Assembly: GCA_027946365.1 (NCBI GenBank)
Contig: JAPEUQ010000010.1
Span: 682,001-746,000, forward strand
Direction of reading: 5' to 3'
From: Kalmusia sp. IMI 367209
Taxonomy: Eukaryota; Ascomycota; Dothideomycetes; Pleosporales; Didymosphaeriaceae
Length of the DNA: 64,000 nucleotides
In this document: piece by piece, positions 1-64,000 of the stretch
Layout of the letters: each line of letters starts with the position of its first letter
How positions within the stretch are numbered: position 1 is the first letter of the stretch
Notes under the pieces: generated by a model
Database searches by the model: none
Told to the model about the DNA's origin: nothing
The model's input: only the letters and a program-made list of their open reading frames with translations
Made by a program: the position numbers and the translations under genes

Positions 1-1721
1 CGTCGTGTTCTGCGCGCAACAAAGTGTCGAGGGCAATTGGCGCGCAGGCTCGGGTCGGGAGATGGCGCGGGTATGTGCTTCACATGCACTGGGCTGGGCG
101 GGTGCGTCAGTGTGGATGCGATAGCGAGCGGCGGGCTTCAGGCTCGGGGCGGGCGGGCGTGCAACGAATGGCAGCGCGCCCAGCTCAACGTTCGCGGCGG
201 CGTCGTCGTCGACGTCTCTCGAGGCTTTGGACGGCGGAATTGGGCTTGACGACTGGACGACTTGACGAGGGTGAAGGAGCAGGCGCGGCTGAGGGCTCTC
301 TTTGGCAATCTCGCTACTTCAAAAGGAGAGGCACCGGCATTACACAGGCCCCAAGCACACAACACAGGATATATTCAGACATGGAGCTGCCGCTGGCGAG
401 CGGTCGTATCGCTAGGCTGCTGGGCCGCCCCGGCTTTCATCACCAGCATGCTCGCCGGAGCCGCACGCGTTCCTGGGCGAGCTGCTCGCCGCTCGCCGCT
501 TGCTGCATCTCCAGCGCCCTTGTGCGCATGCGTCTCTGAAAGGCCCCTCGGCAGCGCCCCCAGCAGGCGTTGTAGCCAGTCCCGTCTGCCACTGTGTCTC
601 CCTTTGGCAACGTGCAGGGGGGTAGGTGGTAGCATGTTTCAACATGCACGCGCCGGGGATGGCGCAAATTACCCTTATGCCATGCCTCCAGCTCACACAC
701 CATCACCGGTCGCGTACACCTGAGCAAAAGATTCTTCACATCATGGACTGCGCGAGGCCACCACTCAGGTCAAGAGACATTGGGACCAGCCGACACCTTC
801 TCGAGCCGCCTTTGGGGCCGCCTTGAGCTGGCAACGCCTCCTCCACCGCCATTGCGACGGTAGTGACAGCTGTCAAGCTCAACGGGCCTTCGAATGGGAC
901 GCGTCGCGATGTAAACAAGCACCCGTCTCGCCGCCCACGGCGATGACGTGGGAAGACGACCGCCAACGCTTGCCAGAGCTTGCTCCCTGCCCCCGTCCCC
1001 CATCTCAGGGAGCCATCAACAACGCGTTCGTTCGTCGCTCTTCTGAACACCGCTCGGCCGCCCGTCGTTGCTTGTCTGCAAGGGATCTACCCTGCATCTC
1101 CGACCGAATGCTTGCCAAGCCGCCAGCCAACGCCTGCAGCCGATGACTCGCATCATCCTCGCCTTGCTTGCTTGCGGCGCAGACGGCGAAGAATGGCGAA
1201 CCCAACTCAAGCTCGGGACTGCCATGTCTTATTACTTGTGAGATGCTTGTGCTTGGGGGAATTCTACAATTTCCTTTTTTAGGGCCGCAGCACTGGGCGG
1301 CTTGGTCGTCGGAAATTATATGGCGCTTAGCGGGCCCAGCTTCCCGCGCGACACCACTCTAGCGCCTGCCTAACAGGCTGCTTTCGCCCATCGTGACTTG
1401 AGTCTGGGAGGGCAAGTCAAACGGTCAAGCATGGACGGACACCAGAAGAGAAGGAAATTCATCATTGACGTCATTGAAACTGTAATGCATTAACCCCCTT
1501 TTCTGCCAAAAAAGAAGTCCTTCCGCCATGTTGAACATGACCGCGCTATCCTTGGAACACATCACTGCGGTTGAAGTAGGAGATTAGCATTCTTTGCAGT
1601 CAGCATCTCTTACATAGCTGGCCCTTGTATCTTGCATCATGCATCCTGGGGGCAATGCACCCACGTGTACAGAGATCTCTACCCGTGCAGTGTCCAATGA
1701 TTTAGCCTGCTCGCTATGCAT
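1..1721. other. Intergenic / no gene supported
   Basis: The stretch is GC-rich on its left (1-1350) and more AT-rich toward 1450-1720. Open frames of 60-170 codons exist on both strands, but they overlap each other, most start at GTG or TTG rather than ATG, and none shows a recognisable motif or a spliceable continuation. The right end probably holds the 3' untranslated region of the minus-strand oxidoreductase that stops at 1722. A 16-base stretch at 1636-1651 recurs at 59979-59994. Confidence 0.5.
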
Positions 1722-3626
1722 CTAGATCTTGATCTCGGACGGCACGCCGATTTCCAGAATATCCACGCCCTTCTGAAGCTCGCTCTTCTTGGCCATTTTG
1801 CCTCTCCGCATCAATTCGGCAGCCTGTGTCATGTAGGGATCCTTCATCATCGAAGCTACGGCCACCACTTCTTCGCCTTTGGTGTAGTAAGCCACAAAGG
1901 AGGGCTTCTCCGTGTCACCTGAGATGACCACATCATCGTACCCGCCCACCGTGTTCCCGCAGTACCGTAGCTGAGAGCCGAGTGCTGACCAGAAAACCGG
2001 GATGAACGGCTTCGGCTTCGAACCCGGGTTGTTGATGGTGTTGGCGACCGACCGGCCGGCGTTCTGTGCGACGTTCCAATGCTCGATCCTAACCGGAGTA
2101 CCGTTCCCACCAGGACCGTGGTAAGGATATGTCGCGATATCGCCAATTGCAAAGACGTCGCTCAGGCCCTTGACTTCGAATGCCTCGTTCGTGGCTATCG
2201 AACCGTCCTTCTCCAGCTGCACCGCCGAGTTCTCCTTCAAGTACTCTGTTGCAGGTGCAACGCCGACGCCTTCAATGACAATATCGGCCTCTAGCGTGGT
2301 GCCATCCTTGAGGTGAACGGCCCCTACTTTCGACGAATCGCTCTTGGAAGGTGTAGCCTTTTCTACGCTGGCACCCATCTTGAACTTGACGCCATTCTTC
2401 TCGAGCAATCCACGGAAGATCTGCCCAACCTTATTGCCCATCACGCGTTCCATAGGAGCTGCAAAGTTAGACAGTTCCAGTGCTTTCGAGCGATGAACAC
2501 ATACCATCTTCCATGCCCACGATAGTGACATCGTTCTTCATGCCGGCCAAACAGTTTCCTACCTCCATTCCGATAAAAGAGCTGCCGATAACAACAACCT
2601 TCTTTCCATTATCGCCGACGGCTTTGACGATGTTTTGGGCGTCTGGCAATGCTCGCAAGATGAAAACGTTGCCCAAGTCTCCTTTCAGGCCTTCTAGTGG
2701 TAGCCACCTTGGCGTGCCTCCAGATGCTAGAACTAATTTTGTATAATCGTAAGTCTTTCCAGACTTGGTAGACACCTTCTTGGCAGAGAAGTCCACGCTG
2801 CTCACTTCTTCCTCCACGATGTCGATCGAAGAATCTTTGTAGAAGTCGGGCTGTCTCCAAGCAGCTTTTGAGAGATCCGCAAGGAGTGCCTTCGACAGCT
2901 TAGTACGGTCAATGGGTCGGTAGCCTTCTTTTGAAAGTACGGTGATGGCACCCTTGTGTCCACCACCGCGGAGGCCTTCGATAGCACCAAGTGTACCAGA
3001 GCCACTGCACGTGGGAATTAGCTCTCACGTTCAACTTAATGAGGTGAGGGAGGAAGCTTACCCTCCGACGACCAAAACTTTTTCATTGTTGTTGGATGCC
3101 GAACATTTGATGTTCAAAAATCTCCTGTTCGCTTTGATAGTCTCCTCATCTGCCTTGACGTAGACCGCACCATCCCGCTCGAACACTTCATACTTGGCCA
3201 GTGGGTCAAGTGCAGGCGCATCTTCTACATCTCCTGTAGAGACGTTGAAGCAAGCTACCAAAGATTAGATGCGAGCATTCCATGATAGGTCCTCCGCTTA
3301 CCGCCATGCCACGGGCATGTCAAACGTCCCTCCGGGGTGAGTACGCCCTTCGCCAACGGCGCACCATAGTGTGTGCAGTTGGCGGATGTCGCGAGAATTT
3401 GGTCTTGGATCTTCAAAATCAGAGCTTTCCCGCCCTCGATACCCTCCAGCTCGACCTCTTGCTTATCTCCATTCTTTAAGTTGAGGGACGAAAGTCCCTT
3501 GGCTTTGAACTCTTGCGCCATTGCTCCTGCGGTTGTAGTGAATCTAGCGGTCGTTGTGTTGACGTGCAGTCGGGTGTGGAGCTTAAGGGAGCTTCGCAGA
3601 GGTGAGAGGAAGCGTAATGACGGCAT
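1722..3626 (-). CDS. Rieske/FAD-dependent NAD(P)H oxidoreductase, AIFM3-like
   Basis: Four exons: 3302-3626, 3062-3254, 2505-3004 and 1722-2458. The introns are 46-57 nt and phases close to 584 residues. The N-terminal Rieske domain has CTHYGAPL (about residue 83) and CPWHGACFN (about 103), supplying the Cys-X-His and Cys-X2-His ligands of a [2Fe-2S] cluster. A pyridine nucleotide-disulfide oxidoreductase fold follows: an FAD motif VVGGGSGTLGA near 174, a second dinucleotide motif VVVIGSSFIGMEVG, and an FAD-closing VFAIGDIA. This order is that of AIFM3/Nfrl-type proteins, which are predicted to pass electrons from NAD(P)H through FAD to the Rieske centre; the physiological substrate is unknown. 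The first ATG used here begins an Arg/Ser/Thr-rich leader, a typical mitochondrial presequence. A second in-frame ATG at 3524 starts directly at the Rieske domain. It is head-to-head with the peroxiredoxin at 3895. Confidence 0.9.
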
Positions 3627-3894
3627 GAAAGAGTGAAATAAGGCAGGGCAGCGATTGCACGACATGTACACCTACATGTCGAGCACCCCGCCTGCTGACG
3701 GGTGCATCTTTGAACGACCTGTCATTGGCGGTTGTTTTGACGTCATCAAGTCGCGTCCACTAATGTAGAACGCGTGCTCGGCAATTGGTTCCGCGCCCTC
3801 CGCCTTTGCAGACTCTCGAAACGTCGGCATTGCCTGTCGCCGCTCGCACATCCGAACGTCTCTAACCCGTACCCTCGATAGCAGTCTCCTCCCC
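3627..3894. promoter_or_regulatory. Shared divergent promoter of the two redox genes
   Basis: Only about 268 bp separates the ATG of the minus-strand Rieske/FAD oxidoreductase from the probable ATG of the plus-strand peroxiredoxin. Both 5' regions must lie here, so shared regulation is likely. I could not pick out a specific binding site with confidence. Confidence 0.5.
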
Positions 3895-4504
3895 ATGGCG
3901 CGTCAGTCTGGCTCGACTTCATAGCAGCTATGTTCTACTGACCAGTGCAGACACCACCCCCACCGACTTGCCCGTGCCTGAAGACGACGGGGCGTGTTCG
4001 CACCTGGCCCACTCGCACCTTCCCTCTGTCACTCTTCCGACCACATCCGGCAACGAAATAAACTTATCATCGCTTGATGGCCTCACAATACTGTTCTGCT
4101 ACCCCAGAACAGGCGCTCCCAACGAGACGATTCCGCAAGAATGGAACGTGATACCAGGCGCGCGAGGCTGTACACCACAAGCTTGCTCTTTTCGCGACGA
4201 GACAGAAAAGCTGAGGCAGCTTGGAGCGAAACACCTGTACGGGCTCTCTACGCAAGATAGTACATATCAGAAGGAGGTCAGAGAGCGGCTACATTTGCCG
4301 TATGAGCTGCTGTCGGACGAAAAACTAGAATTTGCGAAGGCTCTAAGGCTACCTACGTTTGACTGGCAAGGCAAGAGTCTTATCAAGAGGCTCGCGCTGG
4401 CCATCGAAGATGGCAGAATCGTCAAAGTATGGTATCCCGTGTTTCCTCCAGACAAGAACGCCCAAGATGTCGTCCAGTGGTTGAAAGCAAAACAAAAAGC
4501 TTAG
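3895..4504 (+). CDS. PrxQ/BCP-type peroxiredoxin (AhpC-TSA family)
   Basis: The main exon is 3951-4504. The product carries the PrxQ signature GCTPQACSFRD, in which the first Cys is the peroxidatic residue and the second, five positions later, the resolving one, followed by LYGLSTQDSTYQKEV and a typical C-terminal thioredoxin-fold strand. Such enzymes reduce hydroperoxides using thioredoxin. The open frame has no ATG near its start. The best model is a seven-base first exon at 3895-3901 spliced over a 49-nt GT-AG intron (3902-3950, with a CTGAC branch site), giving a protein starting M-A-H-T-T-P. That model gives 186 residues, normal for the family. The tiny first exon is inferred; the rest is directly supported. 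Confidence 0.85.
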
Positions 4505-5062
4505 ACACTTGCAATGATAAGTGTGCTTTCTAGCACTTGGCTTGCAATAGCTGTTCGTATTTCGGTCGCCATCATTCGACGAGGGGCCGATTGAGAAACG
4601 GCAGCGCGCGGCTGACGCCAGCTGCCCAGACCTCACACGGTTGGAGTCCAGAGATATCAAACACCTTGTTCGGTACTTTTCACTTTTGGCATAGTGTTAT
4701 AAGCCATTTTATTTGTACCTTCAGCCGCAAATGTGTCGAGTCTCCCTGGTCACTTATCGTGACGAAATCTATATACCTAATAGCGGTAACACCAAGTTCT
4801 CCTCATCATTCCACCCCGATCTTGTCATGCCCTTTCCGCTCGTGTTTTTGAGAGTGGCTGATCAGCAAAGCATCGTTTTGGGAATTCAATTGGGTAGCGC
4901 AATTACGGCTGCAGCCCTCAAGCCTCAGCTGCCAACACCAAGAATTCAGCCTTCCACGACCTCTGAACCTGCAAGCTAAAGTCGGCTATAACAGCAATCC
5001 TCTTCGTGTGCGACCCACGTCAACAACCAAACATCCCATCATCCGATTTCAGCATAGTCCAG
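4505..5062. other. Intergenic between the peroxiredoxin and the surface protein
   Basis: No independent gene is supported. An upstream exon carrying a signal peptide for the following membrane protein could lie here: an ATG at 4827 opens a short hydrophobic stretch. I cannot define a convincing splice from it. Confidence 0.4.
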
Positions 5063-5728
5063 ATGTCTATAACTCTCGCATCGCACGTCTATGTACGACA
5101 GGGTCGTTCGACCTCACGAGCTAACACTACCCAACCGGCATGCACCTGGGACGGACACTGCCTCGGAGACCCATGCAGCAGCGAGGACGATTGCGATAAC
5201 GACTGGATCTGCGCAAATAAAACATGCAGGACATGTTGCCTTACCATAGATGCGCCTACCTCTTCTAAAACGCTTTCTACCAAGTCGACACCCATTACCA
5301 CCTCTTCATTCGCAATTACCTCCACAACCCCCTCCACTACCGAAAATTCATCCACAACCACCTCCATCCCTGTCTCATCCTCCAATTCGAGCGCGCCTTC
5401 ATCATCACCGAGTGCCGGTCAAACATCGAGCGGTGGCTTAAAACTTAGTGCCGCCATAGGCATTGGCGTCGGGGGAGCCATCCTCCTCCTCATATGTGTT
5501 GTCGGAGGATGCTGGATCTTTCTTCGGCGGCGGAAAAGGCAGGAACGTTATGAACTAACCGCCATCCCGGCTGGCTCTTACAACGACGACGACCGCAAAG
5601 AACTATATCATACTAGAGCGTCGTTGCCGGAGCTGCCGACTCGAAATCCGCCTGCGGAGCTGTCTGCCATTGAACTAGTGGAGCTGGATGATAATACGGT
5701 CATGAGGCCGAAGGGGAAGATAACGTGA
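5063..5728 (+). CDS. Single-pass Cys-rich, Ser/Thr-rich surface protein
   Basis: The order visible in the product is a short N-terminus, a cysteine-rich module (about residues 25-60, eight Cys with spacing such as CTWDGHCLGDPC and CRTCC), a Ser/Thr/Pro-rich stalk of about 70 residues, one transmembrane helix (GIGVGGAILLLICVVGGCW) followed at once by RRRKR, and a 65-residue cytoplasmic tail rich in acidic residues and Pro. This is the layout of fungal wall sensors and Mid2/Wsc-like proteins, with a stalk fit for O-mannosylation, but I recognise no named family. The start is uncertain. ATG 5063 gives 221 residues but no good signal peptide, so an upstream exon is probable. Confidence 0.65.
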   Translation: MSITLASHVYVRQGRSTSRANTTQPACTWDGHCLGDPCSSEDDCDNDWICANKTCRTCCLTIDAPTSSKTLSTKSTPITTSSFAITSTTPSTTENSSTTTSIPVSSSNSSAPSSSPSAGQTSSGGLKLSAAIGIGVGGAILLLICVVGGCWIFLRRRKRQERYELTAIPAGSYNDDDRKELYHTRASLPELPTRNPPAELSAIELVELDDNTVMRPKGKIT

Positions 5729-7699
5729 AAGCGTGGCGGGAGGGGGAGTTCACGTTGATCTTGATGGGATCTCTTTCTATATTCTGATACATCATCAGGC
5801 GGATTCAGCGGATCGTCGCTCGGAGCCTCTACTAGAAAAGAGTATGCTTCGGATTCACAGATCAGTACTTGATTTGACGTTCCGCTATCCCACGCGAAAT
5901 TACTAAGTACGCACGCGTTAGGAAGTAGCAGGTCTTCAAAGGTTAGTGGGAGGAAGTGATCTCAATCAGTAGGAGGCTCGAGACGCAGTCGATCATCGAT
6001 GCAATTAAGACATAGAAAAGAATGAAAGCTGGTGATACCCGAAATCTACTACTGAATCAAAACGATGATTTGGAATCTTTGAATAGAATTCTGCCCACCA
6101 AGAGCTCTCATGCGGCGCTGGACTCTACAGTAGCGTTGCTTTCAGCGCCTCAGTATCTCATTCTTCTGCACAGTTTCCTCCAAAAAGTTCTCAATAGAGC
6201 CTCGAGTGCAACTTTACGCTATACCTTAAAAGGCTTTAGATTGTACCCTGCAGTTAGCATAGGTTTGCGCTTCGGATGCTAAGACACCAATGCTGTGTAT
6301 TAGCAAATCAAGCTTCGGTGATCAACGTGAGCTTTGTTTGACTTATTTAAAGCAACGTTCACCGTCTGTGTGGAATGTTGTTTCTCCCCTCGGTTGCAAT
6401 TGACTCTCAACGGAAGGAGAGTGATTCGGGAAGATGTCCACATTCTCCCGAGAATTCCTCCGTTTGCATCACGGCATCATGGCTAACATTGGTTCTATCC
6501 ACGAGGGGGGAGAAGACGAGGATCGTCAGAACGTGCGTTGTCACCATGCATCTCGGCGGACATGGCCGCTAGAGTTGTCTCACCGGGCGAACATGTCGTT
6601 CCGACATGCCACCAATCGCTGAGCTCCTTCGGAACTACTCCTACACCATGCAAAAACCTCATCGCGGGGTAGACTAATGCATCCTGGAGACGGTACGGTA
6701 CGTTACACCACTAAAAGCCTGGATTGTTGTCGACACGGTGACGGCAAGGAAATAGATGATAACGCTCGTGGCTTGAATGAATGAGAATAGGCTCTTAGAT
6801 CTTCAATGGTAGATGTGCATTTTGAAGGCAACGTCTTGGGCTATCTGAGCCATGAACAACGTAGACGAAACCACAGCCAGGAACGGATCGCGGCTGTCAT
6901 TTTTTGGGTGGCGGGGGAAAGCAGCCCACCCCCACATGGACCTTCCGTCATCGCCTGCAGTGGCTGAACCTCCTTCCCTTCCGTATACCCAAATACAAAT
7001 CTCGTTGCCGAAAATCTTCCAACATCTAACGACTGTCGAATCAGAATCCTCCCGAGGAGCCTCAATCGGATGATCACTCTGCATGCAATTTGCACGCTCC
7101 CGTCCTATGGTCGACCAAGAAACGCACGTGGAGCATCAATGTACTCTCGAGCCAACGTCTATCTGTTTGCGCTATGGAGCATTCTAACGCCGCCGCCACC
7201 ACCCACCGTGCCCTCTCTGGTAAGCCTCAATTGTGCCCGCCATTGTAGCTCTACTTCTCAAGTCGCGTTGCCAGCCATATGGAGGCCTCGGAGCTTGGAG
7301 GTTGGTTTACAATTGTCCCGCACGTCCATCTCCGAATTGGGTCCAAGTCTGCGGCTACGCACCACCGGGAAAGTATTGGCATAATTGAGGTGGTCCAGCT
7401 TACTCGCTTATGCACTCTGCAGCTTCTTCCCTGTCCATGTTCCTGGCCCAGCGTCATTTTCCTGCTTTGTTGATTGCGGGGATCTTGGAGCGTGCCGCCA
7501 ACTCGTGGTTCCCGCAGTGACTCGGTAGCGTGCTGCGCGGGTATATCTTCGCCATGGTCGCAGCCATGTTGGTCGCACAGGAGCCTCGTATACCTCCAGA
7601 CTCAATTAAGCAGGCGCCCTACTTTATGAAGATCCTTGAACCTTGACTTTTACCTATCTTGAGCAGTGCCACCATCTGAGAGCTTGGGTTTGAGCCACC
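5729..7699. other. Long intergenic region (about 2 kb)
   Basis: Nothing with family resemblance is present. An ATG-started frame of 86 codons lies at 6022-6282 (plus) and others lie at 6375-6622 and 6803-7095. None has motifs, and local composition (AT-richer near 5800-6400) does not suggest coding. The right end is the promoter of the alpha-glucosidase gene. Confidence 0.4.
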
Positions 7700-10600
7700 A
7701 TGGCTCCCTCAAGCTTCTTGAAAGCTACTTTCTCGCTCTTTTCTCTTCAGGCATTGACAAATGGGCAGCAGTCCATTAGTTCAGGAGACGGGGCTGGGTC
7801 ATCTGCCTCACCACGTTCTTCGCCAACGGTCTTGACTACAGAGTCTGGCGGCACACCAACTTCTTTCCGCAACATCTTCACAATCCCTGCCTCGGCAGAC
7901 ACAGGAGCGGACGTCTTGCCTTACGTTGATGACCCGGAAGCCGTCGATGCTCAGACTGTTTGCCCGGGATACAAGGCTTCTAAAGTTCAAGAGAGTGCCA
8001 GTGGTCTGACTGCAGTCCTGACGCTTGCGGGAGCACCTTGTAATGTCTATGGTAATGACGTCGAGACGTTGAACCTCAAAGTGGAATACCAAAGTGCCAA
8101 CCGGCTTGCTATCAACATCAGCCCTGCGAACATCGTCAGTACTGAACTATCAAATAATAATTTACGGAGCGTTCTAACTAAATCAGGACGCGTCTAACTC
8201 GTCATGGTTTATCATTCCCGAGGAGTTGGTACCACGACCAAAGTCTGACTCAACTGCGGGAGATATCGACCTTGAGTTTGATTGTAAGCTAATGCACCTG
8301 CCCACGAGCAGGGCCATTACTAAGTTAGGCAGGGGATGACGAGCCTTCATTCTGGTTCAGTGTCACAAGGCATTCTACTGGCGACGTGCTTTTCTCGTCC
8401 GAAAATACAAAACTTGTGTACGAAGATCAATTCATCGAGTTCGTGTCTCACCTGCCCGATGACTACAACCGTGAGTGTTTTCCGTAAGCATTGAATCCAC
8501 CTTTACTAACTTGTGTTTCTACGTCAAGTATACGGCCTCGGCGAGCGCATGCATGACCTAAGACTTAATCGCAACCTAACCGCTACCATCTACGCTGCAG
8601 ACGTAGGTGATCCAATTGACGAGAACATTTACGGCAGCCAACCTTTCTACCTTGAAACCAGGTATTTTGAAACAGACAGCCAAGGAAAGAAGAAATTGGT
8701 CAAGATATCTGAGCTCGATGAGCGTGGTTATAGCAACAACACACGTAACGGTGGATCCTCCTATGAATCCTACTCCCATGGCGTGTACCTCCGAAACCTT
8801 CACGGACAAGAACCTCAACTGTCGAGCGATCGTATCACCTGGCGCACTATTGGAGGTAGCATTGATCTATTCTTTTACGATGGACCAACGCAACCAGAGG
8901 TAACGAAGCAGTACCTCACATCTTTAGATGCTCTGCCTGCATTGCAACAATACTGGGCTTTTGGATATCATCAGTGCCGTTGGGGTTACCGTAACTGGAC
9001 TGAGCTGCGAGACATTGTTGATACGTTCAGAGCGTTCGACATCCCGCTTGAGACCATTTGGGTGGACATTGACTATATGGACCAATACCGAGATTTCACA
9101 CTGGACCCCGTTACTTTCCCACCCTCTGGTGTAAAAGACTTCTTTGACTACATTCACAGCAAAAATCAGCACTTTGTCCCCATTGTCGACTCAGCCATCT
9201 ATATTCCCAATCCTACCAATGTGTCAGATGCATACGATACATACACCCGCGGCAACGAAACTGGCTCTTTCCTGACCAATCCTGATGGAAGTCAATACGT
9301 GAGTGGCACCAATGTTGTCATGCTCTTCTACCTGCTAATTCCATCGTTAGATTGGTGCTGTATGGCCAGGCTACACGGTCTTCCCAGACTGGCTATCTGC
9401 CGGCGGTCAATCTTGGTGGGTGAAAGAGCTCGTCGAGTGGTACAAAGAAGTTCCTTTCTCGGGCATTTGGATCGACATGTCAGAAGTCTCCTCCTTCTGC
9501 GTTGGTTCCTGCGGCTCAGGCAACGTCACCCTGAACCCCGTACACCCACCCTTTTCTCTTCCAGGTGAGGAAGGGAACCGGATCTATGAATTTCCCGAAG
9601 GCTTCAATGTCACGAATGCCACCGAAGCCGCATCTGCAAGCTCTGCGAGTAGCTCTCAGGCTTCGCAGATTAGTGCAACGGCTGTTCCACCGCCAAGTAC
9701 CACAAACTATCTAAAGACCACCCCAACTCCCGGGGTGAGGAATGTGAACCATCCGCCGTTTGTGCTCAGCCACGTCCAAGGTGACTTGGCCATACATGCT
9801 GTCAGCCCTAATGCGACGCACGAGAATGGCGTAGAGGAGTATGACGTGCACAACCTATTTGGGTGAGTACTGACTTTTGTTGTATGTATCAAGGATCTGA
9901 CTTATTGTGCAACAGACATCAGATCCTCAACGCTACTTACCAGGGCCTTGTATCTGTCTTCCCAGGCAAGCGCCCATTTATCATTGGTCGATCGACATTC
10001 ACTGGATCTGGGAAGTGGGCTGGCCATTGGGGCGGAGACAACGCGTCGAAATGGTACTACATGTACTTCTCGATTTCACAGGCACTCTCCTTCTCCCTCT
10101 ATGGTATTCCCATGTTCGGTGTAGATACCTGGTAAGCTTTCTTTATAACCCAGCTGATCATATCTAACGACCGCAGTGGCTTCAACGGCAATACAGACTA
10201 CGAGCTCTGCGCTCGCTGGATGCAACTTTCTGCCTTCTTCCCCTTCTACCGCAACCATAACACCCTCTCCGCCAACTCCCAGGAGCCTTTCCGCTGGGCC
10301 TCTGTCGCAAGCGCCTCAAAAACCGCGATGCAGATCCGCTATTCCCTTCTCCCATACATGTACACGCTCTTCTACCAAGCGCACATAACCGGCTCCACCG
10401 TCCTCCGTGCACTAGCATGGGAGTTCCCCAACGAGCCGCAGCTCGCAGACGTAGGCACGCAATTCCTCCTCGGACCAAACATCCTCGTGACACCGGTCTT
10501 GGAGTCGCAAGTTGATACCGTCAACGGCGTGTTCCCCGGAGTCATTGATGGCGAGTCATGGTACGATTGGTACACGGGCGAACGTGTGGACGCACAAGCT

Positions 10601-11065
10601 GGCGCGAATACCTCGATATCCGCTCCCCTGGGACATATACCGGTCTTTGTCCGCGGCGGTTCGATCACTCCGTTGCAGGAACCGGGCTACACGACTACTG
10701 AGTCGCGTGCTAATCCGTGGGGCCTCATTGTAGCGCTGAGCGACGACGGAAAGGCGTCGGGATCGCTGTACGTAGATGATGGCGAGTCGATTGAGCCCGA
10801 GTACTCTTTGAGTATTGACTTCAATGCGAAAGGTGGGGAGTTGACAGTCCAGGTCAAGGGTGAGTACAAGGACACGAATTCTCTGGGAAACGTTACTGTT
10901 TTGGGCGTGTTTGATGGAATCGGTGATGTCAAGCTGAGTGGAAAAGAGGTAGATGGGGACAAGGTCGAGTATGATGAGGAGACGGGCGTGTTGAAGCTCT
11001 CAGGGTTGAACGAACTGACCAGTGGAGGAGCGTGGCAGGGAGCGTGGACGTTATGCTGGAATTAG
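7700..11065 (+). CDS. Secreted alpha-glucosidase, glycoside hydrolase family 31
   Basis: Seven exons: 7700-8134, 8187-8283, 8333-8470, 8529-9298, 9351-9862, 9916-10131 and 10177-11065. All introns are 45-60 nt GT-AG, and phases close to 1,018 residues. The N-terminus is a signal peptide (about 22 residues ending before GQQSISS). The GH31 core shows LYGLGER, the substrate-site strand ETIWVDIDYMD, the nucleophile block GIWIDMSEVSSF (catalytic Asp in WIDM) and the acid/base block ending GHWGGDN. Several N-X-S/T sites lie in the surface loops, and a Ser/Ala-rich insertion (about 9630-9720) sits between the two catalytic blocks, as in extracellular fungal maltases. It should release glucose from the non-reducing ends of malto-oligosaccharides and starch. 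Length and architecture are complete. Confidence 0.95.
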
Positions 11066-11184
11066 CGATAGACGAGCTCGTCAGTGGTTTGAAATTGAGC
11101 TGTGTTGTGCTTACTCGTCATGAAACGAGTAAGATGATTCGAAAAAGTCATGTTCTACCTTGATCGAGAAGTGATGCTGGCGTC

Positions 11185-11649
11185 TTATCCTGCCCCTTCC
11201 CACCCGCCCTCCTCACAACCCCATAAGTTCCTTCTCCAATATTGCCCATAGTTGATCATCCATCTCGCCCTATACCCACTCACCGCTTCACCGAACCTCT
11301 CCAGGAACGCATCAGCCTTCTCTCTATCTTCCTCTCCGGCGAAGTACTTTGCATATATCACATTTGCCCAAAAGCTCGTCTCCGCAGTGGCGGCAAGAAA
11401 GAAGCCGGTGTATATAGTGTAGCGGATGGCGCGTGGGGAGGCGCGGACTTGGGCCCACAGGTTGAATGGTACGGGGGAAGGGGGACCAGTTTGGTCATTT
11501 GAGTGTGGAGTTGTCTTCTGGGGCGTGGATTGATTTGCTTTTAATTGGTGGAATAGACGAGATGGAACTGCGGATCGAGGAAGAAATGGGGTTTGTATGG
11601 TTATAGATAGGGAAGGTCTTGAGGGTAGGGCGCGGAGCCGGGATGCCAT
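11185..11649 (-). CDS. Small mitochondrial membrane protein, unknown function
   Basis: The open frame is longer upstream, but the ATG at 11649 begins an Arg/Ser-rich, acid-free leader (MASRLRALPSRPSLS...) that looks like a mitochondrial presequence. A proline-rich linker follows, then a conserved-looking segment RASPRAIRYTIYTGFF with one hydrophobic helix running into AETSFWANVIYAKYF, and a charged C-terminus (EEDREKADAFLERFGE). The predicted protein is 154 residues. I do not recognise a named family. It is probably an inner-membrane protein with one helix. It lies convergent with the alpha-glucosidase gene, 120 bp from its stop. Confidence 0.7.
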   Translation of the reverse strand: MASRLRALPSRPSLSITIQTPFLPRSAVPSRLFHQLKANQSTPQKTTPHSNDQTGPPSPVPFNLWAQVRASPRAIRYTIYTGFFLAATAETSFWANVIYAKYFAGEEDREKADAFLERFGEAVSGYRARWMINYGQYWRRNLWGCEEGGWEGAG

Positions 11650-12535
11650 TGCTGGCGATGAATTGAGGAGTTGAAATTTTGAAAGCACCGAGAAATATGA
11701 AGCTGGAACTGATGATGGGATATCGGTGACAGACAGACTCCTACATCTTACTTTCGTGTTCTTCTTATAGCTACCATTTCTTACACTGTGTACACTCATC
11801 ATGTATCAGGCGGCTAACCGCATGGGGACCGCCAAGACCAGTGCTCCAAATTGGGCGGAAAATGGCGAGTCGGCAATCTCTGGCACCGACAGCCACAACC
11901 ATGGCCACACGCTTCGTTTGCCATGTGTCGCGTCGCCAGCTACAAGGAATACCCAAGGATCCCGTGACGAATATTTGCGTTATAGTTCTCGGCCATACAC
12001 TGCTTGGCGACTCGATGCCATTCACACCGTGCACGCAAATGGCGCCCACATGATCGCAATCTCAGGATTTTCTAGCCATGCCCGAAGCAGCCGTGTCATT
12101 CGCGCACTGTGTCCTAGTGACGTCGCGCCGCAGCCGTAAACAAACAGACCAGCCACTCGACAATGGTGAAGGTGCAGTGCGGGAACGTCATAAGAAACAC
12201 TGGTCCAGTCGTCGCACGGTAAGGGCAGAAACAGGCTGGCAGTTGCGCGAAACGCAAATCGCGGTGGCTGGGGGGTTTGCTCGCTGCGGGGCGGCGCCAG
12301 CGCAGGGATACCCGCCCTTTCCAAGGTACCATGGCCAGGCACGCAACTGCCCGTACCACGCGCGCCGGGGATCCACTCATTCACTCGCTCCCGCGATAAC
12401 TCACCCGTCTACACGCCCCTCTTCCCCCCTCTTCCCCCTACAACGCACCTCGAGCATGCGCGCTGTCTGCCAAACGAACTCGACCCGGGTACTCGCAGCA
12501 TCGCGCATAGGCCAAGCGACGCCAAGCGAGCTGCA
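11650..12535. other. Divergent intergenic region
   Basis: This separates the minus-strand mitochondrial protein gene from the plus-strand coiled-coil gene. The open frames here (for example 11801-12139 plus and 12022-12384 minus) overlap in several frames and lack motifs. It most likely contains both promoters, with a pyrimidine-rich leader (12395-12445) before the coiled-coil gene. Confidence 0.45.
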
Positions 12536-14872
12536 ATGGACGAGGTAGCGAGGGATAACAACATTCCTGCGGGGCCGAGGTGTTGCTGTGGCAGTAAGGA
12601 CTGCGCATTCCTGAAGCATAGTGGGCAGCTGCTCGAGGGACTGGAGAGGGACGTCAACAAGGCTGCTGTGCTGGGTCAGGTATGTAGTTTGCGCCTCTGA
12701 GGTCTGGCTAGCATCTTCGCTCTGCTCGGCGCTTTGCGACGAGCGTATGACAAGATGCGAGACACGGAAGGGTACTCGAAGGACCGGCTGACTTTTTCTC
12801 TGCAGGCGCTGCTCGTTCGCCATGAAGCGTACGTCGCTGACTCGGAGCGCGAGCGGAAACACATGCTCCGCACCATCGAGGGCTTGGAGAAAGATAAGCT
12901 GGAGCTGGAGGAAAAGAATGCGCAGGCGATTAAAGCGAACAGGAAGCTTCTGGACCAGTTGGAGCAGCTGAACGATGCCGTCGCGAGCTCAGATGCGCAG
13001 ATCCAGGCTCTTACGGATACGCTGCACTCGACTGAGGAGGAGCTTCAGCGGCTGAGTTCCTTGGCAGCTAGGACGCAAAGCCTTGAGGCACAGCTCCTCG
13101 ACTTGGAGAGAGAGCAGAGTCAGATACAGACGAGCTTGGACCTGAAGACCACGGACGAGAAGACGGCTGTGCAGCGGTGGAAGAGGGCCGAGATGATCAT
13201 CGCAGACCTCCAAGACCAGATCGATCGTATTGAGAAAGAGTCGCGAGAGGAGCGCGAGCGCCATGTCGAGATTGTGGCACGCATGGAGCGGCGCATGGCT
13301 GTGGACGGAGAGCTGGCAACAGCCGCGGGCAGATTGAAGGCAAAGGCGGGTGTCGACAGGAGCGGTACGAACGTCGTGTCTCACTTCGTCAAAGACATTC
13401 TGCTGGACAATGCGAATCTGCAGCATGGCATTCTCGAGCTTCGTGAGATGTTGGACAACTCGAATAAAGAGGTGGAACGTCTCCGGGACCAGTTGGGCGC
13501 TCATCAACCGGTGTCTCCAAGTGAAAGCCATGCGGAACTCGCTGCACCGCAAGATGTTAGCCCAAGTTTGCAAAAGGAACTCGCAGGGGAGACGGTATTC
13601 AACCAAGAACTGCACATTCACCATCATTACCACGGTCAGCCACCAACCAAAAGTACACCGAAAGCTCAGCCATCCCGTCGTCCGAGAAAGAAACGCTTTA
13701 GTTTGACACCTGGGCACTTCACACCTCCTGTACAGCCAGACCCCACAACTCAGGCGACTATATTATCTCAAACGGCCGTGACCGTGCCCAACACGAATCG
13801 CTGGTCAAATGCCACAACCCTCGCACCATCGCTTCCTGGCTCCCCTCTCTCAGTGTCACATCGCGGATCGATCTACGATCGTGTCTTCAGCGATGCCACA
13901 TATGACTCTTCGCGACCAACGAGCCCCTCAGATTCGGTTGACCCACAGTCACCGATGTTTGCGCCAAAATCGTACGGCGCAGGCGATATATTCCAGCACT
14001 ACCGCAAGAAATCGCAAGGCTTAAAACCTCCATCCCTTTCCACCATTCGCAGCGCAAGCACGCCCATTTCGATAACAGCGAAAAGCAGCCCTGCAACAGC
14101 GGTTGTGTCTGGCGTTAGTCCCGCCAGCTCACTCGCAAACGAAGTCTTCACCCTCTCCCCTTCACTCCAACCGCAGTCCACCATCCCTGAAGAAGGCGAA
14201 GACAATCCCTCCACCGATCCCGACTCTACATATGTCATCTCACCACCCTCTGAGCCTGATGCAGAGGAATTTGACGACCTCATCTCCCCCCTAACACAAT
14301 CCCGCCCCGGCCTTCGCCGCGCCATCTCCCACGAATCCCTCATCTCAATCTCCGGCATGGACATACACACTCTACAGTCCCGTCCCTCCCAACTCCTCCT
14401 CTCCACATCCCCTCGCTTCGCTACGCCCGGTGGTGTGGACTCACTGAACCCCGAATTGACGCCGTGGACTGCCACCGCATCCGCCCGCATGAGTCGTCGC
14501 AACCTTGACAGCAGCACATATAACCGCTCGCTACTCTACTCTTCCACGCCTCGTGCCACCTCAAGAACACCCTCCGGCCCGCTCCAGAAAGTGGGCGGGT
14601 GGGTGTTTGGGAAGTGGGGCACCACACCGACACCTTCCTCACCAAGGCCGGACTCTTCGAAGAGCGCGGAGACGCAGTCGAGCACCGATACGGTGAAGAA
14701 AGGCGAGGGCAAAGGCCCAGGGGCGAAGAAGAAAGAAGTGAGACTACGAGCGCCGGGCGTGAACCAGAGCGGGCCTATCTGGGGCTTCTTTGATGTCAGA
14801 GAGGCGCCGACCAAATTCGTGGTCGAGGAGTTTGATGCTGAGGCATTGGGGGAGGCGCTCGCTGAGGGGTGA
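12536..14872 (+). CDS. Coiled-coil protein conserved in filamentous fungi
   Basis: Two exons, 12536-12679 and 12806-14872, joined over a 126-nt intron in phase 0 to give 736 residues. The start is a short Cys-rich segment (PRCCCGSKDCAFLKH) followed by GLERDV and, after the junction, ALLVRHEAYVADSERER. Residues about 50-300 form a long coiled coil rich in Glu, Leu and Arg. The remainder is Ser/Pro/Thr-rich and probably disordered, ending in a conserved-looking GPIWGFF segment near the C-terminus. The layout resembles fungal structural proteins of the spindle pole body or septum, but I cannot assign a name. It converges on the minus-strand membrane protein downstream. Confidence 0.8.
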
Positions 14873-15772
14873 CCCTGCCCCTGCATGCAAACTCAACTCC
14901 CCAGCCATGTTATGTCTGACGATCGTTCGTTAATGGTAATTTTCCTTGTCAGTTCTTTCCTCCAAAGTCTCGTTTCGCGTGTAGCTAGGCTTAGCGACAG
15001 AGTGCCGCGACAGTATGTGAGTGTGCATCGTTTTGGCGTTTCATATTTGACGTTATAGCGGAGAAAGGAAGGTGTTTCCAAGTTGTCTTTCGCTTTTCGT
15101 TTGGCTTCGGCTTCGTTTTTCGGTTTTGCAAGGAGGGACGAAAGACAGGATGGAAGGATATACCCAGCGCCGAAACGGCTTAGATTTCTTACTATCGCTA
15201 TCGTTGATACTTGCTATCATTTAGGACCTGGGGGGAATGGGAATAGCATCGCGAATCAGATATGGATAGATGCGTTGGATTAGTATGACCATATAAATTT
15301 AATACCTATTGCCGACCCAAGGCGCTGTTCTCACCGTGAATGAACGTGGAGTTGATAGACTAACAGACTAACAGGCAGGAAAATCGACAAAAGTCTCGCG
15401 TATCATCATGACGATGTAATAGAAATTATTGAACTATTCTTGTGTACACTTTGTCTCCGCTTCGAGGATAACTCCCCCAACTTCCATGTACACGTCCCGT
15501 AATCCCGGCGCACCTCGACCGCACGCCCCCGAACCCATACTAGCGAGATGCGAAAAAGAGCGATAGAAGAGACAGGCACAAACACCACGCTAACCTACAT
15601 GCGATAAAAAGAAATCACCCGAGTACCTAGAACGCCCATCCGGTGACGAGTAAAGGAATTAAAAGGAGGACGTATACACGGGTTTCAGCACCCGAGGCCG
15701 ACGACGACGGCCGATCCTACGCAGGATGTGATATGTACAGAAATGTGTGGAGCGAGGAGAGAGCGACGGCGA
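14873..15772. other. Intergenic between convergent genes
   Basis: This holds the 3' flanks of the coiled-coil gene (plus) and the type II membrane protein gene (minus). Composition falls to AT-richer DNA near 15280-15430. No coding pattern or structural RNA is recognisable. Confidence 0.45.
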
Positions 15773-17013
15773 TCACGAAGGCGTGTGCCAGTTCTTGTAC
15801 AGACACGAGCACAACGTGCTCTGATCCTGGGCGTCGAGGCCGGCCGTGACTTGGGCGCCGTGCTGGCCGTTGGACGTCGTCTTGTAGCAGCTGGGCACGT
15901 TCTCGCCGCCTGCTACCAGCTGCTCGATGCGCACGGCTGTTGCATTGTCAGCACTTGGAACTCTGCATTGTGTCCATGGCAGGGTGGGGATGCTTACCGT
16001 ACGGCCACGTAGTGTGGCTCGGGTCACCGCTGGGATCCTGATCGCTGGGGTATTCCTTGGCCATCTTGGTGTAGAGATCGGCGTGTAGGTTCGTGTTCGC
16101 AAAGTCGCAGTCTACGCTTGCGTTGTCTTCGGTCAGATTCGTACTGGGGCTGACCGTCTTCGTCTGCAACATCTGGAACCGGTAGCGCTCGGTGCTCTTA
16201 CCCTCGTCCAACAACTCCAGATCTGCATTCTTGAATGTTATGCTGAAGGGGTTGTCGGTCGAGGATATCTTGTAAGAGCCTTTGGAGCCGGAAACGACCC
16301 AGTTGAAGGTCGAGATGGCTTTTGAGCTGTCGCTGTAGTAGGTTGTGTAGGGATAGCAGGTCCATGTTGCAGGGTTGGCGGTACAGTTAGTTTGGACGGT
16401 GTCGAGGAAGGTGACGAAGGAGTAGGTGCCGAGAGGAAAGTTGGAGGGCTGGGCGGAGGAAGTGGATGTTGATGTTGATGTTGATGTTGGCGAGGCGGCA
16501 GATGCTGAGGCGGCGGATTCGGCACCAGTAGAAGAGGATGAGCTTCTCAATGTTAGCTTGCTTGCTGTGTTAGGAGGCATAGGCCGCATCGTACCTCTCG
16601 GACTTCTTCTTCTTTAACCCGAGGCCCAGTCCGATACCCAGTGCTATTATGAGCAATAGAACGATCAATAAGATGATGAGCAACTTTTTCCACCCGCCTC
16701 TTTTTGCGATTTGTTTGTGATTTCGCAGTGCAGCGAACTTCTCGTTCTCGCTCCACACATTGTAGCTATACCCGCTCGAGTGTGCGCTCGCGCTCCTGTC
16801 TTCGGGTACATCGGCCAGTATTGGACTCAATCCGCTTTTCCGAACAGACGCACGGTGGGCTTCGCGTGCCTTCGCGACCTGATCCGAGCTACCATTTTCG
16901 AGGATAACAGAGAGCCGAGCGCCGGCCGTGGTCGAAATACGCTTAGGTTCTTCTTGCTGCTCGAAGCCAACCTGGTTCAGGTAGTGCTTCTTCGAATTGT
17001 TCCAGAAACCCAT
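15773..17013 (-). CDS. Type II membrane protein with Ser/Thr stalk and Cys-bearing ectodomain
   Basis: Three exons: 16595-17013, 15998-16545 and 15773-15936. The introns are 49 and 61 nt, and phases close to 376 residues. The N-terminal about 110 residues are hydrophilic and presumably cytosolic (NVWSENEKFAALRNHKQIAKRGGW). A strong transmembrane segment (LLIILLIVLLLIIALGIGLG) is followed by Lys residues. Next comes a low-complexity Ser/Thr stalk with repeated STST, then an ectodomain with paired cysteines and several N-glycosylation sites, ending CSCLYKNW. Lack of a signal peptide and the early helix give a type II topology. The family is familiar in ascomycete genomes as uncharacterised; no enzyme motif is visible. 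The start ATG at 17013 (MGFWNNSKKHYLNQVGFE) is preferred over an in-frame start 18 codons upstream. Confidence 0.8.
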
Positions 17014-18292
17014 CGCGGCAATGATAGTGGACGGGTACGAGGCTATGGGCCGAGAAGCGTTGCTCAAGGCAAGCCGCTTATACTATCGCGCGTGACGTTT
17101 GTGATTCCAGCTCCTTTGCATGCTCAGCCCGTATGTTTTGTTGTCGTAATGCTTTAGAGCGGGACCCTTCAGCTGCCCATAGCCGAGCTTGACGATGTGA
17201 TGGCGGGCTTCGTCCGGGACCGCGAGATCTGAGGATTGAGGTCACGACGAGCTGGAAGGAGAAATCTAGGGACAACGGCAGGGAAAGTCATGGCTAGCTG
17301 ATGGAGCCGACGCTCAGGGCGCACGTGGAGACCTGGCTCCCGTGGACGGCATGGCGTAAATGATACCATAGCTACATGCGGCTAGGGGACCAGCCTATCG
17401 AAAGCCAAAATCAGGTGCTCAGGCGAACAATGGGACTAGCGGTGCTGCGAGACACTGATTTTGGGGTCTTGAGACGGCAAGGATGCGTCGATCTAGACGT
17501 GCGCCATGCTTTTTCCAGGCTCCATGCCGGGAAGAGTTCAACTAAGCGAAGGGGGGGTCGAGGATTGGTGGGCAATGTGCTTTGGCTGCATCGACGGTCG
17601 TATCTCGAAACCTATCGACGCAAACTTTCTAACAGCTTCGATTACTTTGCTCGCTAGTGAGATTGATGAGATGGGTGCCGTCGTCGTCGTGGTGGGTGCT
17701 GAGGGAGCGTGGCACGACTCGCGTTGAGTTCTAGGAGCACCAGGATGATAGGCGGCCCCGCTTGAGCTTGCTGGCAGGGGGCTGATGTTCTGCCAAGCCC
17801 GACAATCGAACCTCGTTCACTCACTTTGGCCTCAGCGTGTGGTGAGCGAGCGTTGCTGGAGCGTGGTTGCAAAGGTCGAGTCAATGTCTGAAAAATCAAC
17901 AGCAAACGGACGCGCTATGAGAGTGAGGCGTGTCACGTTCCCCGCACGCGACACCAACTCTTCCCCTTCACAAGGCTTCTGCCGACAAACGCCCCCCCAA
18001 ACGGCAGTGGCAGCTGTCGCACTTTCCTGATAGTCACACGCCGCTGCAGGATTTCGCCTTTCAGTTTCTCTTTCCCTCGTCGGTATATGTTGTAATCCGC
18101 AGACAGTCAACAGTCCATCTCCAACCCGCTTTCAACCACTACATGTGACTGTTGCTTAAGCTTGACTCAACTGTTCGCTTCCAAGCTTGGCCGTCGTCAA
18201 TTCAACATAGAAGTCCCACTCGTGTACCAATAGAGTCAGCTGTACCTTTTAGGTCAGGTCACTGAAAAGACGCAGATCCAAGCGCGCCAGTC
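17014..18292. other. Divergent intergenic region
   Basis: About 1.3 kb separates the type II membrane protein from Clr2. Open frames such as 17376-17657 have no motif and overlap frames on the other strand. The final 250 bases, pyrimidine-rich and AT-richer, are the likely promoter and leader of the Clr2 gene. Confidence 0.45.
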
Positions 18293-20461
18293 ATGCCTGC
18301 AGGTCAAATCGTTGTGCCTCTCAAACCAGGCTCTGATGGAGACTATATGCACAGACCTCCCGAGTCTTCCACCTATACTCCCCTCGATCCACCGACATTG
18401 TATCTGGAGAGGATTGGCCTGCAGTGGATGCAGGACCGGGGCGAGGCTTTACCAGGGGTCAAGTACATCCTGGAGAGACTTCCCACTGGATATGCTCTTT
18501 ACCAGCGCCCGCGCAAGAATGGCTTGAAGGACAAGTATCTTTTTGGCCATCCCGACCACAAGCCTTTCGATTCCCCGAATCGCTATTACCCACATTTCAA
18601 GCATTTAATGGAGAACAATGGAGATAGGATGGGCTGTCCTTGCACCGTCTGCGATCCTCGTGGCGGCGTCCTGCCGGGAAAGACAGGCTTGACTAGCGGT
18701 TTCTTCAACAGCAGCAACTCGAAAGGAGGCTCAAGCGGCGCAAGCTCCATACGAGAGAGTGGTGTGAGCTCGAGGAAAGCGAACGGTGGAAGCTCCAAGA
18801 AGCCTTCCTATCCTGTTCGACCAAATTCACCCCCAAGCACCATGGCCGAAGTTCCCACCCGCTACCAACCAAAAGGACGTCCTAAGATGGCGCTCGTGGG
18901 CGTTGATTCAAGTCGTATAGATGAAGAAGGGACGCCTGATGTGTATCGGAATCTTGTTGACAAGCTTAAGCGCAATGGCACCGTAGATGAAGCAATTGAG
19001 GAGCCTATGAGCCTCGACTGGCGCGCCGAGCAGAAGATCATTCCGAGCTTGCTAGAAAAGCTGCAACGAGACCCTCAATGGAAACCCCGTGCGGGTGATA
19101 TTGTTCTATATATTCGCAACATGTCGAAAGGTCTTGAGATCATCCAGGACCCCCCTACGGGCATATATCGATTCTTTGATGCACGTAAGGACGAATTCCT
19201 AGGGAGGATAGAGTGGGGAGCAGGCCTTGTTGGACAGCCACCTGCTGAAAACCTGGAGGGCACCCTTGGAGAAGACGAATGGGATGTGAGCTATGCAGGT
19301 GTGCGTGTAGAGCCACTGCCGAATCCTAACGACGACAATAAATCCCTGTCGAAGCGCCACAAGTACGTCCCGCTGAGTTCAATTCGCCCATTATTTCTAT
19401 GGAACGAATACCTCGGTCGCATTCCGGAGGATGAATGGCACCCTACTATCCATAACGCATTTACCGTCTCGGCCACGATGTCTTTGGTAGGAAAACATCA
19501 CTTTCGCGGCGCATGGCCTAAAGCGCAGATCTTTTGTCATGCCATCTATATCGGGGCTGAGCTGGTTGCCGTCGGCGACACAGTTCGACTTCTTCCCAAA
19601 GCCGACCAGGAAGGCTGCGTAGACGTTCTTGTCGTCAAGACGATTCGGCTCATGTTCTCCAACCTCGACCAAGCATCAACCAATGATTACGACGAAGGTC
19701 GCCCCTACAACTCTGAGGTATGGATCTTTGGCTCGGCTTATACTACAGAAGCCTCTCGCTCCAGCAAAGAGTGGCTCAACGAGCACAATACCGACGTCCC
19801 CAAGTCAGCGGCTGGTTACGGCAACTGGTATCCTCTGCATCCATCCAACAAAGAGCTCGCAATTCCCTTCTCCAGGGTCATAGGTCGGTTATATGAACAG
19901 GATGTAATGCAGTCATGGTTTCCTGATCTAACGGTGGATCTGGACTCTGGCCGAGAGGGAGTATGTGAAGCGCGGAGATATGCTACCAATAACGATCAGC
20001 GCATCATCACTTCCTTCGGGGCTTCATGGTTCTGGGCTGATAATCGCGCGGAAGCTTTAGACTTGCACACAATCAACGGTCTTGAAGTTGGCCGATTCAA
20101 CACTGAGCGCGATCCTAGGGAGTGGCGGAAAAAAATCAAGAAGATGATGGGAGCCGACGTGGGAGCTGAAAGCTCAGGTCAGAAGCCTGTACTCGGCGTG
20201 CGGAGCTTGCGTGGTTTCATGGCGCCAACAGCTACGAGATCGTTGCCGATGAGAACACAGGAGCCTCCAAGCGAGGGAAGCAGTACGGCGGGAAGCAGTA
20301 CGGCGGGAAGCAGTACGGCAGGAAACTCGGCAACGATCGGTAGTAAGCGGAATGTTATCAATGTAAGCGATGATGAGGAAGAGATTCGCAGACAGACTCT
20401 GATCGTCAAAGACGTCCCGCCGAGTGCTAAAAAGGCGAGAGTCATGGTCGTCGTAGACTGA
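18293..20461 (+). CDS. Clr2-like transcriptional silencing protein (SHREC component)
   Basis: A single 722-residue exon. The N-terminal part matches the Clr2 transcription-silencing module: LPTGYALYQRPR, then DKYLFGHP, then SPNRYYPHFKHLM and a CPCTVC zinc-like cysteine cluster (about residues 60-120). A second conserved block spans about 225-560, with WRAEQKIIPSLL, GDIVLYIRN and a long alpha/beta region. In fission yeast Clr2 is part of SHREC, the Snf2/HDAC repressor complex that removes H3K14 acetylation and silences heterochromatin, so a nuclear silencing role is inferred. The C-terminal tail contains three perfect 15-nt repeats encoding GSSTA and ends in acidic and basic patches. No intron or frame problem is seen. 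Confidence 0.85.
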   Translation: MPAGQIVVPLKPGSDGDYMHRPPESSTYTPLDPPTLYLERIGLQWMQDRGEALPGVKYILERLPTGYALYQRPRKNGLKDKYLFGHPDHKPFDSPNRYYPHFKHLMENNGDRMGCPCTVCDPRGGVLPGKTGLTSGFFNSSNSKGGSSGASSIRESGVSSRKANGGSSKKPSYPVRPNSPPSTMAEVPTRYQPKGRPKMALVGVDSSRIDEEGTPDVYRNLVDKLKRNGTVDEAIEEPMSLDWRAEQKIIPSLLEKLQRDPQWKPRAGDIVLYIRNMSKGLEIIQDPPTGIYRFFDARKDEFLGRIEWGAGLVGQPPAENLEGTLGEDEWDVSYAGVRVEPLPNPNDDNKSLSKRHKYVPLSSIRPLFLWNEYLGRIPEDEWHPTIHNAFTVSATMSLVGKHHFRGAWPKAQIFCHAIYIGAELVAVGDTVRLLPKADQEGCVDVLVVKTIRLMFSNLDQASTNDYDEGRPYNSEVWIFGSAYTTEASRSSKEWLNEHNTDVPKSAAGYGNWYPLHPSNKELAIPFSRVIGRLYEQDVMQSWFPDLTVDLDSGREGVCEARRYATNNDQRIITSFGASWFWADNRAEALDLHTINGLEVGRFNTERDPREWRKKIKKMMGADVGAESSGQKPVLGVRSLRGFMAPTATRSLPMRTQEPPSEGSSTAGSSTAGSSTAGNSATIGSKRNVINVSDDEEEIRRQTLIVKDVPPSAKKARVMVVVD
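20276..20320 (+). repeat. Three tandem 15-bp repeats in the Clr2 coding region
   Basis: The unit ggaagcagtacggcg occurs three times in a row (the last copy differs at its end) and adds three in-frame GSSTA-like pentapeptides to the disordered tail. Because the unit is a multiple of three, copy number can vary without breaking the frame. Confidence 0.9.
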
Positions 20462-22002
20462 GTTAACAAGCTGCTTGTTTGTGCATAGCCGACGCTACAC
20501 GGATGTGGCACTCGGAACCCAGAACGGCGTCCGGATTATTACACAGCTGTTCACATACGTATCTTGCATGTTTACTGCCTAGGCGGAATAGCAGTGCCAC
20601 GCATGCGTATATTCGGCGGGTTGTCATGCATAGCACGAAGGCGGTTGATGTCGGAACGGGACGTTGATGAGATACCCACAAGTGTTAGGCGATAGGTACC
20701 AAAAGCTGTACCAATAACTCAAGGATAGAAGAAAAATGTTCAATGCCTACGTATCTACAGATCATGGGTGATGTATTGTGGCGACCTTACCTAATCGCTT
20801 TACGCGGTCTAACGAGGTATCTCGGTAGATTGCTCAAGCGATGAGCATCTAGCCGATGACGATACTACACGGGAAAGCGCATAACACATCGTTCTTATGC
20901 TGTCACACTCGGTGACGGGAGGAAGACCCGCCAGTTTTTGCGAGGCTCTTAGTTCCCAATCCGGACTAGTCTCTTCACGTGAACACGCGCCAAAAGCCTG
21001 TTATCGTGAAGGTGTCGCTGCCTTACGCGACCCACCAACATCCCAATCCCTCACATTTCAGCCTTGATCGGCAAGGCACAACGCCTTAGCACGCTTCACA
21101 AACTCTCTCGCGCTGACACGGCATTTCTCAAGTCGCGAAGCCGTCTCAGCGGGGAAACGGGTAGCGGCCATCTGTCGGAACGCCTCATTGAAAGTTTGCC
21201 CCTCAGGGGTACGGCCAGCGGCGTCAGTGACGGCTCGCCATGCCCTCGACCGGCCGGCGACGGCGGCTTGAATAGGTGTGCTGGCCGTTTGATGGCCGTT
21301 GCACCGCATTCTTTCTTGAATTGTGTCGGGCTGCCTGGTCATAGCTTGAGACGGCGAAGCGAAGGATGGAACCAGAGCAAGGGAGCGAAGAGTCATCCTC
21401 GGCATCATGCATGGGCATCGAGAGCTAAGTTCCATCTCGCCTTTCTTCAATTGATGATGCATAGGCAAGATATTCGTTTCCTTCCAAGGCAGTGCTTTGT
21501 TCTCGCGGCCAGAAACCTTTTAATCTACCAGGCGGCCTCCGCCCTAAGAAGCGCCACCACTGACTTAGTTTACCCGAGCTTGTGTCACAGACCCTTGCAC
21601 TTTGTGCTTCCTTGACCAGGTCCAGGGCTCCTGGCTTCTGACTCTTGAGTCTCTCGCTTTCGGTCTAGAGCTCATGTGATACCGCGATGCCGCGTTTTGC
21701 TAATTAACGCGTCCAATACCGCGTCGACATTCACTGGACCCCGGCGCTGGCCAGGAGGTGGCCTCTCCGCAGGCCCCCTATATAACAATAGCTACGTTCG
21801 CCCTCATTTGCCTGTTATCGCCTTTGTCTGCCCTTCGAGGTTTCTGCCTAAGGATCTTTCCGTTGGTTCAGTCGCTACTTGCGTATTCTCGGCAGTCGAA
21901 TACTTGCTGCCTATGCACTGAAACTATAAATACCTAACCACATCTACTCTCCTAATACTCCTGTTTTTAGTGGATCTGTCGTCTTCTCCATCATAACCCA
22001 AC
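20462..22002. other. Intergenic region with one candidate small frame
   Basis: No recognisable gene. The most coding-like segment is minus strand 21058-21340, listed separately. The right end (21700-22002) has the pyrimidine-rich look of a promoter and leader for the BTB gene. Confidence 0.4.
21058..21468 (-). CDS. Candidate small ORF, unrecognised
   Basis: The last 60 residues (from about SRAWRAVTDAAGRTPEGQTF to the stop) have a helical, charge-balanced composition and reasonable codon use. The N-terminal part of the frame looks less like protein. A long overlapping frame on the plus strand (21064-21615) weakens the case. If real, the coding exon may begin after a splice site near 21260. 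No family is recognised. Confidence 0.25.
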   Translation of the reverse strand: MPMHHQLKKGEMELSSRCPCMMPRMTLRSLALVPSFASPSQAMTRQPDTIQERMRCNGHQTASTPIQAAVAGRSRAWRAVTDAAGRTPEGQTFNEAFRQMAATRFPAETASRLEKCRVSAREFVKRAKALCLADQG

Positions 22003-22878
22003 ATGTTTTCATCGTCGAATCGAAGGTATCAAGAAGGCAGCTTCTCGAAACACCGAGCTAGCAAGTCGAAATCGCACAAGAAGAACCCTTCATTCAGAGA
22101 CTCGCCTCGCAAGATCGAGAGGCTTGCACAGCAGGCCACAGCTGCGTCACCACAGTCGAACCAGACTTCACCAACAATTGGAAGGTGAGTTGAGCGTCTC
22201 GCTTCGATGATATCTGATGAAACATGATCACTGACGAGCAGTTTCATCAGCGCAATCATCACGCTCTCTGTCGGACATGAGCAACGTCTCTTTGCAGCTC
22301 ACGAAGATGTCCTTTGCCACTCGCCCTACTTCCAGTCCGCCTGTCGTGATCAGTTCTTCTCTAGCGCCAACAAACGCATCGACCTTCCTGACGAAGACCC
22401 CGAAGTCTTCTCTTCGGTTCTCGAATATCTCTACAAAGGCGATTACTACCCGCGCCTCGAATACGATACCAAGCGCAAGAGCTGGAATTTGGAAGATGGT
22501 GGCAACGCCAACGGCACCAACGAAGCAGTCATCCACACCATGGCCGGCCCGATTCTCAAGGACACCGTCATTTACTGCCAGGCTGAAAAGTATGGACTGC
22601 AGGAACTGAAGAAGCTTTCGCTCCGGAAGCAAGGACTTCAATCTGGCATCCAATGCTCGACAATCTTGTCGTCGGCACGCTTCGCGTACGCGAACACTCC
22701 AGACAATGATTCCAAGCTGCGAGCACACTACCTTGCACTCATCATTCGCGCTCGACACACCTTCAAGCGCAGCGGCACGATGCAAAATGAAATGGAAAAC
22801 GGCGGCAAGCTATTTTTTGATCTATTCGTCGCCATGGTCAATCACATGGACGACCTGGCGCAGAAGACGCCTCGCTAA
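22003..22878 (+). CDS. BTB/POZ domain protein
   Basis: Two exons, 22003-22184 and 22242-22878, joined over a 57-nt intron to give 272 residues. The N-terminal 60 residues are basic and Ser-rich. The BTB fold starts right after the junction: ITLSVGHEQRLFAAHEDVL, then SPYFQSACRDQF, then IDLPDEDPEVFSSVLEYLY, the usual pattern of fungal BTB proteins. A C-terminal helical region follows, with no BACK or Kelch repeats. Such proteins usually dimerise or act as Cul3 adaptors, but the fungal single-domain group is uncharacterised and a Cul3 link is only a possibility. Confidence 0.85.
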
Positions 22879-23645
22879 GTTCGCCATCGTTAGGCAACGG
22901 CAGAACACGCAGCGGTTGCCTCCCATCTCATTCGCACTCACATTTCTACAAGCTCTACTCTCTATCATCTCCCCCACTCCGGACACAACATTGCGTGTCC
23001 ACGTGCGCAACTCATCTCATCATCCCCGGCTCTGACTCACACACTTCGTCGGCCCCTCCGACTCATTCCGATTGTCCCGTCGCCCGTTTGACACCACGCA
23101 GCACCAATGCATCGCACAGAAATATACCCACGTCGGCTCTGCCGTCGCCATTTCGCTTCTTGTATCATACACTTCCCTCGATCAGCCGCGCGGCTATGAC
23201 TCAACAACCATCGAGGCCATCCTTGTTTCCATCCCTATTTCCTTATTCCCATGGCGTTCCGGGCCCGCGGTATCATTCAGGCACTCGTTTCGCCAAACCC
23301 ATTGTACCAACATGTCTTATTTCCATCACTACGGTTTCTGCGCTTGGGGGGCCCTTTGGCTAATGATTGTACTTTTTGCTCCTACTACGGGCCCTGAAAT
23401 TGTAGAAAGCCCCTTTTTACCTTTCCTTACCTCTTTCTCGGCTATGCAGTATTGTTTCTCCCATGGCTTTCTTCCACAGAACAAGTCGAAACCAAAAACG
23501 TGACCATGTCACGGCGGCCCAGACTGTCGGGCTGTGCTCATTCCTGCTTTGTTTTTGCTGCACACTTAATGACCTATCTGCGATGAACTTGGGTTTTCCT
23601 TTCTGCGGGACAGACGGCACCAAATTGTACTACTTAGAAGGGGTA

Positions 23646-23667
23646 TGTGTGTGTGTGTGTGAGAGAG
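23646..23667. repeat. TG/GA dinucleotide microsatellite
   Basis: Eight TG units run directly into four GA units. It lies in non-coding DNA downstream of the BTB gene. Confidence 0.9.
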
Positions 23668-23999
23668 AAAAATATGCCTGTTTGGCTGTTGAAGCGGGCG
23701 TTACTCTAGGGCTGGCTCGATAGCTTCATACAATCCGGTTATGATTCGAGGCACTTTCCTCAACAACAAGAGATGATTATCTTCTTTCCTGCGTGATTAT
23801 CGTGATGCCGTGCACTCTGCCAATAGAGCAGCATTCCGCCTCGCCCACAGCCTGCCTTGGCTGAGCTCATTGGTCGGAACTCGGCATGCCGCGCCACCCT
23901 AACAACCTACACGACGCAATATATCAACACAGCCATCTAACCATGGTGAGATAATCTGCTAGATTCCTCGCGAAAAGCAAAGAAGAGCCGGCTTCGAGA

Positions 24000-24185
24000 A
24001 TGGAACGACCTCCCCCCCACTCCCTGGACCACATCCGTGCCAAACGCCGCTACGGCAGACAAGCCCCCAAACGGTACCGCAAAAAGCACGCACCCACGCA
24101 GAAGACATCGGCAGGGTACTACATGGTCAAGACGTTCGAGGCGCTGAGGCGCGGGGCGTACGCAGCGCTGAATGCACTGAATTGA
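24000..24185 (+). CDS. Candidate small basic protein (61 residues)
   Basis: An ATG-started frame whose codons end mostly in G or C, like the confirmed genes in this window, which is unusual for a random frame. The product is strongly basic (KRRYGRQAPKRYRKKHAP) with an Ala/Leu-rich helical end (FEALRRGAYAALNALN). No family is recognised. It could be a genuine short protein or the last exon of a gene whose upstream part I cannot find. Confidence 0.35.
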   Translation: MERPPPHSLDHIRAKRRYGRQAPKRYRKKHAPTQKTSAGYYMVKTFEALRRGAYAALNALN

Positions 24186-25155
24186 GTTTGCACTGCGACA
24201 AGGGTTCGAAGAGAGTTTGGACATGGGCTGAGCTGGCGCGAGGGGATGCACGACGGACAGGCTTAGATGGGGTGGAATACCGGTAGGAAAAGGAAAAAGG
24301 TGGGTTAGGTGAACGACACCCTTGCGATTAGCAAGCAACGCTACGGCATGCAAGGAGGGGCCATGGGGTTACGCCCGACGAGGGGCCGCTGCGTTGGGTC
24401 TCGCAATGGCTGCTTAGCGGAAGGGGAGCATCAAGCATCATTCCAGCGCAGTCTCCCCGTGTGCCTTGTTCGTCGTTGTACGAGCGCCGCCGGTCTCCTC
24501 CCAACGTGTGACTCACCGCTGTGCTGGGATGCGTACGGCTGCGACAGTCCATCACACGTAGTTCTCAGCGGCCGCCCGCCGACGCAGCCCATGTCCGGTG
24601 AGACAGTCACAAAAAGGAACATGCGGGCGGACAAGGATAAGGTTCGAGGAATTGATATGCAGAAAGCGGAGCGACTTCCTCCGGCCCCTTCAGGCGGGAA
24701 AAAGAGGAAGATTTGTTGAGGTGGGGTAGCACGGCTTGGTTATTGGGCGAGAGGGACGGGGACGCGTCCAGGCGCGCTGACGCGAATACGACCCGATATC
24801 ACATGAGAGGTCTGTGCACGCGGGATGCAACATATGAACGCCTGGGTATCCTTGTGCACAGCGATTCTTCGCTTTTTTGTATTAGAGCTGCAGCTAGCTA
24901 GCAACGCAAGGGCTATGCTTCTCCTGAAGATCCGTTCTGGATATATGCTTTTGTGTGACTGTCTGTCCTTTGCTTGTGAATCAGATCGGCGTGCTTTGAC
25001 CAAGGCGGTGCGCGATAACGCAGCTTCTATACCTTTCTGTAGATATGCAGATGCAATGCAGCCATGTTGGGAGTTACCAGTCAAATGCCTCGGTGCACAC
25101 CCGGACAAAGTCCGGTGCAGTAGTGATACGTAGTCTCGGGGCCATGATTTAGGCA

Positions 25156-26883
25156 TCAGACCCCTGTTCCGGGGAATGCACCCTTCTTGTTCAACACCAC
25201 CATTGCGTGCTCGCGAGATATGTAGCCTTTCATGAGGCCCTGTGAAGAGTCAGCGATACGTGGCAAAGATGCTGGCCAGTCCTCCTCGGGTAAGGCAACG
25301 GAAGGCTGCGCTAGGCACCCGAGTCCGTGAGACATGCCTAGGATGGAAGTGTGTGGGTTAGGGTTGCAAGTTGGGTGGCAACCACCATGATTGCCCACGC
25401 GTATGATACTCATGTACGCACCTTGTATATCATGTTGGCCAATAAGCATTCGACCTCCTCATCCTCAACCACCTGGCCACTGCCTGACCCAGCCGTGCCC
25501 ATCCTCAACGCGGCGGCAAAGTGCGCTAGCGGAATCCTGCTCTTCCGTATCCTGTCCTTTGCAGTTTGTCCCTCTTTGAGATCCTCGTAGCCTGCAGCGA
25601 GGAAAACCTTGCGTAAGAGATTGCGCAGAGCGATGTCGCGGCTTCGCTCGAGTGTGAGAAAGATGCGCCGTCGCACAAATTCAGGCTCGCCTTCAGCCAA
25701 AGCCTTGTCAAAGCCGGCAAGATCGCCCTTTCTGATAGAGCTGACGAGGTCACTAAAAAGCGTCTGTAGATGTGGAAATTCCTGGAGCAGCTGGCGGGAT
25801 GGAACGACGTGCTGAGTGATGAGGCGACAAGGGATCAGATACGTGAGGATGAGCACTCGGTTCTTGGTGCTTTTCGCGTGGCAAATTCTCCACGCTTCGC
25901 TCAAGGCGTTTTCTGCCTACTTCATGTCAGTAAATAGGCGCTACTCAGATGTCGAGCTGAGACCTTTGTGTAATCTTCTTGCAAGAAGGATATAACTCCG
26001 ACGTAGTACTTGTATGTGCATCGATGTGCCGCCGGGTAAGACTCCCACGGAGGCATGTCTGCTTGGGCTCCGATTGCTTTTACAAGGTTCTCTGACAAGC
26101 TGACTTTTTTGAGCTGCCCAAAAATTAGCTCTACTGGCTTCAGGAAGTAGCACAGATAACTGGTACCTTGAAATATACTTTGAACTGCACATTGGAGATG
26201 CAATAGACGGCCCATTTGCGAGACTCTCCCATGTTAGGATTCCTGCAAGGTTCAGCATTCATCGGATTATTGGGAAGTCACACCCACCTGTCGCTCATGC
26301 ACAACGCAAAAATACGGCTGATGACTCGCGAAGCTTCCTCGAGCTTTTCACTCTTGGGAGCCGTCGCAACTATATCATCCTGGAAGCCTGCACTAAAGGC
26401 CACTGGCTTCGCCTTAGCTAGCTGTGCATCCGCCTGAATGGCGAATTTTCTAAGATTATTCGCTATGAAATACAGGGTGAAGATGACCCAATACGGCAGC
26501 GACCCGTTCGAGATGTGCCTCATGAAGGTGGACGTCATGTCTTTCCAGGAGTCGTAAACATCCACCGCCTGCCGTTCTAAAAGCTTGCCTTGATTCTGTG
26601 CCTGTTCCGCTTTGAGGATTTTGTCTACTGCCCGCCAGAATCCCATCCATACGTCGGTCCAGCCCTGCGTTTCCGCGCGTGGAACCGCAAACCCGCTTAG
26701 CACGTTTACAACTGCGTTTCGAACATCGTGCTCGACTCTGGCTTCGTTCGAAGAGCGCCAGAAGTCGTACAATCGGCCGGGTTTATCGCGGGGAGGTGTC
26801 GGACTAAGGCATTTCGCGAGTTCTATGGCCGATGTCTGGTAATAGGCCTTTTGGAAGTCTGCTAGTACTTCCTCCATTGACAT
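25156..26883 (-). CDS. CSN12: CSN12-like PCI-domain protein
   Basis: Five exons: 26288-26883, 26167-26242, 25964-26113, 25422-25916 and 25156-25239. Phases close to 466 residues. The conserved PCI-type scaffold runs from SRVISRIFALCMSDR through GESRKWAVYCISNVQFKVYFK, QADMPPWESYPAAHRC, TYKYYVGVISFLQEDY, LILTYLIPCRLI and FLTLERSRDIALRNLLRKVF to the winged-helix end DEEVECLLANMIYKGLMKGY and the terminal KKGAFPGTGV. This is the CSN12 family (yeast YJR084W), which in yeast associates with Thp3 and Sem1 in transcript elongation and splicing and is loosely linked to the COP9 signalosome. The last intron (182 nt) is longer than the rest. The gene is divergent from eL20, 372 bp away. Confidence 0.9.
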
Positions 26884-27255
26884 ATTTGCGCCACACTGGC
26901 CGTGATGCACTGTCGAAGCTGGGAGAAGGTAGAATGACGCGTATGCGACCAGCAACCAGCGCTCAGGCGTCGTGCATTGTACACTGTGAGAGGGAGGCGA
27001 GGATTACAAAGGCGCCTCGAAGTTCAGAGGTGGTGGGGAACTTAGTGAGCAGGTGCGTCGGTGTTTGTTGCGTTTGCGGCCGACTTGGCGCTAGCGACGA
27101 AAGAGGCTAGGGCCCACACAAGATCGTTCGGCACACAATTTGGCACTCGCGAACCTTGACTTCTTCGACAACACCGGTACTAACCACCACACCACAGCAG
27201 CAAGGTATGTTGCCATCTGCCGCTCCAAATATTACGAATGCTAACAGGATTGCAG
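26884..27255. promoter_or_regulatory. Divergent promoter of CSN12-like and eL20 genes
   Basis: This 372-bp interval must supply the promoters of both genes. Its right end contains a likely 5' untranslated-region intron of the eL20 gene (27205-27255: starts gtatgt, has gctaac, ends cag just before the ATG). Confidence 0.5.
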
Positions 27256-28229
27256 ATGGGTAAGCGATTTCTCCCTCTCCCGTCCCCTAGCAATTGCAGT
27301 CCGTTCGTCTTGGAGATGCGATCGCCTACCTCGCCCTCGCCCTCGCTGTCGACCATGAAAAATTCGCTGGGCCTCGATATGGGAACACATGCGAAGCGGA
27401 ATTCTGAAGAGGAGGAAAGTGCGGTCCCGATAAGGACTCGGTTGCGTCAACGAGCTTACATGGCGGCGACGTCTCCCAAATTATATCTTGACCACATGGT
27501 TTAACTCGCAGTGCGAATCGAATCGATCTAGAGGCATCCGGACTGCAATCGCTGGCACATACTTCACGACTATTGTAGCAAGATGCTAACAGCTGCAGGT
27601 CGCCTTCAGGAATACCAGATCATCGGGCGCCACCTGCCCAGCGAGGCCAACCCTACCCCCAAGCTCTACCGCATGCGCATCTTCGCGCCCAATGAGGTTG
27701 TCGCTAAGTCGCGATTCTGGTACTTCCTTGGCAAGCTCCGCAAGATCAAGAAGGCCAACGGTGAGATCGTTTCTGTGAGCCAGGTACGTACCAAGACGTG
27801 GACTATTAGTGAGAGGTTAAGCATATACTAATTCCCCTCAGATCTACGAGAAGCGCCCCCAGAAGGTCAAGAACTTCGGTATCTGGATCCGTTATGACTC
27901 GCGCTCCGGTACCCACAACATGTACAAGGAGTACCGTGAGATGTCCCGGACGGACGCCGTCGATGCCCTCTACCAGGACATGGCCGCCCGCCACCGATCT
28001 CGTTTCAGGTCGATCCACGTGCGTATTCCCATGCTACCTGTACCACTGATGTAGCTGACTCTCGTACCAGATCCTCAAGGTCGTCGAGGTTGAGAAGAGC
28101 GCTGACATCCGTCGCCCGTACATCAAGCAGCTCCTCGTCAAGAACCTCAAGTTCCCTCTTCCCCACCGCGTCAACAAGTCGGCCAGCAAGAAGATTTTCT
28201 CTGCTTCCCGACCATCAACTTTCTTCTAA
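27256..28229 (+). CDS. RPL20: 60S ribosomal protein eL20 (L18a/L20)
   Basis: Exons 27256-27259 (ATGG), 27599-27783, 27842-28018 and 28071-28229, giving 174 residues. The product reads [81 protein letters not shown] and ends [10 protein letters not shown], matching eL20 along its whole length. It is a structural protein of the large ribosomal subunit. As in many fungal ribosomal genes, the first intron (27260-27598, 339 nt) splits the second codon. I looked for a box C/D or H/ACA snoRNA in that intron and saw none. Confidence 0.95.
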
Positions 28230-28862
28230 GCGTCTTCTTTCATGGAGTGGGGTCTGGCTGGCAGGGATGATATGGCTTTCTCGGGCTTTCATGCATGGCT
28301 TCAAAAATGAAGTATAGGAACGAATCAAAATCCCTGATACCTACATCTCGCCTTATCGTACGTGAAGGAATGGCGCGAGCCAAGGTTTCCTGGACGTTGG
28401 GTCCGAGATATGAAGTCACATATATTGTATTAGTGATCGGCACATGAATGAAAGACAACAAGAATGAAGCATCATGGTACACCTCATATCGCAATTTCCG
28501 TTCGTGCTGGCCAGCATTCCCTATTCTCGAGTATCTTACGCTACACAGATTCCCCACTGCCGTACATGTTCGCAATTTGAACTATTTGATATCTTTCAAG
28601 TAGCCCAAATTAACAAGGTAGAAAAGTTGTGGGATACTACGAGTCGGCGCCCCGCCAAGCCGGAAATCTCACCCCTCCCAACAACGAACCTCGGCCTACC
28701 CCAGACTTCCTTCTCCGCATACATGCTCCGAGAATTCTATACTAATCACAAATTTGATCGCTATACTAACACCCGTCGACTAACCTCAGCATCTAATTCT
28801 TTTCCTAACCATCCTACCAAACACCGCCATACCGCCTGCGTCATCTCTATCCAGCTCTCACT
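28230..28862. other. Intergenic between eL20 and the enoyl-CoA hydratase
   Basis: AT-moderate, with a pyrimidine-rich strand toward the ATG at 28863. The open frame 28474-28971 overlaps the start of the next gene in another frame and has no motif. It is best read as terminator of eL20 and promoter/leader of the hydratase gene. Confidence 0.45.
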
Positions 28863-29958
28863 ATGCCACAACCGCGCGCACCCCCAAAGCTACCAGAAAG
28901 CTATAATGATTATCCGTTCATGCATATTAAGACACAGCACTATGATCAAGACCCTAGCATTATCATACTAACCCTCTGGCGTCCGAAAAACCACAATGCC
29001 TTCACCGGCACCATGATGCAGGAGCTGGAATCCGCATACGCCATGTTCGACATTGACGACCGCGTGAAGTGCATCGTCTTCACCGGCACAGGCAAGATCT
29101 TCTGCGCAGGCGCAGACCTAGACGTCGGCTTCGTCGGAGGACAAGAACTCATTAACGAGCACCGCGACGGGTACGTTCTGGTCTCCTATGTTGCGAGAAA
29201 AAAGGAAAACCGTAGAGAAGGACGAATGAATTGCTGATATAGTCGGGCATGCAGTGGCGGAAGAGTCACCCTAGCAATCCACAACTGCAGAAAACCCACG
29301 ATCGGCGCGCTCAACGGCTCTGCCGTCGGCGTGGGCATAACGATGACGCTGCCCATGAACATCCGCATCGCGCCGCGCACCGCGAAGATTGGCTTCGTCT
29401 TCGCGCGCCGCGGCCTCGTCATGGAGGCGTGCAGTTCCTACTTCCTGCCCCGCCTCATTGGCCATTCTCGTGCGCTTGCCGCCGTGACCACCGGCTCTAC
29501 GTATCTGGCAGGCGATCCGATATGGAGCGGCTTGTTTACGGAGGTGGTCGAGCGGAGCGAGGATGTGCTGCCCAGAGCGCTGCAGGTTGCGAAGGAGGTG
29601 GTGAGTAACACGAGTGTGGTGAGTACGTATCTGATGAAGGAGATGATGTTCAGAGATGTGGGGAGTGCGGAGGGGCAGCACTTGTTGGATTCGAGGATCT
29701 TGTACGAGCTATTTACTTCGGCGTAAGTTCAACCCCATCTGTGCGGCGGGTGACGGGGCCTTTTTTTCAATATGGGGACGAGATGAGAGCTAATGAGGGT
29801 GTAGAGATAACAAAGAGGGTGTGAAGAGTTTTATGGAGAAGAGACCGGCCAAGTTTACGGGCACCATGGACAATACGAGTGTATCTGCGTATCCATGGTG
29901 GAACCCCATTGATGTAGTGAGGAGGCCGAAGATAGATGGCGGGAAGGCTAAGTTGTAG
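28863..29958 (+). CDS. Peroxisomal enoyl-CoA hydratase/isomerase family protein
   Basis: Exons 28863-29170, 29255-29722 and 29805-29958 close to 309 residues. The crotonase fold is clear: ILTLWRPKNHNAFTGTMMQEL, VKCIVFTGTGKIFCAGADLD (oxyanion-hole region), then KPTIGALNGSAVGVGITMTLPM, which contains the second oxyanion-hole Gly, and IGFVFARRGLVMEACSSYFLPRLIG. The protein ends Ala-Lys-Leu, a functional variant of the PTS1 peroxisomal import signal. It should act in peroxisomal beta-oxidation, either hydrating 2-enoyl-CoA or shifting a double bond; the sequence alone does not decide. It overlaps nothing and converges on NUP85. Confidence 0.9.
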
Positions 29959-30127
29959 GAATAGGACCGACTTTTCCATCAACTACAGATACTGCATCTT
30001 CAAGTTGATGTGATTAGACAACTACCTAAGTGATGGTCGCCAAAGCAAGACCTTAGCCCTTTCGATGCCAGAAGTGTTCTACAGTGGTATCATTATATTT
30101 TACGTCTCCTTGCACGAATTCAGCCTG

Positions 30128-33100
30128 TCAAGGCACAACCTCACCTTCCGCAAACGCCCTCCCTAATTCTTTCGCGATGCCTAGCCTTAATACCCTGATG
30201 ACATCCTCTCCCTTCGCGCCCCGAGGAAAGCCTTTGCGCCAATCCCAACCCCTCTTCACATCATCCACACCACCTCCCTTGACCAGCACAGTCGAGCTCT
30301 CTGTGCTCACGCCCTCGACTGAACCAAGATCCACGCTGCCTATTAAGGAGTATTGAGACGAGGCGGTTGTCAGATTTGACGTTGATTTTTTGCAGCGACG
30401 AGTTAGGGCTGGCGTGCTCGTGAGCGGCGGCCAGGGTGGTGCGGAGTGCCTCTTCGCATTGCGTGCGGATCATGCTAGGTGCGGTGGAAAGATCTTCCAC
30501 AGCGGCGAGCAAGTCGTAGAGATGTCGAAGGGTAAGTGTGCGTTTCGGTTCTGTGCTGTTGGTTAGTGTTGACCATGCATTTCTTTTGTAGAGTACCACC
30601 TACGATTAACGAAGACAAGCACTTCACCCAGCAGAGGTAGCAGGACATCCACCTGCACTACGGTCTCTACGTCTGGGTCGTACAAGCCTCCTCGGATGCT
30701 TGATGCTGCGCTAGAGATGATGACGGTAAGCGCATTGGCAGCTGTTCGCTTCCGCGCCATGGGTCGATGGGCCGGTTTATCTCCGTTTTGAAGTAGCACT
30801 TCTTCGTCCCTCAGGTCGTAGAACTTGCGAATTGTGGCATAACCGCTGAGCGAATTCGAAAGTAGCTGAGCAGCTTCTGAATCGAAACTTGCGAGTTTCG
30901 TAAGAGTCTTCTTGGGATAGGTGATCAGCTCCCTCAGTGAATTGTCAAGTTCTGCTAGAGGGGGGTAGGCAACAGATTTGACTAAGCAATGAGCAACGAG
31001 CACCCGGAGTACTTCTTGGATCTTTGACGCCGCATGTGCCCGAGCATAGTACAAAATCGCATCGCCGTAGTTCTGCGTGTTCTTGTGAAGGTGTTCAGCG
31101 AATTTCTAACTTTTGTTAGTTATGCATCGGGGGAGTACAGCGCTATGTGCTTACCAGAGCAATGCCGAGAGCCTGGTCGGACAACCCTAGGTTGTGACAA
31201 AGCTGTGTGATCTTATCCACTCGTTCCGATGACTCGAGAGGGGAGTTCGTCTAGTATTTGTTGTATCCGTTCGTTCGCCAATGCAGTATCATCCAACCTG
31301 CCCAAGACCTCTATCGCTAGCTCCCAACCTTCTCGCGAAGTACTACCATCTTGATTCGCTAGATAGCCTTTAAGCGTAAGCTGTTTCGCGTAGGCTGCCA
31401 AGAGCTCGTCTTTTGAAAGACCAGACTTATGCTGCTCCGTATAACTCAGGAGTAGTAAGTCGCTCTGGTCTAATTGGCCGAGAATTCCGTCTGCTCGCAT
31501 GAACCATTCACCAGCAGTGGCCACTTCGGCTACTGCAGACGCTACTACAAGCGACGATCCTCGCAGCATTCGTAAAGCGCCTTCTATATTATCATCAAGA
31601 ATGCAAGCAACCCCGATCTCGAAATGGTTTGTGGTGTTGATCAAAAGCTGATCGTCACCAGTATCGAGAACTGCGGCCAAAGCGGCCGTTAGACGTTCGG
31701 TATATGCTTTGACATCCACAGTTCGGACGCGCTGTGAACGCGCAAGAGCACGGCGGCTGGCTGCGAGACTTCCTTGTGCATGGTCTTCCTCTTCACCGTC
31801 CCACCAAACCGTAAGTAGTATGGTTGCCTCCATCCAGTCGGCTGAGACAGCAAGGATATCCTCTTCGTTTCCAAGTAAGATCTGGTACAATTTTTCGAGG
31901 TTGTTGTATACCAGCCACGGCACCTTGCTTTCCGCTTTCCGACTAGCTAGGCTTAAATTGAAAGTAGCATGGGATTGTGAAAGACCGAACAGAGGCGTCT
32001 GGAAGGATTGGGACATTGAAAATCTACTCTTGCTGTCGCCTTCGGCAAGTTCCTTGAGATCACCCCATGATTGGTGGGCCCGTTGTCTGAAGATACTCCA
32101 ATCGTGACCCTTTAGATCCCAATCGTCTGAAACATGGCCTGGGCATTCGCGTAGAAGATTGATAGCACCTTGAGTAGCAAGTGTCGCATATTCGAGATGA
32201 TGACCGCTATATCCTGATGCTCCAACATCCTCCTCTGCCGTACTTGCGACGGCGAAATTAGCCCCAGTTAGAAGGTCCAGCGTTTTTGCAAATTGACCGC
32301 GCAAAGCCGACGCGTGAACAATATCCCAAAAGTACCCATGCCTGGAGTAGCCACCAGTCTCTCGCAATACAATGTCGAACTCCTCATCCACGGAACGGTG
32401 CTCGTTTAGCCAGTTCAGTAGCACTTTAGGTATGGGAGTGAAGGGCTCTTGGCCATGGAGGGTAAGAGCTCGTGAGCTTGCGAAGGTGCGCTCTTGAGAG
32501 ACGATTCGACTTGGATGATGGATGCCAAGCAGTAACTCTGCTAATTTTGACGCATTGGGGAGTTTGCTGGGCGCTTCATCATCGGGCGATTGCAAGGAGG
32601 TCTGCCAAAGTACAAGCAATTCATGTGCAATGTCGCCCAGAACTTCAGCCCTCGTCCCAGGCGCATCGTTGTCCAGAGAATCGTTCAATCTCTTCATGAG
32701 AAACTCCGTTTCCAATATGACCTCGTCCGACTCCGTCATCTTTGCGCTCTCCGTGTGGGGTGTCAGGCCTTTCGCCAAATTCACCAAGTCGTAGTGTTGC
32801 TGTTTTGAGCCTTTTCGCACGACCGTGGGTCCGGCGAAAGACTCCTCTACGCTAGCTCGTGATGCGACCGAGTGAGAGAAATTATCTTGCGGCCTTGGGC
32901 GACGCTGAAGTCCAATTTGCTCATCTTCGTCTGAGTCCTCCATGTCTTCGTCTTCATCTTCGTCGCCCTCTGCATCTTCCTCATCATCTTCCATGTCCTC
33001 ATCTTCCTCGTCTTCCTCGTCCTCCACATCCTCCCTTGTGGTCCTTGGAGGACTGCTCGGAATGCGATTGAAACCTGAGCTCGAGGTCCGCCCGCGCTGT

Positions 33101-33399
33101 GATGCAGGCCTACCTGACGTGGACGTCCTCATGTCGCTCGATCCAATGCCTTCCAAGATCCCATTTTTCGGCGGGGAACTACCAAATAGCGATTCAGTCG
33201 GGTTGTTGTAGCGACCGGGCTCGAAACTCGGGCGCGACCCGCCAAACAAATTGCTCCGCGGCGGCGGCGGACCGGCGGGTGTGGAGGAGATTAGCGATCG
33301 GTCTGGAGGTGGTCCTGCGGGTGTTGTGGATGGCGCAACGTGGCTCCGGCGGTAGGAGTCGGGGGTCGAGGGCGGCGTGGACGACGGCACGCGGAACAT
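30128..33399 (-). CDS. NUP85: Nucleoporin Nup85, with two apparent frame breaks
   Basis: Exons 31155-33399, 30600-31105 and 30128-30555. The N-terminus is disordered, with FG-like and proline motifs, then a run of Glu/Asp (about residues 125-165). From about 200 on it is alpha-helical and follows the fungal Nup85 pattern (VPWLVYNNLEKLYQILLG, QLCHNLGLSDQALGIALKFA, GDAILYYARAHAASKIQEVL), ending RGWDWRKGF...IRVLRLGIAKELGRA. Nup85 is part of the Y-shaped Nup84 complex of the nuclear pore scaffold. The frame is interrupted twice: at the C4 run at 31240-31243, where one base fewer restores the LESSERVDKI continuation, and at the A6 run at 30386-30391, where one base fewer restores the C-terminus. 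With both corrected, phases close at 1,058 residues. I judge these sequence errors rather than pseudogenisation, since everything else is intact. Confidence 0.8.
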
Positions 33400-34517
33400 G
33401 GTGATGCTGTTCGGACAAAGCTATACACTTGAGGCTGTCGCGCAATAGTAACGGTGAAGGCCGACAGGATCGCTGTTGTCTCAAAGCACAGGGAAAGCCA
33501 TCGCAACCAAAGAGAAGTGGAATGGGCGTTGGAAATGGCGGGTGTGTAGAGCAGTCGTCAACACAACGTCTTGTAAACTTCGCGAGAGCTTCACTAACAA
33601 CGCGCGCCGATCGTTTGCTTGGCGCGCCTGCCCTTGTTTTCTCGGAACGGCGAAACGATACTCCGCCCATGTTTCATCCCATCCCTCCTCCGATATGAAT
33701 CTGTGCTGCGTCGGAGATGAGCCCCTCGACATGCTTTTGACAATCTCCACACTTCCGTGCTCGCGTTGCACACATGCGCGTCCTGCTGGCCAAGTCAGCG
33801 GAGCAGCCGCTGGGTCCTGACTCGTGCACGAGGGCCAGCCACCGTGGGTGATGGAGGAGGCCGGTCACTGTGGCAGCTTCCGCTGGTTAGACGCCGTATA
33901 GGTAAGTGTGCTACCCCAGGATAGATCATGCACACGCAGAATTCACGAGGCGTCACAGGCTGCAAAGGTGTCTGGTGCAATCGCCACCCGCACTCAGCCT
34001 CTCGATGCTTGCTTGCGTCTGAATCCGGGCTTTTGGGGGTTCTGCGGGGCCGCTCCCGCCAGGTCCCAGAGCGAATCAGGCCAGCAGCCCTGCAACCGGG
34101 CAATATGGCACTCGCTCGGAGTTCCTGCACGCTGCATCGTCGACAATATTGACTGCGCGCAAGTTGCCCCGATGAGAGCGACAAGCAGGGATTTGCCACG
34201 CTTGGTTGTAAGGTACCCGAAGCGTCGCTTGCGTCCTCTACGGCAGGCTAGGGTCTTTAGCTGCTGATGGCTGACCGAGCACTTGACGTACGACGTCTAA
34301 CGGCCTGCCACCGACCCGCCGCCTACCGAACCGCTGCCTACTTACCTGCCGCGCCCGCCGCCCTGGCATGCCATAGACTGCATTTTCCGCTGCCTCGCTG
34401 CCGTGCGACTACACTTCATCAATGTCCGCCCCCAGCCTAATGCTTGGCCCTCCAGCTGCTTGTTGATAATAATCCCCGCACCCCGCTCGACTTTGGTCTC
34501 CCAATCTTCCTTTCAGC
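33400..34517. other. Divergent intergenic region between NUP85 and the SYLF protein
   Basis: About 1.1 kb containing both promoters. Frames such as 33429-33698 and 33908-34267 overlap frames on the other strand and lack motifs. The final 200 bases are pyrimidine-rich with CCGCC repeats (34310-34365), typical of a leader. Confidence 0.45.
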
Positions 34518-36546
34518 ATGTGGGCGAAGACAAAGACCGGCAGCAAGGCCGGCTTTGACAAACTATACGGCTGGGTCGACAAATTGGGGCCGCCTGTGAA
34601 TCGTCTTTCCAACCGTTTAGGAAGCGAGGCTTTTTGGCCTACAACCTTGTAAGACAGATCCCCGTTCTTACCATGTGAGACAATCATCTAACATCGATAC
34701 AAGAGACAAAGAGAGCGACAAGGCTGCGCGCATTCTGAAAAGCTTCTGCAGTGAGCAAATCTGTTCCGCGAAAAGCCGCGCGATTGATGTTGACGTATGA
34801 CAGAGGATGGCTTTTACCAAGAAGAGGAGCGTCCCACGGCAGATGGCCCGAAAGCGAAACAGAAGGTGCTCAAGAAAATCCCCACAGAGGTATGTCCACA
34901 CTTCTCCGTACCATGGCGCATGCGATTGCGCATCAAAAGCTCGGCCGCCCAAACGTCAGCTGGAGCACGCAGATCCCGCCAGCTTTTGCAAAGCCACTTT
35001 TCGCAACGAGCGAGTCACTGACGATTTTGTTCAGGTAATTAAAAACGCAAAAGGTCTCGCCATCTTCACCACTATGCGAACCGGCCTTTGGTTCTCCGGA
35101 GCTGGCGGCAGTGGCATCCTGGTTGGCCGTACAGAGGATGGGACCTGGTCACCTCCTTCAGGCATCATGTTACATACCGCCGGCTTAGGGTTCTTGGCCG
35201 GCATAGACATTTACGACTGCGTCGTTGTTATCAACACCCAGCAAGCGCTTGACGCCTTCTCCAAGATACGATGCACGCTCGGTGGAGAAATAAGCGCCGT
35301 TGCCGGACCTGTCGGTATGGGCGGCGTCCTCGAGACGGAAGTCCATAAACGCCAGGCTCCGGTCTTCAACTACATGAAGTCGCGCGGACTTTATGCAGGT
35401 GTGCAGGTAGACGGAACCATAATCATCGAACGCACGGACGAGAATGAGCGCTTCTACGGCGAGCGGATAGGCGTTGGAGATATTTTGCAAGGCAAGATCC
35501 GGCATCCGCCTTATGAGATAAAGCGGTTGCTGGAGACCATCAAAGCTGCACAGGGTGACTCCGACTTCGACGAATCTTTGATTCCGAAAGAACCGCCTCC
35601 AGCCGATTTCGAGATAGACGCACCCACAGATAAATCGTTTGGAATCCCCGATAAAGAGGATCCGGATCCTTACGGAGTATTAGCACTGCAGAATGCAGGC
35701 TTTGAGATCAAGGAAGCGGGCACACAGAAACGGCCCACCAGTGAGCAATTCGAGTTCAACCCTTCTCCGACCAGTCCTATCTACTCGACATTCAGACGAA
35801 GCTTCGATCGCTCCAGTATAGACGGCAGAAGCATCAGCAGAAGGTCTTCGTGGAGGACAAGCACCATGAGCAGCATACTAGAACCACGAACATCGACAAT
35901 GACGGATATGAGCACACAAACAGACTTTGATGCGCCCACACCAATACAGGTGCCGCCCCCGTTACCACCAAGAAACATCCATACACCTAGTCCTACTCTA
36001 GAAAACATACCGGAAACCAAAGTTATTGAAGTCACGCCTCCTCAAAAGATCGATGAAAAAGAAACCACTCACACTGATTCTCCATTTGAAAGCTCAGCAC
36101 GGGATTCGAAGGCATTTGACGATATTGACCTGGACGATGAGGACGACGAAGAGCCAATCATCGAAGAAATCCACCAAGCCGCAGCACCCCAAACCATTAC
36201 CCGCGCCCGTATTGTACAAGTCGCAAAACCCCTCGCACCAAAGCTACCACCCAGGAATCCCGACCGCAACCGATCCTCTTACCAATCGAACGCATCGACT
36301 GATGAGCTGACTCGCGACGCTTCCACGGATCCATCACCTGTAGTTGGCCACAGCCCACCTACTACTCCTTCGCTCAAGGATGGTTCTTCCGCATCGTCCC
36401 TTTCATCCATCGAAGGTCCCGATAACGTTAGCAAGGGACTGCAGCCACACGCTTCTCATGACACCCAGGTGCAGAAAGAGGATAAGGAAGACTTCCACTC
36501 GCTTCCGGAATCTCCTGTCAAGGCCGTTCCCGGAGGTTTCAACTAA
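34518..36546 (+). CDS. Ysc84-like SYLF-domain lipid-binding protein
   Basis: Exons 34518-34648, 34704-34750, 34804-34889 and 35035-36546 close to 591 residues. The N-terminus (LSNRLGSEAFWPTTL, DKESDKAARILKSFC) leads into the SYLF domain: NAKGLAIFTTMRTGLWFSGA, SGILVGRTEDGTWSPPSGIM, LGFLAGIDIYDCVVVINTQ and the C-terminal block KSRGLYAGVQVDGTIIIERT. SYLF domains bind phosphoinositides, and in yeast Ysc84 bind actin at endocytic patches. Here the yeast-type C-terminal SH3 domain is absent. It is replaced by a 300-residue disordered tail with SH3-ligand motifs (PPPLPPRN, KLPPRNP) and an acidic run (DLDDEDDEEP). A role in actin-linked endocytosis is inferred by family. Confidence 0.9.
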
Positions 36547-37197
36547 ATCCCAACATACACGGTGTCTCTCTTCTGGTCGCTTGTCCGTTTAGATGCGAAC
36601 CGCGTCACCAAATCCGCTACTTCGGAAGCCGAAATAGAAATGACCACTTACCTAATTACGCTTTGGGGTCAAGCAGTCAGCTTACATGTCGTTTTCGGAC
36701 CGGCTCGGATCAAACTTATAGGATGAATATGGCAAGGTGTTAAATGGTAGGGTGTTTCTGGATTGGCGCTTCTGGACTTGATATCACGGGTATTGCTTCT
36801 GATCACTTGTTACGGTATTCTTGTGTGAATGATTTATGATCTCATGTCATTGTTCGAATAGAGTAGCGCAGTTTCATCTCGGTTCGTAGCATTTGAGCAA
36901 AAGTAAAGTATTGTTTAGTCCACGAATGAAAGTAATGAGAATGTTCTATTACCAAACATCCGTGCGATGAGGTGGGTTCCAACTATGGTGGTGCGGCCTT
37001 TGGATCAAAGATTACATCGAGCACGGTCCGATGGCTTCGAAGCCTCAGCTTTGGATTGTTTAGTAAGGGAAAGAGAGTGAGTGACTTTGTGATATGTGTT
37101 GGCAAGATGATCAATCGATGGTGGTAGAGATCGCAATGTTCATGGTCCGTGCCATCCCTACCGAAATTTCTCTAAGCCGAAATGCCATCCCACTCAA
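36547..37197. other. Intergenic between the SYLF protein and RRP7
   Basis: 651 bp without a coding candidate. It is relatively AT-rich between 36700 and 36960, consistent with a 3' untranslated region and terminator followed by the RRP7 promoter. Confidence 0.5.
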
Positions 37198-38297
37198 ATG
37201 TCGAACTTCACAGCACTCCAAAGCCAGCCCTACAACACCACTACCATAATGGCTGCCCCCAAAACCAAAAAGCTAAAGAGTGCACCTACAACAGTAGCTG
37301 ACTTTATCGTTCTCCCTCTCGCACTACCCTCACTGCTCGGTCTTCCACCCTCATGCGACGATGCAAAACACTACGTCTACGTGAGGGCGCACGCACCGTC
37401 CATAGCCACAGAGTCCAGCGCGCGGTCCCTCTTCATTGCGAACGTACCCGTCGATGCGTCCGAGACAAATATCCGCGCCTTATTTGCAGAGCAGTTAGGC
37501 GGTGCGAGAGTAGAAGGTGTGGATTTCGATTCGAGCATCCCAGCGGTGGTAGAGCACAAACGATTCAAGAGCAACGAGAAGAGCGGTGGAACGGGGGAGA
37601 GCAGAGGCAAGAAACGTAAGAGGGGAGAAGCAGACATCGTGGCAGAGGGAGTAGTAGAAGACGAAGAAAGTGCGCTGCCACGGATATGGAACGGGGAGCT
37701 GAGGCGGAGCGGAGCCTGTGCCGTAGTCACATTCGTCGACAAGGGGAGCATGCGCGGCGCACTCAAAGAAGTCTCCACAGCCGTCAAGGAAAGGCGAAAT
37801 ATAACGTGGCCCGGCGGCGAAACTCTAGGCGTCGAACGTAAGCCTCTCTGTCCCCTTCACCCCTACACAATTCGGCGCAAAGTTTTCTAATCTGGCGCAA
37901 AATAGGCTACAAATCTCACGCATCCCTCCTCTACCCGGCTCCATCCGGCCTGCAATCTACAACAAACGCCTACCTCGCGCAGTTCGACCGCGCACACGCC
38001 CAGCGCAGCCGCCAGCTCGCTCACCTGCGCAATGTGCCCGACGAAGACGGGTTCATCACCGTCACCCGCGGTGGCGGACGCTCGGCGCCTGCCGCGCGCC
38101 TCGAGATCGCGGAAAAGCAAAAGTCCGAACACGAAGATCGGAAAAAGAAGAAGGGCGAATTGAATGGATTCTACCGGTTCCAGAACAGAGAAAAGAGGAA
38201 AGAAGAGGAAGGGAGATTGAGGAGGCAGTTCGAGAAGGATCGGAGGAGGGTGGTGGAGATGAGAGAGAGGAGAGGGAAGGTCAGGCTGGAGAGTTAG
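37198..38297 (+). CDS. RRP7: Ribosomal RNA-processing protein 7 (Rrp7)
   Basis: Exons 37198-37837 and 37906-38297 (68-nt intron) close to 343 residues. The N-terminal half has an RRM-like fold: SARSLFIANVPVDASETNIRAL, later ACAVVTFVDKGSMRGAL. An insertion of basic residues (KKRKRGEAD) resembles a nuclear localisation signal. The C-terminal signature is diagnostic of Rrp7: DEDGFITVTRGG, KKKKGELNGFYRFQNREKRK and a terminal basic helix. Rrp7 works in the UTP-C/CURI module for early 18S rRNA processing in the nucleolus. An in-frame ATG at 37249 (MAAPKTKKLK) is an equally plausible start and would remove 17 non-conserved residues. Confidence 0.9.
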
Positions 38298-38882
38298 GAC
38301 GGCGTTGCGCGCTTCTGCGCGTAGATAGGCAGGACATGATCAGATACCCTATCAGTGAGAAGTCGTTCTCGGTCTTGCACATGATATTAGTGATTTGCGT
38401 AGGACGTGCACAATCAAGCTAGACATGTGTACACAGTCCTTATTGACATCTTGTGGAAATCAGCCTACCGTGCGTCTCCATAACGGTGACTTGATGTTGT
38501 GTTGATACTTGGCGCATTTCGTCCTCGAGACTCTATATGAACCCAGTACGGTAAGATAACGCTACAGAGCGAGTACTGGAAATGGCACATTCTTGGTGGC
38601 GATCAGAACCTGTTCATGAGTCTTGTACAATGCGTTGCCCCAATTTATGTAAGAGATGCAAACGACGACACACTTTCGATCACCACATGCACAACCTCCC
38701 CACACCTTGTACCACTGATCGGGAACTACCCATCGCACATAAAAAGACAGGCCAAAGATGAACGTTGTAAAAATCAGGTTGACCATAGCTTCACCACTCC
38801 GACATGGACATGTCGCACACATACGAAACCCGAATCCCTGCATACTCGTCTTTCCTTCACCTATATCTGAACATAAGAAATG
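38298..38882. other. Intergenic between convergent RRP7 and the kinase-HET gene
   Basis: 585 bp, AT-moderate. A minus-strand frame at 38562-38843 has a hydrophobic stretch (NLIFTTFIFGLSFYVRW) but also many cysteines and no ATG near a conserved start. I read it as non-coding 3' flank. Confidence 0.4.
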
Positions 38883-41800
38883 TTAGCCCATCGCGCTATT
38901 GGCGCCATCGTTCCCATCACCCTGCTTGAACACCCTCACACCCCGATTCTTCCCATACACATCCTCATCTCCAATTCCATTTGCGCGCGTATCCATGTTC
39001 CTATCACAATCTACGGTTCCTCCCATGACACAGTCACGGAGGTGATGCTGCTCCTTGAGGAGCGCGTCCTTGCTGCATTTAGAGACACCGTTTGCGGTAG
39101 CCATCTCATAGTCCGCTAAGCCAGTGGCCTCTTTGATATCGCAGAGTGTGTCCATATCGGACTCGCAGTCGAGTCTACCCGTATCTCGCCGAGTCCGCGA
39201 GTTGTTCCCAAATGGGGGGTTTTGGCACGTCTCGAATTGTTTCTCCTGGTTCCTCGGAAGGGCTGCCTTTGAGGACGACGGTTGAGGGTTGTGGTGCGCA
39301 TGATCGCATTGAATGCAGACCAGAGCGTGGTCGTGATTCAGCTCCGCACGGAGTTTTGTGGTTGTGGTTAGCAGAGTGAGCTGCATGTGTGCAGCCTCCA
39401 TCGAGTCTCCAATGCCGTCGCCTTCTTTCCTGATATACTGGCAATCCCTCAAGAGATGTGGAGAGACATCATTGAAGTTGAGGAGCGACGGCTTCTCGTC
39501 TTGCTTGAGCCCGCATGAGCATGGATCTACTTTCCCGGTGCCGGTACCTTCCACGTCGAATGTGGTGTGCTTGAGATCGTGAGAAGGTGTATCCAGTGAA
39601 ACAGTAGAGTGTCTCGTGTGCACCTTCTCCCAGAGGAGTGAGGAGAGCGTGTTACGGAACGATTCCAACCCTCGAGGGAAGGTCTCAGAAGCCTTGAGCG
39701 CGTTGCACTCCCAGTACATTTGCTCTTGGCCAATGTGGAGGAAGCGGTGGGAAAGGAGACGTTCTTGTAGCGACCAAGCACGCGTATCCCAGGCGAAGCC
39801 TGGCGTCAAGAATGTGATGAGTGGGAGGCTGGCGGATAGCGTGAGGTGCTCTCCCTTCTTAGGTGTCGTGCATAGGCTCGACCCACTCCTGCTACTACTA
39901 TCGATCTTGTCGAGTACGGTCTGGTTAGCATTAAGCTGATCGAGTACAATGGTGAGAGCCGCATTGCGGTACACATCTGCCGTGGCGCGGCATTCGCGTT
40001 CCTTGTCCTCCTCTGAATCTTGGAGAACGCAAAGCGAGTCTATCCAGATGTACCGGAAGCCGATATCTTGCGCCTTGGCGATCGCTTCGTTAATGGCCTT
40101 GGGTAGTGTCTCTCGAGGGAGATCAGCTTGCATTTCTGCCAGACGACTGGTCGACAGAGTTATTTCTTGATCGGTCCACATGTAGCTGACCGCTGCGTAG
40201 TCCTGGCCCACGGCGCCACCGAGGGCGGCGCCATCCACGATACGCACGGAAACGCCTTCTTTTCCGTCAGGTAGGATGTCCACCAAGCGTGTAGGTAAGG
40301 TCTTCCCAGCAAGGCCAGATGGCTCATGACGACAAGCTTCGTGATCGTGCGAACATTCTTCGAGCCAACGCTTTGCGTGAGCAACAGGGTCTATATGCTG
40401 CTTCTCTTCAGGAGCATCGCCACAGATATGCGCACAGTCGCCAACGCCGTCATCCTGTTGGAATAGCGTCTTGACCGTTTGGAGTTCTTCCTGTGGTCCA
40501 GGATATGCCGCCTGTTCGTTAGGCCAGCTTAGACAGCAAGGAGCTGGTGTGAACACCATAGTCAGCTTCGGCGCGGTGGGACGTTGGGCAGGCTCAGAGC
40601 TGAGCATTTCCTTGACTGTACGCGTCACGTTCGCTTCAGTTTGAGTAGTTGCCCGGTCGAGAGATTGGGAAAGGAGGCCTTGTAGGCCAGAGACATCCTG
40701 CCAGTAGTACTTGCCCTTGCGACCGCCAAATTGCTTGCGGAAGTTGAGCCAGTGCGGATTGTCTTCTCTGAATGCGACTATCGCCATCTCGACGAAAACA
40801 CATCCAAGACTCCAGATGTCGGAAGCGAGTTCACGCGAGATGCCTTCTGAGACCTCAGGCGCGCAGTATTGACGAGTCAATGGCATAGTCTTGCCATCCG
40901 CGGTCAGTTCTCCGATCGAACTGACGCCGAAATCGCTCAAGATAACGTGTGGAAACTCCTGACTTCCTTGCATTACCAGAATGTTCTGAGGCTTAATGTC
41001 CATATGCTTGACAACTGGACGTTGTTCGTGGAGGTAACGAATTGAAGACGCCAGGCAACCTAGCATGTTGACAATCGTCCGAGAAAGTCCTTCTGGCCTG
41101 TTGTGAGTATTCGTATCGAGCCATGATGCAAGCGTCGTCTCTGCGACTGGTGCAAGGAGAATCGACATCCTATCGCCCTTTTGGACGGAATCAACGAAGC
41201 GAATAATATGAGGGTGACGCAGCTTCTGAAGCACATCTACCTCGTTCTTCAGTTCTTCGAGGGCTGAGCGCTCGCGGTTCTTGAGCGTCTTCCGGGCAAA
41301 GTGTAAGCTTGTCTCGCGATGCACAACTTCGTCGACCGTACTAAAGCCTCCCGTGCCGAGGAGCTTGAGACTGCCGAGGAGCGATTCCGTCTCCCGGGTC
41401 AACGATCGAGACCGAGCGTGATCGGTGGATTCCCTCCTTTGTATTGTACACCTTGGAGTGACTCCGTCCGTTACACGTTGATCGTGATCGCCTTCCACTT
41501 GATCTTGCTGATCTGGTGCGGGATCTCTATCATTCGGTGGAACATACGGCGGTATAGTCTGGAGCTCAAGGCGATCGGTCTCATTTAGGGAGAGAGCATT
41601 TCCGGCCAGAGTCTGCGAGTCATGTTCCTTTGTCTTCTCGTGCCTGCCATGCATGGAGCGTTGAATGTCATGTATTGAGCATGTTGCTCTATACTCTGTA
41701 GTTGTGGTTGCGTCGCGAGAATCTTGGTCGCCTGAATCCAGTGCAGATGCTGGTTTAATATGCTGGTTGCCAAGTGGTTGAATATGCTGGCTTCCATTCT

Positions 41801-43567
41801 GTTCAACTTGCTCGACTCCCGGTGAAGAACCTCTAGTGTCACTATCGGCGAATCGTGAAACCTGGAACTGGAAGAAGCCGCTCTGTGGACCGAAGTCGTT
41901 TCCGCCGTTTCCATCGTTTCCATCTCCATTGTGCTTTTGACCAGGATCACGTGGGTTATCGCTTGGAGGGAAGAAATCCTTTCCGTTCCCGAAGCCACCG
42001 CCGCTATCAGGTCGGTCGTCATCATCGTCCATATTGTCAGAATCATTGTTCTCATTCTCATCATCGCTCCAGTCGAGCATGCACTTGCCGTCCTTGAAGT
42101 GCTCTGCTATATGGTCGATACGATCCTGTCGTGACACAAATTGATGAGAGCAGAACCCGCACTTTCTAGCAGCCTGTGGCAGGCTAGTGTCTGAGTGCAC
42201 GACCGACGTCTCTTCATAATCGCCACAGTTGAGGCCTGGGTGGATATTGCGGAAGTGCTGAGAGAAGTGATATTTTCTGAAGCAGGGCTTCACTCGCTCT
42301 ACACCTTCGCTTACGCAAAGGCCTGAATTCGTTAGCAATTGCCTGAGAACCCATCACCTAGGCTAGAATTGGGGGGACACATTATGGATCAATGTGACCC
42401 CAGGGTGCCTGGGCTAAACAAAGTATTACTCACTGCACAACCAGCTTTTAGACGGATACCCTTCCTCCTCATTCCTCTTCCAGTCGCATTTGCGCCCGTA
42501 TCGCTTACCGCACTTCCGTGTGCACTGGTAGATCTTATTCGGGTCCCGCTTGAGCAACTCTGGGTCGTCCGTTGGATTGCACCCCTTCTTTCCCCCTCGC
42601 AGCGGTGAGACTGTCGTCGCAGCCTGGGTATCGTGGTTACATGAAACATCGGAGATCGCCAGCTGCTGTGAAGCGATTCCGGTGGTAGTCTGTGGAAGCT
42701 GGCTGAAGAGTGGATCTTGCGTAAAGCCTGTTTGAGATTTGTACGCAGAGTCCTGCCCATTCATTCCCTGTTTCAATGCCTGGCCGAACCATTGTCGGAT
42801 AGCAGTTGATGATTCACCAGTGAGCTGGCTGAGTGAGTCGATATGCCTGTCACTGGGCTGAAGTCAGCACTGCTGGAGACGTCTCTGGGCTGAGCTACAC
42901 AATGATATATAATACAACGATGGCTGGTTCTATTTGACTCACCTTGGTAGGACATTGTACTTGCTGAACCACGTCGCACAGACATCAGCTGCCTCATCGC
43001 TCAACCCAACGTCAGAACTTGCAGCTGGCGTTGGCTGTGTCTCGAGCGCCCAGTTGCTACTCGATGCTGTGATGGATGCCGTGGTAGAGAAGGGTGAGAA
43101 TGCCTCATGCCGCTTCGCTTGAGGGTAGTCCTGGACCTCAAGCTGTAGCGGCCGCTTGCTCAAAGAGTTGTACTGAGGGGCAGTATATAGTGATTCGAAT
43201 GACTGCGCAGGCGTTGTGGGAAATGTGTTACCCCATGAGGCACTCCCGGCGGTGTTATCCAAACCCTGCCTAGTCAGCTAGCCCACAACGCGAGCATGTC
43301 TAGGAAATCACGTACAAGAGGTTCCATTCCAAACGCTGTGCTGTTCAGATCACCGACAGGCGCAAAGATTGAGTCAAACGAATGATCAAATGAAGTGCCA
43401 GTTGTGTCGATTCCCTCGTCGCCAAAGAAGAACGAGGTCGAAGAAGTGTTACCCTCTCCTGTTGATCCTTTCAAGTCATTATACGCAGCAGGCTGCATCC
43501 CGAATCCGGTAAAATCGATGCCAGCGCCCGCGTTGAAGTCGAAGTTACCGCCCTGCGTAGAGGCCAT
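38883..43567 (-). CDS. Homeodomain-like / C2H2 / Ser-Thr kinase / HET fusion protein
   Basis: Exons 43316-43567, 42943-43265, 42434-42846 and 38883-42322; phases close to 1,475 residues. Domains in order are: a disordered start; a homeodomain-like segment at about 177-218 (CATWFSKYNVLPR then LTGESSTAIRQWFGQAL); a fungal C2H2-type region at about 300-410 (YQCTRKCGKRYGRKCDWKR, WLCSLC, YHFSQHFRNIH, CGFCSHQF...DHIAEH); an acidic, Asn/Gly-rich linker; a protein kinase at about 650-915 with GTGGFSTV, Lys674, HMDIKPQN (Asp771), DFG (Asp793) and CAPE; then a HET domain from about 1047 (YAAVSYMW, RYIWIDSLCVLQD, ATADVYRNAALTIV, DTRAWSLQERLLSHRFL at about 1175), preceded by the His/Cys and LPTRLVDI lead-in usual before HET. 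One exon holds fingers, kinase and HET, so the fusion is not a splice artefact. HET domains trigger cell death in non-self recognition. The combined function is unknown. Confidence 0.85.
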
Positions 43568-44457
43568 TGCTTATGCTTACGATGGTTGATTGCGATGGCG
43601 AAGGGCGCGCCGTTAGTACGGAAGATGTTTTACGATCTCGAAGAATCGAGAAGAATATGAGCGAAGATGAGTCAAGCGCCTGAGGCCGGGTTGGCTCGAC
43701 TTTTAGATCTGACCTCCGGTCACTCGTATTGAGATCGGAGTCACAGCTAAGGGCGGTGCCAGGATTGGAGTCAGGGTTGGGATGGGGCAGGTGCATTAGC
43801 GAGCTTCTAGCGGAAGGCACGTTACGATACGGCGTATGGTTCCCCGCCTCTTTGCGTTCTGCACCAAAGCTATAACTCCCTATGAACTCTGATAGTATCG
43901 ACAAGACTCATCCATTGGTTTATGCAGCAGGCTAGGTTACTATTTACAAGGCAAAGGTACAAACTCCATCGTTTTTGTTGTTTTGGTAGTCTCACAGGAC
44001 AGAAGCGCACATGAATCACTGCCTAATTGCTGACCACGTAACAAAAAGATAACGGCTGCCCCAAACGCACTAAAACCCTTACTCAAAGGGCGGACCGCCC
44101 TTCATCGTTTTCGAAGGCGCAGTCGCCAATCATGCATCAGTTCCATCTAAGCTCGTGGCTCAGGTGGCTCAGCCCACAGCGCGACTCCACCTTTCGGGGG
44201 ACACTGACCTGAAACCCTTGCTAGTGCTCATCTTCCAAATTCGAAAATCCATCAGCTCTCAACCGCGACTGATGCCAATTTCAATATCGATGAAGCTTGT
44301 GATGATGGCCTATTTTACACTACATTTGCGAGCGCATATTCCTGCGAGCGAACGGGGTATCTATGAAAGAAGTATAGGCGAAATTTTGAGAGCCAAAGTA
44401 TGCTGATGATGATATCCATAACCCTCGAAAGAGATGCTTTTGATGAGAGGAAAAGAA
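43568..44457. other. Intergenic between the kinase-HET gene and the Zn2Cys6 regulator
   Basis: 890 bp. The right part is the 3' flank of the regulator gene (stop at 44458), and the left part the promoter of the kinase-HET gene. The frame 43545-43904 overlaps that gene's start in another frame and has no motif. Confidence 0.5.
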
Positions 44458-47163
44458 TCATGTCGCGGTTTTGATGAACCAATCCGAGCTAGCATCCACC
44501 ATGTAGTTTGTAATGTTGAACTCATTGACTGGCGCACCATCAGACATTTGGATAGTGCCGTCCGGAGTGACATAGTTCGCGGCAGTATCCATGGAAACAG
44601 GTAGCCTTGGCATATTGAAGAAATCGAACACATCGAGGTACTCGAGCTCGTTCGGCCCTGGAGTCCGAGCTGGAGTAGGCTGGTGGCTGGGATGCATCTT
44701 CGGTTGTCGCGCGATGAGAAAGTCGAGATCAAATGCGCAGCGGCGCATATCGGCAAGGATTTTGACAGTGGATGGTGTAACACGTTCTCCGTTAACACCC
44801 GTATTCTGTTGTGACTCCTGGTACTCTTGCAGAACGCGAGAGAGCAGACTGGCGTAGCGGGAGCCTACTTCCCAATACTGCCCCATCTCCTGGAGCGTTG
44901 ATACTAGTAGATTGATGGATTCGTCGACACGGTGGGCTATAGTTGATCCATGGACGAGGAGTACGCGAGCTGCGACCCACAAAGAGAAAGCAAATGGCGG
45001 TCCGAGCTTAGTCAAAAGTCCATTCTCTCGAATGCATGCGCATAGTGCCACGATGCTCTCAACGGCACTGAGACACCTCTGGCTTGCACTGAAGGAAGGT
45101 GCAAATATCGGTGAGCGATGGGTGGGATATGCTGCGGAAGAGTGGAGGCGGATGACGGTGCTACAATAAGTCAGTCATGAGATTGAGATGAACGCTGGTG
45201 GTAGTCTTACGTGTGGAAAGCGGCGTGCAGCATTATCAACCCGCTATTTATATCCTTATTCATGCCCGGCCCGGAGAAAATGCGAGCTGAGTTGCCGTAT
45301 TCAGATGGCAAATTATATTTCCACTGCTCGAGAGCATTGTCCAATGTGCGATACTCGCCCTGCCATTTTTCAACATCTGACAGGGAGGTGATGTCCACAG
45401 GTTGCTTTAAGAAGTTATGTATGCGTGAAAGGATCTCCAGTATTTCGACATAGAATGAAAATGCACCCAAGTTGTCCGGTCGATTCATTGTATAGTCAGT
45501 GCGCGTCGATGTGCGAAACCAGCGAGTCTCCACGGGTGCATTGCGGGTGAAAAATTCATCCCGGCACGGTAATTGGCGATCGATTTCCTTTTCATCAAGA
45601 GCAAATTCGAAAGCGGTTGCGACCGTGGCGTAGCGGTCAAGTACGTAAATCATCCAGAAAAGGCGCCTTCGACTCTCTTCCATTATCCAGTCTGTTGGTT
45701 CAGGAAGGACTATGGCTCGCAGGGTGTAAATGGACGCATATTGAGGTGCAACCTTTGGAGATGAGTTTTCTACCGAGAGCCCAAGGTTGACAACCGATCG
45801 CGTGATTAAAGCGAGCAGGTTCCATCCTGGAGGACCATTCGAGCACCCTACGACATCTAGAGACAGAATGACGAGGGCCTGCAATGACTTGACTGTGCTA
45901 TTCTCGATCCCATACAGCAACACCTTCTCCTTTGAGTTCTTGTGGTAGTGTGTTCTTTTCTCTGCGGTCAGACGTTGATCTGTCGAGAACTTGAGGGTAG
46001 TAGCAACGATGGCGTGTAGCAATATCCTGTCTGCTTCTTCCAGACTAGCATCACCGAAAAGTGAGTTCAGAGTCGCCTGGCGGTGTAGTATTGGGCACCA
46101 TGGATATATGTGTTTGAAGAATAGGTCCACCAAACCGTATAACAAGTCGTATGGAGGGAAATCTTTGTCTCCTTGGGCCAGAGCTCCTGCCATTGCGGGT
46201 GGAGCGAAGCGATCGTTGTTGAAGGCGAAGGCATCTCGTTGCATCCCACCAAGGTTAGAAGGCATCTCCTCTGGAGAATGCTGGTAGCCATTGCTGCCCA
46301 CGGATGGCGCCTGCCGCGCGTCAGAAATCCCCCCGGGAAAGCTTGGCTGCAGAGGAGTTGCAGCAGAGAAGCTTGCAGGCTTCTGTATGAAGAGTGCCGT
46401 CTCAGGCCGTGGCACATGCGGCGCCTGGTGGAGAAGAGTTGGGCTCCGGAAGACCGGTCCGGTTCGCGGCGAAGAGACTGACGGCGTGATTTGGTTGCTG
46501 GAGAGCTGGTTGATCTGGTTCTGTTGTTGGTGGAGCAATGCCTCCAGTTTGTCTGCATCAAAGTCAGCCCACAATCCCACGTCCGCTATTTCTATTTTCC
46601 GTCCGATAGCATGTTAGATAGATAAGAGACAAGAACCGCCGAACAAGCCGAAAGTTAACACAGTCGAAGACAATGCGACCGCTGATACAGCTTCGGCTTG
46701 AGCGAAGCGCGGGTGGCGGATTTCGACTCACCAAGACGTGCCTCTAATTCTCGACCGTAACCTGCGCGCAGACCTGGCTTCTTGCGCGGAAGGTAAATCT
46801 TTGGAAATCGTAAGCTACAGTTTCGAAACAGAGGCGCGACACGTACACAGATGGAGCTGTTCTTTGTACACCAGCCGCAGCTCGGCTGGCCACGGTCACA
46901 TTTCACCTGCGACGCCGTCAGCATCAATTGAGAAGTTGCTTTGTCCGACTTACCTTGCGCTGTTTGCAAATCTCGCAGCTGACTGACAGCGGCCGTTTGC
47001 GCTTGATTGCGCCGCTCTGGCTTCGAGTTGCTTCATCTCCACTGGACCCCTCGCCGCTCCAGACGTCCTGCTCGTCGGTGGGCGAATGCTGCGACAGCTT
47101 CGCATGGCCATCCGGGCTGGCATAGGGCTGCGACGCGCTGCCGTTGACTGAAGCCGCGTCCAT
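44458..47163 (-). CDS. Zn2Cys6 transcription factor, probable L-rhamnose regulator (RhaR/TRC1-like)
   Basis: Exons 46954-47163, 46847-46906, 46732-46798, 45211-46552 and 44458-45160 close to 793 residues. The DNA-binding domain is split over two exons and reads SCEICKQRKVKCDRGQPSC then GWCTKNSSIC, with the six-Cys spacing of a binuclear zinc cluster. After a further splice comes PRKKPGLRAGYGRELEARL, then a dimerising coiled coil (DKLEALLHQQQNQINQL). The fungal transcription factor regulatory domain spans about 230-520, with HIYPWCPILHRQATLNSLFG and SRRRLFWMIYVLDRYATVA. It is divergently paired with an L-rhamnonate dehydratase gene 636 bp away. That pairing, and the KKPGLRAGYGRELE motif, suggest the RhaR/TRC1 regulator of rhamnose catabolism; this assignment is inference from context and remembered family features. 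Confidence 0.85.
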
Positions 47164-47799
47164 GTTTGTACGAGATTTGTGGGACTGGATAGCATTCAAA
47201 GGTCGCTCGACAATAACCCGTGCCCGAGGGTGAGATTTCCGATCGTCCCCCCGCAGGTCGGCGCGCCCTGAATCCCCGGAACCCCAGATTTATTCGTGGG
47301 CTTGCCTCGGTCTGCCCACAGCGAATCACAGGGGCTGCACGCAATAAACGGCTGTTCTAACTAAATTGAGCCAGGAGGGGTAATGATTCCACAGCCCCAA
47401 TTGGATGAAAAGTTCCCTTTGTACGGCAGACGTGCTTTGTATCTAGGTAAGCGCCAATACGAAGGACGCCCTTGGTAAGACGGCGTAGTCATGGGTTTGC
47501 GGCATCTTCTCGGACGTAGCTCGATGGTCGTGGTACGGCAAGCCACGACTAGACTCCACTCTTCTGTGGCGGATGTCACAAGCTTGACCGTTCGGGACAT
47601 TCATCGCCTTGAGATAGTCCGAGATAGCAGTGTGCGGCACTATGGCCCAATTTTTCCGCTGTTGCTCTCCCCTCACATGATCAGCATTTGTATTTAAACA
47701 TGGGGTATGCTCCGCCTCAGCGACCCCCACGACCCCTCATCAAGGTCCTTTCGTCCAAAAGCCCTCCGTCCGAAGTCCTTTCGTCCTGCTTCTGACAAC
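47164..47799. promoter_or_regulatory. Divergent promoter of the regulator and the rhamnonate dehydratase
   Basis: 636 bp between the two ATGs. Close to the dehydratase start the 12-mer gtcctttcgtcc occurs twice, 30 bp apart (47745-47756 and 47775-47786). An ATG at 47707 could extend the dehydratase by 31 residues through this repeat, but those residues are low-complexity and I treat them as leader. Confidence 0.45.
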
Positions 47800-49181
47800 A
47801 TGTCTTCGAACGGTGGAGGAAGCGCCGCGCGCGGCTTCCCTACCATCAAACATGTCCGCACCTTCATCACGCAGGGCCCCGGGTCCGGTGGAGACTATCA
47901 CAATGTACATGGTGGCCATTGGCTGATAGACAGCAAGATCTCGACGCCAATGTCCCAGTATGAGAAATACAGGAAGTCTCGGACAAGCTGGGGCATCAAT
48001 GTGCTCGGCTCCTTCTGTGTAGAGATCGAAGGATCGGATGGGTCCAAGGGCTTTGCGACTGGCTTCGGTGGGCCTCCAGCATGCTGGCTGGTCGCGGAGC
48101 ACTTCGAGAGGTTTCTTGTTGGGCAAGGTAAATCTGCACAATCCAAAAATGAACATAATCAACCTAACACAATCAAGATCCTCGAGACACGAACCACATC
48201 TTCGAGCAGATGTACCGCGCATCAATGTTCTATGGTCGCAAGGGCCTCCCCGTCGCTGTTATTTCCGTCATCGATCTTGCAATTTGGGATTTGTTGGGCA
48301 AGATCCGAAACGAGCCAGTATACAAGATGATCGGTGGAGCCACACGCGAAAGGCTGAACTTCTACTGCACCGGCCCAGAGCCAGCCGCAGCCAAGGAGAT
48401 GGGCTTCTTTGGCGCGAAGGTGCCGCTACCGTACGGACCTGGGGAAGGCCACGAAGGGCTGAAGAAGAATGTGGAATTCCTTACGAAACACCGTGAGAGC
48501 GTCGGCCCCGACTTTCCCATCATGGTTGACTGTTACATGAGCTTGAACGTCCCATACACGATTGAGGTTGTAAAAGCGACGGAACATCTCAACCTCAACT
48601 GGTGGGAGGAGTGTCTCTCGCCCGATGACACAGACGGCTTCGAGTTGATTAAGCGCGCACATCCGCGAATGAAGTTCACGACCGGCGAGCACGAATACTC
48701 AAGATATGGATTCAGGAAGCTGATAGAAGGACGCAACCTGGATATTCTTCAGCCGGACGTGATGTGGGTAGGAGGCATGACTGAACTGCTGAAGATATCG
48801 TCCATGGCTGCAGCATACGACATTCCCGTTGTACCACATGCTAGCGGACCCTATTCCTACCATTTTGTCGTGAGCCAAGCGAACTCACCATTCCAGGAGT
48901 ATCTGGCAAACTCGCCAGACGGCAAGTCTGTGCTGCCAGTGTTTGGCGACCTCTTTATCAACGAGCCCATTCCCACCAAGGGCTACTTAGACGTCTCGAT
49001 ACTAGACAAGCCAGGATTTGGTCTTGAGCTGAACCCGAATGCTCGGTTGATCGATGCTACACGCATTTTGAACCCGGCGCCAGCGAAACCATTGAAAGTC
49101 GAAGAGATCAAGGAACAGGCGCCGATCAAGGCTGACGAGCCTGAGGCCAATGGCGTGCAGGCGAATGGCCACGCCGCTTAG
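47800..49181 (+). CDS. LRA2: L-rhamnonate dehydratase (enolase superfamily)
   Basis: Exons 47800-48127 and 48178-49181 close to 443 residues. The N-terminal capping domain reads FPTIKHVRTFITQGPGSGGD and HWLIDSKISTPMSQYEKYR. The barrel shows MYRASMFYGRKGLPVAVISV, FYCTGPEP, the metal ligands in VDCYMSLNV (Asp), WWEECLSPDD (Glu) and TTGEHEYSRYGF (Glu), and the general-base segment VVPHASGPYS (His). This set identifies RhmD-type enzymes of the mandelate racemase subgroup, which remove water from L-rhamnonate to give 2-keto-3-deoxy-L-rhamnonate, step three of the non-phosphorylative L-rhamnose pathway. The C-terminal 35 residues are an Ala/Glu-rich extension. The neighbouring Zn2Cys6 gene supports a catabolic locus; the other LRA genes are not in the window. 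Confidence 0.9.
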
Positions 49182-49718
49182 AGGATCAATAGCCCATACA
49201 GGGCGTAAAGGACTATGCGGTGTTTTTCTTACATGTGTCAGCTATACTGCATCGGCCTGGTGGTCATCTGCGTTTCTGGCGTCGCATTTTCCCCTGTCTT
49301 TCTAGATGGCTTCGCATTTCGCATGCTCCGGGAACTGCGATTTGCATTACGCGAAGAACGGTATAACCTAAATGATTTTTGTAGATGAGATACTCCAAAC
49401 AATAAACTATTATGAATCGAGCTGTCGCAAGCCCTATTTTTAGTGTGAGCGATGATTTTCAGCCGCTTCCGACGAGCCTTTTCGTTGCCCGTGCTTTGGG
49501 GCGCGGCGCACCCATACAGGGACCGTGGAGAGACGCAGTGGGGCAGGTGGCTTCTAGTACACCGCAGCTGGCTCTTCTAAGTTTCTTCATAAACATTAAT
49601 TGAGGCCGCGACATCGTTCAAGGTCTTATTTCAACCCATCGCAACCCTTTGCACATTTCATTCCATTCTTTGATTTTGCCATTGCACCTCCCCCGCCACA
49701 CATTACCCCGCTTGCATC
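49182..49718. other. Intergenic between the dehydratase and UAP1
   Basis: 537 bp, AT-richer near 49350-49400, with a CT-rich stretch just before the UAP1 ATG. No coding candidate beyond a motif-less 63-codon frame. Confidence 0.5.
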
Positions 49719-51364
49719 ATGGACGCAATCAAGGACACCATCAACTCCACACTCGAGAAGCTGAACATCACCGGCGCCCAGGCTGCCCCTGCGAAGGAGC
49801 CTACCGAGGAGCAGCTCAATGAGCTGAAGTCCAAGTACGAGAAAGCAGGGCAGGAGCAGGTCTTCGCTTTCTACGACAAGCTCTCGACAGCTGAGAAGGC
49901 GGGGCTCTACGAGCAGCTGCAGGATTTCAACCCTGATTACATCAACGAGATCACAGATAAGGCCCTCAAGCCCGCGAAGACAGAGTCTACCGAATCCACG
50001 ATCGAGCCGCTCTCCCCAGCAATGCCACGTCTTCCGTCCTTGACTCGAAGGTCGAGGACCTACAGCAATGGTATGACAGCGGTCTGGAGCTGATTGCCCA
50101 GAACCAGGTGGCCGTGGTCTTGATGGCCGGTGGCCAGGGAACACGGTTGGGCAGCTCTGCTCCCAAGGGCTGCTTTGACATCGGCCTGCCGAGTCACAAA
50201 TCGCTCTTCCAGCTGCAGGGTGAGCGGATAGCTAAGGTGGAGAAGTTGGCAAAGAAGAAGCACGGCAAGGAGAGCGTCACGGTGCCCTGGTACGTCATGA
50301 CCAGTGGCCCTACGCGGGGACCTACACAAAAATTCTTCGAGGAGAACAACTACTTCGGACTGAAGAAGGAGAATGTAGTCATCTTCGAGCAGGGTGTACT
50401 CCCTTGCATATCGAACGAGGGCAAGATCTTGCTCGAGAGCAAATCAAAGGTGAACCCCCACAGTATTATTCCACCGAATCGCTAGCTGACTGTCTAGGTC
50501 GCTGTTGCCCCGGATGGTAACGGTGGTCTCTACCAAGCACTTATCAACTCTGGCGTTGTCTCGGATATGGGCAAGCGCGGCATCAAGCACATTCACGCCT
50601 ACTGCGTCGACAACTGCTTAGTGAAGGTTGCCGATCCCGCCTTCATTGGCTTCTCTGCCTCCAAGAGCGTCGATATCGCCACCAAGGTCGTCCGCAAGCG
50701 CAATGCCAAGGAGTCTGTCGGACTCATCCTACAGAAGAACGGCCGCCCTGATGTTGTAGAATATTCTGAGATCACCAGCGAGGATGCAGAGGCAAAGGAC
50801 TCCAAGGACTCCAGTCTCCTCAAGTTCCGCGCCGCTAACATTGTCAACCACTACTATTCGTATAGCTTCCTGGAGAGCATCCCCGAGTGGGCGAAGAAAC
50901 TGCCCCATCATGTCGCGCGCAAGAAGATCCCATACGTGAACACCGAGACCGGCGAGACTGTCAAGCCCGAGAAGCCCAACGGCATCAAGCTAGAGCAGTT
51001 CGTCTTCGACTGCTTCCCGTTCTTGACGCTTGATAAGTTTGCCTGCATGGAGGTCAAGCGTGAGGATGAGTTCTCGCCGCTGAAGAACGCGCGGGGTACT
51101 GGAGAGGATGACCCAGACACTAGCAAGCAGGATATCATGACGCAAGGTAAGAGGTGGGTGCAGGCTGCGGGCGCAACTGTAGTCAGCGAGAACCCTGAGG
51201 AGGGCGTTGAGGTGTCGCCTTTGACTTCATATGTAAGTGTCTGTGGCATTCGCTGATGTATTATTATGTTGACCATGTTGTTCTAGGGCGGCGAAGGTCT
51301 CGAGTTCATGAAGAACCGCACTCTCACGGCGCCATCAGTCATCGAGCCCGAGCCGGAAGACTAG
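49719..51364 (+). CDS. UAP1: UDP-N-acetylglucosamine pyrophosphorylase, with one apparent frame break
   Basis: Exons 49719-50449, 50498-51232 and 51287-51364. The nucleotidyltransferase core is clear: [20 protein letters not shown] (nucleotide-binding loop), [67 protein letters not shown] and [13 protein letters not shown]. The enzyme makes UDP-GlcNAc from UTP and GlcNAc-1-phosphate for chitin, N-glycans and GPI anchors. The ATG frame runs through the N-terminal helix to about 50017, then the conserved sequence continues in another frame: EPL is followed by [20 protein letters not shown] only if one base is added or two are removed around 50009-50017 (CTCTCCCC). With that fix, phases close at about 513-514 residues, the normal length. 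No intron explains it; an indel error is likely. Confidence 0.88.
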
Positions 51365-52977
51365 GTGTGCCTGCGTAGGTGAAATGCTCCTGGCGATCAG
51401 TATTTGCGCACGTCGCGCTTTGTATGGATAGCAGGAGGCTACATCGATATGTACGACACTACAAAAGTAATGACAAACCAAACTTGACATCACAAATGCA
51501 TTCAATAGCCTGAATCGCTTTTCCCAGCCGGCCAGCCAGCCGGCCAGCCAACCATTAGAACGTCCACGATGGAATTCTGCTGTTCTTGTGCTACTGTAAT
51601 GGATGCATGAAACTCCAACGGTGGCTAAAGTCTGCGTCTCACAGCGCATGCAGGCCAGTGATGTCAACGTCGCACAATGCTAGCCCGGGTTTCACGTCTC
51701 TCATGCAGGAACCCTCTCGCGTGCTGTCCAACAAGAGAGCCTGCGGCTCGGTTCTGTCCGCCAATTCTCCTAAGCGGAGCGAACAGGCCCGCCAAGCACG
51801 AGGCAATAGTGCATCCCGAGGCCCACGTGAACATGAGGTCTGATCCTACACACGCTGACACATCGTATCTGCGTGTTCTGCTGTCAAGGGAGGGGAGGGG
51901 GCAAAAATGCCCGTAGTGTGTACCCGGAGGTAGCGCTACGGCAAACGTGCAGTCGACGCGGATGGGCGCCGACAGCCAGCGAGATGCCTGAACGTGTCGG
52001 CTTCTCGGCTTCTCGGCAGCGTGTTCTCTACGCCTTTCCGTTCTCGTTTCTTTGAAGGTGCCTGGCGCGGTGCGGCGCGAGAGAGAGCATGAGGGTGGGC
52101 GTGGGCGGTCGCTGCTGGATCTGCGCCATCAGATCGAGGCAGCGGGCAGCAACAGTGCGCAAGCCACACCGAGTCGGGCTGCGGGCAGTGGGCATTGTGT
52201 CATTTCGCGGGGTGCTAGGATGCAGACGGCAGCTGGTCGGCTTGCGTGCAGGCGGCAGAGGCGGACGAGGAAATTCGAAAAAGGGGCCCGTTCCCGCGCG
52301 GGCGACCATTCAGAGAAATGTGATAGCGCGCGCACGGGAGAAGGGGGAGGGCGTCAGAGGTCCCTAGAGCGAACGTGGCAAGGCAGGAGCGCTCCGTGGG
52401 CCGCAATCTGGACCCTGTTGCGGCGAGTCTCTTGTCTGGTCCCACCAAATTGCGCATTCGCTAGCCGCCAGTGTGGTTGGTGCTGCGACGAAAGAATCCT
52501 TTTTTGCCCGCAGCCCGACGCCAGCCCTGACCCCTTCGCAAACCCCATAAGACACCACGCATCGCCCACACAACGCGGAGGACGGACGCAGCTGAGTCGC
52601 TGAGGGAAGGACTGGAGATCTGATTGCATTGGTACGTTTGCGCCGTCGCCCTCTCCACTCTGGACCCTGTTCGCGCCGCCACGTTTCCCTCGGCGCGGAT
52701 CCCACATCACCACCCCTCGAACGACCTGAAAATTTCTGCCGCTGACTGCCCCTCGCAGGTGAAGGAACCGCAGAAGTGAAAGGAACAGGTGTGTGCGCGC
52801 TCATTCACCCACTGCACCCCTCGCCCCGCCCCGGCCGAACGCTTCTGCCGCGCAGACACGGCCGCGAACGCTTTCATAGAGCCTTTGTACCCGTCGCCGC
52901 CCCTTTCCGCTCCCCTACCCCGCCATACACCGTATGCTCATACCCTATCCATAGATATACGCGGAGGAACTGTCAAC
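51365..52977. other. Long GC-rich intergenic region
   Basis: 1.6 kb between UAP1 and the zinc-knuckle gene. Many overlapping frames (for example 52052-52603 plus and 52364-52804 minus) reflect high GC content, not genes. A 12-bp unit (cagccggccagc) is tandemly duplicated at 51525-51548. The last 250 bases are C-rich with CACC/CGCC runs, probably the leader and promoter of the highly expressed downstream gene. Confidence 0.45.
51525..51548. repeat. Two tandem 12-bp repeats
   Basis: The unit cagccggccagc occurs twice with no gap just downstream of UAP1, in non-coding DNA. Confidence 0.85.
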
Positions 52978-53830
52978 ATGTCTTCTCTATCCCGTCGTGC
53001 GTGCTTCAAGTGCGGAAACGTTGGACACTATGCTGGTGAGCCGCCCTCGCTCCTCAGCTGCGACCTGCGCCGCGGGAGCCTGCTGTCGAGGCTCCTGTCG
53101 CAAGATGGTTGTTGTGGTCGCCCTGGTGTCGCGCAGGCACGAGCTGTGCGACAAGGTCGTGGAGACACAAGGCTGACGTAACCTGACAGAGGTGTGCTCG
53201 TCGTCTGAGAGGCTCTGCTACAACTGTAAGTCGCTTGAACCCCAAATGCCTCTCGTGCCCGTCACTGAACCAGACCTAGGCAAGCAGCCCGGCCACGAGT
53301 CGAACGGATGCCCGCATCCTCGCACCACCGAGACGAAGCAGTGCTATCACTGCCAGGGGCTCGGCCACGTCCAGGCTGACTGTCCGACGCTGCGCCTGAG
53401 CGGAGCTGGCACGAGCGGACGATGCTACTCCTGCGGTCTCGCCGGCCACTTGGCCCGTAACTGCCCCAACCCGGGTGCTGGTATCGGACGTGGCGCTGGT
53501 GCTCCTCGCGGTGGATACGGTGGCTTCAGGGGTGGGTTCGGAGGCGGTCGCCCCGCCACTTGCTACAAGTGTGGCGGGCCGAACCACTTTGCGCGCGACT
53601 GCCAGGCTCAGGCTATGAAATGCTACGCCTGCGGCAAGTTGGGTCACATTTCCCGCGATTGCACGGCCCCGAACGGCGGCCCGCTCAACACTGCCGGTAA
53701 GACCTGCTACCGCTGTGGCGAGACGGGCCACATCTCCCGCGACTGTACTCAGGCCGAGGTCAACGGTGACAGCGCTGCGCCGGCTCCTGCTGCCGTTGCT
53801 CCTGTGGCTCCTACGACCGCCGTTGCTTAA
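52978..53830 (+). CDS. GIS2: CCHC zinc-knuckle nucleic-acid-binding protein (Gis2/CNBP type)
   Basis: Exons 52978-53035, 53190-53225 and 53280-53830 close to 214 residues. Seven CX2CX4HX4C knuckles are present: CFKCGNVGHYAEVC, CYNCKQPGHESNGC, CYHCQGLGHVQADC, CYSCGLAGHLARNC, CYKCGGPNHFARDC, CYACGKLGHISRDC and CYRCGETGHISRDC. An RGG-like linker lies between the fourth and fifth. The introns split knuckles one and two. Seven knuckles and this linker position match yeast Gis2 and animal CNBP, which bind mRNA, associate with polysomes and stress granules, and promote cap-independent translation. The tail is Ala/Pro-rich. The symbol is by resemblance. Confidence 0.9.
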
Positions 53831-54915
53831 ATATATCAAGCATACTGTTATGCGTTGAGAGCGCGAGTAATATCGCCTCGACGAAACATCATATCCCTGT
53901 ATATGATATCGACTGTTTGAATTTTGCTTTTTGTTTCTGCTGCCCACTATCACTTACTCCGCTTTTCCGGCAACATTCGGCAAACTTCACGCATCACGAG
54001 TTACTGTCATCGAGAAAGAGGAAAAGTTTTCACGAATCCTACGCTGATACCCACGAACGTTATATCCCTTTACGCGAAATCTATCATACCATTACTTCGG
54101 ACATCAAACGGCTTGGCGACACTTGAGGAACGGCATCTTCTTCTCTACCTTGTATTTCTGTCGACATCTTGGCTGGACCCTTTCTCTGGGCTGGCAGATG
54201 GACATTACTTGTGAATAGACTAGAAGTCGTCGGGGACAATCTATGGAAGGCGGCTGTGGTGGTTTGGTAGTGGAAGTTGATGGGAGGGATTGGGATGGGG
54301 ACGGGGCTTTGGAGGACTGAGAGCGGATTGCGTACGGAAGATGTAGTTGTGTGGGTTTGTCGGAGGTCGTTGGACGGCATTGCCCCTGCCCCTTGGTTTC
54401 ATTTTATGTTTGTCTACCGAACTCTTTTCCTTGCTCCGGCGAGGTTGCATAGCATGGCATCTCTCATCAATATACACCAAGTCAAGCTAGCTACATCGAC
54501 ATTGTTGAGGCTGAGTGAATGTCGTAGAACAACAGGTGCGGCGGCGCTTGGAACGTATATGTGGGCGATTTGGTACCTCGCGTTTGGAATCACCATCTGA
54601 CCCATCTGAGTCTTGTTTCAAGAGCCAGCATAGGATCTGCATGAGCATGTCGAGGGTTTGCGATACACGCTTTGGTCCTTCGCATTCACTTTAAGGGTAC
54701 CGTGGGTCATCCACATCGCTCCTTCCGTCCCATGCTCGCGTGTGTAATTCTACAGTCATTCGTTCTTTCCTCTACCACAATCCTGGTCTCAACAATTCTC
54801 TGACGCTCCCATTCTTTCCTCCCCCTCATCGCTTCGTCTTCACTACACAAAGATATCGCGCGCTGCTTGTTCATTTTACCTCGCATCTTCCACGTACTAT
54901 CTTCACTCCGCAACA
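53831..54915. other. Intergenic between the zinc-knuckle gene and DMC1
   Basis: About 1.1 kb. The left 300 bases are AT-rich and presumably the 3' untranslated region. Frames at 54084-54600 lack motifs. The last 200 bases, pyrimidine-rich (tcctctacc, tttcctcccc), are the likely DMC1 promoter and leader. Confidence 0.45.
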
Positions 54916-56316
54916 ATGGCACCATCTTCAGTGGCAAGCGACGAATCTGGCAACGATGTATGCGTACCTATTTCGTCTCCCAAAACGCGACAAGACATCT
55001 GGCTGACCGTGACGTGCAACAGGACGGCTTCATTGTCGACATTGACGCGATCCAATCACACGGTATCGGCGCAGTTGACATCGCAAAACTGAAGGCGAAC
55101 GGCTACTATACCATCGCGAGCGTACACGCGGCGACGAGGCGAAGTCTCGCAAAAATCAAAGGATTCAGCGAGATCAAAGTGGAGAAAGTCAAGGATGCGA
55201 TTGCGAAGTGCCAGGTGAGATGTCACCCTAATCGATGCAACAATTAGTGCCTGACTTTGCATGTAGCCCTCTGGAGGCGGCTTCCAGACCGCACATGACC
55301 TTGGTCAGCAGCGCAAGAGGGTCACGAAGATTTCGACTGGAAGCAAGCAATTCGATGCCATCCTTGGAGGGTGAGTGATTGATATTCTACCGAAGGTTCG
55401 TCTTCTGATGGTTTCCAGTGGCTTTCAGACTATGAGTATCAGCGAAGTCTTCGGTGAATTCCGTTGTGGGAAGACTCAGTTGTCGCATACCATGTCTGTC
55501 ATTGCTCAGCTTCCGAAAGACCTCGGTGGTGCTGAGGGCAAGGTCGCATATATCGGTGAGATTGACATCAATAGTCACAGTCTCGTTCGTAGACTGATCG
55601 TCTCTTCCAGATACCGAAGGTACTTTTAGACCTGAGAGAATTTCACAGATTGCGGAGCGCTTTGGGGTGGATCCTGAACAGAGTGTGTATATCATCCCCC
55701 TGACAAATTTTATGCTCATACCATCCAGCACTTGAGAACATCACGTACGCTCGCGCTGTCAACTCTGAGCATCAGATGGAGCTTCTCAACAGAGTAGCAG
55801 AGTACTTCGTGAACAATGAGTATCGCCTCCTTATCATCGACAGCATTATGGCCTTGTTTCGCGTCGATTTTGTTGGCCGTGGTGAGCTCAACGAACGCCA
55901 GCAGAAACTCAACCAGTTCCTTTCGAAGCTCACTCATGTTGCCGAAGGTGAGTTATTGTACTTACTCAATCTACAACATACTCACGATGTTAGAATTCAA
56001 TGTTGCTGTCTTCCTGACCAACCAGGTGCAGAGTGATCCAGGGGCAAGCGCTCTCTTCGCTAGTGCAGACGGTCGTAAACCTGTCGGTGGGCATATCCTT
56101 GCTCATGCTTCTGCCACTCGCATTCTGCTTAGAAAGGGCCGCGGCGAAGAGCGAGTCGCAAAGATCCAAGACTCTCCTGGTAGGATTGATTTTTTGTCCT
56201 TTTTCTTGTACTTTTAAAAGGCCCGATTTGGTCACTGACGTCTTCTAGACATGCCGGAGAAGGAAGCAATTTATATCATCACTAATGGTGGCATTAATGA
56301 CCCCGAGAAAGTATAA
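54916..56316 (+). CDS. DMC1: Meiotic recombinase Dmc1 (RecA/Rad51 family)
   Basis: Eight exons: 54916-54957, 55023-55214, 55267-55370, 55419-55555, 55611-55682, 55729-55947, 55994-56179 and 56249-56316. All phases close to 339 residues. The helix-hairpin-helix N-terminus reads [20 protein letters not shown] and [21 protein letters not shown]. The Walker A is GEFRCGKTQ, with Walker B in [11 protein letters not shown], plus [11 protein letters not shown] and the DNA-binding loop region [14 protein letters not shown] followed by [20 protein letters not shown]. The end is [11 protein letters not shown]. Short length and the lack of the longer Rad51 N-terminus favour Dmc1 over Rad51. Dmc1 catalyses interhomologue strand exchange in meiosis, so a complete copy implies a retained sexual cycle. 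Confidence 0.88.
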
Positions 56317-56618
56317 AAGGCAAGGTAATATGCGCTACGATCCTTTTTTTCACATCTAGGTAGGACCTACTGGTATCGTAAAGATTTTCCGAGTTCGACG
56401 ACTCTCGTTCAAGTTATTCCCTTTCTATCGCTGCGGTGTGGGCTTTTACTGCCAGCTAGCTGGGGCATTAACGTGGATCTATAAACATGGGACAAATAAG
56501 TTAGTATGCGGCTTACAATTCTCCAATTTCCGAAAATTATATTCTGGTGCCGTCTGTGACGAGGCAGACTATTGAAGTAGTGATAGAGCTTTGACGAACC
56601 AAAAGTAACCGCAATCAA
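56317..56618. other. Intergenic between convergent DMC1 and the Gly/Pro-rich gene
   Basis: About 300 bp, AT-rich, with nothing coding; it must hold two back-to-back terminators. Confidence 0.55.
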
Positions 56619-59187
56619 TTACTCGGTCAAATTCTCCACAACAATCCAGACGGACTCTCCGGGGCCATTCTCTGCATTCACAGCAATCCCTGCCCTCCGC
56701 TCACTTTTTTCAACCTTCCTAGCCTCCCTAAATTGCCGCCTCACATCATACTTCTCCTTCCTTAATGCCTTCTTCTTTTCCCTATGCCCCTTCTTCGCCT
56801 CCTTATACTCCTTACTCTTCTTCCCCAACCCCTGCCTCCTCAACTCCCTCCTTGCCTGCCGATGCTCCCTCATCAGCTCCCTCCGCTGACTTTTGAACTC
56901 GCGCATAATGGCGCGCTTGGTTCGCTTCTGCTCGATCTTTTCCTCCAGCGCCGTCTTGTCTTTCGCTGCCTTCTCGATGGCGAGGGCGCGCTCGCGCTCG
57001 ATATCTGCGGATGACTTCTTGCCTTTTGCGCGGGAGGCTTCGGCAGCGGTGTTGATTTCGCGAACGCGGGAGGCGAAGATGGCAGAGGTGTTGGGATGTT
57101 TTTCTTCGTCTTCGTCATCGGAGGTGTCGGAGGAGGACGAGCTGGAGGACGAGCTGTTTGAAGAGATGGAAGAAGCATCGTCGGCGGTGTGCTTTTTGGC
57201 GGCCTGTTTCTCGGCATGCTTCTGGAGCTCGACTGCGATGTGGTCCTCGGTTGGGTTCGCGTGATGGATGCCCGTGTCCTGGTCATTGACAGTGGCTGCA
57301 GGAGGAACACTCGATGATGAGGTCTCAGGCGCTCGTTGTGAGCCGGGTCCTGCATTATTGCATCCACTTGCACTCCCACTCGCTCTCTGACCTAACGTTT
57401 CAGCTCTCTTGCTTATGTCGTTGCCCCAGGAGCTAGCATCCTTTGCGAGTTGGTCACCCCATGCCTCCATCCTCTTGCCGAACTCCTCACCCAGCTTTCC
57501 CAGACTATGCCCGAGAGCTTCCCAGCCATTGCCGCCGCTGCCGGAACCGCCGCGAGGCTGGAAGCCCCAAGGGATGGTGCCAGGTGGGCCGAAGGGGCCG
57601 CGATTTGCAGGTCCCCAGGGACCGTGACCTGGAGGGCCGAACGGACCGAAGCCGGGAGGACCGTGGGGTCCATGGCCTGGTGGACCGAAGTGAGTAAATC
57701 CTGGAGGCCCATGAGGTCCATGGCCCGGGTGACCGAATGGACCATGTCCGGGTGCGCCGAAGGGAGTCCAAGGGCCGCCTCGTCCTCTGGCACCGCTTCC
57801 ACGTCCACGCCAGCCGCCGAACGGTGGGTGCGGGGACTCGGCGGGTTGAGGATATTCTCCTGGAATGGAATGAGGAGGATCTTCAGTATCCCCAGCATCA
57901 CGTTCTCTTTCAGCATACTCCCTTTCTAGAGCACTCTTCTCGGTGTCCCGAGGTTGCGGTCTTTCATTTGCTGAGGGTGCATCTCGCGATGTGGAAGTAC
58001 TCCGGAATTTTTCACCCATCTCTTTGAGCGTAAGCACTGCAATGCTCGGCTCAGGGACGTCCATCTCAAGGGCTTCTATCCACGGATGTAAGGCCTGCGC
58101 TCTCTTGGCTGGCGTCGATTTCGGATCCAGGACGCTCGCGACCGCGCCTGCTCGCTGTCCTCGCTCCTCAGGAATCTTGATAGTGTCCAGCAACGAGCCG
58201 AATGATCTCACCGAGACTTTCAATCCGCGGGGAGAGAAGAAGACTTCGTTTGTAGCGTTTATGTAGTTTCGCACGATGTCGATGCCAGCATCTGAACTGA
58301 GATCTGACCGTACAAGGTCCGCAGGCGTGCAATCCGTTGCCGCACACAGCGCATTCAGACCATCTAGAAAGTCGAGAAACTCAGCGGGCCGGATCGAATG
58401 CGCATGCAGCGCCTTCGCATATGCTCTCAGGAACCGCGCTGGCTCGTCTCCCGCAGTAGAAAGCGTCTCGGTCGACGTCCCCGGCCACGCACCAGGAACA
58501 TGTGCATCGCCTCTCCGTCCGGCTCTTCGCCCATCTCGACGAGCCTTGCCCTTCCGTCCAGATGAGGTCACATTGTCCTGCGGAACTGCGATACAGCGTG
58601 TAAGTCGCGGTGCATACCTCGCGTCCGTATCCGGCTCATGCCTGGTGAATTGCAGTGCCGTGCTCAACAGCACATTCGCCTGGTCCGCCGGCGTCCTCAC
58701 CGTCGTCGTCGTCGTCGAAGTCGCGCTCTGCACCCTCCCCACAGGTACACGCTCGACACTTCCCACTTGCTGCACGGGCACATTCACGCTCCCACTCACC
58801 CCCGACCCATGCCTCCTATTCTCCCGTGCAATCTCCTCTGCACTCGCACGATGCGCCCTCACCTCCGCGCCGGCCGGAACCTCATACTGTGGCACCTCGA
58901 CCTCACTCTCGTCAATGTGCAAGCGAGTAGCGTCCAGATCATCCGGGTTCAAGGGCGGAATTCCATTCCGCGCATCGTGCAACGCTTGTTGCTGCGCTTC
59001 GGCGTAGGAGGGCGGCAAGTCGTCATAGTGCGGGCCGCCGGAAGGGCTGTGGATGGGAGTTGGGTCAAAGACATCGTCATCGGAGTCGATGGTGTCCGGG
59101 AACGAGCTGGAGCGGGGTGTGAAGGGGGCCTGCGAGGGGGTTGTGGAATGGGGGGAGGGTGGGGTTGATGTCGAGGTTGTCGGGCAT
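56619..59187 (-). CDS. Large Gly/Pro-, charge-rich protein with PPSY motif; start frame broken
   Basis: The open frame of about 855 residues has no in-frame ATG near its start. An ATG at 59187 lies in the neighbouring frame and joins it if one base is removed, best at the C6 run read from 59150-59155. Visible in order: a Ser/Pro/Thr start with PRSSSFPDTIDSDDD and a DLPPSYAEA (PPxY, WW-domain ligand) near 60; a central folded-looking domain at about 180-400 (ARYAPRLTRCIAVPQ, FLRAYAKALHAHSIRPAEFLDFLDGLNALC, EVFFSPRGLKVSVRSFGSLL); a GPPGHGP/GPFG repeat region (about 57550-57800); a Ser/acid stretch; and a very basic, Glu-rich helical tail (RREKKKALRKEKYD-like). It resembles a fungal family of unknown function. 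The PPxY and central domain hint at membrane trafficking, but this is speculation. Confidence 0.7.
57550..57800 (-). repeat. GPPGHGP/GPFG low-complexity repeat region
   Basis: Within the Gly/Pro-rich gene, irregular 12-24 nt units encode GPPGHGP, HGPPGF and GPFGPPG about a dozen times. It is a degenerate, in-frame repeat likely to be disordered. Confidence 0.8.
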
Positions 59188-60540
59188 GACGGGCGAATCA
59201 ACGACCGTGATGCAGGATGACTATGTATGTGTGTATGTGTGTAGAATTACAACAGCTGATGATGGATAGATGGCGAGGGGGGAGAGGAAGCTCAAAGAGA
59301 GCTTATATCGACTTTCGTGCCCGCCTGATGTCCCAACAGGCTCGTCATCGCATCAACGTAACAGTAGCCTTTCTCGAAGCCACCATGCAGGGAGGCGATT
59401 GCGAAGCGAGTGCGAAGCGGGCAAGGCTGAAGTTCGTATTTGCTGCTGCCTATCCCCGCTGCCAATCGGTCGGTGCTGACCGCTAGAGACCGCGCGGCCC
59501 ATCGTGTTACCACAGCTGAGCATAGCACTGTGGGCGCGCGAGGCTGTGTGCGGCTTGGGTGTGCCGGGAGCCGATGGGCCTGTCTGATGAAGGTCTTGAT
59601 GGAATGTTCGCAGTATCATACACTACTAATGAGATGATTGACTTTGGCGAGGCAGTTGACAATGTTTTGTTGATGTATAGGTATTGTGCGGGGTTGCGGC
59701 TCGCGGACGCGTCGCTCACCGGTTGTGGCGCTAGAGCTTGCGACGACAGCGTTGCTCTTTGTCTACGACTACACAATAGTATGGCAAGTGATAGAAGCAA
59801 GAGCCCGATAGGATTTGACTATTTTCTTCTTGTGGGTTGGGAGGGCTATCTGCCTGATTATGCAACATGACTGAGGACCTGTCGAAGTCACCGCCAAAAT
59901 CCCTAGCAAAAGCAAATAAGAAAGTATTCTCGGTCTTTAGTTGAAGGGCAACACTTCGAAGGTCTTCTTTACTTTTATATCATGCATCCTGGGGCGATCT
60001 AGCCCAGAATGCGTCCCCAGTCTCTTGTCCCTGTACTATAACCAGATATGAGAGAACATGCCCATACCCAGTCCGATGCGGCACTCTACCGTGGTCCTGG
60101 TAGCAGACAGGCCGGAGAGACTTCTACACATTACAGAAAGCTAAGCTTTTCATCTATGCAATTAGCCTCTATTCGAGTCGCTCGACTTTAATGCCTACAA
60201 TCTTCACTCTCAAGAAAACAAAGCCAATCCACCTCTAGCAAACCCCTACTCTTCATCGACCCAACCTGTTCTTGTAATTGCAGTAGCTACAAGACGATCA
60301 GACGATTCCTCGATTGACACTGCATCATCAAACATCTCTTCACTACTTCTCCACACTAAATCTACAACGCTCGCAAAAGCCGTCACCATAATATTGAATA
60401 GGAAATATACAAGCACAACTCTGCAGTCACATTGCTTCACGCAGAATCTACTACTAACTATGGTATATCCAAATCTCCTCCTCCCTCACCCAACCCCCCT
60501 ATTCGCTTGAAGCCTCCCACATGCTAAGCCTACCGCCCAC
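59188..60540. other. Intergenic between two minus-strand genes
   Basis: 1.35 kb. It includes a TATG/TGTG microsatellite (59222-59242) just upstream of the Gly/Pro-rich gene and the 16-base word at 59979-59994 that recurs at 1636-1651. AT-richer DNA at 60150-60470 is probably the 3' flank of the tyrosinase gene. No gene is supported. Confidence 0.45.
59222..59242. repeat. TATG/TGTG microsatellite
   Basis: A short, imperfect tetranucleotide run (tatgtatgtgtgtatgtgtg) in the leader or promoter of the minus-strand Gly/Pro-rich gene. Confidence 0.8.
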
Positions 60541-62179
60541 CTACTGATAAACATAACAAAACGGCCCCGCCGTGGTCGAAAAGAGCTGATTACTAGGCAG
60601 CCCATCCTGGCCCTTGGGCGCCAACACATCAAGCCACTGCTTATCCGTCGGCTTGCCCTTCGCTGAGTTGGGGTTCATCCAATTGCTGCCGCCTGCGCTG
60701 TGTCAGCAAAGTTCTTCCAGCTTCCATCATTCGAGGGTATGGGTAAGAGTCTTGGGATGCTTTGTGTACCGCGTCACACCCCGTTACGTTACATGCGCAA
60801 GCATAGGAATAGCGAATTAAGGAAAAGCTGGGGTGGCACCGGGTCCTTACCGTCGTACATGCTCGTTCTTGTCTTGACTTGCGCTTCCAGATAATTAACC
60901 CACATCCACCAATGCCTGTCCAGCTGCCCGTGATGCAGCCAGAACGCCGGCTCGCCGGGCGAGACGTACACGTCACCTCCTGGGTCGCCTAGATGCAGCA
61001 CGTTAGCCCTCCCTGATTCTCGACTAGAATTGCATCCTCATGATCGCGCTCGTCGGACTTACCCCAGATGGAATAATGGCCACTGCTATGGATTGCCATC
61101 TTGCTCCCTTGATCGTTCTGCAGTGTGTTCTGGAAATTGAGGATGGCGCTGTTGGACGTGATGTGCGAGGCTAGTTCTGTTGGCGTGAGCGACGTCGTCA
61201 CCAGGTTGTTGTTTACGTCGCGTCGCAGGCAGCGCGTGTTGTCTCCGAACCCGTCGCGCGAGGGGTTGGCTTTGATGTTGAGCTTGGGGTCCATGGTGCC
61301 CATTACAGGGCCGAGGGAGATTGTGAGACTAGAAGAAATAAGCATATGCTTCAAGCATTCTCTGAGAGCAAGAGAAGATTGGAAGGAGGTAGGGGTCGAA
61401 TGGGAGGGAGGTCTATCGTTGGGGTTCAGACGTACTTGCCCATTGGCCCCTTCGTCACACATCCTCCTCCTTGCCCTGCAGCAAACGGTCGTCCCATGAG
61501 GTTTCCGCTATGCGGCACGTAATCCCCGTTCCCACCCAGACTCGTCTCATCGCCGTTGAAGATAGGACTTTTAGGTAGATCAGAGTACTTGCCCCAGTTC
61601 CAATAGGGCTGAGATCCCTTGAAGTTACATTCTGTCTTGAGTGCGGTCTCATATGCCCTTTTAAGTGTCAGGTCGGATGCCATGAGCAAGTTGGGGGGAG
61701 AGGGAAGGAAAAGTACCATATATAATACCGATGCCAGTGCATAAAGTTGGCCGTCGAATGCACGCTCGGGGTCATATTCATATGCACGACGATAAAGTCG
61801 TCATAACGCGATTTGGCACCGGGGTATTTGCCTGCGGGGAGCTGGCTGGGTTGCTTACGGATGCAGTTCACGGCGCGGATGTACTCGAGTTTCTCCTCCT
61901 TAGTTAGGTCGCCACTGTCAACGTTAGTTCACCATACCTTCCTCGACAGAGTAAATAGACTTACTACTCCTTCCGTACAGAGACCGTGTTCTTGTTGCAC
62001 GTCGCCGGTCTAGTCATACCATCCGAGAGGGAGCCATCTAGGACCTTGTACGCGTTGGCAAGCGCCTGTTTCTGGATATCGTCGATAGACAGCGTCTGCC
62101 TCTTGGTGAATGGCCAAGCTGAGGCACTCGAGAAGAGGCACAGCGCCGTGAGGACGTTGACGACCGCGATTCCGGCCAT
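60541..62179 (-). CDS. Secreted tyrosinase-type copper oxidase
   Basis: Six exons: 61965-62179, 61717-61914, 61436-61657, 61063-61328, 60851-60988 and 60541-60692. All introns are GT-AG and phases close to 396 residues. A signal peptide (MAGIAVVNVLTALCLFSSASA) starts it. The CuA site is in VVHMNMTPSVHSTANFMHWH, with the last His in WHRYYIW. The CuB site has AIHSSGHYSIWGDPGGDVY and FWLHHGQLDRHWWMW. CGYKG-like ECNFKGSQPYWNW is also typical. The protein is short, without the C-terminal inhibitory domain of intracellular tyrosinases, and ends CYVYQ. It belongs to the small secreted fungal tyrosinases that oxidise phenols to quinones; the substrate is not determined by sequence. It is not flanked by melanin genes here. 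Confidence 0.92.
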
Positions 62180-63514
62180 ATCGTGTTGTTGAATCCCTCA
62201 CTCACGTACAGGTGAGAGGTTCCCCAACACCCCTCGCTCACCCGGACCCCGCTTTATACATTCCCCAACTCAGTCTTCTCATTCTCGGTCAGGCTTGCAA
62301 AGTGCGTTGAGTAACATAGTAGTATATTTAGATACCCACGGCAGAGCTTACCGAAATGCGTCACGAGAGGAGGCAAGGGCTGACCAACGGGGACGCTGCC
62401 ATTGACCGAGTCTGGGGTAATGCTCTTTAGGAGCACGCGCTGTCCATCTGCCGTGAATGAGATTTAGGCACGTGCTTGTATCCAATGGTGATCGATCTGC
62501 CCGGGGTAGTGTTTAGGATTGAGATGGGATCGGGAAGAGGAACAGAGTGGTGAGCGTATTACCCGCCGACAACCGCGATCGTCACCATTCCCTGCTTTTA
62601 GAGATCAGGGTGTTTCGTATGGTGGGAACCTGTTCAAGGAAGAAGATTCAGTCTGGGTCACGGTGTACACAAGCGTGGGTGAGGCTGGATGGTACCTTTG
62701 TCTGAATGAAAGCTGCAACCAGAGAAGAGAACGGTGCTCGATCACAAAAATACATCGAAGAACTCCATCATCGCCATTCAAAATCCACAACAAACCCAAG
62801 AACCTTCAAAATCCTTTCATTCGCCTCGAATGTCTTCCACCCTTCTCAGCGGTAACACATTATTACGATCGCCAAAACACAGCCCGCATCTATCCGCACG
62901 TTAATACCACCATCGGGTTCCGTACATCGTCGCACAAGAATTTTTATTTGCCGACATGTCGTGTGGTTGGGCTCCCTTTCTGCCGGTTGCGCAACACCCA
63001 ATCCACCGCGAGAACCGTAAAGCATTAATATCGTAAGAGTACCTTGCACCTGCACCCCAGGTCTTGGCATAATAATTTTGTCGAGCGCAATATGAACCGA
63101 CAGCCGGTAAGGCATTCGGCAGTATGCCAGATGCTGTGTATTTCTGGCGCAAGCTGTTCGTATAATTGCGTATTAATCGAATCTTGAGCGGCGGTCCAGT
63201 TTGAAGAACGAAAGGAAAACGCTTGCATCGAAAATGGGTTGATCATGTCGAATTCGGATTACGTGCTATAATGGGTGGACCTGTCCGCTGCTCTGCTTAG
63301 GATCGTGGCCATCCGTACCCGAGATGTTTTCCTTCCCTACTAACGATTGCGCATGTCCACAGCCCGTTCAATCAAATGACAATTGACAGGACCCCCACCG
63401 ACGCCCGGTATAATACTAAGTAATGTAGCATTGGCCTGCAGAACACAGCATTTGCTCTGACCTCCACGTGTTACACTGGTATATCTGTTGGAGAAAATCG
63501 TGATCCCGAGCAAA
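62180..63514. other. Intergenic, with a possible unresolved small gene
   Basis: The promoter of the tyrosinase gene must lie at the left. 62254-62588 contains fragments that look coding (see separate entry). The rest, 62600-63514, is AT-richer, and its frames (62519-63028 plus, 62846-63246 minus) have no motif. Confidence 0.4.
62254..62588 (-). pseudogene. Possible small gene or relic, unresolved
   Basis: A minus-strand frame reads DGQRVLLKSITPDSVNGSV then PVGQPLPPLVTHFG up to a sequence that looks like an intron donor (gtaagc), followed after an acceptor-like gcaag by LTENEKTELGNV and a stop, but the phase is off by one base. Upstream, an ATG at 62588 gives MVTIAVVGG directly before another donor-like gtaata, again one base off. 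The peptides look coding and I recognise no family. It is either a broken small gene or a real one spoiled by base errors. Confidence 0.3.
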
Positions 63515-64000
63515 TTAGTCATCGTTCTTCATCTCTTCATCGCCGTCCTTATCTTCTTTCGCAACAGCGTCCGCTCCAGCCTTTTGCTTGCTATCCTCGT
63601 CCTTCATCTCCTCATCTTTGGGCTCAGTGATAGGCTGCGGACTTCTACTTGAGCGCTCGATGCTCGGTCGTCCCACTGCGCCCTCGATATCCAGATGAGT
63701 CGACCTCTGCGGTCCTGTGTCTTCCATACCGATAACATCCGGACCGCGAGCATGTGGAACTTCCTCTTCGCCTTCGACTGTCTCTATGACCGTGCCTCCG
63801 CCTTCCATGTCACCGACTGAGATTCGGTTGGGATTGGACGTGAGTGAATGCGGATTGTTGAGGACGACACCAGCCTCTTGCTCTTGCCGTAGGATCTCGC
63901 CTTGTGTGACTGGTCCTGTGGATGGTAACGTCTCTCCATCGGGATGTGAGGATGCGATCTGTGACACTCCGTTGGAGCTCGAGGGAGACGTAGCTTGAGC
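63515..64000 (-). CDS. 3' part of an acidic-tailed protein (runs off the window)
   Basis: The frame is open from the stop at 63515 to the right edge, so only the C-terminal about 161 residues are seen; the frame track's apparent start near 63967 is GTG and probably internal. The visible part has RQEQEAGVVLNNPHSLTSNPNRISVGDMEGG, too long to be random and well organised, then a disordered end rich in Glu, Asp and Lys (PKDEEMKDEDSKQKAG, EDKDGDEEMKNDD). Acidic tails of this kind are common on nuclear and chromatin proteins, but no family can be named from this piece. Confidence 0.65.
   Translation of the reverse strand, partial: AQATSPSSSNGVSQIASSHPDGETLPSTGPVTQGEILRQEQEAGVVLNNPHSLTSNPNRISVGDMEGGGTVIETVEGEEEVPHARGPDVIGMEDTGPQRSTHLDIEGAVGRPSIERSSRSPQPITEPKDEEMKDEDSKQKAGADAVAKEDKDGDEEMKNDD

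Follow-up and report, generated by a model that had tools for sequence, protein, structure and literature searches.

A conserved fungal protein joining a homeobox/C2H2-type front end, a non-RD kinase and a HET domain

Described systems and the gene in Kalmusia

HET genes are abundant and variable, and most are without an assigned architecture. Accounts of HET-E, HET-D and HET-R describe fungal NLRs of the form HET-NACHT-WD40, where the HET accompanies further signalling modules in one protein. Kinases and HET domains are both listed among NLR effector domains in PMC4986451 and PMC10197012, and HET genes are described in the latter as highly variable and expanded lineage by lineage. Plant NLRs with integrated domains and the Sordariales NLRs with putative integrated decoys (PMC12258605) have a conserved core together with a site for foreign domains. 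The HET (PF06985) domain also occurs in stand-alone proteins of filamentous ascomycetes. Finally, there are transcription factors that combine a KN-type homeobox with C2H2 fingers.

The window (the whole stretch of 64,000 nucleotides analyzed here) contains a gene whose product has a homeobox/C2H2-type front end, a Ser/Thr kinase and a HET domain. These parts are each known already. Searches by architecture and by five orthologue locus names, in mainly open-access journal papers, found no published account of this combination without an NB domain. To the sequence-only reading of the locus, too, the four-part layout was not known as a described system. The protein resembles the HET-NACHT-WD40 NLRs in having its HET domain joined to other signalling modules, but differs in that the HET lies on the C-terminal side, with no NACHT and no repeats. 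Pfam scans of the window exons and of the public copy of the protein (P0001) gave no match to NACHT or NB-ARC, nor to repeat families that would form C-terminal repeats, and this rules out membership of the fungal NLRs.

The gene has four exons on the minus strand (Table 1), encoding a product of 1,477 amino acids. The introns are of 50, 90 and 111 bases, with GT..AG ends, and the kinase and HET domain lie within a single exon, in a stop-free frame of 1,156 codons. The sequence-only reading had described one spliced frame of 1,475 residues, with fingers, kinase and HET all in a 3.4-kb exon. The single frame was reproducible and finger 3, kinase and HET do share that exon, but finger 1 is encoded by exon 3, finger 2 is divided between exons 3 and 4, and the length required revision. 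Intron 2 ends in ...CCCAG followed by LPSDRHID, and this acceptor is 6 bases upstream of that in the 1,475-residue model. All 39 of the other diverse members listed have two residues in the homeodomain loop where the shorter model has none, and for this reason we prefer the product of 1,477 amino acids. The public annotation of the gene in Kalmusia sp. IMI 367209, N0V90_009226 (P0001), differs from our model in splicing only; its splicing is damaged, using another acceptor for intron 2 and removing parts of fingers 1 and 2. The contig bearing the gene is 1,561,984 bases long.

Table 1. Positions of the gene, its exons and the encoded features in the window
Feature	Position	Strand	Description
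Gene	38883..43567	(-)	four exons
Exon 1	43316..43567	(-)	start codon at 43567; followed by GT..AG intron 43266-43315
Exon 2	42943..43265	(-)	KR-x12-KR basic motif (43110-43157) and first half of homeodomain
Exon 3	42434..42852	(-)	second half of homeodomain, finger 1, start of finger 2; acceptor CCCAG
Exon 4	38883..42322	(-)	3,440 bases: remainder of finger 2, finger 3, linker, kinase, HET, tail, stop
Homeodomain	42765..43004	(-)	residues 172-221, split by intron 2; W48/F49 kept, Asn51 and Arg53 lost
Finger 1	42453..42530	(-)	residues 300-325; Asn in place of His
Finger 2	42237..42443	(-)	residues 329-360; spans intron 3
Finger 3	42096..42167	(-)	residues 384-407; C-x2-C-x12-H-x3-H
Acidic low-complexity linker	41406..42071	(-)	residues 416-637, finger 3 to kinase; hypervariable in family
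Protein kinase	40563..41369	(-)	residues 650-918; non-RD (HMD), catalytic residues present
HET lead-in AKRWLEECSHDHEAC	40326..40379	(-)	
HET domain	39762..40199	(-)	PF06985, residues 1040-1185; third block on to about 39738
Conserved WEKVH end of HET	39618-39638	(-)	
Short C-terminal motif RDCQYIRKEGDGIGDSMEAA	39390..39449	(-)	recurs in consensus of relatives' alignment

Kinase, HET domain and a modified front end

The kinase was matched by Pkinase (PF00069) with E 6.4e-42. The residues Lys676, Glu692, HxD (771-773), DFG (795-797) and APE (819-821) are all present, in agreement with the Lys, HxD, DFG and APE assigned earlier, and the five elements are kept in 121 of 121 aligned sequences, a number that counts both the window protein and its public copy. 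With its catalytic residues intact, the kinase looks like a working enzyme. The residue preceding the catalytic Asp is Met in 112, Leu in 17, Gly in two and Lys in one of 132 proteins. Since Arg is never found at this position, the kinase is of the non-RD class. According to PMC8463890, non-RD kinases are linked to innate immune signalling across kingdoms, and one of them, EFR, signals without its own catalysis. An immune role for the present kinase may be taken as a lead. Two further loci for non-RD kinases in the same genome (L005 and L009) share with the window protein the KHMDIKPQNIL loop and, behind the kinase domain, a CC motif, with 35-37% identity; unlike it, they have no finger pattern that we could find.

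The HET domain is equally clear (E 1.6e-22; 80.8 bits against a curated cut-off of 22.5). The three blocks and the lead-in that had been noted previously are both there, and the blocks are conserved in the relatives. The listed conserved positions are kept in 109-121 of 121 sequences, and the glutamate in 117 of them. We infer that the glutamate to which PMC9815663 refers corresponds to Glu1108 here. Lead-in, blocks and glutamate are the same as in stand-alone HET proteins, from which this one differs in being fused behind a kinase and present as one conserved copy; the region that follows the HET in L010-L013 is missing here. A sequence search of the HET part against the PDB gave no match up to E 10. 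Foldseek with the HET model returned nothing at E <= 0.001, and the absence of TIR chains from its listed rows is uninformative.

What kind of structure is the front end? Scanned by themselves, the homeodomain and fingers fall under the Pfam cut-offs: Homeobox_KN was matched in 7 of 22 fragments at E <= 1, the best being 0.01, itself below cut-off. In the HMM search suggested by the sequence-only reading, Pkinase and HET were matched clearly, homeobox/KN and zf-C2H2 only below cut-off. What supports the assignment of the latter two parts is a profile of the family, a structural model and relatives of intermediate type. Searching the PDB with the homeodomain profile gave homeoboxes in five of 12 rows, with unrelated proteins (antibody chains, HJURP) ranking just below. 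The part earlier called homeodomain-like is modelled as having the homeodomain fold, but has lost Asn51 and Arg53, the residues with which a homeodomain contacts DNA. Among 148 homeodomain motif matches, two of which look stray, Asn51 is found once and Arg53 not at all. A canonical DNA-reading homeodomain is ruled out by this loss, and because the two residues are almost never kept, any reading of DNA by this domain is doubtful. Modification extends to the fingers. The position in finger 1 where a C2H2 finger is expected to have His is occupied by Asn in 141 and by His in one of 155 proteins matched; the ligands of finger 3 are complete, with a Pfam score below cut-off.

The nearest counterparts of the front end are KN-homeobox plus C2H2 factors, P0209 from Trichoderma and P0196 from a metagenome, in which a homeodomain is likewise followed by a similar finger array. 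The window protein and P0196 are 32% identical over residues 182-426 (E 1e-33). Unlike the window protein, neither factor has a kinase or HET match, and the homeodomain of P0209 retains the WLAN..R that the kinase-HET family does not. This homology upholds the earlier link to transcription factors, and suggests a signalling protein whose front end was once a transcription factor.

Inheritance of the family and a possible mechanism

Among 7,987 candidates scored, 215 proteins were found at E <= 0.001, of which 120 were listed. Pkinase and HET occur together in 119 of these 120 (precomputed Pfam; own gene, P0001, included), which shows that the layout is more than a chance event and answers the question, raised in the sequence-only reading, of whether fungal proteomes contain the same architecture. 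When 132 kinase-bearing members were scanned with Pfam, HET was found in 130, the exceptions being P0114 (partial) and P0173 (a metagenome model). More than half of the query region was covered in 98 of the listed homologues for the homeodomain, in 109 for fingers 1-2, and in all 120 for kinase and HET; several homologues lacking the front end are short gene models. The median identity to the window protein is 0.72 for the homeodomain region, 0.79 for fingers 1-2, 0.62 for finger 3, 0.62 for the kinase and 0.50 for the HET, falling to 0.26 in the linker and 0.22 in the tail (53 rows).

The trees comprised 60 or 59 of the 121 aligned sequences, mostly those that could be labelled by family or name, with 17 of the 60 rows labelled 'other'. 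In the tree of kinase plus HET (60 rows) each of the seven labelled families lies on one side of a branch. The kinase alone also keeps all seven together, and the HET alone (59 rows) six, the two rows of Massarinaceae being split. The named hosts are nearly all Pleosporales. Taxonomy records place Delitschia in Pleosporales, Kalmusia in Didymosphaeriaceae (Pleosporales), and Zopfia incertae sedis in Dothideomycetes. In the genome of Kalmusia, where 150 of 370 candidates were scored for HET, there are at least 150 matches to this domain, the window's HET not being among the matches listed. Both kinase and HET of the query were matched at one place only (42 match rows; 40 of 251 candidates scored). 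As the trees follow fungal families and the architecture is kept in relatives, the sequences indicate vertical inheritance of a HET protein that lacks NACHT and repeats and has a homeobox/C2H2 front end as its base. HET genes are as a rule gained and lost rapidly, which makes such conservation through a large part of an order unusual.

How might the parts work together? The reading that we favor, tentatively, is a nuclear switch in which the front end anchors the protein, the kinase acts and the HET signals. The protein would probably have arisen by one fusion event in an early ancestor of Pleosporales, in which the front end of a homeobox/C2H2 transcription factor became joined to a Ser/Thr kinase of the non-RD class and to a core HET, presumably TIR-like. 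Rather than using its homeodomain to read DNA, the front end most likely tethers the protein to DNA or to a partner in the nucleus. A change in the front end or linker would set the kinase, which might phosphorylate itself, the HET or a partner, or else change shape, so converting the HET into a signalling form whose output would be regulated cell death or a defence response. A kinase that activates a HET death effector, as proposed in the sequence-only reading, would be in keeping with the catalytic residues being intact. Because this conserved HET protein carries a kinase of its own, and no second copy was seen among the candidates scored, it is a tractable case, suited to asking if a HET can be switched by a kinase and if its glutamate takes part in catalysis.

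The main rival to the kinase-HET switch is that the protein is conserved because it regulates development or metabolism in the nucleus, its HET being an oligomerization or docking module that causes no cell death. We regard this as possible, if somewhat improbable. It would account for a gene present in many families with no second copy seen, and for a front end that is more conserved than the HET. However, the retention of the listed HET positions, the glutamate included, exceeds the apparent need of a mere docking surface, and the DNA contacts of the homeodomain have been lost.

Could this instead be an ordinary polymorphic het locus, serving allorecognition? The HET domain itself, and a linker and tail that vary strongly among species, are in keeping with such a locus, for which a fast lineage-specific turnover is expected. 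Neither the grouping of the labelled families in the trees nor the wide presence of the gene conforms to this, and between species the gene does not show the lineage-specific expansion ascribed to HET genes (PMC10197012). With no second copy seen among the candidates scored, the sequences make an ordinary incompatibility gene unlikely.

The variable linker

The linker between finger 3 and the kinase ranges from 163 to 801 residues (121 proteins), and the part past a short LARDA-like motif from 54 to 620 residues (97 of 107 linkers). Pfam recognized no domain piece in the window's own linker, pieces of which match only themselves in their own genome. Another domain was found in the linker at E <= 0.01 in five of the 132 kinase-bearing proteins that make up the Pfam tally. 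These are ankyrin in P0009 (Lentithecium fluviatile; 7e-14), a NACHT P-loop in P0017 (Neocucurbitaria cava; 1.4e-13), patatin in P0027 (Pleomassaria siparia; 1.7e-4), a ketoacyl synthase plus P-loop in P0119 and a C-terminal piece of ketoacyl synthase in P0059 (Alternaria atra), the ketoacyl-synthase matches having E values of 2.3e-4 and 0.0016. The tally leaves outside it kinase-like Pfam rows (PK_Tyr, Kdo, APH, EcKL, Pkinase_fungal), acidic-tract matches (TFIIF_alpha) and other matches with E > 0.01. A sixth linker, that of P0023, gave a ketoacyl-synthase piece only when the piece was scanned alone (0.00014), and P0137, a model without kinase, contains a patatin piece (0.0015). An Hsp70-like piece and extra fingers, picked out by eye in P0035, were discarded; there was no Pfam match to Hsp70, and the Hsp70-like piece was unmatched in the Kalmusia genome.

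Compared with close relatives, the pieces in P0009 and P0017 are clean insertions, and that in P0059 is less sharp. In the Kalmusia genome the P0017 piece was matched at 27 places (best 1.5e-7) and the P0027 piece at six (best 2.4e-6), and the P0059 piece is 59% identical to a 2,185-residue open frame (9.3e-10). The linker accounts for 49% of the disordered sequence compared, and all five located pieces fall within it. This gives p 0.029 for a linker that had been singled out ahead of the test, or 0.10 if one unlocated match (Vert_HS_TF, E 0.0043, A8) is counted outside it.

A hypervariable linker with captured domain pieces weakly and indirectly favors the guard role put forward in the sequence-only reading. 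A further model takes the protein for an immune receptor outside the NLRs that has an integrated-decoy site, in which a conserved nuclear anchor, a kinase and a putatively TIR-like HET surround a linker bearing baits, such that tampering with a bait releases kinase and HET. If this were true, different lineages would have taken up into the linker parts of proteins of defence and metabolism (ankyrin, NACHT P-loop, patatin, polyketide synthase), and interference with these would trigger both modules. The model keeps some probability because the linker is hypervariable and holds pieces of other domains in the five relatives, and as in the plant and Sordariales NLRs a conserved core has a site for foreign domains. 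Nevertheless we consider it very unlikely. There is no NB domain here, and the pieces are partial and rare, 127 of 132 linkers, the window's included, showing no such piece; an intact fold or activity of the pieces, which are known from protein sequences, is at best putative. Large gene families are the likeliest chance donors, and pieces in the wrong frame would escape notice. The pieces may be filler DNA tolerated in a disordered stretch, visible only when in frame.

An artefact of annotation or assembly, in which two genes have been run together, has a negligible probability, for while P0124 from Exserohilum turcica is a 459-residue model of the front end only and several short models of this kind are known from metagenomes, exon 4 is uninterrupted by stops, kinase and HET are joined in virtually every listed homologue, and several short models (such as P0155 and P0191) match a kinase-HET model in contig size, as split gene calls would. 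To judge from the sequence, these data speak against two genes divided between kinase and HET, or a frame closed by a missing base, since a single gene encodes all four parts here and relatives have kept the protein. The database names seen for the homologues are hypothetical, uncharacterized or kinase-type.

The public model and its neighbourhood

In the public annotation of the gene under study (N0V90_009226, 38883-43567, minus strand), parts of fingers 1 and 2 are removed by splicing. At intron 2, the second intron of the four-exon model, the public model takes the other acceptor.

The neighbouring genes in the window are listed in the table. The two frames of the next upstream gene presumably belong to a single transcription factor gene, and the two RRP7 frames are likewise presumed to be parts of one gene.

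Neighbours of the homeodomain-kinase-HET gene
Feature	Positions	Strand	Remarks
Fungal_trans and Zn2Cys6 matches, two frames	45207-47032	-	next upstream gene, same strand as 38883-43567
N- and C-terminal domains of RRP7 (ribosomal RNA processing), two overlapping frames	37111-38297	+	
Ysc84 / Las17-binding actin regulator	34801-36546	+	Pfam E 1.5e-45

Linkers and incomplete models among relatives

In five homologues the linker directly upstream of the kinase carries partial domains: ankyrin in P0009 (Lentithecium fluviatile), NACHT in P0017 (Neocucurbitaria cava), patatin in P0027 (Pleomassaria siparia) and ketoacyl synthase in P0059 (Alternaria atra) and P0119. By eye, the C-terminal end of P0196, a homeobox/C2H2 relative from a metagenome, resembles the beginning of an ankyrin repeat.

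The models of two other relatives show only part of the architecture. In the metagenome model P0173 the kinase leads directly on towards the C-terminal motif with no intervening HET domain, reflecting either loss of HET or a gap in the gene model. The public model of P0124 (Exserohilum turcica, 459 aa) comprises the homeobox/C2H2 front end alone, and is either one part of a split gene or a model that has been cut.

HET and kinase relatives in the Kalmusia genome

Across the whole genome of Kalmusia itself at least 150 HET matches lie above the cut-off, and several HET matches contain internal stops. At L006 and L008, two loci of this genome with kinase relatives, TPR-like repeats recognized by eye precede the kinase relative, each in a single frame.
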